NCBI RefSeq assembly: GCF_015207665.1
Contig: NZ_JADEWL010000050.1
Location: 1-43,631, forward strand
Direction: 5' to 3'
Origin: Plectonema cf. radiosum LEGE 06105
Lineage (GTDB): Bacteria > Cyanobacteriota > Cyanobacteriia > Cyanobacteriales > Nostocaceae
Length of the DNA stretch: 43,631 nucleotides
The notes under the pieces are model-generated. The model searched no databases and was not told where the DNA came from. It worked only from the letters and a program-made list of their open reading frames with translations. The position numbers and the translations under genes are program-made. This document shows, piece after piece, positions 1 to 43,631 of this stretch (its first letter is position 1; every line of letters starts with the position of its first letter).

Positions 1-33
1 GGAGATGGGGTAAATACTTTTTACTAATAACCA

Positions 34-147
34 CTATCAACTATCAACCAACAACTAACTACTATCAACCAACAACTAACTACTATCAACTATCAACCAA
101 CAACTAACTACTATCAACCAACAACTAACTACTATCAACTAACTACT
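34..147. repeat. Heptad-based tandem repeat upstream of the HetM-like gene
   Basis: Tandem array whose unit is 21 nt built from three heptamers (CTATCAA, CCAACAA, CTAACTA), repeated with small variations up to the base before the first start codon. It belongs to the short heptanucleotide repeats common between genes of heterocystous cyanobacteria. It fills the 5' leader of the gene at 148, so no ordinary ribosome binding site can be seen there. Confidence 0.9.
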
Positions 148-1650
148 ATGTCTTTAAATTCTCAAGATATTCAAAGTTGGATGGTTTCGCAACTTGCGGA
201 ACAGTTAATAATTGAACCGGATGAAATTGATATTCAAGAACCTTTAGATACTTACGGATTAGATTCGGCACAAGCGATGATTTTGGCTAGTAAAGCTGAA
301 AAATTATTGGGTTTTGAATTACCTCTGAATTTACTGTGGCTTTATCCTACAATTGAAACTCTTTCCGAACGTTTGGTAGAGGAAATTGAAGAAAGAAAGT
401 TGGAATTAGAAACCGGAAATACTCGAATTACAAAATTAGAAGATATTAAATTAGACTTAGGTGCAGAAGTTGTTCTTGACCCAAATATAGACCCTCTAAA
501 GGTACCGTTAGAACTGAAATATGAACCAAAAAATATTTTTGTAACCGGGGGAACAGGATTTTTAGGAGCTTTTTTAATTGAAGAACTTTTACAGCAAACT
601 AAAGCCAATATTTACTGTTTAATTAGGGCTGCTGATGTCGAATCTGGAAGAAATAGATTATTAAAAAACTTACAACACTATCAAGTTTGGCAAGATAAAT
701 ATGGTTCTAGAATTATCCCTGTTTTAGGTGATTTATCAAAACCGTTATTAGGTCTTTCTCGCGAACAATTTAATTTATTAGCAACAACTATTGATATTAT
801 CTATCATAGTGCTGCTTTACTTAACTATGTTTATCCCTATTCAGCAATGAAAGCTGCAAATGTTTTGGGAACCCAAGAAATTCTCAGATTAGCAAGTCAA
901 GTAAAACGTAAACCTGTACATTATGTATCTAGCGTTGCAATATTTGAATCAACTGCTTATACAGGTAAAATTGTTGAAGAAGCAGATAGTTTTGATGACC
1001 ATGAGGGGATTTTCTTGGGTTATTCTCAAACTAAATGGGTAGCCGAAAAATTAGTTAAACTAGCGGGTTCTTTAGGTTTACCAGTTACTATTTATAGACC
1101 ACCTTTGATTAGCGGACATAGTAAAACAGGAGTCAGCAATACTGAAGATTTCATCTGTTTAATGTTGAAAGGTTGTGTACAAATGGGAAGTTTTCCCGAT
1201 ATAGATTATTGGTTGGATATGTCTCCTGTAGATTATGTAAGCAGAGCAATAGTTTATTTATCACAACAACCAGAATCGGTTTCTAAAGCTTTTCATTTAC
1301 AACATCCCCAACCAATTCATTTGAGTCAATTAGTAAATTGGATTTCCACACTTGGTTATGATATCGAGCAAATTCCCTACGAAGATTGGTTGAATAAATT
1401 GCAATCTAAAGCTTGTTCTCCTGATAATCCTCTTTACACTCTTAAACCTTTTTTAGTACAGCGTTGGACTGAAGAACAATTAACCGCAACTGAAATATAT
1501 ATACAAGCAAGAAGACCTGCCAAAATCAGTTGTCAACAAACTCTTAATGCACTCGCTGGTTCCGATATTATATGTCCTCCTCTTGAGCCACAATTATTTA
1601 GTAAATATTTATCATATCTACTGCAAAGTGGTTTTTTGAGTCTGGTGTAA
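148..1650 (+). CDS. HetM-like acyl carrier protein / thioester reductase
   Basis: A 500-residue two-domain protein. Residues 1-80 form an acyl carrier domain with the phosphopantetheine site GLDSAQAM (Ser40). Residues about 128-490 form a thioester reductase of the Lys2/NAD_binding_4 type, with the nucleotide motif TGGTGFLG (133-140), a Ser-Ser at 261-262 and an active-site YSQTK (Tyr292, Lys296). Proteins of this layout and length include Anabaena HetM, used in heterocyst glycolipid synthesis; they release an ACP-bound chain reductively as aldehyde or alcohol. No ketosynthase is present, so chain-building enzymes must lie elsewhere. It is followed by a glycosyltransferase and a DevBCA exporter in the same orientation, which supports a glycolipid role by inference. 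The ATG at 148 abuts a tandem repeat and lacks a clear Shine-Dalgarno sequence. Family is confident; orthology to hetM is not proven. Confidence 0.85.
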
Positions 1651-1651
1651 G

Positions 1652-1792
1652 ACAGTTATCAGTTAACAGTTAAGAGTTGACATTCCCCAAACTCGGTGTA
1701 TGGTGGGAGATAAGATAGGGAGGATATCATAGATGATTTTTCCTTGTTCCCTATTCCCTGATAACTGTTAACTGTTCACTGTTCACTGATTT
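1652..1792. repeat. Intergenic heptad repeats, both orientations
   Basis: The gap after the HetM-like gene begins with TCAGTTA/ACAGTTA units (about 1653-1680) and ends with the opposite orientation, ATAACTG/TTCACTG units (about 1757-1788). The two clusters could pair as a long imperfect stem in RNA. No coding potential is visible in the gap; an AT-rich stretch before 1879 may hold the next promoter. Confidence 0.7.
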
Positions 1793-1878
1793 AATTTGTA
1801 ATTATTCACTTATTAAATAAAAAAATGTAATTAAAATATAATCAATGAATTTATTAAATCAAAAAAGAGGAATAATCG

Positions 1879-3135
1879 GTGAATGAAATAGCAATTTTAA
1901 TTTTTTATTTACTTGTAAGCTTAGCTATATTTTATTTATGGTTAACAGTTGCTTTTGTATCCAAACTCCATCAATTTCCAAAAATATTGCAAGAAGAAGA
2001 ATTACCAATAGCGACGATAGTTCTTTGTTTGCGTGGTGCAGACCCATTTTTACCTAAATGTTTAGAAGCCTTACTAAACCAAAATTATCCTAATTATGAA
2101 TTACAAATAGTAGTGGATAATTATCAAGACCCAGCTTGGGAAATGGTGACTCAAACTGTGAAAAATATTGCTGTAAAACACGTTAAAATTAACTGTTTAC
2201 GAGTTGCGCGTTCAACTTGTAGCCTTAAATGTAGTGCTTTACTACAAGCTGTATCTGAGTTAGATGATAATTGTCAAGTAGTAGCGTTAGTAGATGCCGA
2301 TACCATCGTACATTCTAATTGGTTGCGTGAATTAATTAGTCCTTTAACCGATCCTCAAATTGGAGCCACAACAGGTAATCGTTGGTATCTACCTCAAGGT
2401 AGATATTGGGGAAGTGTAATTAGATATATTTGGAATGTAGCAGCTGTAGCTCAGATGCAGTTTTACCGAATTCCTTGGGGTGGAAGTTTAGCGATAAAAA
2501 CCGAAATTTTTCGTCAAACGGGACTGTTAAGCAAATGGGAACAAGCTTTTAACGAAGATACAATGATACAGCACATCTTGCAACAACAAGGATTAACAGT
2601 GAAATTTGTACCTTCTATATTGATGTTAAATCGGGAAGAGTGCGATTTAAAAAGCTTTTTTGCTTGGGTTAAACGTCAATTGCTTTGCTCTCGACTTTAT
2701 CACAACTCTTGGAGCGCGATCGCAATTCATGGCATCTTAACCACGGTACTTCCTTTGACAGCAATCATGTTATTGCTGATAACCTACTTAAATGGGGAAT
2801 GGTCTATTAATGGTTATTTCGCAGGTGGATTAGCTATTTATATAGTTACCCAACTATTATGTCTTGTTATTTTAGAATATCAGGTACGGGGTATATTTCA
2901 ACAAAAAGGCGAAACAGTACCATCGGTTGATATAAGAACAATTTTCAAAGTATTATTAGCACTTCCTTTGACTCAAATAGTTTACAGTTTAGCATTGACC
3001 TCAGCAATGTTTATGCGACAAGTTGAATGGAGGGGTATTACTTATCAAATTAAAGGTCCATGGGATATAAAATTAGTAAAATATCAACCATATAGCTATT
3101 CAGAAAAACCTGTAGATTCTATACTATCACTGTAG
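1879..3135 (+). CDS. Family 2 glycosyltransferase, membrane-bound
   Basis: A 418-residue inverting GT-A (GT2-type) glycosyltransferase. An N-terminal membrane segment spans about residues 5-26. The catalytic part shows VDADT (DxD, about 139-141), the acceptor-loop NED (225-227) and a KRQLLCSRLY stretch (about 265-274) standing where processive and ceramide-type GT2 enzymes carry Q/RxxRW. Two to three hydrophobic segments follow (about 280-390). The start is GTG at 1879, preceded by an AGAGGA ribosome site. It lies between an ACP-thioester reductase and a DevBCA exporter, so a lipid-linked acceptor is likely; transfer of a sugar to a fatty alcohol is an inference. The ceramide glucosyltransferase-like topology fits a lipid acceptor. 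Sugar donor and product cannot be read from sequence. An exopolysaccharide role remains possible. Confidence 0.82.
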   Translation: MNEIAILIFYLLVSLAIFYLWLTVAFVSKLHQFPKILQEEELPIATIVLCLRGADPFLPKCLEALLNQNYPNYELQIVVDNYQDPAWEMVTQTVKNIAVKHVKINCLRVARSTCSLKCSALLQAVSELDDNCQVVALVDADTIVHSNWLRELISPLTDPQIGATTGNRWYLPQGRYWGSVIRYIWNVAAVAQMQFYRIPWGGSLAIKTEIFRQTGLLSKWEQAFNEDTMIQHILQQQGLTVKFVPSILMLNREECDLKSFFAWVKRQLLCSRLYHNSWSAIAIHGILTTVLPLTAIMLLLITYLNGEWSINGYFAGGLAIYIVTQLLCLVILEYQVRGIFQQKGETVPSVDIRTIFKVLLALPLTQIVYSLALTSAMFMRQVEWRGITYQIKGPWDIKLVKYQPYSYSEKPVDSILSL

Positions 3136-3213
3136 GTTAAAGGTCAAAGGTTAGAGGTTAAAGGTCAAAGGTTAAAGGTTAAAGGTTAGAGGTTAAAGGT
3201 CAACTGTCAACTG
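3136..3213. repeat. AGGTTAA heptad array before devB
   Basis: About eleven tandem heptamers of AGGTTAA / AGGTCAA type directly follow the glycosyltransferase stop. The reverse complement (TTAACCT units) occurs just after devB at 4427-4458, so devB is flanked by inverted copies of one heptad family. Confidence 0.9.
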
Positions 3214-3235
3214 GTAATTGATAAGGCATAAAATA

Positions 3236-4426
3236 ATGGTTCAAAAGGAAAGTCAGCCTTTAAATAAACCCCTTGGTCAGCGGCTTATATATGTAATAGT
3301 CGGTTTAGCTTTGAGCGGTGGGGCTGTCTTTCTTTACAGCTTAGTACAGCTTCGCTCTAATTCCGAACCAGTTGCATCTACTACACAATTAAACGAACCA
3401 ATTATTATTGGTGTTGCGGCTTTAGGACGCTTAGAACCCCAAGGAGAAGTAATTCGTTTATCTGCACCAACGTCCACAGGAGGTAATAAAGTCACCGAAC
3501 TTTTAATTAAACAGGGTGATCGAGTACTTCAAAACCAAGTAGTGGCTATTTTGGAAACTTATAATCGTAGCCAAGCTGCTTTAGATAAAGCCAAAACCAA
3601 CGTTGAAATTGCCAAAGCTGAATTAGCAAGGGTACAAGCTGGAGCTAAATCAGGAGATATTCAAGCTCAAAAAGAAGATATTGCTCGTTTACAAGCTGAA
3701 TTAGAAGGACAAGTCGCTACTCAAAAAGCAACCATCGCTCGCTTAGAAGCTGAGGTAAGAAATGCCGAAATTGAAAATCAACGCTTTCAAAAACTTTATG
3801 AAGCCGGAGCAATTGCCGCAATCGAAGCAGATACTCGACGTTTACGACTCGAAACCACTCAAAAACAACTTCAAGAAGCCAAAGAAACATTAAATCGGAC
3901 TATCGAAACTACTCAAATTCAATTAGAGCAAGCAAGAGCAACCTTAAATAGTCTTGCAGAAGTGCGTCCTGTTGATGTACAAGTAGCCCAAGCCGAATTA
4001 AAAAGTGCGATCGCCGCTGTCAAACAAGCTCAAGCTGACTATGAGTTAACTACAATTCGTTCTCCAATAGCAGGTCAAGTGCTTAAAGTCAACGTCCGTC
4101 CGGGAGAAGTAGTTGGTAATACAGGAATCGCTGACATCGGTAAAACAGAGCAAATGTACGTTGTCGCAGAAGTTTACGAAACTGATATCGCAAAAGTGCG
4201 TATCGGTCAACCCGCTACCATCAGAAGTCCAGCATTCAGTGGAGAATTACAAGGTACAGTCAGCCAAATAGGGTTACAAGTAGACAGACAAAACATTTTT
4301 GACGTTAATCCTCAAGCAGATACAGACAAAAGAGTAATTGATGTCAGAATCCGTCTTCAGCCAGAAGACAGCAAAAGAGTTGCCGACCTAACTAACCTTC
4401 AAGTACAAGTACTGATTAACCTTTGA
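3236..4426 (+). CDS. devB: DevB-type membrane fusion protein of an ABC exporter
   Basis: A 396-residue HlyD/DevB-family periplasmic adaptor. One N-terminal transmembrane helix (about residues 20-42) is followed by a biotinyl-lipoyl half motif around GRLEPQGEVIRLSAP, a long Ala/Gln/Glu-rich coiled-coil hairpin (about 110-255), the second lipoyl half (IRSPIAGQVLKVNVRPGE) and a beta-barrel part. In this family the adaptor links an inner-membrane DevC/DevA pump to TolC; in Anabaena DevBCA exports heterocyst glycolipids. I chose the ATG at 3236, preceded by AAGG, over an upstream TTG. devC follows within 40 bases, supporting co-transcription. Because cyanobacteria carry several DevBCA paralogues, the cargo is inferred from the neighbouring HetM-like and GT2 genes. 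Confidence 0.88.
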   Translation: MVQKESQPLNKPLGQRLIYVIVGLALSGGAVFLYSLVQLRSNSEPVASTTQLNEPIIIGVAALGRLEPQGEVIRLSAPTSTGGNKVTELLIKQGDRVLQNQVVAILETYNRSQAALDKAKTNVEIAKAELARVQAGAKSGDIQAQKEDIARLQAELEGQVATQKATIARLEAEVRNAEIENQRFQKLYEAGAIAAIEADTRRLRLETTQKQLQEAKETLNRTIETTQIQLEQARATLNSLAEVRPVDVQVAQAELKSAIAAVKQAQADYELTTIRSPIAGQVLKVNVRPGEVVGNTGIADIGKTEQMYVVAEVYETDIAKVRIGQPATIRSPAFSGELQGTVSQIGLQVDRQNIFDVNPQADTDKRVIDVRIRLQPEDSKRVADLTNLQVQVLINL

Positions 4427-4458
4427 CCTTTAACCTCTAACCTTTAACCTTTAACCTT
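4423..4458. repeat. TTAACCT heptads, inverted relative to the array before devB
   Basis: Four to five TTAACCT/TCTAACC heptamers fill the devB-devC gap and overlap the last codons of devB. They are the reverse complement of the array at 3136-3213 and could form a stem in the transcript that brackets the devB message. Confidence 0.85.
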
Positions 4459-4464
4459 TTTATC

Positions 4465-5631
4465 ATGACAATTCCAGTTGCTTGGCTACAATTAACTCAA
4501 CAAAGAGTAAGATTTTTAGCGACTTTAGCGGGTGTTTCTTTTGTCGTGATTCTAATTTTTATGCAATTTGGTTTTCAAGATGCACTTTATAATAGCGCTA
4601 CACAATTACACCAAAATTTGAAAGGAGATTTATTTATAATTAGTTCTCAATATAATGCTTTAACTTCTCAACAAAGCTTTCCCCGTAATCGTTTATTTCA
4701 AACCTTAGCATTTAATGGTGTAGAGTCAGTTAGCCCTGTTTACCTACAATTTGCTAAATTAAAAAATCCTTATACTGGGAAAAAAAATCCCATTTATGTA
4801 ATTGGTTTTGACCCAGCCGCACCAGCTTTTAATTTACCAGAAGTTAATCAATTATTACCTTTAATTCAACTTCCCGATACAGTTCTTTTTGACCAAGCTT
4901 CTCGACCGGAATTCGGACCGATTGCTCAAAACTTTTTGCAAGGGGAAGATATCAAAGTAGAAGTATCTAGTTACAATGCCTCTATTGGATATAAAGTTAA
5001 AATTGGCGGTTTATTTCCTCTAGGTCCTTCTTTTGGTGTAGATGGTAATTTAATTATGAGTTATTCTACTTTCTTAAGAACCTTTCTTGACCGTAGAGCC
5101 GGTTATATAGATATAGGTTTAATTAACCTCCAAGAAAATGTTGATAAAAATTGGGTTTTAGAAAACCTCAAAGCAAAATTACCTCAAGATATCCGAATTT
5201 TAACTCGTGAAGATTATATTAAATTTGAAAAAGATTATTGGTCTCTACGTACACCAATTGGTTTTGTATTTAGTTTAATGGTAGTCATGGGATTAGTAGT
5301 AGGAATTGTCTTTGTTTATCAAATTCTTTATAGTAATATTTCTAGTAGTTTAGTCGCTTTTGCAACTTTAAAAGCAATGGGATTCAAACATAAATATTTA
5401 TTAAAAGTCGTGTTTCAACAAGCTTTTTTATTAGCAGTATTAGGTTATATTCCCGGATTAATCGTTGCTTTTGGATTGTATGATATCGCTAAAAAAGCCA
5501 CAAAATTACCAGTAATTATGACTTTGGATAAAGGAATATTAGTTTTATTTTCAGTAACTTTAATGTGTTTAGTATCTGGTTTTCTCGCAGTCCAAAAATT
5601 ACAATCCGCCGACCCCGCAGATATATTTTAA
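4465..5631 (+). CDS. devC: DevC-type ABC exporter permease
   Basis: A 388-residue FtsX-like (MacB-fold) permease. A first transmembrane helix lies near residues 18-38, then a large periplasmic domain (about 40-265), then three C-terminal helices (about 268-292, 318-340 and 357-378). The length and the one-plus-three topology are those of DevC proteins. It forms the inner-membrane channel part with the DevA ATPase and the DevB adaptor. The ATG at 4465 sits directly after a heptad repeat and has no strong ribosome site, so translation may be coupled to devB. The gap to devA is 182 bases, also repeat-containing. Confidence 0.9.
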   Translation: MTIPVAWLQLTQQRVRFLATLAGVSFVVILIFMQFGFQDALYNSATQLHQNLKGDLFIISSQYNALTSQQSFPRNRLFQTLAFNGVESVSPVYLQFAKLKNPYTGKKNPIYVIGFDPAAPAFNLPEVNQLLPLIQLPDTVLFDQASRPEFGPIAQNFLQGEDIKVEVSSYNASIGYKVKIGGLFPLGPSFGVDGNLIMSYSTFLRTFLDRRAGYIDIGLINLQENVDKNWVLENLKAKLPQDIRILTREDYIKFEKDYWSLRTPIGFVFSLMVVMGLVVGIVFVYQILYSNISSSLVAFATLKAMGFKHKYLLKVVFQQAFLLAVLGYIPGLIVAFGLYDIAKKATKLPVIMTLDKGILVLFSVTLMCLVSGFLAVQKLQSADPADIF

Positions 5632-5636
5632 TTTGG

Positions 5637-5690
5637 GAATTGGTAATGGGGAATGGGTAATAGGTAATGGGTAACTGTCAACTGTAAACT
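5637..5690. repeat. GGTAATG heptads between devC and devA
   Basis: A short run of heptamers (GGGAATT, GGTAATG, GGGTAAT, CTGTCAA types) lies between devC and devA. The rest of the gap (5691-5813) is AT-rich with no gene. Confidence 0.7.
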
Positions 5691-5813
5691 TAAGTAAGCT
5701 GGCGCAAAAAAATAACGCTATCTAAAGAAATGTAAATCAATCTTAAACCCTTTTAACTTTTGCCTGTTGCCTTTTGCCTTGTCTCAATGATAATTTTCCG
5801 CACTGACCTACTT

Positions 5814-6491
5814 ATGTCTAAACAAGCTATTATAAAAGTTAAAAATTTAAATTATTACTACGGTAGTAAAGCATTAAAAAAACAAATTCTCTTTGATATT
5901 AACTTAGAAATTAATGCGAGAGAAGTTACACTGCTTACAGGACCATCAGGTTCGGGTAAAACGACTTTATTAACTTTAATTGGTGCTTTGCGTTCAGTTC
6001 AAGAAGGTAGTTTGCAATTTCTTGATAACGAACTTAATGGAGCTAGTGCCAAACAATTAGTACAAATACGTCGTCAAATAGGCTATATTTTTCAAGCTCA
6101 TAATTTGCTAGAATTTTTAACCGCACGACAAAATGTACAAATGTCCTTGGAACTTCAATCACTTCCCGAACGAGAATCAATTTCTCAAGCAGAAGCAATG
6201 TTAAAAGCTGTGATGTTGGGTAATCGTGTAAATTATTATCCCAATCAACTTTCAGGTGGACAAAAGCAAAGAGTAGCGATTGCTCGTGCTTTAGTTAGTC
6301 ATCCTAAATTGATTCTTGCTGATGAACCTACCGCTGCTTTAGACAGTAAAACTGGAAGAGATATCATCGAACTGATGCAGCGATTATCCAGAGAGCAAGG
6401 TTCAGCAATTTTGATGGTAACTCATGACAATCGTATTTTAGATATTGCAGACCGTACCATCCGGATGGAAGATGGTTTTTTACAAAATTAG
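5814..6491 (+). CDS. devA: DevA-type ABC exporter ATPase
   Basis: A 225-residue MacB/LolD-class ATP-binding subunit. It shows Walker A GPSGSGKT, a Q-loop region YIFQAHNLL, signature LSGGQKQR, Walker B LILADEPTAALD and the H-loop VTHD. It powers the DevB-DevC exporter encoded just upstream. An open frame extends upstream to a TTG at 5760, but the ATG at 5814 (MSKQAIIKV) gives the usual family length, so I use it. With devB and devC it completes the exporter; no TolC gene lies in the window. Confidence 0.9.
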   Translation: MSKQAIIKVKNLNYYYGSKALKKQILFDINLEINAREVTLLTGPSGSGKTTLLTLIGALRSVQEGSLQFLDNELNGASAKQLVQIRRQIGYIFQAHNLLEFLTARQNVQMSLELQSLPERESISQAEAMLKAVMLGNRVNYYPNQLSGGQKQRVAIARALVSHPKLILADEPTAALDSKTGRDIIELMQRLSREQGSAILMVTHDNRILDIADRTIRMEDGFLQN

Positions 6492-6567
6492 TAGTTCGTA
6501 AATTGACAATATTTTCCATCTCTAAGACTAACTTCAGCTATCTATATTTTAAATAACTCAGTTGATT

Positions 6568-6597
6568 GCGATAGCTTCGCTTACACTACGCGATCGC
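6568..6597. repeat. HIP1-containing palindromic repeat
   Basis: Imperfect inverted repeat that begins GCGATAGCTTCGC and ends CGCGATCGC around ACACTA. It resembles dispersed palindromes seen in Nostoc-type genomes. It lies in the non-coding gap after devA. Confidence 0.6.
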
Positions 6598-6635
6598 GAT
6601 TAAATATTAAAGCTTTATTTTTTCCTGTTGCAGAG

Positions 6636-6697
6636 AAGTCGAGTTTATATAAAATTTGTGTTGTCTTACACATATTTAAGGTAAAAAACCCGATTTC
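6636..6697. repeat. Degenerate AAGTCGGGTTTTT hairpin element
   Basis: Weak copy of the hairpin element also found at 29661-29721 and 35935-35995: AAGTCGAGTTT on the left, TTGTGTTGTC in the loop and AAAAAACCCGATTT on the right. It may act as a terminator downstream of devA; otherwise it is a dispersed repeat. Confidence 0.6.
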
Positions 6698-6741
6698 TTA
6701 ATCGTTGTTACTGATAACTGTTAATCGATAACTGATTTGAG

Positions 6742-6912
6742 TCATGCTGTTTTCTTTTGATGATTGAGTCGTTTGGTTGTGGATTTTTTCTTTGGTAGAG
6801 GTGTTGAAGCGCTTTCTGAAAAGTTTTGCTGTTGTAACTCTGCTGCTTGTCTTTGTTCAAATTCTAATACAGTGCGGCAGATTAATTCAGCCAAAGTTTC
6901 TGGTTTTTGCAT
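6742..6912 (-). CDS. Small unknown protein, 56 residues
   Basis: An uninterrupted minus-strand frame in the devA-kinase gap, reading from ATG (6912) to TGA (6742). It begins MQKPETLAELICRTVLEFEQ, is rich in Glu and Gln in its first half (probable helix), and ends in a Lys/Arg-rich tail (PKKKSTTKRLNHQKKTA). There is no membrane segment or signal peptide. No clear ribosome site precedes it. Composition looks like a real cytosolic protein rather than a repeat translation, but I recognise no family. The charged tail could bind nucleic acid; that is a guess. Confidence 0.5.
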   Translation of the reverse strand: MQKPETLAELICRTVLEFEQRQAAELQQQNFSESASTPLPKKKSTTKRLNHQKKTA

Positions 6913-6985
6913 GATTGTGAAGTGATTCTCAACTTATCATGCTAATTCGTAAGACGAAAACTTCTGTTAATTACGAACAATGTTA

Positions 6986-7073
6986 AATCAGTTATCAGTT
7001 ATCAGTTATCAATGTCAACCATCCACCATCAACTATCAACCATCCACCATCCACCATCAACTATCAACTGATA
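6986..7073. repeat. Heptad array upstream of the kinase
   Basis: Begins with TCAGTTA units and shifts to CCATCCA and CTATCAA heptamers, then ends with ATCAACTGAT. It occupies most of the gap before the kinase gene. The remaining 70 bases before 7143 are AT-rich and may contain its promoter. Confidence 0.85.
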
Positions 7074-7142
7074 TGCATAATTCTCAATCTTCTCACCCTA
7101 TAAAGTTAAAAATCCTATTATAAGTAAAAGAATTATTTAACA

Positions 7143-8615
7143 ATGAGTGAGGAAATTAATTCAGGAACTTTAATTAATAATCGCTATCTAATTGATAAAA
7201 CTTTGGGAAGAGGTGGATTTGGTAGAACTTATTTAGCTTTAGATACTCATCGTTTCCAGGAACCATGTGTACTCAAAGAGTTTTTACCAAATACTAATAA
7301 TGCCAAGGTAATTAGTAAATCTAAGGAACTATTTGAACGGGAAGCAAAAGTTTTATACCAAATTCAACATTCTCAAATTCCGCAATTTTTGGCTTTATTA
7401 ACTCATAATCAGCAATTATTTATTGTTCAAGAATATATTAATGGTAAAACTTATTTACAAATTTTAGACGAGCGTCTTTCTACAACAGGTAAACCATTTT
7501 CGGAAACTGAAGTCAGAGAATGGCTTTTAAAAATGTTACCAGTTTTAGAATATATTCACAGTTGTAATATTATTCACCGGGATATTTCACTAGAAAATGT
7601 CATGCTTCCGGACAATGGAAGTAAACCTGTATTAATTGATTTTGGAGTAGTAAAAGAAAAATTCAGCCAAATATTTTTAACTGATTCTTCTTCACCGCAA
7701 TACTGTACTAAAGCTTCAGTAGTGGGGAAAATTGGTTATTCACCACCGGAACAACTGCGTTTAGGGCAATGTTATCCTTCAAGCGATATTTATGCTCTTG
7801 CTGTTTGTGCAGTAATTCTGTTAACTGGTAAAATGCCATATTTATTAATAGATGAATCATTAAATTGGCAATGGCAAAAAAGTGTTAATATTAGCGGTAA
7901 TTTAACTAAAATTTTGGAGAAAATGTTAGCAGAATTACCTATCAAACGATATCAATCAGCAAAAGAAGTAAGAATAGAGTTAGAGAATAGTTGCAATTAT
8001 AATATTAATGTTAGTAATAATGACTTGAAACCAAAAATATCATTAGGTGGTATTATTTCCACTTTATTACCAAAACAAACATATAATAAAGAGAAGCTAA
8101 AAGCTGATGAAGAACTTAGTTTTGAAAAACTCGGACAAACACCAGTTTATCTAAATCCACAATTTGTAGATTATTGTCAACAACAACTTACTAGTTTTGT
8201 TGGACCTTTAGCTAGCGTTGTGATACAACAAACTTTGGATGAAAATCCCGATATAGCATCAAAAGAATTTATAGAAGTGTTAGCGAACAAAATTCCTAAT
8301 GTACAACGCGCGGAAGATTTTAGAAGTCATATCCAACTTCTCAAAGAATTTAAATTAGAAAAAACTACTAAATTAAATGAATCATCTTTGAATTTAATCA
8401 AATCTCCTGCTATTAGTCATCCAGATTTTTTAGACCATTGTCGGCGAGAATTAACTAGTTTTGTCGGTCCTTTTGCTAGTGTGGTCATTCGAGATACTTT
8501 AGAAGAATGTCCACATTTCACCCCCAAACAACTTATAGAATCCTTAGCCGCTGGAATTCCCAATCACAAAAAAGCAAAGGAATTTGAAAGACGTATTCTT
8601 CAGGGACAAGAATAA
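7143..8615 (+). CDS. Ser/Thr protein kinase with two C-terminal adaptor-like repeats
   Basis: A 490-residue protein. Residues about 14-282 form a Hanks-type kinase: glycine loop LGRGGFGRTYLA, Lys45, catalytic loop HRDISLEN (Asp147, Asn152) and DFG (166-168). The catalytic-loop Lys after HRD is replaced (HRDIS), a variant I associate with cyanobacterial kinases. A linker leads to two copies of a helical domain at about 339-399 and 427-486, each with a C-x3-LTSFVGPxASVVI core and a ...IPN...F end. The same domain closes the caspase-family protein at 33678. No transmembrane segment is apparent, so the kinase should be cytosolic. The repeats resemble small effector-associated domains of bacterial conflict proteins (possibly Pfam DUF8082, from memory). 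Substrate unknown. A hairpin follows the stop. Confidence 0.92.
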   Translation: MSEEINSGTLINNRYLIDKTLGRGGFGRTYLALDTHRFQEPCVLKEFLPNTNNAKVISKSKELFEREAKVLYQIQHSQIPQFLALLTHNQQLFIVQEYINGKTYLQILDERLSTTGKPFSETEVREWLLKMLPVLEYIHSCNIIHRDISLENVMLPDNGSKPVLIDFGVVKEKFSQIFLTDSSSPQYCTKASVVGKIGYSPPEQLRLGQCYPSSDIYALAVCAVILLTGKMPYLLIDESLNWQWQKSVNISGNLTKILEKMLAELPIKRYQSAKEVRIELENSCNYNINVSNNDLKPKISLGGIISTLLPKQTYNKEKLKADEELSFEKLGQTPVYLNPQFVDYCQQQLTSFVGPLASVVIQQTLDENPDIASKEFIEVLANKIPNVQRAEDFRSHIQLLKEFKLEKTTKLNESSLNLIKSPAISHPDFLDHCRRELTSFVGPFASVVIRDTLEECPHFTPKQLIESLAAGIPNHKKAKEFERRILQGQE

Positions 8616-8655
8616 TTAATTTTCGGAGATATCTCATGTCTAATGCTAAATTATG

Positions 8656-8690
8656 GAGACGTTGCACTACAACGCCTCTATATTTTTATT
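8656..8690 (+). terminator. Probable terminator after the kinase gene
   Basis: GAGACGTTG (8656-8664) pairs with CAACGCCTC (8670-8678) with one mismatch, and is followed by TATATTTTTATT. A rho-independent terminator is the simplest reading; GAGACGTTGC hairpins are also dispersed repeats in cyanobacteria. Confidence 0.55.
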
Positions 8691-8826
8691 CCAAAATACC
8701 GAATAAATATATTTTCTCGCAAAATCTCGATGCATCCCTGCATAAACGAGAAACCTTGTCCGGTATGAAGTAACAGAAGCGGGGAATACACCGCAAATGA
8801 AATTCACACCAAACAAGGATAAAAAA

Positions 8827-10341
8827 ATGCTTACCACTACTCTACTAGATATGTGCGAACTCAACAACTTGCAACCTGGTAAAAAGATTACCATTCTCGG
8901 TGCAGGAATTGCAGGATTAGTTGCAGCTTATGAATTAGAACGTTTAGGTCATCAAGTCGATATCATCGAGGGTAGTCCCCGTGTAGGTGGAAGAGTTTGG
9001 ACACATCGTTTTGGTAAGGATAATAACGCACCTTATGCAGAATTAGGAGCAATGCGGATTCCTAGTAGCCATCACCATACATTACATTATGTTAAAGAAA
9101 TGGGATTGAGTGATAAACTCTGCAAATTTATGACTGTATTTGAAGAACAAAATGCCTTTATTAATTTAGAGGGTAAAATCTTCAAAATCAAAGATGCTCC
9201 TCGCATTTTGCAACAACGCTATCAAGGGATATTTACAGACACCCGTTACAGCGAACAAACTCGTTTATTTGCAGCTTGGTTAAAAACGATTGTTGATACA
9301 ATTTCCCCCGGTGATTTACGAGAAGGTTTAGAAAATGACCTGAAATCTCACTTGATGGATGAATTAGAAAGATTGGATTTGGAACCTTATTTTTGCGAAG
9401 ATAATGAATCTATTGATTTACAATCTTTTATCAAACAAAATCCCGGTTTTCGCGCTCGTTGTAGTAAAGCTTTAGATATGTTTTTTGAGGACATTGTAGT
9501 GGAAACTGCTAAAGATTTATTACAACTTCAAGGAGGTATGGAACAAATTATCGACCGTTTGGTAGAATCAATTAAATCACCGATTAAGTGCAATCACAAA
9601 GTAGTTGCAATTCGAGTTAATCCTGAATTTACAGAAATTGACTATGTAGAAAATGGTGAAAAACACACTCGTCGTTGTGATTATGTATTATGTACAATTC
9701 CTTTTTCTGTATTACGAAAAATGGAATTGAAAGGATTTGATGAAAGAAAACTCAACTCGATTCATAATACTTATTATTGCCCTGCGACAAAAGTTGCTTT
9801 CCATACTAAAGAAGCTTTTTGGCAAAAACAAGGTATTCGTGGTGGTGCTTCTTTTAGCGGTGAAGGTGTACGTCAAACATACTATCCTTCTGTTAAATTC
9901 AATCCCAATAGCGGTAGTGTCATGTTAGCTAGTTACACAATTGGTGATGATGCTGACAGAATGGGAATGATGCCAGAACAACAACGTCACAATTACGTTA
10001 AAGATGTTGTTAGTAAAGTTCACCCCGAATTACAAGCTGAGAATATGGTTGTAGAAGCTGCTTCGATTGCTTGGGGTAATTATGAATGGAGTGCTGGCGG
10101 TTGTGCGGTACATTGGGAAGATGAATCTGTGAATACTTCTAATTATTTGGAAGCTGGTAGAAGACAACATCAATTATTATTTGCCGGGGAACATTGTTCT
10201 AGATATCCAGCTTGGTTACAAGGTTCTATTGAGTCTGCTTTGGAAGCAGTTTACGATATTGTTGCTGATAAAAGAAGGAATCTTTTTTCTACCAGTTCTG
10301 CTGTTCAAAGACAAGATGCTAACATTTTACAAGCAGCTTGA
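8827..10341 (+). CDS. Flavin-dependent amine / L-amino-acid oxidase
   Basis: A 504-residue FAD enzyme of the flavin monoamine oxidase family. It has the dinucleotide motif LGAGIAGLVAAYELE (from about residue 24), the GG motif VGGRVWTHRF, and a C-terminal FAD-closing segment with FAGEHCSRYPAWLQGSIESA. Members oxidise amines or L-amino acids to imines, giving keto acid, ammonia and H2O2. The ATG at 8827 has an AAGGA site seven bases upstream; an ATG 30 bases earlier is a possible alternative. No signal peptide is evident. The next gene is a DAHP synthase and an anthranilate synthase lies beyond the island, so an aromatic amino acid such as tryptophan is a plausible substrate, by inference only. 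A hairpin terminator follows. Confidence 0.85.
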   Translation: MLTTTLLDMCELNNLQPGKKITILGAGIAGLVAAYELERLGHQVDIIEGSPRVGGRVWTHRFGKDNNAPYAELGAMRIPSSHHHTLHYVKEMGLSDKLCKFMTVFEEQNAFINLEGKIFKIKDAPRILQQRYQGIFTDTRYSEQTRLFAAWLKTIVDTISPGDLREGLENDLKSHLMDELERLDLEPYFCEDNESIDLQSFIKQNPGFRARCSKALDMFFEDIVVETAKDLLQLQGGMEQIIDRLVESIKSPIKCNHKVVAIRVNPEFTEIDYVENGEKHTRRCDYVLCTIPFSVLRKMELKGFDERKLNSIHNTYYCPATKVAFHTKEAFWQKQGIRGGASFSGEGVRQTYYPSVKFNPNSGSVMLASYTIGDDADRMGMMPEQQRHNYVKDVVSKVHPELQAENMVVEAASIAWGNYEWSAGGCAVHWEDESVNTSNYLEAGRRQHQLLFAGEHCSRYPAWLQGSIESALEAVYDIVADKRRNLFSTSSAVQRQDANILQAA

Positions 10342-10370
10342 AATCATTTATCTTAAAGGAGTTTTTTATT

Positions 10371-10421
10371 ATGTTGATAATGTTATTTGAAGTAATATCC
10401 TTTACGCTGACATCGAAATGA
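10371..10421 (+). other. 16-codon reading frame with a strong ribosome site
   Basis: AAAGGAG at 10355-10361 is followed nine bases later by ATG and a short frame encoding MLIMLFEVISFTLTSK, then TGA. The signal is stronger than that of most genes here. It may be a tiny gene or the surviving start of a gene deleted downstream. Nothing else supports it. Confidence 0.25.
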
Positions 10422-10809
10422 TAAAAAGTATGTGCAAAAAAACTCTGCGTTCCTCTGCGCTTACCTCCGCGTCACTTTGCGTTAAAAATATATAATTCCG
10501 ATACAAACGGATTTAATATAATATTCCCAAATTATTGGTGAAGAATATGAAACCTGGTTTTTAAAAAGAATCAGGTTTTTCAATTGATATTTTTTTATTC
10601 ATATCATGTACGAGTAAACACTTTTAATATAGGGAATAGGGAATTGTCAGTTATTTATGCAATTTTATTTTTATAAATTAAGATAAATTAAGATAAATTA
10701 ACCGCAGAGAGCGCAGAGAGCGCTGAGGAAGAAGAAGAGAGAGAATTGCATAAAATGAATAACTATTACCCTATGAAAAAGTATTAGATGATGAAAATGA
10801 GGTTACAAA
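10422..10809. repeat. Gene-free gap with CGCAGAG-type repeats and a hairpin
   Basis: This 388-base gap contains a repeat of the ACTCTGCGTTCCTCTGCGC type (10442-10486), the opposite orientation CGCAGAGAGCGCAGAGAGCG (about 10702-10730) and a terminator-like hairpin between them. The last 60 bases before aroF are AT-rich and may hold its promoter. Confidence 0.7.
10549..10580 (+). terminator. Probable terminator after the amine oxidase
   Basis: AAACCTG pairs with CAGGTTT across an inner TTTTT/AAAAA segment, and the right arm runs into a T stretch. It fits a rho-independent terminator for the oxidase transcript, although it lies about 210 bases after the stop. Confidence 0.6.
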
Positions 10810-11904
10810 ATGATTATTGTTACTCAATGTGGAACTCCTGATGTTGAAATTGAACGGATTATTAATGAGTTGAATGTTTATCAAGGAACTATTGAAAAAA
10901 TTGTTGGTAAGGAGAAGGTTGTAATTGGCTTGGTTAGCGATACTTCTAATATTAGTCTTCAATCTATTCAACAAATTAGTCCTTTTATTGAAGAAGTTTT
11001 TCGAGTTGAGCAGCCTTTTAAACGAGTTTCTCTGGAATCTCGTTATGGTGAATTTTCTGAAGTTGTTGTCCAAACCCCTAACGGTACAGTAACTTTCGGT
11101 CAAAATCATCCTTTGGTTGTTGTTGCTGGACCTTGTTCGGTGGAAAATGAAGAGATGATTGTGGAAACTGCACAGGTAGTTAAAGCTACGGGAGCGCAAT
11201 TTTTGCGAGGTGGTGCTTATAAACCCCGGAGTTCTCCTTATTCTTTCCAGGGGCATGGTGAAAGTGCTTTACATCTTTTAGCTAAGGCACGTGAAGTTAC
11301 TGGTTTAGGAATTATCACTGAAGTAATGGATACTGCTGATTTGGAAAAAGTTGCAGAAATTGCCGATGTGGTACAAATTGGAGCCAGAAATATGCAAAAT
11401 TTCTCGCTGTTGAAGAAAGCTGGTGCTACTGGTAAACCGATTTTACTCAAGCGGGGGATGTCTGCAACTATTGAAGAATGGTTGATGGCTGCTGAATATA
11501 TTTTGTCTACGGGCAATAAGAATGTAATTTTGTGTGAGCGGGGAATTCGCAGTTTTGACAATAAATACACTCGAAATATTTTGGATTTATCCATTGTACC
11601 TGTATTGCGGACTCTGACTCATTTACCGATTATGATTGACCCCTCTCACGGTACTGGTTACTCGAAATATGTTCCGACTATGGCTAAGGCTGCTATTGCT
11701 GTTGGTACTGATTCTTTAATGATTGAAGTTCACCCCAATCCCGCTAAAGCTCTTTCTGATGGTCCTCAATCTCTTACTCCCAAAGCTTTTATCGAGTTGA
11801 TGCAGGAAATTAAACCTCTTTCTCAATACTTTGGACGCGATGATAATTTTGATTTTACAACATCAAGTTTTGTTAGTGAAAGTGAAATTATAATTGGTGT
11901 TTGA
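10810..11904 (+). CDS. aroF: 3-deoxy-7-phosphoheptulonate synthase (DAHP synthase)
   Basis: A 364-residue type I-beta DAHP synthase, joining phosphoenolpyruvate and erythrose 4-phosphate in the first step of the shikimate pathway. Residues 1-70 form the ferredoxin-like regulatory domain typical of this subfamily. The barrel follows with VVAGPCSVE, RGGAYKPRSSPYSFQG, QIGARNMQNF, LLKRGMSATIEEW and the metal-binding IDPSHGTGY and IEVHPNP segments, all intact. The N-terminal domain commonly mediates feedback control by aromatic products. It follows the amine oxidase and precedes, beyond the island, a fused anthranilate synthase, which suggests a dedicated tryptophan-precursor supply. A T-rich hairpin follows its stop. 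Confidence 0.95.
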   Translation: MIIVTQCGTPDVEIERIINELNVYQGTIEKIVGKEKVVIGLVSDTSNISLQSIQQISPFIEEVFRVEQPFKRVSLESRYGEFSEVVVQTPNGTVTFGQNHPLVVVAGPCSVENEEMIVETAQVVKATGAQFLRGGAYKPRSSPYSFQGHGESALHLLAKAREVTGLGIITEVMDTADLEKVAEIADVVQIGARNMQNFSLLKKAGATGKPILLKRGMSATIEEWLMAAEYILSTGNKNVILCERGIRSFDNKYTRNILDLSIVPVLRTLTHLPIMIDPSHGTGYSKYVPTMAKAAIAVGTDSLMIEVHPNPAKALSDGPQSLTPKAFIELMQEIKPLSQYFGRDDNFDFTTSSFVSESEIIIGV

Positions 11905-11981
11905 CGAGCAGGGTATGGGAGAGCCATAAAATTTCAGTTTAAGAACGTTTATTCTTTGCTGCGAACAATCGACTCAATTTT

Positions 11982-12017
11982 TGAAACCTGGTTTTTTTTA
12001 AATCTGGGTTTCTTTAT
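11982..12017 (+). terminator. Probable terminator after aroF
   Basis: GAAACCTGG and CTGGGTTTC arms flank a T/A-rich middle, followed by TTTATTTTTA. Pairing is imperfect, but position and T tract fit a rho-independent terminator. Confidence 0.5.
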
Positions 12018-12078
12018 TTTTATGTACTCTTAGCGGTAGCGTAAATCTAATTACTTGTTGAAACGAAGACCTATTTAA

Positions 12079-12267
12079 CCCACATTCCGCACCCTAACTG
12101 TCACAAAGGTATTTTTACTGTTTTTTTAGAATAAAACAAAGCTAGCTTATATACTTAATCTCCTTGTTTTAACTGATATGAAACATTATTTAAGCATAAT
12201 TTTTATCTCAAATTCTGGTAAAAGTTAAGTGATTACCGATTGTGACACTCTATGTGCGGAATGTGGG
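12079..12267. mobile_element. 189-bp MITE with terminal inverted repeats and 6-bp target duplication
   Basis: The element starts CCCACATTCCGCAC (12079-12092) and ends with its exact complement GTGCGGAATGTGGG (12254-12267). A second inner block, TGTCACAA / TTGTGACA, is also inverted. ATTTAA stands immediately outside both ends (12073-12078 and 12268-12273), as expected of a target-site duplication. No transposase frame is inside, so it is non-autonomous. A 6-bp duplication fits IS families of the IS1634/IS4 sort, from memory. It sits at the left border of the high-GC island. Confidence 0.85.
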
Positions 12268-12359
12268 ATTTAATCAAAAGGAATGCAGAGGAAAACGCTA
12301 ATTAAATTGAAGTATCATTCTGTTTTTCCTGTTTCAACAAAGACTGAAAAAGGGATACC

Positions 12360-12734
12360 TTACCTAATTGGCGGTGTAATCGTTGCCCAACGCTCAACAA
12401 GTTTGCCATCTGCTAATCTCCAAAGTACAAAGCCCTTAAACTCCATCTTCTTTCCTGTAGAAAAATCGGTTCCGCGCCACAGACACCGCACCATAACCTT
12501 ATCGCCCTCAGTGATCGTGTCCTCGACTGTAACGTGCAAATCGGGATACTTTACATATGCCTTCTCCATCGTCTGCTTAACCAGTTCGGGACTCACCAAT
12601 CCTACAAAAGGTTCTTCATGATCTATAAAGTTAGGTGCAAAGTTTTGGTAAGCAATGGCAGAATTCTTGCGGTTTACAATCTCTTCAAAGTGATTGCGGA
12701 TGAATGTTTTATTCTGTTCGAGTGTTTGTTCCAT
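12360..12734 (-). CDS. SnoaL-like / NTF2-fold protein
   Basis: A 124-residue SnoaL-like protein (ester cyclase/ketosteroid isomerase fold). Recognisable parts are NKTFIRNHFEEIVNRKN, FIDHEEPFVG, DLHVTVEDTITEGDKVMVR and the C-terminal FKGFVLWRLADGKLVERWAT. The ATG at 12734 has GGGAG just upstream; an in-frame ATG 18 bases earlier lacks such a site. Members range from polyketide cyclases to uncharacterised stress-linked proteins, so the reaction cannot be named. It is the last gene of the minus-strand group with two SDR enzymes divergent from an AraC regulator. Its GC and codon use resemble the island rather than the flanking aroF. Confidence 0.8.
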   Translation of the reverse strand: MEQTLEQNKTFIRNHFEEIVNRKNSAIAYQNFAPNFIDHEEPFVGLVSPELVKQTMEKAYVKYPDLHVTVEDTITEGDKVMVRCLWRGTDFSTGKKMEFKGFVLWRLADGKLVERWATITPPIR

Positions 12735-12949
12735 AATGCTCCCGAACTCCATTCGAGTTGTGTAATATTCTATCTATCTGAAGTGTAGTAGGTTTTGATG
12801 ACATGTTCCGCAAAATCGCCATCTCTCGGCTAAAGTTCGGTTTTTGTTGATGTTTATGGCAGAACTGAGCGCCGCATTAAAGCGAGTCAATATTGTGGAC
12901 TGAAGACTTGAATAAGTCAGTCACGAGACGGAGTGATGTCGTCCGGTGT

Positions 12950-13684
12950 TTACATCATCTGGCGGATCGGGCGGACAATCACTTCATTAACATCAACATC
13001 GTCCGGTTGGGACACAGCGTATAAAACGGCTCTGGCGATCGCCTCTGAGGGAAGTGCAGTTTGGCGAAATTCTTTTAACAAACCTTTGGATGGCTCATCG
13101 GTGGTATCAGAGCCAAGTTCAGTTTCAACGACACCCGGAGATATGGTAGTGACGCGAATATTTTGGGATTCCTGACGTAGCCCTTCAGATATTGCCCAAA
13201 CTGCATACTTGGTTGCGCAGTAAACTGCCGCAGTGGGTACTACCAAATGGGCACCAATGGACGCAGTATTGATGATTTGCCCGCCACCTTGCGCTTCCAT
13301 AATCGGTAGCCCCGCCGCGATACCATTCAATACGCCCCGGATATTCACATTAATCATGTTGTCCCATTCCTCGACTTTCAGGGCATTCATCGGAGATAGG
13401 GGCATCACGCCTGCATTGTTAAAAATGACATCAACGCGACCAAATTTAGCTTTGGCAAACTCAACAAATGATTTCACAACTTCGCGATCGGTGACATCGA
13501 CCGTTTTGAATTCTGCTGTACCACCGGATGCGTGAATCTCTTCAACTAGTTTTTCTAGCTTGTCTATCCGCCGTGCCCCCAAAACAACTTTTGCGCCGTT
13601 CTGAGCAAGCAATTTTGCAGTAGCTTCACCAATACCGCTACTGGCTCCGGTGATAGCAACGACTTTGTTTTCTACATTCAACAT
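12950..13684 (-). CDS. Short-chain dehydrogenase/reductase (SDR)
   Basis: A 244-residue classical SDR. It has the cofactor motif TGASSGIGEA (about 14-23), NNAG (about 90-93), the catalytic Ser in NTASIGAH and the YCATKYA triad segment. An Arg-Arg pair after the second strand (GARRIDK) suggests NADP(H) preference. Proteins ending like this (DVDVNEVIVRP) are often annotated as YdfG-like NADP-dependent oxidoreductases; substrate is unknown. AAGGAAA lies ten bases upstream of the ATG. It is 33 bases from the second SDR gene, so the two are probably co-transcribed, divergently from the AraC gene at 14982. Confidence 0.92.
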   Translation of the reverse strand: MLNVENKVVAITGASSGIGEATAKLLAQNGAKVVLGARRIDKLEKLVEEIHASGGTAEFKTVDVTDREVVKSFVEFAKAKFGRVDVIFNNAGVMPLSPMNALKVEEWDNMINVNIRGVLNGIAAGLPIMEAQGGGQIINTASIGAHLVVPTAAVYCATKYAVWAISEGLRQESQNIRVTTISPGVVETELGSDTTDEPSKGLLKEFRQTALPSEAIARAVLYAVSQPDDVDVNEVIVRPIRQMM

Positions 13685-13717
13685 AGCGAGTTTTCCTTTT
13701 GTTTTAGTGAGTGTGAA

Positions 13718-14482
13718 TTAAAGAAACATACCGCCAGAGACTTCAATTCTCTGAGCATTCACCCAGCGGTTATCTTCAGAAAGTAAAGATGCGATCGCAC
13801 CTCCAATATCATCGGGAAGACCAACTCGACCTAACGCGGTTTGCGAAGCGAGGAAGTTGTTGATTTCTGGATTGTCACGGACTGCACCGCCCGCAAAATC
13901 TGTTTCGATCGCGCCCGGAGCCACAACATTTACAGCAATCTGTCTGTGTCCCAATTCCTTTGCCATATAACGAGTCAAGACCTCGATCGCCCCCTTCATT
14001 GCTCCATAAGCGGCATAGCCTGGTAGGGCAAACCGGGCAAGACCAGAGGAAATGTTGACAATCCGCCCTCCATCTTTCAGCAAAAGCAGAAGTTTCTGCG
14101 TCAAGAAGAAAACCCCCTTCACATGGATATTCATCAAGTGATCGAATTCTTCTTCAGTCGTCTCGGCAAAAGGGGCATAAACGCCTATTCCAGCATTGTT
14201 GACGAGGAAGTCAACCTGCTCGATCTGCCATTTGTCTTGGAGTGATTGCTTGACTTGCTCTACAAAACTATCAAAAGTTTTGGTGTCAGAAGTATCCAGT
14301 TGTATAGCAACCGCTTTACTGCCCATGGCTTCGATCTCAGATACCACGCTGTTCGCTTCTGCCTCACTACTGCGATACGTTACGATTACACCAATCCCCT
14401 TTTTGGCAAGTGCGAAAGCCGTATTTTTGCCCAGTCCTCGGCTCGCTCCTGTGACCAATGCGATCTTCGTGTTGTTTGTCAT
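13718..14482 (-). CDS. Short-chain dehydrogenase/reductase (SDR), FabG-like
   Basis: A 254-residue classical SDR. The motifs are TGASRGLGKN, NNAGIGVYAPF, NISSGLAR with the catalytic Ser, and YAAYGAMKGA with Tyr and Lys. The C-terminal WVNAQRIEVSGG is typical of FabG-like reductases. YRSSEAEA after the second strand suggests NADP(H). A good AAGGAG precedes the ATG. Transferred SDR genes beside an AraC regulator often handle aldehydes or xenobiotic carbonyls; here that is only inferred. It is the first clear enzyme gene of the operon that includes the SDR at 12950 and the SnoaL-like gene. Confidence 0.92.
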   Translation of the reverse strand: MTNNTKIALVTGASRGLGKNTAFALAKKGIGVIVTYRSSEAEANSVVSEIEAMGSKAVAIQLDTSDTKTFDSFVEQVKQSLQDKWQIEQVDFLVNNAGIGVYAPFAETTEEEFDHLMNIHVKGVFFLTQKLLLLLKDGGRIVNISSGLARFALPGYAAYGAMKGAIEVLTRYMAKELGHRQIAVNVVAPGAIETDFAGGAVRDNPEINNFLASQTALGRVGLPDDIGGAIASLLSEDNRWVNAQRIEVSGGMFL

Positions 14483-14541
14483 GGTTTTCTCCTTGTTAAA
14501 ATTGCGGAAGTCGCTCTAGCTCAGCGATATGGCGACCAACA

Positions 14542-14814
14542 CTAGTTCCTCGGTGAAACTCTTGTCCACAAGTCGTTGAACTCTTGCATATCCAGAAAGG
14601 CGATCGCTTTGCCGTCCTGCATTCTGAAATACCAGGTGTAGGTGTTCCTCTGTTGAGTACAATTGGCTATAGCGGTTTCTGCATCCTTAGTTTTGCCGCT
14701 GGAGGAAACCCACACTATGGCGAGTACCGCAACAGCAACGGACAGGAGTAGTCGTTTCACAGTTGTCCGTAAACTACTCAAATCAGCGGCGGCAAAGAAA
14801 CTCGAACGCAGCAC
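14542..14814 (-). CDS. Uncertain 90-residue protein with an NTF2/SnoaL-like tail
   Basis: A frame opening at GTG (14814), or GTG at 14760 as a shorter alternative (VKRLLLSVAVAVLAIVWVSS), giving a membrane or signal segment. The last 35 residues (TYTWYFRMQDGKAIAFLDMQ, then EFNDLWTRVSP) look like the end of a SnoaL-like/NTF2-fold protein, but residues expected between GK and the AFLD strand appear missing, and the body of the domain is absent. It may be a remnant of such a gene. There is no convincing ribosome site. It lies upstream of the SDR operon and divergent from the AraC gene. Confidence 0.4.
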   Translation of the reverse strand: MLRSSFFAAADLSSLRTTVKRLLLSVAVAVLAIVWVSSSGKTKDAETAIANCTQQRNTYTWYFRMQDGKAIAFLDMQEFNDLWTRVSPRN

Positions 14815-14981
14815 TAGAGGCTTTAGACCGCTCGGATAGTTTCATCCTATAAGCAAGAATCAGGAGGGTAAATGCACAAACCTCGCAGATTATTGCCTAA
14901 TCCTCTCAAAATATCTAGACAAAAAAGAAAGATTTCCTATAATGATTGCATGAGCAGGGCTACATCAATTAGGAATCCAGT

Positions 14982-15917
14982 ATGACGATTGATACAATCA
15001 GCCACAAAAGCGCGATCGCCAAATGTGCAGAATTGGCGGCACTCATTGATCGACACACAGACAGCAAGGAAGGCATTTATCATCCAACTGCGATCAATTC
15101 CTTAGTCTTTGTGCGATGTGATACTTGTAAAACCCTCCAAACGGTCAGCGAACCGTTGTTCGCTATGGTGGCACAGGGCGAAAAGAAATTATCGCTGAAT
15201 GAGGAAATCTTTCAATATGGTGTTGCTCAATATTTGGTGATGTCAGTGGATTTGCCGTTGAGCGTCTGCATGATCGAGGCGACACCCGATCAACCCTATC
15301 TCGGCTTGAAGCTGAAGCTAGACCCAGTTCAACTCTGCGAGATTATTGCTCAAACAAACCCAGACAACGATCGCAAAGAAAACTCGGTCAGAGGCTGGTG
15401 CGTTAGCGATGCCAATCCGTCTTTACTTGATTGCGCCATCCGGTTAATCAACCTGTTAGAGACACCACAGGATATCCCGTTTCTCGCCCCGATGATGATC
15501 CGCGAAATCTATTACCGTCTACTCACCGATCACCAAAGTGAAGCTGTTCGTCAGGTTGCCACCGCTGGCAGCAACATGCAGCGAATTGCAGACGTGATCA
15601 AACAAATCAAGACAGAATTTACCCAACCGTTGCGGGTTGAGGAGCTAGCTGAACAAGCGAATATGTCGGCTGCATCGTTCCATCGCCACTTTAAGGCAGT
15701 CACCTCAATGAGTCCGCTGCAATATCAAAAACAATTGAGACTGTTAACCGCGCGTCAGATGATGCTGGCTGAGGCGATCGATGCAACTCAGGCGGCTTAT
15801 CGGGTTGGGTACGAAAGTACATCGCAATTCAGCCGCGAATATTCCCGCATGTTTGGTGCGCCCCCTATCCGGGATGTTGAACGTTTACGGACAACCGAAA
15901 CAGTACTAAGTAGGTAG
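14982..15917 (+). CDS. AraC-family transcriptional regulator
   Basis: A 311-residue regulator. Residues about 20-185 match the AraC-type N-terminal effector domain of the YqhC-like sort (HPTAINSLVFVR, MVAQGEKKLSL, YLVMSVDLPL). Two helix-turn-helix motifs lie at about 210-300 (VEELAEQANMSAASFHRHFK and AAYRVGYESTSQFSREYSRM). AGGAAT stands nine bases before the ATG. It is divergent from the SDR operon, the usual arrangement when such a regulator activates neighbouring reductase genes in response to an aldehyde-like signal; that regulation is inferred. The 167-base gap to 14814 should hold both promoters. It is the only plus-strand gene inside the island. Confidence 0.93.
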   Translation: MTIDTISHKSAIAKCAELAALIDRHTDSKEGIYHPTAINSLVFVRCDTCKTLQTVSEPLFAMVAQGEKKLSLNEEIFQYGVAQYLVMSVDLPLSVCMIEATPDQPYLGLKLKLDPVQLCEIIAQTNPDNDRKENSVRGWCVSDANPSLLDCAIRLINLLETPQDIPFLAPMMIREIYYRLLTDHQSEAVRQVATAGSNMQRIADVIKQIKTEFTQPLRVEELAEQANMSAASFHRHFKAVTSMSPLQYQKQLRLLTARQMMLAEAIDATQAAYRVGYESTSQFSREYSRMFGAPPIRDVERLRTTETVLSR

Positions 15918-16285
15918 ACATTGTTGTGGACTCCGTGCAGGCGGAGGCGAAATGGATAGTAAAGAACAGCGCAAGCGCGAAAAGGGTTGCGCTGCTCATC
16001 GATATCTTTTGAACTGAGAGTCGAAATCCAAAGAGGTTGAATTCCAGTGCCTCTTGTCGTGATTTTGCAGTTTTGTTCATGTCATTTACCTGCGTAACAG
16101 AAGGCTTGACCGCAACTAGGCAGGTTAAAGAACAAGTCGCAAGTCGCAAGTAAGTTTTGTGACGGGGATTTAAACCCCGACACAAAACACGCTGCTTGTA
16201 GAAGCAGGGGACTTAAACCCCAAATTTGGTTAAAAGATCGTAAGTAGTTAAACAACTTAGATAGGCACTGCTAGCAACGATTTTG
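15918..16285. other. Gene-free gap between convergent genes, with a long hairpin
   Basis: Apart from the 35-base hairpin at 16154-16188 and a second GGGGACTTAAACCCC half-palindrome near 16207, this 368-base gap shows no convincing gene. Frames across it lack ribosome sites and family similarity. Confidence 0.6.
16154..16188. terminator. 35-base hairpin between convergent genes
   Basis: GTTTTGTG and CACAAAAC form the outer stem, and CGGGG / CCCCG the inner stem around a TTTAAA centre. It could end transcription from the AraC gene and from the lipoprotein gene, though no T tract follows. The GGGGxTTTAAACCCC core is repeated 40 bases on, so it may be a dispersed palindrome. Confidence 0.5.
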
Positions 16286-16735
16286 CTAGGGAAGAATGCC
16301 GTCTTTTTGTAATTGCTTCTGGAGCGTTTTCGGTAGGCTTTTAATATTGCAAAGTTTGGCAGAATCGCCGTCATAGCGCCAGGATTGAATCTCGCTGGAG
16401 CGATCAAACTCGACATTAATCTCGCAGAAATCACGATCAACAATCGTGTTGCCCCCGGTAATCAACGTAGTTCTCTCGCCTCGACGGTTCCGAAATTCAT
16501 TCACATTGATTGGCTGCTTAAACGCCTGTTCTCGATCCGTTCTGTAAGAATAGATTGTGTTCCCATTAGGTAACGTGAGTGTAGTCGTAGGTGCGCCATA
16601 TTTGCGAACAAACTCATTGATATCCCGACCAATCCAACTGTTCATCGTGCTATTCAATCGCTCTTTAGATCGCTCGTCGCACCCGAACAAGCTCACGCTT
16701 GCTAAAATTAGCAGCATCGAAATCCAAGTCTTCAT
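16286..16735 (-). CDS. Predicted lipoprotein, 149 residues
   Basis: The ATG at 16735, with GAGGG upstream, gives MKTWISMLLILASVSLFGC, a lipoprotein signal peptide with the lipobox Cys at residue 19. The mature part contains RDINEFVRKYGAPTTTLTLP and a NGNTIYSYRT strand, then an IVDRDFCEINVEFD stretch with a Cys pair (FCEI and KLCNI) that could be disulfide-bonded. The gene continues upstream in frame, but that extension lacks signal-peptide features. The pattern resembles BamE/SmpA-like small outer-membrane lipoproteins (GxP followed by a Y/F strand) but I cannot place it firmly. Function unknown; location outside the cytoplasmic membrane. Confidence 0.75.
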   Translation of the reverse strand: MKTWISMLLILASVSLFGCDERSKERLNSTMNSWIGRDINEFVRKYGAPTTTLTLPNGNTIYSYRTDREQAFKQPINVNEFRNRRGERTTLITGGNTIVDRDFCEINVEFDRSSEIQSWRYDGDSAKLCNIKSLPKTLQKQLQKDGILP

Positions 16736-16918
16736 ATTCATCCCTCTGTGTTGAAAAGTTCTAATGTATTGACCTTTGAAAGGCATGAGGTTGAAATCCT
16801 CTGCTTCCCTCAGCATTAATCTCGTGTTGATCTGGAGTGTACTAAGTTCTAATGTTTGATTTCTTCCAGATTCTTATGGTGAAGAACGAGTTCGTTTCGG
16901 CATCGTCCGATTGAAACA

Positions 16919-17296
16919 TTAACGTTCAGAATTCACTTGCCATGTAATCACAATGATTTCTGCAAACCCTAAGACAAATATTAGCCGCGAAAACGCTCCT
17001 AAAATGGCTTCCATCGTCCAGTTCTGACTCTGAACCTCCCAGATCATCCAAACAATATAGAATCCAATCACCAACCAGGGTAGAATTACCGCTGAATTCC
17101 GTCTGCGATAGAAGCGGATTGTCCTCTCGCGCCAAAATGGGAAGGTGCTGAGGAGACAAAAAATGTAGGAGGTTCCTGCACTGATGAACAAGCTTCTTTG
17201 AAGACTCGAAGGCAGGTTTGGGTATCCAAGTGCGATCGCACTCAGGCAAACTCCGAGCGCGAGGTACAGGAAAGTGAACAAGGTAAATCGTTTCAT
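16919..17296 (-). CDS. Small membrane protein, four predicted helices
   Basis: A 125-residue hydrophobic protein with an ideal AGGAGG site six bases before its ATG. Predicted helices lie at about 5-25, 35-53, 68-88 and 98-118, separated by a basic loop (WRERTIRFYRRRNS) and a short acidic loop (WEVQSQNWTME). I recognise no family. It starts 16 bases after the stop of the gene at 17312, so the two are probably co-transcribed. Confidence 0.75.
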   Translation of the reverse strand: MKRFTLFTFLYLALGVCLSAIALGYPNLPSSLQRSLFISAGTSYIFCLLSTFPFWRERTIRFYRRRNSAVILPWLVIGFYIVWMIWEVQSQNWTMEAILGAFSRLIFVLGFAEIIVITWQVNSER

Positions 17297-17311
17297 TCTT
17301 CCTCCTGAACT

Positions 17312-17620
17312 TTATTCTGTGTACCAGACACGTACACATTGAAAGCAATTGATTCTAACGCCTTGACTGATTATCAATTGGTAGACCCCATTACTGACCG
17401 TCACTCCGTAGACACCATCACTTGTGCCATCGATGTGATCGGGTAAAACAACGGTTTCAACATTGATCACCTGTATCGCTGTACTTTCAATCCACTGATT
17501 TGCAGCACTCACAACCTCAGAGAAAGATTCATACTCCGAAGCTCCGCCGAAGGGTCCCCGTTTAGTAATCCGAGGCGCAAAATCTTTACACTGAATCAAA
17601 GCCACTTTATCTTGTCTCAT
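17312..17620 (-). CDS. Unknown 102-residue protein
   Basis: A soluble protein with no signal peptide, preceded by CAGGAGA at a good distance from the ATG. It contains RGPFGGASEYESFSEVVSAA and NQWIESTAIQVINVETVVLP, then VRVWYTE at the end; helix then strands suggest a compact alpha/beta fold. Three Cys residues (QCKDF, CFQC) could bind metal, but there is no clear motif. Similar short proteins ending in I-x-V-x-N-VETVVLP occur next to membrane proteins in bacteria, to my recollection without known function. The adjacent membrane protein at 16919 may be its partner. Confidence 0.7.
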   Translation of the reverse strand: MRQDKVALIQCKDFAPRITKRGPFGGASEYESFSEVVSAANQWIESTAIQVINVETVVLPDHIDGTSDGVYGVTVSNGVYQLIISQGVRINCFQCVRVWYTE

Positions 17621-17729
17621 TCTGTTTCTCCTGTTTTAATCAAAATTGACCTTCAGCCCAAAATCAAACTCCGAACAGTCTGTAAAACCCTTCACAGTAA
17701 AGTTTTGTGGGCAGTACTCACCCTACTGG

Positions 17730-18425
17730 CTACAACAACCATTGGGTCAGTGGAGGAACCAGGTAGCGGAGCGAGAACGCCTCCCAGATCGCACCGACGA
17801 TGAACAGTGGGAGCGTGGACAGACTCAGCCAACCGAGCTGTTGCAGCCCACGGACGTAACCTTGACGATGGTTCCGAGTCCCGATGGTTGCGGGGCGAAC
17901 CCAAGACCGACCCAGGATGTATGCGCCAAACATCAGGAGGGCGTAAGCTTGGAATTCGATGAGTATTGTCAGCGAGTGCGGGATCAGTGCCACTGCCATA
18001 ATCTTGGTAGCCGGAGCCATCGCTAAACCGAGAGTGAACGTCTTATAGGCAAACATGGCGATGCCAGCAAAGGGAACGATCAGCGAAGGAAGCACGATCC
18101 ACAGCGCGCCAGTCGCGAGGTTGACTCCCAGGATAGTCAGCGAGAACAGCCAGGGGTTATTGAATAGCGATCGGACAAGATCCGCCGTTCCGTTGTCTTC
18201 CAGGATGGCTGCCTGAGTGGCGCTCAGGTTGGGGAAGACCATCGCCACTACCAACCCGGTGATGACTAAGCCATACACAATGGCATTGATAGTGAGGTAG
18301 GCGCGAAAATTAGTGCGAATGATCTGAAAGGGTTTGCGAAGAAATCGCCGAAGCGGGTGTTTGGCACTGGGAGTAAGTGGTCGTTGTGGAGACTGGTCTT
18401 TGGTGGCGATCGTTTTGCGTGACAT
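17730..18425 (-). CDS. SpoIIM-like (DUF95) integral membrane protein
   Basis: A 231-residue membrane protein with a basic N-terminal tail and about five to six hydrophobic segments. The LIPHSLTILIEFQAY segment (around 150-165) matches the conserved P-H-x(4)-E signature of the stage II sporulation protein M family, which outside sporulators occurs widely as a membrane protein of unknown role. GGAG lies eight bases before the ATG. Non-sporulating hosts often keep it near MoxR ATPases or RDD proteins; here it sits beside CPBP proteases instead. Confidence 0.8.
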   Translation of the reverse strand: MSRKTIATKDQSPQRPLTPSAKHPLRRFLRKPFQIIRTNFRAYLTINAIVYGLVITGLVVAMVFPNLSATQAAILEDNGTADLVRSLFNNPWLFSLTILGVNLATGALWIVLPSLIVPFAGIAMFAYKTFTLGLAMAPATKIMAVALIPHSLTILIEFQAYALLMFGAYILGRSWVRPATIGTRNHRQGYVRGLQQLGWLSLSTLPLFIVGAIWEAFSLRYLVPPLTQWLL

Positions 18426-18478
18426 ATTTTAGCTCCGATATTTGGTGATGGATGCAGTGATGCTTGCCAGAAAAAAGC

Positions 18479-19270
18479 TTAGACGAATCTTGCCAGCAAA
18501 AGGCTAAGAGCAAAGGAAAAGGTATGAACGCTAAAATGGGATAACATCGCAGCCTCAAGTGAGTATTGCCAAAAGAGCCAACCGAAAGCAATGCCAGCAA
18601 TCCCATTAAGTAATATCGCTCGGACGATCACAATTGGAGTGAGGGGAACGATCGCGGCAGTCGCTGGCAGGTGTAGTAGTCCAAATACCAACGCGGCTAG
18701 CACGATCGCACCTTGGTATATTGCTTGACTTGGCAACGTAATGCCTTGTTTTAAGACCTTCCACGCGATCCAAACAAGCAGCGACATGAAGCCCCAGCGC
18801 ATCAGAATTTCCTCAGTGATGCCGCCATAAAGCATTGCTGTAAGTGAACTCAGCCAATTCAACTCTGTATTATTTGATACCTGTAGTGCTTCAGGTAGAG
18901 CAGGCTTCATGAACCGATCGAGCAACAGAAGAACGATCGTCGTCGCTGCACCCACACCCAAGCTCCATTGCATCTCAATGACAGAAAATGGAATCTTAGG
19001 GGTATGAAGTACCCAGTAGTCAATCAAATGTGAGCGTAATCCAACGCGATAGGCACAGCCAATTCCGATCAGAATGCTGATTGCTAGTAGAACTGTAAGC
19101 TGTAGTGCTTGCAGCAGTATTAAAACCCACAGTGGCGGAACGTTTGCCAGTTCTTCTGGAGACAGTTGTGCCAACCGTTGCTCAACGAATGGAACCGACG
19201 TAATCGCAAGCATCATAATTCCCGCAATGCCCAACACAAATAGAATTCCAAATTGTTTCAAAACTGCCAT
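18479..19270 (-). CDS. CPBP (CAAX-type) intramembrane metalloprotease, copy 1
   Basis: A 263-residue multi-helix membrane protein of the CPBP/Abi family. Its motifs are EEILMRWGFM (Glu-Glu-x3-Arg), FGLLHLP and a C-terminal block NGIAGIAFGWLFW with LSHFSVH. These carry the metal and catalytic residues of CAAX-type proteases; members process peptides, give immunity to own bacteriocins or act in signalling. The start at 19270 (MAVLKQFG) has GGAG nine bases upstream and matches the paralogue at 21114-21905, also 263 residues. The two genes share a perfect 97-base stretch (18645-18741), suggesting recent duplication or gene conversion. Substrate unknown. Confidence 0.9.
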   Translation of the reverse strand: MAVLKQFGILFVLGIAGIMMLAITSVPFVEQRLAQLSPEELANVPPLWVLILLQALQLTVLLAISILIGIGCAYRVGLRSHLIDYWVLHTPKIPFSVIEMQWSLGVGAATTIVLLLLDRFMKPALPEALQVSNNTELNWLSSLTAMLYGGITEEILMRWGFMSLLVWIAWKVLKQGITLPSQAIYQGAIVLAALVFGLLHLPATAAIVPLTPIVIVRAILLNGIAGIAFGWLFWQYSLEAAMLSHFSVHTFSFALSLLLARFV

Positions 19271-19411
19271 TGATTTAATCTCCAGAGTAAAACACTTAGA
19301 AAAAACAAGCAACATGAGTAGAACCAGTCTTTTTTGGGCACTCGAATCATATTATCGAACCAGGGTTGCGAACGGCTAGAGCTATACTTGTCGATCATTC
19401 AATTTCGGAAG

Positions 19412-20266
19412 TCAGCTAAATGCCGTTGCATAATCGCGAGCAAAGTCCTTAAACTGACGCGGCGCTTTGCCAGTCGCATCCTCTATCCCTGAAGCGATCG
19501 CTGCTGCCTCATTGCGTCGATAATGGGCGTAATCTTCAATCAGTCCATCGGCTTGCCAAGCTGGCATCCCAAAGCCAACCATTGCTTCCCGCATCTGTTC
19601 GGGTAGGATATCGACAAACGCAATCTGACGCTTCACGGCAGCAGAAAGATATTCTGCCATCTCGGTATGTGTTAGTGCCTGCAAACCCGTAAGATCATAA
19701 ATCTTTCCTTCATGCCCAGCTTTGGTTAGAGCAGCTACAGCAACGTCAGCAATGTCGCGGACATCTACTACGCTCACCTTCGCATCACCGATCGCAGCGT
19801 AAAAGGTGTTTTGCTCAACGATCGACGATCGGAAGTTTAACAAGCCCTGCATAAACAGATTGGGGCGCAGAAACGTATACGCCATCTGGGTTGCTTGGAT
19901 CGCCGATTCGACAGCCGCATGGTAGCGTAAAAAGCGCACAGGTGAGCGGGCATCGGCTGCAAATTGCGACAGTTTAACGATGTGCTTGACACCGCTTTGT
20001 TGTGCCGCTTCGACAAACGCGAGTTGCTGTGCTTCGGCGCGTTCTGTTGAGTTGGTGACGAGGAAGGCTCGATCGACCCCTGCCAGGGCAGAGGGCAGTG
20101 TTTCAAGGCGATCGAAATCAGCCTCGACCATTTCGATGCCCATATCTGCAATTGCTTTGGCTCGATTGCGATCGCGCACCATCGCGTGAGCTTGAACGTT
20201 TTGCGCGGCGAGACGCTTGAGTACCTCCAGACCGTTATTTCCAGTTGCGCCAGTTACTAAGATCAT
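19412..20266 (-). CDS. NmrA-like NAD(P)H-binding SDR (atypical)
   Basis: A 284-residue protein with the N-terminal motif TGATGNNGLEVLKRL, a basic patch (MVRDRNRAKA) typical of NADP(H) binding and the segment FLRPNLFMQGLL. This is the NmrA/QOR2-like group, in which some members are quinone or redox-sensing reductases. There is no classical YxxxK pair in the expected place, as is common for NmrA types. CAGGAG precedes the ATG. Codon use and GC fit the island. Its neighbours are CPBP proteases and a GPP34 protein, which give no clear pathway. Confidence 0.88.
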   Translation of the reverse strand: MILVTGATGNNGLEVLKRLAAQNVQAHAMVRDRNRAKAIADMGIEMVEADFDRLETLPSALAGVDRAFLVTNSTERAEAQQLAFVEAAQQSGVKHIVKLSQFAADARSPVRFLRYHAAVESAIQATQMAYTFLRPNLFMQGLLNFRSSIVEQNTFYAAIGDAKVSVVDVRDIADVAVAALTKAGHEGKIYDLTGLQALTHTEMAEYLSAAVKRQIAFVDILPEQMREAMVGFGMPAWQADGLIEDYAHYRRNEAAAIASGIEDATGKAPRQFKDFARDYATAFS

Positions 20267-20385
20267 TTGAATCTCCTGATTAGATTTTGAGCATTCTTCT
20301 GCTCCAACACGCCGGACAATTCTGATAGGAAAGCAAAGCTTTCAAAAATTGTCCGAACTATTGTTCTATACAACCCCTAACGATT

Positions 20386-21039
20386 TCATCTGACATTGAC
20401 TGCGCCCAAAATCGTGGTTGCTTGAATGATGAAAATTGCCTTTGAAACTGCTTTGCCGACCAACTCCCCTTCTGCGATCGCTCTAATTCGCGATCGCGCT
20501 TCAGGACGTTCTTCAGGTCTGAACACCGCATCGGTCAGGTGAGAGGCTTGCATCAAACTAATCAATGCTACCATCCGAGAATTCAGTCCAATGCCTTCTA
20601 ACACGGCTGTACGAACTTGCTGGACAATCTCGCGCTGAATCGATTCATCGGTGAGAAAATATCGCCGCGTTGGGAATAGACCCAGAATGCGTTGCTCTTG
20701 TCGTTGCAAAACACCTAAATCGACTAAGTTCTGCAACACAATCGGCTGAAACCATCTGTATCTTCGTCTCCAACGAGTCACCCAGAACCTTGCAGTTCGA
20801 GGACGAGACGATGCCAGAACTTCATTGAGGTGTCGATCTAAGAATTCATTGCCTGTGTTGCCTGCGTTCGCACCGATCACCCGATTGTCGTTGTCGATCT
20901 CAAGTTTGTCTCGTAGGATTAAGTCTAGTAACAAAGAACCGACCAAGCCATATTCGAGCGCCGCGTAGAAAGAGAAGCGAGTTTTCCCAGTTTCGGGATT
21001 GAGTGCAAGAAGGATTAAGTCCTGTGAAAGATATTGCAT
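20386..21039 (-). CDS. GPP34 (GOLPH3-like) family protein
   Basis: A 217-residue protein resembling the Golgi phosphoprotein 3 / Vps74 fold: an N-terminal helix LSQDLILLALNPETGK, then YGLVGSLLLDLILRDKLEID, and a late helical region with SRMVALISLMQASHLTDAVF. Eukaryotic members bind PI4P and retain glycosyltransferases; bacterial members are mostly actinobacterial, of unknown role. It has no membrane helix. A basic stretch (FWVTRWRRRYRW) could contact acidic lipids. It lies between an NmrA-like gene and a CPBP protease with ribosome site CAGGAA. It is unusual for a cyanobacterium, so probably acquired with the island. Confidence 0.8.
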   Translation of the reverse strand: MQYLSQDLILLALNPETGKTRFSFYAALEYGLVGSLLLDLILRDKLEIDNDNRVIGANAGNTGNEFLDRHLNEVLASSRPRTARFWVTRWRRRYRWFQPIVLQNLVDLGVLQRQEQRILGLFPTRRYFLTDESIQREIVQQVRTAVLEGIGLNSRMVALISLMQASHLTDAVFRPEERPEARSRIRAIAEGELVGKAVSKAIFIIQATTILGAVNVR

Positions 21040-21113
21040 GATAAATTCCTGATTGAAGTATGCTGTGGTTCCTTAAGGGGGCAGTGCTAGCCCTACGATA
21101 TCTATTCCAAAAC

Positions 21114-21905
21114 TTAAGCCAACCTTGCCAGTAAACCGCTAAGAACAAAGGTAAAAGCATGAACGCTGATATGAGCTAACATTGCCGCTTCTAGCGAATA
21201 TTGCCAAAAGAGCCAGCCAAACCCAATCCCTGCAATTCCATTCAGTAACAACGCCCGAATAATCACAACTGGAGTGAGTGGAACGATCGCGGCAGTCGCT
21301 GGCAGGTGTAGTAGTCCAAATACCAACGCGGCTAGCACGATCGCACCTTGGTATATTGCTTGACTTGGCAACGTAACGCCTTGTTTTAGCCCTTTCCACC
21401 CGATCCAAACAAGCAGCGACATTAAACCCCAGCGCATCAAAATTTCCTCAGTGATACCGCCATAGAACATTGCTGTGAGCAAATTCGACCAATTTGGCTG
21501 TGTATTATTGGTTGCCCGTAGCGCTTCAGGTAGGAGAGGTTGCATCAACCGATCGAGCAATAAGAGAACGATCGCCGCCGCTGCACCCATACCCAGGCTC
21601 CATTTCATCTCAACGGCAAAAGATGAAGACTTAGCAGTGTGAAACACCCAATGATCGATCAAATGGGAGCGTAATCCAACGCGATAGGCACAGCCAATTC
21701 CGATCAGAATGCTGATTACTAGTAGAACTGTAGGCAGTAGTCCTTGCAACAGCATTAAAACCCACAATGGAGGCACCTTTTCGAGCATTTCTGGAGACAG
21801 TTTTGCTAACTGTTGCTCGACTAAAGGAATAGACCCGATCGTGAACATGAGAATTCCCACACTGCCCAATACAAATAAAATCCCAAATTGTTTCAGAATT
21901 GCCAT
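21114..21905 (-). CDS. CPBP (CAAX-type) intramembrane metalloprotease, copy 2
   Basis: A 263-residue paralogue of the gene at 18479, with identical architecture and motifs: EEILMRWGLM, FGLLHLP, NGIAGIGFGWLFW and LAHISVH. Start at ATG 21905 (MAILKQFG), with GGAG nine bases upstream as in copy 1. Divergence is spread over the N-terminal half, while 21280-21376 is identical to copy 1. The two copies flank the NmrA-like and GPP34 genes, so the duplication may have involved more than one gene or an insertion between copies. Confidence 0.9.
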   Translation of the reverse strand: MAILKQFGILFVLGSVGILMFTIGSIPLVEQQLAKLSPEMLEKVPPLWVLMLLQGLLPTVLLVISILIGIGCAYRVGLRSHLIDHWVFHTAKSSSFAVEMKWSLGMGAAAAIVLLLLDRLMQPLLPEALRATNNTQPNWSNLLTAMFYGGITEEILMRWGLMSLLVWIGWKGLKQGVTLPSQAIYQGAIVLAALVFGLLHLPATAAIVPLTPVVIIRALLLNGIAGIGFGWLFWQYSLEAAMLAHISVHAFTFVLSGLLARLA

Positions 21906-21941
21906 TAATCTAATCTCCAAGTGATGCCTTGATGACTCAAC

Positions 21942-22319
21942 TTAACGTTTCGTACATCCATATTGCTGTTGGATAGCATTGTTTCTGTACACTTCTAGCG
22001 TTCCAGATTGCTGGCTATCCAATGTTCCATCCCAAACCCAGTATTGATAATTACCATTCTGGAATTTGTAAACTCGAACGCCTTCTGTTGCTTGGCTTGT
22101 TCCTCTTCCCAAGCTCAAATTTCCGTTGGAACTGGTTGAGCGATAAAGGAGTTCGCCTGATTTTTTAGTTTTCCAGATATTGACGTTGTATCCGCCTTGG
22201 CATTGCAAGTTGAGGAGCAAATTAGCGGTAGAATCGGCTTTTGCAGGTAAAGCGAAATGAACTATCATGCTGGTTGCTAAAGTCAGAAGAGTTGTGGAAT
22301 AAGTTAGGAATGCTTTCAT
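21942..22319 (-). CDS. Secreted protein of unknown function, 125 residues
   Basis: From ATG 22319 (GAGGG upstream) the protein begins MKAFLTYSTTLLTLATSMIV and has a signal-peptide cleavage region LPAKADS. The mature 100-residue part has two Cys (LQCQGG and QYGC) that could form one disulfide, and strands such as VYKFQNGNYQYWVWDG and TLEVYRNN. This looks like a small beta-rich exported protein. No family was recognised. It sits between the two CPBP groups; being exported, it could be the object of local proteolysis or protection, but nothing shows this. Confidence 0.7.
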   Translation of the reverse strand: MKAFLTYSTTLLTLATSMIVHFALPAKADSTANLLLNLQCQGGYNVNIWKTKKSGELLYRSTSSNGNLSLGRGTSQATEGVRVYKFQNGNYQYWVWDGTLDSQQSGTLEVYRNNAIQQQYGCTKR

Positions 22320-22401
22320 GGTGTTCCCTCTAAGTATTTGAGTGGTAGGTTTACGGTAGAGCAGTCGTGAAATCACTTTACCGATGACCCTTTCGATCGC
22401 T

Positions 22402-23361
22402 CTAGGAAACGGGTTTGGATACCCCGTCGCGCTTGAACACTCGGAAAACGATCACCAGGAAAACGGGAATCAGCACGAGAGAGGTGATGTCGTAGAATCT
22501 TGCATGGTACTCACTAATGCTGAACAGGGCTGGCGTGGTGAAGAAGCTTCCAGACCAGTTGAACAGGAGAAAGTACGCAATGTTGTTGGCGAAGTGCGCC
22601 CCGATCGCAAGCTCGGTGGTGCCGTCGATCAATGAAACGATCGCAAACAGCAGACCCGTGCCGACGAAGAGTCCGAGGAACATCCCGATCCAGCCACCCT
22701 CCTGTGACTCTGGATTGGTGGCGTGCGGCAGGGTGAAGATCACAGCCGAGACGATCGCCAGAAACATCCGGTTCGACCAGATCAGGCTCGCACCCTGCAC
22801 GATGTACCCGCGAAAGAAAAGCTCCTCGGTGGTCGTCTGGATTGCGGTGAGAACCAGCGCGATCGGGACGAAGAGCGCGAACGTTGCGAGGTCGGAGTTG
22901 AAGGAGAAGGTGTCGGGGTAGAGGAAGTACTGCCCCAGCCCGCCGAGCAGCACCCAGGGCACGAACCCAGCCACGAACCCGTGACCAACGCGCCGCCAAC
23001 TGATTTTCTCCCGCGCCGTAATGAGCGTCCGGGGATGACGCTGGTGGATGAGGGTGATGGCGATGAGAATTCCCGCGAGAAACACCGGAAAACCCGCCAT
23101 GACCACGACGAAGCCCCCCACGGAACCGAACGCAGCGTAATCCAGCCGACCCAAAGCCGCAGCACCCTCTTTGCCGCCAATCGCAAGCGCGACGAGTGCG
23201 CTGGCGAAGTTGGCGACGACCATCCAGGCAAAGAGGATGATCATTAGCCCCAGAACATACCGCCACCACCGATACTTACCCCACCCAGCAGCCTCGACGT
23301 AAGTCGCGCCTTTCACTTCCGTTCCGATTCCCTGCTTTCCTTTGATTGCTTTAATCCTCAT
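22402..23361 (-). CDS. CPBP intramembrane metalloprotease, copy 3 (GC-rich)
   Basis: A 319-residue membrane protein of the CPBP family with TTEELFFRGYIVQGA (Glu-Glu-x3-Arg), FTLPHATNPE (second motif His) and FANNIAYFLLFNW (third motif). About eight helices. The start at 23361 has AAAGGAG six bases upstream, the same leader as the paralogue at 23455. Its GC content is clearly above the rest of the window and long shadow frames run on both strands. It differs from copies 1 and 2 in motif spelling and length, so it belongs to a separate lineage within the family. Confidence 0.9.
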   Translation of the reverse strand: MRIKAIKGKQGIGTEVKGATYVEAAGWGKYRWWRYVLGLMIILFAWMVVANFASALVALAIGGKEGAAALGRLDYAAFGSVGGFVVVMAGFPVFLAGILIAITLIHQRHPRTLITAREKISWRRVGHGFVAGFVPWVLLGGLGQYFLYPDTFSFNSDLATFALFVPIALVLTAIQTTTEELFFRGYIVQGASLIWSNRMFLAIVSAVIFTLPHATNPESQEGGWIGMFLGLFVGTGLLFAIVSLIDGTTELAIGAHFANNIAYFLLFNWSGSFFTTPALFSISEYHARFYDITSLVLIPVFLVIVFRVFKRDGVSKPVS

Positions 23362-23454
23362 CTTTGTCTCCTTTACTGGTGCGTGTGTGCAAAATTCACG
23401 GAACAATTGCAGTCACTTTAATACATTTGCTGATTGTTTTACGAACTTACGAGA

Positions 23455-24411
23455 TCACCGACGACTCTCCGGTGGCTCTGGGAAACGGGTGGGGGCTTTA
23501 CGCTTGAACACTCCGTAGGCGATCGCCAGAAACACAGGGATTGCAACCAGCACCGATAGCGCCCCGTAGGTCGCGTGGAACTCGCTGATTGTGAACAGAG
23601 CGGGAGTGGTCACGGCGGTTCCGGCTGCGTTGAACAGGAGGAAGCCGACGATGTTGTTCGCGAAGTGTACGCCGATCGCAAGCTCGGTGGTTCCGTCAAT
23701 CAACGAGACGACGGTCCACAGCAGACCCGGAACGAGGAAGTAGCTGAAAAAGACCGTGAACCAGCCGCCAGCAATTGCCTCCGGGTTGAGCAGGTGCGGC
23801 AGGGTGAATACCATGGCCGCCACGAGCGCCAGAAAGATGCGGTTGCCCCAAACAATGCTCGCCCCCTGCACAATGTATCCGCGAAAGAAAAGCTCCTCTG
23901 TGGTGGTCTGGATCGCGGTAAAGACTAGCGCGATTGGCACAAAAAGCGCGAACGTTGTGAGGTTGGAGTTGAAGGAAAAGGTGTCGGGATAGAAGAAGTA
24001 CTGTCCCAGCCCACCAATCAGGCAGGCTGGCACGAACCACGCCACAAACCCGTGACCGACACGCCGCCAGCTAATCTTTTCCTGCGCTGTGACCAGCGTC
24101 CGGGGGTGGCGGCGGTGGATGAGGGAGACGGCGATGAGAACACCCGCGAGGAAAAATAGGAAACCTACCATAACAAACAGGAACTTCCCCAAAGGACCAA
24201 GCACGTAGTAATCTGGTTGACCGCTAAACGCGAACGCGACGAGTACGCTGGCACCAGTCCCGACCACCAGCCACGCAAAGAGGATAACCACCAGCCCCAG
24301 AACATACCGCCACCCCCGATGCTTACCCCACCGGGCAGCCTCCACGTAAGTCGCGTCTTTCCCTTCCGCTCCGCTTCCCTGATGTCCTTTGATTGCTTTG
24401 ATCTTCATCAT
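23455..24411 (-). CDS. CPBP intramembrane metalloprotease, copy 4 (GC-rich)
   Basis: A 318-residue tandem paralogue of the gene at 22402: EELFFRGYIVQGASIVW, FTLPHLLNPE and ANNIVGFLLFN are conserved, as is the opening KIKAIKGHQG. The two genes share identical leaders (GTAAAGGAGACAAA) and are 93 bases apart. Expected metal ligands are intact. The pair follows a TetR gene on the same strand, which probably controls them. Possible roles are immunity to a membrane-active peptide or processing of a prenylated or lipid-linked substrate; neither is visible in the sequence. Confidence 0.9.
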   Translation of the reverse strand: MMKIKAIKGHQGSGAEGKDATYVEAARWGKHRGWRYVLGLVVILFAWLVVGTGASVLVAFAFSGQPDYYVLGPLGKFLFVMVGFLFFLAGVLIAVSLIHRRHPRTLVTAQEKISWRRVGHGFVAWFVPACLIGGLGQYFFYPDTFSFNSNLTTFALFVPIALVFTAIQTTTEELFFRGYIVQGASIVWGNRIFLALVAAMVFTLPHLLNPEAIAGGWFTVFFSYFLVPGLLWTVVSLIDGTTELAIGVHFANNIVGFLLFNAAGTAVTTPALFTISEFHATYGALSVLVAIPVFLAIAYGVFKRKAPTRFPEPPESRR

Positions 24412-24480
24412 GTTTGTCTCCTTTACGCTTGCGTGTATGTAGTGCTTGGATCGAGTTGCTAGTTGCCTTTGCTATTGTTT

Positions 24481-25098
24481 TCAGGGATCGACCGGGTTGC
24501 CGACGGCTCCACCAGTGGCTACGCGCACGGCGTGAGCCATGTGCTTGAGCGGGTTGCCGATAGAGGCGCGATCAGCTCCCGCCATAAGGGCGGCACTGAC
24601 ATCTTCACTAATGACGCGCAAGACTGCGGTGGCAGCCGCCGCGTGCAGACGCACCTGGATATCATCAGCCGGGCGGCGCAGGCGATCCGCGATGATCTCG
24701 ACCAGATCGCGCTCTATTCGATCGTGAGCCATTAGCCAAGCCGTCCGCAGATCCGGCTCTTTTTCAGCTAGCACGGTCATCTTGATCACGGCATCGTCGT
24801 AGGACTGCTGATCGGGATCTTTGGAGCGATTCGTCGCCCACTCGACGAGGTGATCTTCGAGGGAAACCTCCCGAGGCCAACGGCGCAACACCGCCACACA
24901 TTCCTCTGCATCCTGCGCTAAGACTGGCTCGACACAGCTCTCCTTGTTGCGGAAGTACCGCCAGAGGGTACGTACCGAAATGCCTACTGCGTCTGCAATC
25001 TGCTCGCCGGTTGTAGCAGTGACACCTTGCTCCCAGAACAAGCGCGCTGCTTCACGGGAGATTTCCAAACGCATCCGCTCGCGCCGCTGCTCACTCAT
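24481..25098 (-). CDS. TetR/AcrR-family transcriptional regulator
   Basis: A 205-residue repressor. The N-terminal helix-turn-helix reads RERMRLEISREAARLFWEQG, TGEQIADAVGISVRTLWRYF, with the typical FRNKE end. The C-terminal part is the variable ligand domain, Ala/Arg-rich. Protein style and GC resemble actinobacterial regulators more than cyanobacterial ones. AGGAAGG stands directly before the ATG. It is first in the run that continues with two CPBP proteases 69 bases downstream. A TGTCACAAAGTGACA palindrome about 120 bases upstream could be its operator. Confidence 0.93.
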   Translation of the reverse strand: MSEQRRERMRLEISREAARLFWEQGVTATTGEQIADAVGISVRTLWRYFRNKESCVEPVLAQDAEECVAVLRRWPREVSLEDHLVEWATNRSKDPDQQSYDDAVIKMTVLAEKEPDLRTAWLMAHDRIERDLVEIIADRLRRPADDIQVRLHAAAATAVLRVISEDVSAALMAGADRASIGNPLKHMAHAVRVATGGAVGNPVDP

Positions 25099-25196
25099 CC
25101 CTTCCTAACTCTTGCTCGCTTGTTGTTATACCAGTCACAGCGATACTCCACACAGTGAGCATTTTTTCCATTGATTGGCATCAGGTTCTATTTTTT

Positions 25197-25239
25197 TGTC
25201 ACTAAATGTCATTATGTCACAAAGTGACATATTTTGACA
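25197..25239. promoter_or_regulatory. TGTCA/TGACA motif array at the island's right border
   Basis: Three TGTCA copies (25197, 25207, 25215) face two TGACA copies (25225, 25235) with 8-10 base spacing; the centre is the palindrome TGTCACAAAGTGACA (25215-25229). It could be the operator of the TetR gene or a remnant transposon end, since repeated TGTCA/TGACA motifs occur at ends of Tn7-like and related elements. The choice cannot be made from this window. Confidence 0.45.
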
Positions 25240-25305
25240 AGGGGATGCTGCACAATAGTTACTTTTGCCGCACCGCAGCAAGCCAATGTATAAAACTGGA
25301 GAAAT

Positions 25306-25500
25306 TTGGGTATTAAATGTCCATTATTAATGGATGAACCTTTTGGAGCATTAGATGCTTTAACTCGTGGCAAATTGCAACGACAGGTATTAGATATTTG
25401 GGAAAATCATCGCCAAGCAGTGATGATGATTACTCAATATTTTGAACTCCGTAACCATGCTCTCAATTTTCTCGATAAATATTTTACGCAAGACGAGTAA
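25306..25500 (+). pseudogene. nrtD: Remnant of a nitrate-type ABC transporter ATPase (nrtD)
   Basis: A 64-codon frame beginning at the Walker B region (LLMDEPFGALDALTRGKLQR) and continuing QVLDIWENHRQAVMMIT. It then jumps directly to YFELRNHALNFLDKYF, which resembles the very C-terminus of NrtD/NrtC ATPases. The entire N-terminal half (Walker A, signature) and the stretch from the H-loop Asp through the following 60-70 residues are missing. This is an in-frame internal deletion plus 5' truncation, so it is not functional. It lies just outside the island, suggesting that an older nrt locus was destroyed there. Confidence 0.8.
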
Positions 25501-25648
25501 TTTTAAACCATGATTATCTTTCGTGAGTAGCTTAATTCAAATTTATCCGCATCAAGTGTCCCCATCATTGCTAAATACCTGACCTAAATTGCATAAACCA
25601 AGTTTATTCACCCCTATACAAATTTCAAGAAGACTAGAGAATATTAAA

Positions 25649-27850
25649 ATGCAATTTGACACTAATTCTTATACAACTGACGGTGGTATATTTATCTCTC
25701 GCTCCGTTACGAATACTTCTATCGATTCGGCTATTGAGGAAGTTTTGATGCGTCTGGATTCTCAACGCGGTGGTTTACTCGCTAGTAGTTATGAATATCC
25801 AGGACGATATAAAAGATGGGCTATCGGTTTTGTCAATCCTCCTTTGGAAATATCTACTCGCGATCGCAATTTTACAATTACGGCTCACAATGAACGTGGT
25901 CTGGTTTTACTCGGTTATCTAGGGGATTTATTTTTAGATAAACCATATATTGAAAATATAAATCGAGAGGATAACTGTATTTCAGGTTCTATAAAACTGA
26001 GCAATCGTTTATTTTCCGAGGAAGAGCGCAGCCGACAACCATCTGTATTCAGTGTGATTCGAGAAATAATATCAGCATTTTACAGTGATGAAGATGAAAA
26101 TTTAGGGCTTTATGGAGCGTTAGGTTACGATTTAGTGTTTCAATTTGAACAAATGCCCAAATTATTGGAACGAGAATCAGACCAAAGGGATTTAATATTA
26201 TATTTACCGGACGAATTATTAGTTGTTGATTACCATTTACAACAAGCATTTCGCTTACAGTACGATTTTGTGACTAATAATGGCAGTACCAGAGATTTAC
26301 CGCGTAAAGGTGAAGTGATGGATTACCGGGGTAAACGTTTGAATGTGACTCAAGGTTCTGACCATGCAGCGGGTGAATACGAACAACAAGTTACCAAAGC
26401 TCTAGATTATTTTCGCCGGGGTGATTTATTTGAGGTAGTTCCTTCTCAATGCTTTTCTGAAACCTGCGAAAAATCTCCAACTCAATTATTCCGCACTTTG
26501 AGAAAAATTAATCCTAGCCCCTATGGCTTTATCTTTAATTTGGGTGGAGAATACTTAATTGGTGCATCTCCAGAAATGTTTGTCCGAGTTGAAGGTAGAA
26601 GAGTAGAAACTTGTCCCATCAGCGGTACAATTCGTCGGGGAGAAACAGCCATTGATGATGCAGTACAAATTCAGAAATTGTTGAATTCCCGTAAAGATGA
26701 ATCTGAATTGACCATGTGTACCGATGTAGACCGTAATGATAAATCACGAATTTGTGAACCGGGTTCGGTAAGAGTAATTGGTCGTCGTCAAATTGAAATG
26801 TACAGTCATCTGATTCATACTGTTGACCATGTAGAAGGAACACTCAAACCAGAGTACGATGCTTTGGATGCATTTTTGACTCATTTATGGGCTGTTACCG
26901 TCACCGGAGCGCCAAAACGGGCTGCAATGCAATTTCTCGAACAAAATGAACGCAGTGCCAGACGTTGGTATGGTGGAGCAGTAGGAGGTTTTAATTTTAA
27001 AGGTAATTTGAATACAGGTTTAATTTTACGAACTATCCGACTCAAAGATTCCATCGCTCAAGTAAGAGTTGGTGCAACAGTCCTTTATGATTCCGAACCG
27101 GAAGCAGAAGCTCAAGAAACTATTACGAAAGCAACTGCGTTATTTCAAACTCTGAATCGAGCAAGCAATCAAAAAGTTGATCAAAAATCAATCATGTCTC
27201 AATTCGGGATTAAAGAACAATTACCAGCAGCAGGGAAAAACGTTTTATTAATTGACTACGAAGATTCCTTCGTTCATACCCTTGCTAATTACATCCGTCA
27301 AACAGGAGCAACAGTCACAACATTAAGACATGGTTTTCCCGAATCAGTCTTTGATCAACAACAACCCGACTTAGTAGTATTATCACCCGGACCCGGAAAG
27401 CCTAGTGACTTTAAATTAGAAATGGCGATCGCCGCTTGCAAAAAACGTCAAATACCCTTATTCGGTGTATGTTTAGGATTACAAGGAATAGTTGAAGCCC
27501 ATGGTGGAAAGTTAGGAGTTTTGGATTATCCCCAACACGGTAAAACATCTTTAATAAATATAGTAGATAAAGATTCTGTGGCTTTTAAAAACTTACCATC
27601 ATCCTTTGAAGTTGGTAGATATCATTCCTTGTACGCAATAGAAGATAATTTACCCCAAGAATTAAAAATTACAGCCCTATCCGATGACGGAATAGTTATG
27701 GGTATTGAACATAAAACCTTACCAATAGCCGCTGTTCAGTTTCATCCCGAATCTATCATGACTTTAATGGAAGGTGTAGGCTTAAAAATTATCACCAATG
27801 TTGTATGTGAATTTACTTGTTCCGATAAACAGTTAACAGTTATCAGTTAA
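25649..27850 (+). CDS. trpE: Fused anthranilate synthase TrpE-TrpG
   Basis: A 733-residue bifunctional enzyme making anthranilate from chorismate and glutamine. The TrpE part (about 1-510) shows VVPSQCFSE, NPSPYGFIFNLGGEYLIGAS, PISGTIRRG and the metal-site DVDRNDKSRICEPGSV. The TrpG amidotransferase part starts near LLIDYEDSFVHTLANYIRQT and has the nucleophile Cys in GVCLGLQG and the His-Glu pair in QFHPES. I chose ATG 25649 rather than an upstream TTG because it gives the normal start of fused proteins. The last residues (QLTVIS) are encoded by a heptad repeat. Together with aroF it would supply tryptophan or an anthranilate-derived product. The fused form occurs in rhizobia and in some cyanobacterial metabolite clusters. 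Confidence 0.95.
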   Translation: MQFDTNSYTTDGGIFISRSVTNTSIDSAIEEVLMRLDSQRGGLLASSYEYPGRYKRWAIGFVNPPLEISTRDRNFTITAHNERGLVLLGYLGDLFLDKPYIENINREDNCISGSIKLSNRLFSEEERSRQPSVFSVIREIISAFYSDEDENLGLYGALGYDLVFQFEQMPKLLERESDQRDLILYLPDELLVVDYHLQQAFRLQYDFVTNNGSTRDLPRKGEVMDYRGKRLNVTQGSDHAAGEYEQQVTKALDYFRRGDLFEVVPSQCFSETCEKSPTQLFRTLRKINPSPYGFIFNLGGEYLIGASPEMFVRVEGRRVETCPISGTIRRGETAIDDAVQIQKLLNSRKDESELTMCTDVDRNDKSRICEPGSVRVIGRRQIEMYSHLIHTVDHVEGTLKPEYDALDAFLTHLWAVTVTGAPKRAAMQFLEQNERSARRWYGGAVGGFNFKGNLNTGLILRTIRLKDSIAQVRVGATVLYDSEPEAEAQETITKATALFQTLNRASNQKVDQKSIMSQFGIKEQLPAAGKNVLLIDYEDSFVHTLANYIRQTGATVTTLRHGFPESVFDQQQPDLVVLSPGPGKPSDFKLEMAIAACKKRQIPLFGVCLGLQGIVEAHGGKLGVLDYPQHGKTSLINIVDKDSVAFKNLPSSFEVGRYHSLYAIEDNLPQELKITALSDDGIVMGIEHKTLPIAAVQFHPESIMTLMEGVGLKIITNVVCEFTCSDKQLTVIS

Positions 27851-27912
27851 CAGTTACCAATTACCAATTACCAATTACCAATTAACCATTACCAATTACC
27901 AATTACCAAATT
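27830..27912. repeat. Heptad array between trpEG and the porin
   Basis: AACAGTTA/TCAGTTA units run through the trpEG stop codon and pass into CAATTAC units (about nine copies), ending eight bases before the porin ATG. It supplies the last codons of trpEG and leaves no room for an ordinary promoter near the porin start. Confidence 0.9.
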
Positions 27913-27917
27913 TCAAA

Positions 27918-29492
27918 ATGCTTAAATTCTTTTTTATTGTTTCTCCGATTATCTGCTTTCTTTTAACAACATCTCCTGTTAAAGCAGAAACAGAAATGAG
28001 ACAGATAACGAATGTCAATCAATTAAGCGATGTTCAACCGACTGATTGGGCATTTCAAGCATTACAATCTTTAGTTGAACGGTATGGTTGTATTGCTGGA
28101 TATCCCAATGCGACTTTTCGGGGGAATCGAGCAATCACCCGTTATGAATTCGCTGCTGGACTCAATGCTTGTTTAGATCGAATTAATGAACTGATGGCGA
28201 TCGCCACGAAGGATTCTGTAACTAGGGACGATTTATTAACTTTACAGAAGTTACAGGAAAATTTTACTGCGGAATTAGCAACTTTACGCGGTCGAGTGGA
28301 TACCTTAGAAGCCCGTAACGCTCAGTTAGAAGCATCCCAGTTTTCTACAACTACTAAATTGAGGGGACAAGTAATTATTTCTGCGAATGCTGGGGGTATA
28401 AATGGCGATCGCATTATTGACGCGACTGGAAGACAAATTACAAATGACCCCAATGCCACAATGGTATTTAGGGCTGGATTTGATTTAGATACCAGCTTTA
28501 ATCAAAATGATTTATTAAAGCTGCGTTTGGAAACAGGAAGCGGTTTTACAGAAAATGGTCAAGTTCAAGGTGGTAGAGATAATGCTGGTGGTTTCTTAGA
28601 ACCATTTTTTGGTAGTGCTTTGGATTATTCTATCAATCCCCCTACAGATAGAGATTTTGAGATATCAAGACTTTATTACACCTTTAAACCTAGTCAAGAT
28701 TTAGCAGTTACTATCGGTCCAAATATTCGTGCTGCGGATTATATAGACTTTAATAGTTATGCTAAATTAAGTTTTCGTGATTTTAGTACTCAAGCTTTTG
28801 TAAATAATTATGTTATTTTCCCCATCGAGTTTCCCAGTGCTGGAGCAGTAATTGACTGGAAACCGAATCGCGGAGCTTTTAGCGTTAGAGCTGCTTATAC
28901 CGCAGCAGATGCAGCAAATCCCAGCAATCAAGGAAGACTGATCGGAACAGCACCTTTTATAGATGTATTGTACAATTCTCCCAATATTCCCAATTCACCT
29001 AATACTGGTGGAACAAGGGGTTTATTTGGAGATAATTATCAAGGTGTAGTAGAAGTAGAATATTCACCTTCTAGAGATTTAGCTTTACGTTTACAGTATA
29101 GCGGTGGTGAAATATTTGATAACCGTTTTGATGCTATTGGAGCTAATTTAGAATTAACCGTTGCTCAAAAAATTGGTATATTTGGACGCTACGGATTTAG
29201 TAGTTACAACAATACGAATTTTGGTGATATTAATCCCAATTATTGGATGGCTGGAGTTGCATTTAGAGACTTATTTACTAGAGGTGCTTTAGCTGGCTTT
29301 GCTGTCGGACAGCCTTTTATAGCCACAGAAATCGGTGATTCAACTCAAACAAATTATGAAGCATTTTACAACTATCCTATTAATAGAAATGTACAAATTA
29401 CGCCGACAATTCAAATAATCGATAACGCTGCAAATCGAAACGATAACGGTACCATTTATACGGGGACGTTACGGACGACATTTTCTTTTTGA
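27918..29492 (+). CDS. SLH-domain OprB-type outer-membrane porin
   Basis: A 524-residue outer-membrane protein. The signal peptide (MLKFFFIVSPIICFLLTTSP, cleavage near VKAET) is followed by one S-layer homology domain (about 38-98: DVQPTDWAFQALQSLVERYG, YEFAAGLNACLDRI), a coiled coil (about 105-145) and a C-terminal OprB-like beta barrel with alternating strands to a terminal TTFSF. In cyanobacteria this is the main porin class; the SLH domain binds cell-wall polymer and some members take up iron. Specific substrate cannot be told. It begins at an ATG adjacent to a heptad repeat; co-transcription with trpEG is possible but unproven. Confidence 0.92.
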   Translation: MLKFFFIVSPIICFLLTTSPVKAETEMRQITNVNQLSDVQPTDWAFQALQSLVERYGCIAGYPNATFRGNRAITRYEFAAGLNACLDRINELMAIATKDSVTRDDLLTLQKLQENFTAELATLRGRVDTLEARNAQLEASQFSTTTKLRGQVIISANAGGINGDRIIDATGRQITNDPNATMVFRAGFDLDTSFNQNDLLKLRLETGSGFTENGQVQGGRDNAGGFLEPFFGSALDYSINPPTDRDFEISRLYYTFKPSQDLAVTIGPNIRAADYIDFNSYAKLSFRDFSTQAFVNNYVIFPIEFPSAGAVIDWKPNRGAFSVRAAYTAADAANPSNQGRLIGTAPFIDVLYNSPNIPNSPNTGGTRGLFGDNYQGVVEVEYSPSRDLALRLQYSGGEIFDNRFDAIGANLELTVAQKIGIFGRYGFSSYNNTNFGDINPNYWMAGVAFRDLFTRGALAGFAVGQPFIATEIGDSTQTNYEAFYNYPINRNVQITPTIQIIDNAANRNDNGTIYTGTLRTTFSF

Positions 29493-29824
29493 GGTTTTTA
29501 ACGCAGAGTTACGCAGAGGTAAACGCAGAGGAATACAGAGGTTAATGATGTTGTGATCATGGCTTCTTATGCAGTGAAAAATGGTGGACTTTGGCACAAA
29601 TTGCCAGAATTAGCCGAATTTTTGGAAGATAATTTATAATTAACGTCAGTGTTCGATGAGAAGTCGGGTTTTTACTTTCCTTGTGTTGTCTCACAGATAT
29701 TTCAAGGAAAAAACCCGACTTATTATATCAAGTCCGGATGATTAGTTATTAGTTTAACCAGACATGATATCAGGAGGGTAGGGCTGATTTTTTTATACTT
29801 TCTCAAAGGTTTACGGTATATTCC
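29493..29824. other. Gap with CGCAGAG repeat, a gene remnant and a hairpin
   Basis: The 332-base gap contains CGCAGAG-type repeats (29498-29541), an orphan 26-codon frame at 29559-29639 (MASYAVKNGGLWHKLPELAE...) that looks like a protein fragment of unknown family, and the hairpin element at 29661-29721. The remainder shows nothing recognisable. Confidence 0.6.
29661..29721. repeat. AAGTCGGGTTTTT hairpin element, copy 2
   Basis: AAGTCGGGTTTTTACTTTCC on the left pairs with GGAAAAAACCCGACTT on the right around TTGTGTTGTCTCACAGATAT. The stem is long and nearly perfect. The loop text also occurs in the copy at 6636. It can serve as a bidirectional terminator between the porin and the parE gene. 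Confidence 0.75.
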
Positions 29825-30118
29825 TTATAAATCAAGAATTGTGTCAGTCTCTTGGCTTCTAAGGATTGCCATGATTTCAACCACATCATTTTCAATGCGG
29901 TAATAAATGCTATTCACACCACATACGCTGCGGCGATAGCCTTTACGGATAAAATCAACTTCAGGGTATAAATAGGGCTGTGCAGCTATCTGCTCAAAGC
30001 GGTCAAAAAGTTGATTATAATACTGGTCTGCTGCTGCTTCGCCCCATGTCTCAAAGCCATAATAATAAATTTGCCGTAAGTCTTCTTTAGCCCCTTGCGT
30101 CAATCTATAGTTTGCCAT
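29825..30118 (-). CDS. parE: ParE/RelE-superfamily toxin
   Basis: A 97-residue toxin. Its sequence YRLTQGAKEDLRQIYYYGFE, with FDRFEQIAAQPYLYPEVDFI, RKGYRRSVCGVNSIYYRIEN and a terminal VEIMAILRSQE, is typical of ParE toxins, which poison DNA gyrase. The start codon overlaps the antitoxin stop by one base (TAATG), so translation is coupled. Functional features look intact. The partner antitoxin and an operator lie just upstream. Confidence 0.93.
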   Translation of the reverse strand: MANYRLTQGAKEDLRQIYYYGFETWGEAAADQYYNQLFDRFEQIAAQPYLYPEVDFIRKGYRRSVCGVNSIYYRIENDVVEIMAILRSQETDTILDL

Positions 30119-30357
30119 TACTGTGCAGCATGACGCTTGAATTCAGCAAGAATTTCCTGACGCTCAGGAGTAACAAAGCCGCTTTGCTCTGCCTCAATTA
30201 GCTTAAAGCGGATTTCTTCAACTTTTTCTTGCTTGGCACGAGCCTTACGTATCAGGTCGTTTACCACCTCACTTTTACTAGCATACTCCTGACCTTCCAC
30301 CTGTGCTTTTAACCAGGCATCATTCGGCGGTGTAAGTGAAATACTTTGACGGATCAT
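30118..30357 (-). CDS. parD: ParD-like ribbon-helix-helix antitoxin
   Basis: A 79-residue antitoxin. The N-terminal RHH strand and helices are IRQSISLTPPNDAWLKAQVE and EYASKSEVVNDLIRKARAKQ; the C-terminal half would bind the toxin. I use ATG 30357; an upstream extension reads through the operator and is unlikely. It overlaps the toxin start. RHH antitoxins bind an inverted repeat in their own promoter, and one stands 17 bases upstream. Confidence 0.92.
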   Translation of the reverse strand: MIRQSISLTPPNDAWLKAQVEGQEYASKSEVVNDLIRKARAKQEKVEEIRFKLIEAEQSGFVTPERQEILAEFKRHAAQ

Positions 30358-30373
30358 AATCTTTGTTGCATGA

Positions 30374-30410
30374 CATCTGGTGCAATTATACAGCATAATT
30401 GCACCAGATG
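30374..30410. promoter_or_regulatory. Perfect inverted repeat, likely parDE operator
   Basis: CATCTGGTGCAATTAT (30374-30389) and its exact complement (30395-30410) are separated by five bases, with TGTTG/CAACA flanking pieces also inverted. Its place just upstream of parD fits autoregulation by ParD/ParDE. The arms, 16 bp each, are longer than most RHH sites. Confidence 0.75.
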
Positions 30411-30465
30411 CGACAACATACTTGTATCAACTCCGGATGATTAGTTATTATTTCCACGTCTGTAT

Positions 30466-31644
30466 TTATAAATATAAAGTTTCATATTCATAATCATCGG
30501 GTGTTGGCTCTACTTTCCATACCAAACCTTCTTCATCCTCACCCAAAGCGACATCAACATAAATTCTTTCTACAGGTGTTTTAGCTTGAACTTGATTGCC
30601 ATCAAATGGTTGTAAGTCTTCTGTTAACAGCATTAATTTCAACCCAACAGGAATCATCTCTCCCACTGTTGCACGTCGTAATTCAAAACGCCAAATTCTA
30701 TCTTCAATTCTACCTTTGGGATGCACTAATAATTCATATTCCAAACCGGATATAATAATTTTTCTAATTAAAGTTGTTCCTTGAGGTGTTTCTGTAGTAC
30801 CTCTAGCACCTTCTAAATTAGGTTGTAAATTTATACTTCCCCAACCAAATTGTCTCGCTACTTCCGATACTCCCGTTTGCATCCATTGTCTAATTGACCA
30901 TTGTTTTGGTATTCCCAAACGTTGTTCGTACAATCTTTGTCTCCAACCAAATTGTTCTAATAATGCTCCCCACATCGTCCATGGTATTTCTTGACGGGGA
31001 TTTATTACTTGGGGATTTCCTAACCGATTTAACAAGTTTTCTGCTTGAATTGCGGACAATTCCGGTATCGGAACAGTTGGATTTTTGGTGATTTCTTCCG
31101 GACAAATTTGACGTGCTATCCATAAAATGCTCAAGTTAGAAATTAGATGCTCCTTATTTAAACAATAAGTGCGATCGCGATGATCATAATTTCCCATTTG
31201 TTTTAAATTTACTTGAGATGTATAACCCCAAATTCTCATATATCCGGATTCTACATTAATTTGTACAGCTGCGTAATAATCAGCGCTCCATTTGGGAATG
31301 TCTACCCATTCTTGAGGAACTCTAATTTCTGATATATCAAGGGCTTCAGTGGGAATTAATACTAATTTTTTACCATTAAAACAAATACCCGTACCATTGG
31401 TAACTTCCCAAATACTCGGTAAAGTAGCAGAATTAGGAAACAATTTTGCATCTTGAGCGTATTCTTCCTGGAGCCAAGGTAAAAACACATTTAAACTTAA
31501 ACGGTTGAGATATCCTATCCAACGACGATTATCTGTAGAATAAGCTTGACTTTGTTGCCAAATTTTAGTTTGTTGGTTTTCGGGAATTTCCAACCATAGG
31601 TTTGTAGGATTATTTAAACTTAGCGTTTCTAAATCAACGTTCAT
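30466..31644 (-). CDS. DUF1822 family protein
   Basis: A 392-residue protein of the cyanobacterial DUF1822 family; characteristic parts are TNLWLEIPENQQTKIWQQSQ, RRWIGYLNRLSLNVFLPWLQ, TGICFNGKKLVLIPTEALDI, a WVDIPKWSADYYAAVQINVE strand and a C-terminal PVGLKLMLLTEDLQPF. ATG 31644 has GGAG nine bases upstream. No catalytic motif, signal peptide or membrane helix is evident. The gene follows the sigma-like gene with an 82-base gap filled by repeats, and a caspase-family gene is transcribed divergently from that pair. DUF1822 genes are, to my recollection, often next to such sigma-like genes. Function unknown; an adaptor or sensor for the sigma-like factor is a guess. Confidence 0.85.
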   Translation of the reverse strand: MNVDLETLSLNNPTNLWLEIPENQQTKIWQQSQAYSTDNRRWIGYLNRLSLNVFLPWLQEEYAQDAKLFPNSATLPSIWEVTNGTGICFNGKKLVLIPTEALDISEIRVPQEWVDIPKWSADYYAAVQINVESGYMRIWGYTSQVNLKQMGNYDHRDRTYCLNKEHLISNLSILWIARQICPEEITKNPTVPIPELSAIQAENLLNRLGNPQVINPRQEIPWTMWGALLEQFGWRQRLYEQRLGIPKQWSIRQWMQTGVSEVARQFGWGSINLQPNLEGARGTTETPQGTTLIRKIIISGLEYELLVHPKGRIEDRIWRFELRRATVGEMIPVGLKLMLLTEDLQPFDGNQVQAKTPVERIYVDVALGEDEEGLVWKVEPTPDDYEYETLYL

Positions 31645-31654
31645 AATCAAAGGC

Positions 31655-31724
31655 TCCGGTAATCAGTTATCAGTTATCAGTGAACAGTTATCAGTTATCA
31701 GTTGACAATTACCTGCTCCCTGCT
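31655..31724. repeat. Heptad array between sigma-like and DUF1822 genes
   Basis: TCAGTTA/TCAGTGA units followed by CTGCTCC/CTATTTA units fill the gap. The gene pair is therefore linked, although any coupling must pass through a repeat. Confidence 0.85.
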
Positions 31725-31726
31725 CC

Positions 31727-32911
31727 CTATTTACTGTAATAAGTTTGCAACCATTCCTCTAAAAGAGTACTCATATAATCTAATAGTGACGAATTTAAGG
31801 AAATATGCAGCGATTCTTTGCTCCAAGTAGCCAATTTTAGTAATAATATGTCCTTACATTTACTAAGTTTACGAGAAATCGTGTATTGCTTTACTCCTAA
31901 TTCTTTCGCTATTTGTGATTGGGTCAAACTACCTTGATAGTAATATTTAATAATATTTTGTTCTTGTTCATCTAATTCTTTGATGGCAGCAATTATCACA
32001 TTGCTGATTTGAGATTGCTGTGATTTTCGTTCGGCAATTTCTTCTTGAGCGATAATTTCTGAAAGCAAGGATTCTTGTCTAAGTTGCGGTAAAATATCTT
32101 GAAATTCTCCGGAATTATCCCCCGAAGTTGCATTCAAAGAAGCCATATTGGGATATAAATAAGCCCGTACAGCTTTTGCACAACTAATCAGCCATTTTTC
32201 TATGGTTTCTCCACTACATTCTAGTCCAGGTTGGGAAAGTTGAGAATGGCGATCGCGATTATAAAGTTGAGCAATATTCTCCCATACAATATCATCTGGT
32301 CTTGCTAGTTTACGAGTTCCCTTTTCTTGACGAGGAGCATACATTGCTTGATAAGCTTTCCAAGCAAGTAAGTAAGATTCGATAGTTTGTGCATTCAATC
32401 CAGCATTTTCTAAAGATTCTACCAACCTTTTTTGAGTCAACTTCCGCAACAATCTCCAATCGGTAGAAATATCAACTTCTTTGTGTTGTCGTAATAATTC
32501 CTTAAGTTCACTACTAAAAATCGCACTAGCATAATTTTTAATATTAAAACCCATATCAGGTTTAAAACCTTGCAAAACTTTATCAGTCTTAGTAACAATC
32601 GCTTGAAAACAATCTGATAAAGTATATTGACCAGAAGAAAAATGAGTAACTGTTTTATTTGCAGCCCAATAGCAAACTTCTTGTAAATAAGCCGATAAAT
32701 GTCCTTTTGCTAAATTCTCTGTCTGAGATTGCCATTTTTTATACCAATAAGATACCCAAAAATCTTCGGAATTTTCTGATTTTGATAACGCTTTTTGATG
32801 ATTAATAATATTCCGACGTAATCTAGCATCGGTAGCCCAACCAATTACTCTATTTGCGTCAAATTGTAAGAAAGTTGTAAATAATTCGGCAATAGTTTGA
32901 CGAGAACGCAT
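31727..32911 (-). CDS. Sigma-70-like regulator, diverged
   Basis: A 394-residue protein. The C-terminal quarter is a sigma-70 region 4 helix-turn-helix (DEQEQNIIKYYYQGSLTQSQ, IAKELGVKQYTISRKLSKCK). The N-terminal part (RSRQTIAELFTTFLQFDANR, WATDARLRRNIINHQ) and the middle are cyanobacteria-specific and lack an obvious region 2. It may be a diverged sigma factor or a DNA-binding regulator with a sigma-like tail. I use the ATG at 32911; a GTG 15 bases upstream is an alternative. It is followed by DUF1822 and divergent from the caspase gene, over a 766-base gap that would hold both promoters. Confidence 0.85.
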   Translation of the reverse strand: MRSRQTIAELFTTFLQFDANRVIGWATDARLRRNIINHQKALSKSENSEDFWVSYWYKKWQSQTENLAKGHLSAYLQEVCYWAANKTVTHFSSGQYTLSDCFQAIVTKTDKVLQGFKPDMGFNIKNYASAIFSSELKELLRQHKEVDISTDWRLLRKLTQKRLVESLENAGLNAQTIESYLLAWKAYQAMYAPRQEKGTRKLARPDDIVWENIAQLYNRDRHSQLSQPGLECSGETIEKWLISCAKAVRAYLYPNMASLNATSGDNSGEFQDILPQLRQESLLSEIIAQEEIAERKSQQSQISNVIIAAIKELDEQEQNIIKYYYQGSLTQSQIAKELGVKQYTISRKLSKCKDILLLKLATWSKESLHISLNSSLLDYMSTLLEEWLQTYYSK

Positions 32912-33369
32912 AACTAAATCACTCACAAATATATAAGTACATCATAAATACATCTACATATATATTAGATGCAGTTACCTGATTATACCGACAATAACAC
33001 AGACTCCTATATCCACGTTTTTAACTGCATTTAGTTAGGTTTTTATCAATTACCGATAATATCTAAAAAAATCACTTTACACAACTTAATTAAGTTGATT
33101 TAAATGATTACTAGGTTGGTATGAAGCAATCAATTTTGTCAATACTTCTAAATATATAAATATTTTGACATGATTATTTTCAATTAAAAAATTCAGGAAT
33201 AGGCGCGATTGACTGCTTATTTTTACGTTCAAGATTGTCACACAACGACAATAATGCCCGAAGTTAATCTACACCGCCCCAGAGCCTCCCCTACAATAAA
33301 AATTTGCCAGTTACGTAAGTCCTAAAATTAATTAATTGATGCTCAACTTTATAATTACCTCAAAGCTCT

Positions 33370-33398
33370 ACCCATAATAAAATAAGGTAATTATGGGT
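33370..33398. promoter_or_regulatory. Inverted repeat in the divergent control region
   Basis: ACCCATAAT and its exact complement flank AAATAAGGTA-type spacer sequence. It could be an operator for a dimeric regulator or a small hairpin. It lies about 280 bases before the caspase start. Confidence 0.4.
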
Positions 33399-33609
33399 TC
33401 AAACCTGATTTGTGAAGAATGATTAGATTTAGAAGTTGTAGAAAAGTTAAGTCGATTTTGTAAGAGCATTTTCCACTACTTTTCTGTATCGACTATATCT
33501 CATCCAAATTATATAAAATTATATAAGTAGGATTAATTAAATACAATGGAAAATCAGTTATCGATTGACAGTTGCGACGGTGTATGTTTGAAGATAAGGT
33601 AGGAAGCAT

Positions 33610-33661
33610 ATCAATAGATAACTGTTCACTGATAACTGATAACTGATAACTGATAACTGTT
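33610..33661. repeat. ACTGATA heptad array before the caspase gene
   Basis: About seven heptamers (ATAACTG phase) end 16 bases before the caspase ATG. They are the complement of the TCAGTTA array after the gene, so the caspase gene is bracketed by inverted heptad arrays. Confidence 0.9.
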
Positions 33662-33677
33662 AAGAGGTTTAATAATT

Positions 33678-35822
33678 ATGGCTCCTCTCGGCGTAGGTTC
33701 TAGCGATTCAACTTATACATTAAAATCAGGAGAAGCGAAACTTTGGCTATTATTAGTAGGTGTTAACGATTATCAAGATATAAGTTTACCTTCTTTACGT
33801 TATCCAGCCTTAGATTGTCAGGGATTGGAAGAATCACTTGTGAAAGCGACAGAAGGATTTCCCAATAAAGAAATAGTTGTACATCATGATTTTGCCAGAA
33901 AAGCGCCAGAAATAAAGAATATTCGCCAAAGTTTGTACAAAATTGTTTCCCAATCACAACCGAATGACTCGATTTTATTATATTTTTCCGGACATGGGAT
34001 GTTAGAGCCAAATACTCAAGAAGCTGTCCTATGTTTTTCCGATACTAATAAAAGTAACTTGTTGGCTACTGGTTTACCGATGCAGGAACTTGTAGAAATA
34101 TTAAGTAAAAGTCCTGCAAAGCAACAATTATTGTGTTTGGATACCTGTCATAGTGGTGATATGGCATTGTTAGGAGCAAGGGTTGGTAGTTCTAGGGATG
34201 GAGATATTGCACCCTTGTCCAATTCTACCCCGCAACTGATGAACGTCCTTAGACACCGTGCTTCTCAAAGTAAGGGATTTTGTGCTTTACTAAGTTGCGA
34301 TCGCGGTCAACAATCTTGGGAATTTCCGGAGTTAGGCCATGGAGTATTTACTTATTATTTAATGCGAGGATTATCGGGGGAAGCAGCCGATAACAGCGGA
34401 TTTATTGATGCTGACGGACTTTATAAATATGTTTATCGTCAAACGGTACAGTATATTGATAAGTTAAATCATCAAGTACGTTTAATTAATCAGCAAAAGC
34501 GAGAGCGTGGAGATAGTCAGCTTTATCCAGAGTATCCCATACAAACACCGAAAAGAATTGTTGAAGGTGTCGGAGAGTTAATTGTTGGATTTAAGCCGAA
34601 TCAGGTTGATTCTCATAAGTTACGACGTGCTTTAATCATTGATGGATTAGCAAATCGTGAAAATACTCATAATCTGAGTCAACTGCTCAAAAGTGCTGGT
34701 GATTTTGAGGTGGAATGTTTTTACCAACAACATCAAAATTGGTCGGAAATTCGTACAGAAATTCAAAAATTTACCCAAGTGAGTGGAGAATTAAATGCAC
34801 AATATAATCAAAAAGTAGGGGGAGTAAAGAGAATACCAACTTGTTTATTATATTTACGGGGATATGTTGAAGAAAAAGAAGATGGAGAAGCCTGTTTAGT
34901 TTTAGGTGATGGAGTACGTTTGAGTCGTTGTTTTTTGAGACAACTATTACGTCGTACTCAAAAAATTCAACAAATAGTTATTTTAGATTTAATAAGTTCA
35001 GAATCTTCAGGAATTAGTTCTGCACAAAATTGGATAGAAGATTTACAATGCGGTACCGAATATGGACAATGTTTGATAGTTACTCAAACACCCGTTCATC
35101 AATCAGCAATATTTTCCCAAATTATTTTAGAAAGTCTTGTGAATGCAAATCCTCAAGTAGGATTACCAGTTGCTAAATGGATTAGTCAATTACAAAAACT
35201 CTTACAAAGTAAAGGTGTAAATTTACATACTTGGCTTTCTGGTACCCAAGCAATCATTGATATTTTACCCGGTAATATCAATCAAGTATTTCACAATGTT
35301 CAACAAATTAAACCTCAAAATAATATAGCTAAATTACCTGATGTAAAAGTACCAATACAATCCCCAAATCAGTTAATTATAAATTTCGAAAAATATACAG
35401 AGTTAGAAGAGTTACTCAAAAAAACAATCGGAATAATTGCATCTAAAATATTGCAACAATCAATTAAAAAAGTCGGGGACTACCAACAATTAATTGAAAA
35501 ATTAACTGATTATATCCCCCTACAAGAAAAAATTCTATTTAAAAATCAAGCAACAGCTATTTTAGAAATACCAAGTATTTCAACTCAATCTCAATTAGCT
35601 AAATCTTCAACAACTTTATATCAAACTATTGATGCTGATTTTATCAGCAAATGTGAAAGTTACTTAACTTATTCCATTGGTCCAATTGCTAATTTTATCA
35701 TTCAAGAGACTTTACAATCTCATCCCTTAATTTCTATAACCGAATTCGTTGATAAATTATTACAAAATATTCCCGATTACGGAATTGCCATGGAATTTAA
35801 AAAACGTATATTGGAACGGTAA
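33678..35822 (+). CDS. Caspase-family protease with pseudo-caspase and adaptor-like repeats
   Basis: A 714-residue multidomain protein. Residues about 20-290 form a caspase p20-like (orthocaspase, peptidase C14) domain with catalytic His106 in YFSGHG and Cys157 in DTCHSG. Residues about 312-445 follow the same strand order (RRALIIDGLANRENTHNLSQ, LLYLRGY, VILDLISSES) but with Tyr396 and Ile439 at the catalytic places, so this looks like an inactive second caspase-like domain. Two C-terminal copies of a small helical domain follow: a diverged one at about 574-625 and a canonical one at 653-713, matching those of the kinase at 7143. Caspase-type proteins with such effector-associated domains are predicted effectors of bacterial conflict or suicide systems. 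No signal peptide or membrane segment is apparent. It is divergent from the sigma-like/DUF1822 pair. Confidence 0.93.
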   Translation: MAPLGVGSSDSTYTLKSGEAKLWLLLVGVNDYQDISLPSLRYPALDCQGLEESLVKATEGFPNKEIVVHHDFARKAPEIKNIRQSLYKIVSQSQPNDSILLYFSGHGMLEPNTQEAVLCFSDTNKSNLLATGLPMQELVEILSKSPAKQQLLCLDTCHSGDMALLGARVGSSRDGDIAPLSNSTPQLMNVLRHRASQSKGFCALLSCDRGQQSWEFPELGHGVFTYYLMRGLSGEAADNSGFIDADGLYKYVYRQTVQYIDKLNHQVRLINQQKRERGDSQLYPEYPIQTPKRIVEGVGELIVGFKPNQVDSHKLRRALIIDGLANRENTHNLSQLLKSAGDFEVECFYQQHQNWSEIRTEIQKFTQVSGELNAQYNQKVGGVKRIPTCLLYLRGYVEEKEDGEACLVLGDGVRLSRCFLRQLLRRTQKIQQIVILDLISSESSGISSAQNWIEDLQCGTEYGQCLIVTQTPVHQSAIFSQIILESLVNANPQVGLPVAKWISQLQKLLQSKGVNLHTWLSGTQAIIDILPGNINQVFHNVQQIKPQNNIAKLPDVKVPIQSPNQLIINFEKYTELEELLKKTIGIIASKILQQSIKKVGDYQQLIEKLTDYIPLQEKILFKNQATAILEIPSISTQSQLAKSSTTLYQTIDADFISKCESYLTYSIGPIANFIIQETLQSHPLISITEFVDKLLQNIPDYGIAMEFKKRILER

Positions 35823-35917
35823 TCAGTTATCAGTTATCAGTTATCAGTTATCAGTTATCAGTTATCAGTTATCAGTTATCAGTTATCAGTTATCAGTTAT
35901 CAGTTATCAGTTATCAG
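35823..35917. repeat. TCAGTTA array, about 13.5 perfect copies
   Basis: A 95-base uninterrupted run of one heptamer directly after the caspase stop codon, the purest and longest in the window. Length and perfection suggest frequent copy-number change by slippage. A long hairpin element follows 17 bases later. Confidence 0.97.
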
Positions 35918-35934
35918 GATTCTAATAATTACAG

Positions 35935-35995
35935 AAGTCGGGTTTTTATGACTATTTTCTGGTGTTACCCATAGAAAATCATAAAAACCCGACTT
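35935..35995. repeat. AAGTCGGGTTTTT hairpin element, copy 3
   Basis: AAGTCGGGTTTTTATGA pairs perfectly with TCATAAAAACCCGACTT (17 bp) and a further ATTTTCT/AGAAAAT segment extends the stem. This is the best copy of the family seen also at 6636 and 29661. It separates convergent caspase and DUF3365 genes and would be an effective bidirectional terminator. Confidence 0.85.
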
Positions 35996-36047
35996 ATTTT
36001 CATAGGGATTCAAGAATCAGGAATAAATTGAACTCATGTTAAATTTA

Positions 36048-36941
36048 TTAATTATTCTTTTTTCTATTCAACATATTCATGGCAATTTCTAGACTATATT
36101 TCATCCGGTTAAAAGCTTCAGCTAAATCTCCAATTTCATCCTTATTTTGTCTACCAAAATTAGCATCCATATTACCGACGCTAACTTGTTCAGCAACTGT
36201 CGCAATACGCTTTATTCGTCGTAATACAGTTCTTTGTAACAACAGATTAATGATGATAATTACCACCGTGAACACCATCGCCACAATTCCCGTTACCAGC
36301 ATAAATGAATCACGAGCATTTTCGAGAATTTCTTCGGCGGGTACATAAACAATTTGCACACCAAGAATATCATTGAGCGTCCATCCGAAACCATGTTCAC
36401 TTCCATAAGTTTTTAACTGGCTTTTCGGTGCGTTTTCAGGAATACTATGACATCGTAAACAACTTTCATTTTTAATTGCAAAAGGTTTAGCAGTATAATA
36501 TAGTTTTATTCCTGACATTGTACGAAAACCAGATAAAGATGTTTTATCGGGTTGTTGACGAAAACTATTAACAATTTCAGTTTCAAAATCATCCGCTTTA
36601 TCTCGTAAATTTGTAGGATTTAATGTTGCATCTTTATAGAAAAAATTCGCGTATTCTGGAGTATTACGAAAATATTCAAAAACTTCTCTCACCGAGTAAG
36701 ATGGTATCGATTCTGGAATAAAATTCTCTTGAATTTCTACTTGTGGTGATAATAAAGGTCCTACTCGTTCATTTGTATAGCTTCTCACTGAGTTATTCAT
36801 TGTCATTAATGCACTGGCTTTAGAATTTATCTCATTTTGCGCTTTTTGTTGTAATACATTTGATAGCGCAATACCGCTAATTAAAATTCCGAGCAGAAAA
36901 AGAATTATCAGAATTGAATTTACTTTATTTTCTATTTTCAT
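36048..36941 (-). CDS. DUF3365 (Tll0287-like) haem-sensor domain with HAMP
   Basis: A 297-residue membrane protein. Helix 1 lies at about 8-28, then a periplasmic Tll0287-like/DUF3365 domain (about 35-205) with the haem-attachment motif CLRCH (Cys161, Cys164, His165), helix 2 at about 213-236 and a HAMP domain (about 237-290; LRRIKRIATVAEQVSVGNMD, DEIGDLAEAFNRM). It ends shortly after HAMP with no kinase, cyclase or methyl-acceptor domain. It may sense redox state or a gas via a c-type haem and pass the signal by direct interaction. The neighbour on the same strand, 53 bases upstream, is an MFS-FHA fusion. Confidence 0.9.
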   Translation of the reverse strand: MKIENKVNSILIILFLLGILISGIALSNVLQQKAQNEINSKASALMTMNNSVRSYTNERVGPLLSPQVEIQENFIPESIPSYSVREVFEYFRNTPEYANFFYKDATLNPTNLRDKADDFETEIVNSFRQQPDKTSLSGFRTMSGIKLYYTAKPFAIKNESCLRCHSIPENAPKSQLKTYGSEHGFGWTLNDILGVQIVYVPAEEILENARDSFMLVTGIVAMVFTVVIIIINLLLQRTVLRRIKRIATVAEQVSVGNMDANFGRQNKDEIGDLAEAFNRMKYSLEIAMNMLNRKKNN

Positions 36942-36994
36942 GGTTTTATTTAAGCAGGTGGGTGGAAAAAATTATCCGTAAATGTTTAATTAAT

Positions 36995-38617
36995 TTAATT
37001 CAATTGAAATACAAACGCTACCATATCACGTTTACCCAAACCAAGTTTAACTCCCGGTCCTAATTTGTACCAAATACCTGGTAAAAGTGGATATTTATTA
37101 ATATAAGTGCCGTTGGAACTTCCCATATCTTGGATATAATAATCTTGTCCATCAAATTTAATTTGAGCGTGATTCCGCGAAACAACTTCTGAATAAGGTA
37201 AGTTAGAAATATCTATATCAGATGTACCATTTTTATGCTGTTTACCGATATAAATTAATGAAGGAATTTCTGGTAAATCAATAATTTTATTCGTGAGAGT
37301 GTGAACTAACTGAGCAACCGGAGCTTGTAAATCTGTAGGAGAGGCAATGGAAGGAATAGCTGTTAATTCTTCATCTATTTCTATTTCTGGTAGTAACTGT
37401 GGTACTGATTTAGTTTGTTTGGGAGTTATGAGAATATTAAATATTACAAATGCAATTAAAGCGTATCCAGCGGAACTAAAGAAAACTGCTTTAATACCCC
37501 CAATCGCGATCGCAATTGCTCCTAATATCGGACCTAATGCTTGTCCCAATGACTGAACACTAGCATTTACAGCCATAAAGCCAGCGCGGGTATCTTGTGC
37601 AGAAAGCCCCGCTAATAATGCTTGAGATGATGGTAAGGCAAATGCTAAGGCTACACCAAATAAAGCGCTAGGAATCAATAGCAGCCAAGGATTATTAATT
37701 ACCGGAATGATTAATAATGCTACAGCACTGATAATAAAAGAAACTTTAATTAAGGTAATTTCCGAAAATCTTTGAATTAACCATCCCAATTGAGAAGCAC
37801 TAATCGCAACCGCTAAGGACATTACACATAAAATAATCCCATTCATCAATCCAGAAGCACCAAGGGAAATCCCCGCAAAAATGGGGACGTAGGTAATGAA
37901 AGCTCCAAATTGAATCATAAATATGGAACCCACTGCAAATAATAATCCGATTACGGAACGGTTATTAATACTTTTATAGGTAGTCTTTAAATAAGTTTTT
38001 AAACTTGGTTTTTCAACTCCGGGAGGTTTTGAGGGTAGCTTTAATACCATAATTACCAACATTACCAAGGGGAAAGCCAAAACTGCAAGTAAAAATGGAT
38101 ATGTCCAGTTAATACTTCCTAATGCTCCCCCTAATAACGGATATATTGCCGAAGATATACCAATTACCGCTGCATTGATTGACATTGCTGCACCCAGTTT
38201 TCTACCGTTGTAGAGCATTGCAATCATCGTTAAAGCTAAAGCATCCAACGGAGCCGCACCTAACCCCTGTAAAAATCGTAATCCCAAAACAGAAGTGAAA
38301 GTCCCCGCAAAAGAAATAGATGCTCCGGCGATCGCAAATAATATTAAGGCAGGAATCAAAACTTTCCTAATCCCGATTCGATCGGCTAATACTCCTAAAA
38401 TCGGAGTTGCGATACCAATGGGTAATACAAAAAGTGTCATTACCAGTTCAATTTCCCTGGGAGAAACATTAAATACAGAGGTTAGACTCGGTAATATTGG
38501 GGCAACTGTTTGTCCTCCCATAATCGATATCAGCGTTACACCAATAATGATGTAAAGATTTTTGTCTTGAGTAATTTCGGTATTTTTCTGCTCTGCTGGT
38601 ATTGAAAGGTTATTCAT
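36995..38617 (-). CDS. MFS transporter fused to a C-terminal FHA domain
   Basis: A 540-residue protein. Residues about 20-400 are a 12-helix major facilitator of the drug-efflux type (LADRIGIRKVLIPALILFAI holds the loop motif between helices 2 and 3, and FLQGLGAAPLDALALTMIAM follows). After a linker, residues about 450-537 form a forkhead-associated domain: SRNHAQIKFDG, the IQDMGSSNGTYINKYPL segment and LGLGKRD. FHA domains bind phosphothreonine, so transport may be controlled by a Ser/Thr kinase such as the one at 7143, by inference. Full-length fusions of this sort are uncommon in my recollection. Substrate unknown. The start ATG has no strong ribosome site. Confidence 0.92.
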   Translation of the reverse strand: MNNLSIPAEQKNTEITQDKNLYIIIGVTLISIMGGQTVAPILPSLTSVFNVSPREIELVMTLFVLPIGIATPILGVLADRIGIRKVLIPALILFAIAGASISFAGTFTSVLGLRFLQGLGAAPLDALALTMIAMLYNGRKLGAAMSINAAVIGISSAIYPLLGGALGSINWTYPFLLAVLAFPLVMLVIMVLKLPSKPPGVEKPSLKTYLKTTYKSINNRSVIGLLFAVGSIFMIQFGAFITYVPIFAGISLGASGLMNGIILCVMSLAVAISASQLGWLIQRFSEITLIKVSFIISAVALLIIPVINNPWLLLIPSALFGVALAFALPSSQALLAGLSAQDTRAGFMAVNASVQSLGQALGPILGAIAIAIGGIKAVFFSSAGYALIAFVIFNILITPKQTKSVPQLLPEIEIDEELTAIPSIASPTDLQAPVAQLVHTLTNKIIDLPEIPSLIYIGKQHKNGTSDIDISNLPYSEVVSRNHAQIKFDGQDYYIQDMGSSNGTYINKYPLLPGIWYKLGPGVKLGLGKRDMVAFVFQLN

Positions 38618-39087
38618 GGTAATTTTGCTACTACTAATCGATTACGTCATTAGATAGCTAGGGGTAGCAATTTGCAATTTATGCAATTTTCATCGGTTTA
38701 AAAGTTGGGTTTTGAATATTTACTGACGGACACGCGGAGCTAACTCTGCGCTCTGTGCGTCTGTGTCTTGAAAAGTTGTTCATGGGGGAAACCACGGCGC
38801 TCAATGTGCGGACACAGGTTCCGCACCCGCGCCTCCCCAAGACCACACTTTCCGCTGCGGTTTTTTAATTCTCCCTGGGGGAGACGCTGCGCGAACAGTA
38901 ATCTTCTGCCGGGAAGGGAGTAAGTCCTAATATTGATTTGTTTCTGTAATCTCTTGACAAACAAGAGTTTTTTTGTGTGCGTGTATTTGCTGAATAATGT
39001 GGTATTGTTAAGCTTAACTTTTTTGCTCAATCATCCCGATTTTCAACATATCAGCTTGATTTTTTTTTACATAATCTGAGTATTTCC
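38618..39087. other. Gene-free gap with CGCAGAG-type and palindromic repeats
   Basis: The 470-base gap holds ACACGCGGAGCTAACTCTGC-like repeats (38733-38770), a palindrome-rich stretch with TTCTCCCTGGGGGAGA (about 38869-38884) and AT-rich sequence towards the next gene. The frames seen here translate repeats and are not supported as genes. A promoter for the gene at 39088 is probable in its last 80 bases. Confidence 0.6.
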
Positions 39088-39909
39088 ATGAACACAACTT
39101 TCACAACATCAAAACCTTTCAATCCGCAAAAAATACAACCGAGAAAAGTTGATTTTCAATTCTCTACCGAGATTCCTAAGTTGTGGCACAATAACAGCCC
39201 AATTATGACTCATTTTTTCAACGGGATTAACTTGTTTCTCCCAACTTTTGAATTATTTATGGTTAGAGTCATGAAGAGTCAATTGAGTAATATCAAAGAC
39301 TCTCAATTAAAAACACAAATTTGTGGTTTTATCTCTCAAGAAGCCAACCACAGTCAAGCACATCATCAATATAATCAAATATTACGAGAACAAGGTTATA
39401 AATTTGAAACATGGTTAAAAATTAGTGATTTTATTCTGCTCGAAATCTTGGAAAAAAGATTAGGTCAGGTGGTTTCTTTAGCAACAATTGCAGGTTTTGA
39501 GCATCTTACAACCTTACTTGCAGAAATTATCCTCAAAGCAAATATGCTCGAACCTGCCCACTCTAGAATGCGGCAATTATGGCAATGGCACGCCGCTGAA
39601 GAAATTGAACACAGTTCTGTTGCATTTATTTTTTTACAACAAGTAAATAACAGCTATTTGTTACGTTTCATTGGAGGATTATTAGGAGCAGCAATTGTTG
39701 TCGGTTTTATTGCTGTGGGAATGTTGTCATTAGTGGTACAAGAACGGAATTTTATTTCTTGGAAAACATTGATGGATTTGAAAAAATTATTGTTTACTAA
39801 ATACAAGCTTGTTCCATACGGATTGAAAACTTTTTTCCAGTACTTTAAATTGAAGTTTTATCCCTGTAATCAAGATGTGTATACCTTAGCTGAAAAAGTA
39901 TTTAATTAA
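39088..39909 (+). CDS. PF10118-type metal-dependent hydrolase, ferritin-like
   Basis: A 273-residue protein of the predicted metal-dependent hydrolase family PF10118. Helical repeats carry histidine/glutamate ligands: QEANHSQAHHQYNQILREQG and WQWHAAEEIEHSSVAFIFLQ, as expected for a diiron-type site. One strongly hydrophobic segment follows (about 202-225, GGLLGAAIVVGFIAVGML), so it may associate with the membrane. Substrate unknown. The gene stands alone between repeat-rich gaps. Confidence 0.82.
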   Translation: MNTTFTTSKPFNPQKIQPRKVDFQFSTEIPKLWHNNSPIMTHFFNGINLFLPTFELFMVRVMKSQLSNIKDSQLKTQICGFISQEANHSQAHHQYNQILREQGYKFETWLKISDFILLEILEKRLGQVVSLATIAGFEHLTTLLAEIILKANMLEPAHSRMRQLWQWHAAEEIEHSSVAFIFLQQVNNSYLLRFIGGLLGAAIVVGFIAVGMLSLVVQERNFISWKTLMDLKKLLFTKYKLVPYGLKTFFQYFKLKFYPCNQDVYTLAEKVFN

Positions 39910-40247
39910 GAAATTGCTAATTAGCTATATTTAGCCATGTCCTTACGGACACCCTTAACCGCACGCCCCCAGCGTGAACGCTAATCTTAGAGCGGGATAG
40001 GAGTAATTAAGTGCATATTCATACAGAAACGGTAACAGTATATTTTCTTCTCCCTACTCCCTAATCCCTAGCCCCTAAGAGTTATTCAAGCAACTGAGCG
40101 CGTAGAAAAATACCTACCACCAATAGAACCGATAGTTTCAGCACAAGGGAGTTTTAATCCCTATTGACCAACAATGAATAGCACGTATAATTATACGTAG
40201 TGAATTATTGAATTTATTAAATTGACTTGGCTGAAAACGCATCATCT
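39910..40247. other. Gap with heptads, a gene remnant and a toxin-antitoxin operator
   Basis: The 338-base gap contains the GTCCTTACGGAC palindrome near 39950, CCCTACTCCCTAATCCCTAG-type heptads (about 40049-40078), an orphan 28-codon frame at 40081-40167 ending ...PIEPIVSAQGSFNPY then TGA that looks like a gene 3' end of unknown family, and the operator palindrome at 40183. Confidence 0.6.
40183..40198. promoter_or_regulatory. Perfect 16-bp palindrome, likely antitoxin operator
   Basis: ACGTATAATTATACGT is its own reverse complement, placed 49 bases before the antitoxin ATG. Phd/YefM antitoxins autoregulate through palindromes of this kind, and its TATAAT-like core could overlap a -10 element. 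Confidence 0.7.
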
Positions 40248-40742
40248 ATGGTTCTAGGCAATTTTAGCAATATTTACTCAGATGAGCTAATTACTGCCAC
40301 TGAGTTAAATCGTCAGCCTGGGCGAGTTCTAGATAAAGCTTTGGAACGTCCAGTGACAATTACTCGTAATGATCAGTCTTTTGCGTTGCTGCGACGAGAG
40401 GAAGTAACTTCTGTGATCAAAGCAGCTACTCAAAGTAAAGCTGTTTTTGAAGCATTAACTGTGGCTTTTTCTCTATTACTAGGGAAAGAAATCGGCTTTG
40501 AATATCCTTATGGATGGTTGAGGGTGTTTGATTCCGATGAGTTACAAGAGTTTATCAAACAGCTAAGTGAAGCTTTTCGGTTGATAGATTCTTCAACCAC
40601 AGCATGGGAGATAATTGACGGGATTATCCATGAATGGCATGAAAGTGCCATTGCAATTTCCAGCGCCGAGCTGGCAGCAGCTTTTAATGCCGAAACTGAT
40701 GAAGTCCCATTAACCAAACCATCTACTCAGAATGCTCTGTGA
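40248..40742 (+). CDS. Phd/YefM-like antitoxin with a C-terminal extension
   Basis: A 164-residue protein. The first half (ITATELNRQPGRVLDKALER, PVTITRNDQSFALLRREEV) is a Phd/YefM-type DNA-binding antitoxin fold. The second half (about 60-155) is an extra helical region of unknown role, making it about twice the usual length. I use ATG 40248; the frame is open to a TTG 21 bases earlier. The next gene begins six bases after its stop, the normal antitoxin-toxin arrangement, but that gene appears truncated. Confidence 0.8.
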   Translation: MVLGNFSNIYSDELITATELNRQPGRVLDKALERPVTITRNDQSFALLRREEVTSVIKAATQSKAVFEALTVAFSLLLGKEIGFEYPYGWLRVFDSDELQEFIKQLSEAFRLIDSSTTAWEIIDGIIHEWHESAIAISSAELAAAFNAETDEVPLTKPSTQNAL

Positions 40743-40748
40743 GATACT

Positions 40749-40991
40749 ATGTCAGACAACCAAGAAGAAAATCCCATAGTCGAGAATTTAGAGCCGCCAT
40801 TCGTTAAACTGACGGCTTCTGCATTATTTGAGATAGAAAGCACTTGGTTGGTGGTAGCCAAAAATCGTCGGGTGAATCGGGATTGGGAGGCTTTAATGCA
40901 GCGTTATCCAGAAAACACACATCGTTGTTATCAGGATTTATGTACTGCACCAACTACTAGACAACCTGGGCGTGTTTTCCCCTGCACCTAA
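40749..40991 (+). pseudogene. Truncated toxin partner of the Phd-like antitoxin
   Basis: An 80-codon frame beginning MSDNQEENPIVENLEPPFVK. Its middle (TASALFEIESTWLVVAKNRR, MQRYPENTHRCYQDLCTAPT) and the end TRQPGRVFPCT look like the start of a longer RelE-like toxin, in which an RVFPL-type strand would be followed by the catalytic sheet. Instead a stop follows and the P450 gene lies only 35 bases away on the other strand, so the catalytic half is missing. I classify it as broken, while noting that an intact short form of unknown type is possible. Confidence 0.6.
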
Positions 40992-41025
40992 ACCATAATT
41001 CCTACCCATCAAAAAAATTGACTTT

Positions 41026-42258
41026 TCAAAAACCCTCTAAATCAAGACTTACATAACCACGGTCTAATAATGTGGGAATATGGTTTAATTGTTGGTTGGG
41101 AGTGATTCGTAAAGTAGGTAGCCTTTGAGATAGTACTTCTAAGGCAATCCGTGCTTCTCGACGAGCTAAGTTGAAACCCGTACAATGATGTTTTCCATGA
41201 CTAAATGCTAAATGGTTGACAGGAGTGTCTTTGAAACGTTCGACATCAAAGCGATCGCCATTTTCATATTGACTTGAATCCCGATTTGCAGAGCCGTAAA
41301 GCAACAATACGCGACTATCTTGGGGTATTGTGACTCCTGATAGAGTAACTTCTTTAGTGGTAACACGAACCATCGATTGGGCTGGTGTATCGTATCTGAG
41401 GACTTCTTCAAGAGCTATGGGAATCAAGGCTGGATTTTCATGTAAACTCTGCCAAATATGAGAATTTTCGACTAACAGTTTGATTGCTGTTCCGATTAGA
41501 CTTGCAGTTGTTTTATGTCCAGCTATCACTATTTCACATAGAAGTAAAACTTGTTCGGGTAAAGTCAGGTCACTGCTTTGTAATTCGCTGATTAAGTCAT
41601 TCCCTGGTGTCGAGCGTCGTTGTTCGATTAAACTAGCAAGATAATGTTGTAAAGCAACATAACTTTTAGCGCATTCAATTTGACGCTCCGGTGGTAAGGG
41701 TGATGAAAATAAAGCAGAGGTACTATTACCTGAGTGTTTTACCTGTTCCATTTTCTCTAAAGGTACACCGTACATCGTTAGAATCACTTCCAGAGGTAAT
41801 GGATGAGCAAATTGGGATATGATTTCTACGTTGCCATTATCAATAAAACTATCTACCAATTTATTCGCGATCGCCCGAATGGAATTTTCTACTGTTACCA
41901 GTCGTTCTGGTGCAAAAACTTTCACAAAAGGAGTGCGTAAGCGTTTATGTTGTTCACCATCACTATTAATCAAGGAAACAAAGGGAAAGCCTTGACGCAA
42001 CACTTCAACCACTTCTGGAGTTAAATCCCCCACAGCTTGAAGACTTTTTGCTGAAGAAAATTCTGTAGGATTTTTGAGTATATTTAAAACATCTTCGTAT
42101 CGTGTAATTACATAAGCATTTAATAATGGGCTATAAAATATCGGTTCTTCATTTCTTGCACGTTGAAAAAATGGATAAGGATTATCCAATTGTTCTTTAG
42201 AAAAAGGTTGATATTCTTTCCCAGCATGAAAAGGACAAGTCGTATTTTGTTTATTCAT
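41026..42258 (-). CDS. Cytochrome P450, copy 1
   Basis: A 410-residue soluble bacterial-type P450. The I-helix reads AGHKTT (246-251), the ExxR motif is EEVLR (284-288) and the haem loop is FSHGKHHCTG with ligand Cys359. The I-helix Glu/Asp that normally precedes the conserved Thr is replaced by Lys. It is co-oriented with and closely similar to the P450 at 42320, with 61 bases of heptads between. Such tandem P450s usually act in secondary metabolism; substrate and redox partner are not visible here. Confidence 0.95.
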   Translation of the reverse strand: MNKQNTTCPFHAGKEYQPFSKEQLDNPYPFFQRARNEEPIFYSPLLNAYVITRYEDVLNILKNPTEFSSAKSLQAVGDLTPEVVEVLRQGFPFVSLINSDGEQHKRLRTPFVKVFAPERLVTVENSIRAIANKLVDSFIDNGNVEIISQFAHPLPLEVILTMYGVPLEKMEQVKHSGNSTSALFSSPLPPERQIECAKSYVALQHYLASLIEQRRSTPGNDLISELQSSDLTLPEQVLLLCEIVIAGHKTTASLIGTAIKLLVENSHIWQSLHENPALIPIALEEVLRYDTPAQSMVRVTTKEVTLSGVTIPQDSRVLLLYGSANRDSSQYENGDRFDVERFKDTPVNHLAFSHGKHHCTGFNLARREARIALEVLSQRLPTLRITPNQQLNHIPTLLDRGYVSLDLEGF

Positions 42259-42265
42259 TATTTTA

Positions 42266-42342
42266 GATTGGTAATTGGTAATGGGTAATTGTTAATTGTT
42301 AACTGATAACTGATAACTGTTAACTGATAACTGATAAATCCC
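42266..42342. repeat. Heptad array between the two P450 genes
   Basis: TTGGTAA, GGGTAAT and TTAACTG/ATAACTG heptamers fill the gap and run through the stop codon of the upstream P450, supplying its last residues (LSVIS). Confidence 0.9.
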
Positions 42343-43591
42343 ATTCAAGATGAAGATTAGTGCAACCACGACTTCTTAATGTGGGGATATAGTTAAATTG
42401 TTGATTGGGCTGAAGTCTGAGATTTGGCAATCTTGAAGACAATACCTCTAAAGCAATCCGAGCTTCGGTAAGCGCTAATTTGGAACCAATACAGCGATGT
42501 ATTCCATGACCAAATGCTAGATGATTGGAAGTTGTTTGTTGGAAACGCTCAATATCAAACTCTTGAGCATTTTCATACTGAATATCATCGCGATTAGCGG
42601 AACCGTAAATCAAAAATAATTTGCTGTCTTTAGGTAAAATCATTCCTCCAATTTCAACTGTTCCGGTAGTGGTACGATTGACTGCTGGTACGGGAGCATC
42701 ATATCTAAGCGCTTCTTCTACAACCCCAGGAATGATTGATGGATTTTCGCAAACTGTTTGCCATAATTTGGGTTTTTCTAACAGAACTTTTAAAGCATTT
42801 CCCATTAAATGACTGGTAGTTTTATGTCCAGCAAATATCAAACCACATAAAACCATTACCATATCCGGCATAGTCAAATCAGAATCTTGAATATTGCTAA
42901 TTAAATCATCTTGTGGTGCTTTACGTCTTTGCTCGATTAAATCTGCAACCATATACTGTAAAGCTACAAAACTACGAGCGCATTCCACCTGTCGTTCCGG
43001 TGTTAATGGTGCAGAAAATAATTCAGCCATATCATTGCACCATATTTTGATATCTGTCATCCTTTCTAAAGGAACACCATATAAATTCAGAATTACCTCT
43101 AACGGCATCGGAAAAGCAAATTTTTCCAGAATATCGACTTTACCATCATGAATAAAATTATCCACCAATCGGTTAGCAATAGTATAGATAGAATTTTCCA
43201 TTGCTTTAATACGTCCTGGTACAAACACTTTCATCAAAGGTTCCTTCAAAAATTTGTGGCGATCGCCATCACTATTAACTAAATCGGAAACGAAAGGAAA
43301 TCCTCTACGTAAAACCTCGACAGTTTCAAGACTATATTCACCAATTGGCTGTAAATTATCCTTAGAAGAAAACTTAACTGGGTCTTTGAGTATGGCAAGT
43401 ATGTCGTTGTAACGAGTCACAACATAACCATTTAACACCGAACTGTAAAATATTGGTTCCTGATTTCTTGCCAATTCATAAAATGAATAAGGGTCTGATA
43501 ATTGAGGATTGACAAAAGGTTGATATTGTGTATCCAGATGATGAAAAGGACAACCTTGTTTCTGAGATTGTGTTTTATCTTGTATATTCAT
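42320..43591 (-). CDS. Cytochrome P450, copy 2
   Basis: A 423-residue P450 paralogue of the gene at 41026. It has AGHKTT (254-259), EEALR (292-296) and haem loop FGHGIHRCIG with ligand Cys367. As in copy 1 a Lys replaces the acidic residue before the Thr. I take ATG 43591 because the frame further upstream only translates CAATTAC heptads (TNYQLP). Long matching segments (FPFVS, LPLEVIL versus MPLEVIL, YGVPLE, YGSANRD) show a recent shared ancestor. The gene is complete in the window; its promoter lies beyond or within the repeats at the right edge. Confidence 0.95.
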   Translation of the reverse strand: MNIQDKTQSQKQGCPFHHLDTQYQPFVNPQLSDPYSFYELARNQEPIFYSSVLNGYVVTRYNDILAILKDPVKFSSKDNLQPIGEYSLETVEVLRRGFPFVSDLVNSDGDRHKFLKEPLMKVFVPGRIKAMENSIYTIANRLVDNFIHDGKVDILEKFAFPMPLEVILNLYGVPLERMTDIKIWCNDMAELFSAPLTPERQVECARSFVALQYMVADLIEQRRKAPQDDLISNIQDSDLTMPDMVMVLCGLIFAGHKTTSHLMGNALKVLLEKPKLWQTVCENPSIIPGVVEEALRYDAPVPAVNRTTTGTVEIGGMILPKDSKLFLIYGSANRDDIQYENAQEFDIERFQQTTSNHLAFGHGIHRCIGSKLALTEARIALEVLSSRLPNLRLQPNQQFNYIPTLRSRGCTNLHLEWDLSVIS

Positions 43592-43622
43592 TGGTAATTG
43601 GTAATTGGTAATTGGTAATTGT
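43592..43622. repeat. TTGGTAA heptad array at the right edge
   Basis: About four TTGGTAA heptamers directly upstream of the P450 start codon, continuing toward the window end. They displace any ordinary ribosome binding site. Confidence 0.9.
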
Positions 43623-43631
43623 CTCCCCATC

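Follow-up and report, generated by a model that had tools for sequence, protein, structure and literature searches.

STAC-like tails on a cyanobacterial protein kinase and caspase as probable docking modules for HAMP-ended heme receptors

The present study finds that a Ser/Thr protein kinase and a caspase-family protein from the cyanobacterium Plectonema cf. radiosum LEGE 06105, both encoded in one 43,631-nucleotide stretch of DNA (the whole of which we call the window), share C-terminal tails made of STAC-like domains. What the computation shows is that the tails are repeats, that they resemble the STAC protein Af1502 and that their genes are associated with those of membrane receptors. From this we consider it likely that the tails are docking modules, which would join soluble enzymes to HAMP-ended membrane receptors as detachable outputs; the docking, the direction of the signal, NO as its ligand and the targets of both enzymes are what we infer.

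The kinase (490 amino acids; 7143..8615, plus strand) has a Pkinase domain at residues 17-271 (E 1.1e-35) with its catalytic residues present (VLKE at 43, HRD at 145 and DFG at 166), and ends in copy A at residues 337-398 (8151..8336, plus strand) and copy B at residues 426-486 (8418..8600, plus strand). The caspase (714 amino acids; 33678..35822, plus strand) has a Peptidase_C14 domain at residues 24-237 (E 7.1e-20), with His106 and Cys157 invariant across 12 aligned relatives, and ends in a diverged first copy at residues 568-627 (35379..35558, plus strand) and a second copy at residues 651-712 (35628..35813, plus strand). Copy A and the second caspase copy were defined by alignment and profile, copy B additionally by an AlphaFold model (best PDB match 5a1q), and the diverged copy by an iterated profile. 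The original prediction, that kinase and caspase have a small non-catalytic C-terminal domain in common, is borne out. The motif C-x3-L-x3-[VI]-G-P-[LFI]-A-x2-[VI]-I, followed by TL, IP[ND] and F, is present in the translations of all three stretches first noted, and the profile hits agree with the boundaries proposed for them within two or three residues. Local alignment scores were 166 between kinase copies A and B, and 114 and 113 between A and B, respectively, and the second caspase copy, against highest shuffled scores of 43, 51 and 50. None of 2000 shuffles reached the observed score in any of the three comparisons, which rules out chance resemblance. Two copies had been counted rightly in the kinase, whereas the caspase had been given one only, its diverged copy having been overlooked (E 4.1e-11 with the iterated profile in the open reading frame set and 2.0e-13 in the genome). 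Thus, both proteins end in a tandem. BLASTP aligned caspase residues 561-713 with kinase residues 332-487 (E 1.4e-13), so that the likeness covers a tandem as well.

A broader profile found seven matches in four open frames of the whole genome: two each in the window kinase and the window caspase, one in a kinase on another contig (C287) that has a single copy, and two in a locus on contig C243 that has decayed. The genome has eight C14 caspase matches, and the tail domain lies in the same frame in one of the eight. A model built from five copies detected the domain in 64 of the 99 genomes examined in the host's family, and in 22 of the 292 sampled across the phylum. It was carried once or twice by Ser/Thr kinases, one to three times by caspases and one, two or four times by HisKA_3 histidine kinases, and also by small proteins without other domains. 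At the decayed locus (L068, 11790-12641), the two STAC-like stretches stand tail-to-tail with two short Tll0287-HAMP remnants, and a DUF1822-like gene is near. The site looks like a tailed-caspase locus that decayed along with its receptor; a reading of its neighbour gene as a sigma factor was not borne out.

The original STAC paper is reportedly that of Korycinski et al. (2015). A profile of 112 copies, searched against the PDB sequences, matched Af1502 alone up to E 10 (E 0.0021), and a second profile, whose 88 copies came mainly from other loci, again ranked it first (E 0.00088; next match 0.27), the sequence match aligning 27 columns, mainly in the GPxA region. The AlphaFold model of kinase copy B (pLDDT 93.1, pTM 0.82, from an 88-row alignment) is a small helical bundle with three helices by DSSP, the first of which (10-38) is long. 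Foldseek placed 5a1q_B and 5a1q_A first and second among 350,542 chains, with probability 0.94, TM 0.60/0.63 and 67-68 columns covered, at an E value of 0.25 that is not significant on its own; the third match had a probability of only 0.15. Since sequence profile and fold both choose Af1502, the likeness to STAC is convincing. The [IV]GPxA element is the most conserved part of the copies, and Af1502 aligned there with IGPIA. According to the passages of PMC4834066 available to us, Af1502 is the type member for the STAC domain, a four-helix bundle of two hairpins with the LGPx(x)A motif between its first two helices, and proteins of this type are coupled genomically to Af1503-like receptors, in which HAMP is the only cytosolic part. 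The tails described here combine the LGPx(x)A motif, a modelled fold like that of Af1502, profile similarity and genomic coupling to HAMP-ended receptors. They resemble the domains of Af1502/Af1503 (Archaeoglobus fulgidus, 5A1Q) and CbrA in size, GPxA motif and predicted helical fold. As with Af1502/Af1503, the proposed receptor partner has HAMP as its sole recognised cytosolic domain, and histidine-kinase fusions occur among the relatives found here (L089 and L106). Unlike in Af1502 and CbrA, the domain is here found at the C-terminus of Ser/Thr kinases and caspases, often in tandem, and the receptors are bacterial and of the c-heme type. The carriers scanned by Pfam included no CbrA-type SLC5 fusion, which Af1502 itself lacks too, and among 3065 open reading frames none fused HAMP to a STAC-like domain.

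Searches of the whole proteins in Pfam, NCBIfam and PADLOC gave no convincing family for the domain. The copies themselves had sporadic weak matches only, in Pfam (5 and then 112 members), PADLOC (112) and NCBIfam (112). The Pfam family matched by most members was PXA (5 of 112, best E 0.013). The PADLOC model PD-T4-2_B matched caspase residues 569-624 (E 0.0085), which is exactly the diverged copy, and 3 of the 112 copies in all (best E 0.0026); this points to a possible tie to a phage-defence protein.

The original prediction went on to propose a homotypic adaptor, in which the copies would bind each other and the kinase would meet the caspase via the tails, as in death-fold or EAD systems. 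We consider this unlikely. In its favour, the domain is terminal and non-catalytic, is shared by signalling enzymes, recurs several times in a genome, and at 14 of the 36 loci with a tailed caspase (among the best 80 of 177) is present on a kinase and a caspase together, an arrangement covered by the EAD principle as set out in the available parts of PMC7159879 and PMC8195603. An Af1502 crystal pair with a 580 square-angstrom interface is also described in the accessible text of PMC4834066. However, the same text gives Af1502 as monomeric in solution. The AlphaFold model of the kinase tandem, from 36 rows only, had a pTM of 0.43 and no confident packing of A on B, and so offered no fixed pair, in itself weak evidence. 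Furthermore, no death-fold entry appeared among the 28 Foldseek matches of the copy B model or among the Pfam families listed. Death-fold membership is rejected on this ground, the modelled fold resembling STAC Af1502 instead, and the profile search that had been proposed as a check related the copies, the diverged fourth one included, to each other and likened them to Af1502. Kinase and caspase copies from the same locus were no more alike than copies from different loci (32.5% and 32.6%, permutation p 0.57; 10 loci, two near-duplicates dropped), which also speaks against membership of the copies in the EAD group. Lastly, many carriers pair with a receptor and have no second carrier within reach.

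The window caspase has such a receptor next door. A Tll0287 (sCache_heme) protein of 297 amino acids (36048..36941, minus strand; Tll0287-like E 1.8e-41) is encoded tail-to-tail with the caspase, 225 bases beyond its stop codon, and is the proposed membrane partner. It has a CLRCH heme-c motif at residue 161, two hydrophobic stretches, and a HAMP domain at residues 235-280 (36102..36239, minus strand; E 7.1e-11) as its last recognised domain. The frame at 36048-36941 has all the parts of an sCache_heme HAMP receptor, namely a Tll0287 domain with CxxCH, membrane segments and HAMP. This is the layout of the Tll0287/DUF3365 sCache_heme receptors in the available passages of PMC12889525, a preprint (CxxCH sensor domain, two hydrophobic stretches and HAMP). 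Those passages give no output partners for the HAMP-ended forms, whereas here caspases, kinases and others bearing STAC-like sequence adjoin them.

The association was surveyed in 26 carrier genomes picked from the 64, mostly few-contig assemblies. A Tll0287 receptor lay within 3 kb of 48 of the 81 carriers, where random placement expects 0.26, and 46 of these 48 near pairs were tail-to-tail. Conversely, a carrier lay within 3 kb of 56 of the 73 receptor frames of up to 350 amino acids, but of only 1 of the 26 longer ones. Among the 17 short receptors without a carrier within 3 kb, 11 were inspected and had no convincing carrier. The longer receptors inspected had a C-terminal extension or another output. 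A second survey scanned the genomes of other species for the caspase family and kept the best 80 of 177 loci, 36 with tailed caspases and 44 with tail-less relatives (6 of them cut by a contig end); the two surveys overlap in species. In these best 80 of 177 loci, a receptor lay within 5 kb of 31 of the 36 tailed caspases (29 tail-to-tail) and of none of the 44 tail-less ones. Three of the five tailed loci without a receptor have less than 3 kb of downstream sequence. Fisher's test of tailed against the 38 uncut tail-less caspases gave p 5.7e-16, a value that ignores the relatedness of the loci and is overstated, since the tailed caspases are kin and the 31 of 36 are not 31 independent events. 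Receptors in a 104-member tree were labelled with their closest carrier, up to 3.5 kb away (several receptors may adjoin a single caspase); caspase (36) and kinase (42) partners separated with 2 changes, against 20-33 (mean 26.3) in 200 shuffles that ignore relatedness. The pairing of receptor and carrier is stable.

Could receptor and carrier be linked without being coupled? They might be co-located by an inherited or horizontally moved block that also holds sigma, DUF1822 and MFS genes, with no docking of tail on HAMP. The block is indeed conserved: in the window it comprises a DUF1822 protein (30466..31650, minus strand; E 2.9e-110), a sigma-70-like factor (31727..32926, minus strand; Sigma70_r4 E 9.4e-09, sigma70-ECF E 1.3e-29) and an MFS transporter with a C-terminal FHA domain (36995..38617, on the receptor's minus strand; MFS_1 E 5.3e-59, FHA E 5.8e-13), and among the best 80 of 177 caspase loci relatives of the sigma factor accompany 30 of 36 tailed against 6 of 44 tail-less caspases, and relatives of DUF1822 29 of 36 against 5 of 44. 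Shared ancestry alone would also yield a partner type that tracks the receptor tree, and most cyanobacterial pairs, being tail-to-tail, do not form one operon. On the other side, the association spans caspases, one- and two-copy kinases, a histidine kinase and an MscS-like channel, in varied orientations and two phyla. Longer receptors of the same family do not share it and adjoin a ParA-like gene in 4 of 4 inspected cases, and tail-less caspases have no receptor (0 of 44, best 80 of 177 loci). We give linkage without coupling only a small probability.

The four longer receptors in question are of about 350-365 amino acids with an extra C-terminal stretch, and the adjoining genes encode ParA/MinD-like ATPases (L188, 7666-9627; L205; L212; L213). 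The third receptor of the host genome (C253) is likewise of the long type; it adjoins a ParA-like gene and has no carrier. Long receptor and ATPase may form a further kind of split receptor whose output differs.

The other doubt concerns the 33 of 81 carriers, the window kinase among them, that have no Tll0287 receptor within 3 kb. At the receptor-less loci inspected, a search with a narrow HAMP profile, reaching about 2.6 kb from the carrier, turned up no other HAMP gene. Such carriers would fit a generic spacer or targeting element, directed to the membrane or to a transporter and not specific to HAMP, with some copies acting on MFS or other membrane proteins in the manner of STAC and SLC5 in CbrA. 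Relatives of the MFS protein, scored without regard to FHA, accompany 15 of the 36 tailed caspases and 2 of the 44 that have no tail (best 80 of 177 loci) and, by reading, stand beside the unpaired receptors L204, L206, L209 and L210. In the available text of PMC13022988, a preprint, the CbrA STAC domain packs on its own membrane transporter, an SLC5 protein, which fits a docking role for the tails as well. We nevertheless regard a generic element as quite unlikely. The association of tailed caspases with receptors (31 of 36) exceeds that with MFS genes (15 of 36) in the best 80 of 177 loci, and one-copy kinases often adjoin a receptor alone. The one-copy kinase on C287 in the host genome has a Tll0287 receptor tail-to-tail with it. 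The MFS-FHA protein at 36995-38617 is of note in its own right, as a phosphothreonine reader on a transporter that adjoins a kinase/receptor system.

The nearest Tll0287 receptor to the window kinase is that of the caspase, 27.7 kb off. The proposal that kinase and caspase belong to one signalling route finds support in gene content, which makes such a link likely. Among the best 80 of 177 caspase loci, a tailed kinase was present in the retrieved stretch of 14 of the 36 tailed loci and of none of the 44 tail-less ones. In the supported clade of 20 kinases that includes the window kinase, a caspase was flagged in the retrieved locus of 11, and a receptor no more than 3.5 kb away for 3, several rows having flanks too short to flag. 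A kinase-caspase pathway is thus plausible, and the simplest way to link the two would be a shared receptor.

Defence and conflict systems offer further comparisons. The kinase domain matches those of MADS/PD-T4-6-type defence kinases in PADLOC (best E 2e-76), in matches that run from about residue 10 to at most residue 314 and so cover kinase domain and linker, the tail excluded. The EACC1 and EAD conflict systems similarly combine caspase-family peptidases, kinases and terminal small helical domains in cyanobacteria. In contrast to these, the window caspase scored 113.6 bits with the EACC1-caspase model NF047832, below its cut-off of 140, none of the 25 sporadic Pfam families listed for the copies, out of 46, was an EAD family, and the copies are not closer within a locus.

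HAMP domains relay helix motions of the receptor dimer. A HAMP-ended receptor without a recognised output would need a partner to read its HAMP domain, and the STAC-like tail is its recurring neighbour. In the window, the protein at 36048-36941, with its c-heme sCache (Tll0287) and HAMP domains, would be the receptor. Its HAMP helices would be altered by a redox signal, or by a ligand of the heme, acting outside the cytoplasmic membrane, and the STAC-like copies of the caspase would read this change, so that the protease is switched or gathered. The tandem copies could contact both halves of the receptor dimer. The tailed kinase would be a second output, of the same receptor or of another, hence perhaps in the same pathway. 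As a fair guess, the caspase might be controlled by NO or a redox signal, with NO the best guess, because the sensor family has covalent heme c and one HAMP-bearing member, from Pseudomonas, bound NO tightly (PMC12889525, preprint, available passages). On the best reading of the gene associations, the outputs of HAMP sensors in the membrane would include STAC-tailed kinases, caspases and histidine kinases, and probably channels.

The channels came from genomes outside the first set. Among the 35 genomes without a carrier by the five-copy model, 13 had a Tll0287 match; an intact short receptor was present only in G013, G062 and G024, and G043 had a broken short-receptor fragment. In each of the three, the protein adjoining the short receptor contains a STAC-like stretch (E 1.4e-09 to 9.2e-08). 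With one place in G083 included, the stretch is in the next same-strand gene (E 1.4e-09 to 4.2e-06). STAC-like stretches were seen within channel-like membrane proteins directly after a Tll0287 receptor at four places (L211, 5321-6925; L214, 4169-5812; L215, 2245-3888; L216, 2533-4242). Pfam, run on one of these proteins, gave an MscS-like match and a weak cNMP-binding match. The MscS-linked receptor of L214 has no HAMP domain by Pfam, so this type looks looser.

The association extends to plasmids of proteobacteria. A tblastn search of plasmids with the window receptor gave 11 records, of which 8 receptors were examined and the weaker Sphaerospermopsis and two Vibrio records set aside. Next to all six proteobacterial receptors (Rhodovulum, Paraburkholderia, Skermanella and three Caballeronia), the following gene encodes a Ser/Thr kinase of 441-474 amino acids that contains STAC-like sequence (E 1e-18 to 9.1e-11 for the whole protein, Z = 5000). 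Each has one copy at a domain E of 8.2e-05 or better; a second copy is clear in two (1.1e-06 and 1.4e-06) and weak in four (0.0014, 0.002, 0.0068 and 0.16). Five of the six receptor-kinase pairs sit among type VI secretion genes. The other two receptors examined are cyanobacterial: in Rippkaea, receptor and tailed caspase share one 51-kb plasmid, and the Kovacikia plasmid receptor (L221) has no carrier within 4 kb.

On a wider and more tentative view, which we hold as possible rather than probable, bacteria in general might use split receptors, in which HAMP-ended c-heme sensors are paired with soluble outputs that can replace one another (a caspase, a Ser/Thr kinase, a histidine kinase or an MscS-like channel), docked by STAC-like tails. 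Multicellular cyanobacteria would then have an NO- or redox-controlled caspase-kinase pathway, with both enzymes competing for or co-assembling on one receptor, and in proteobacteria a receptor-kinase pair would control type VI secretion.

To our knowledge, the trigger of bacterial caspase homologues is largely open. For one caspase family, the neighbouring receptor is now named as a candidate sensor; redox or a ligand of the heme, for example NO, is the candidate signal, and the putative docking domain is one that can be removed cleanly. A bacterial caspase would thereby gain a testable upstream signal. For HAMP-ended receptors, which seemingly signal to nothing, possible partners are suggested. 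STAC would reach beyond histidine kinases linked to transporters, to Ser/Thr kinases, caspases and probably channels. STAC coupling itself is known; what is new is the set of outputs and the receptor predicted at the level of the gene. Among the listings and passages covered by the literature search, no paper linked caspases or Ser/Thr kinases with STAC or with Tll0287 receptors.

A few further loci deserve mention. On an Acaryochloris conjugative plasmid (L224, 3599-4204), a small protein with a STAC-like domain (E 2.4e-18) is encoded beside a sigma-70 gene, the 8 kb retrieved there containing no receptor. Five loci (L218, L219, L220, L222 and L223) hold the beta- and alphaproteobacterial plasmid pairs amid type VI secretion genes, and a PP2C phosphatase is present in two. 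Within the window, positions 18479-24411 encode four Rce1-like CAAX protease family genes with GPP34 and NmrA-like genes between them, and a TetR-family regulator lies just beyond.
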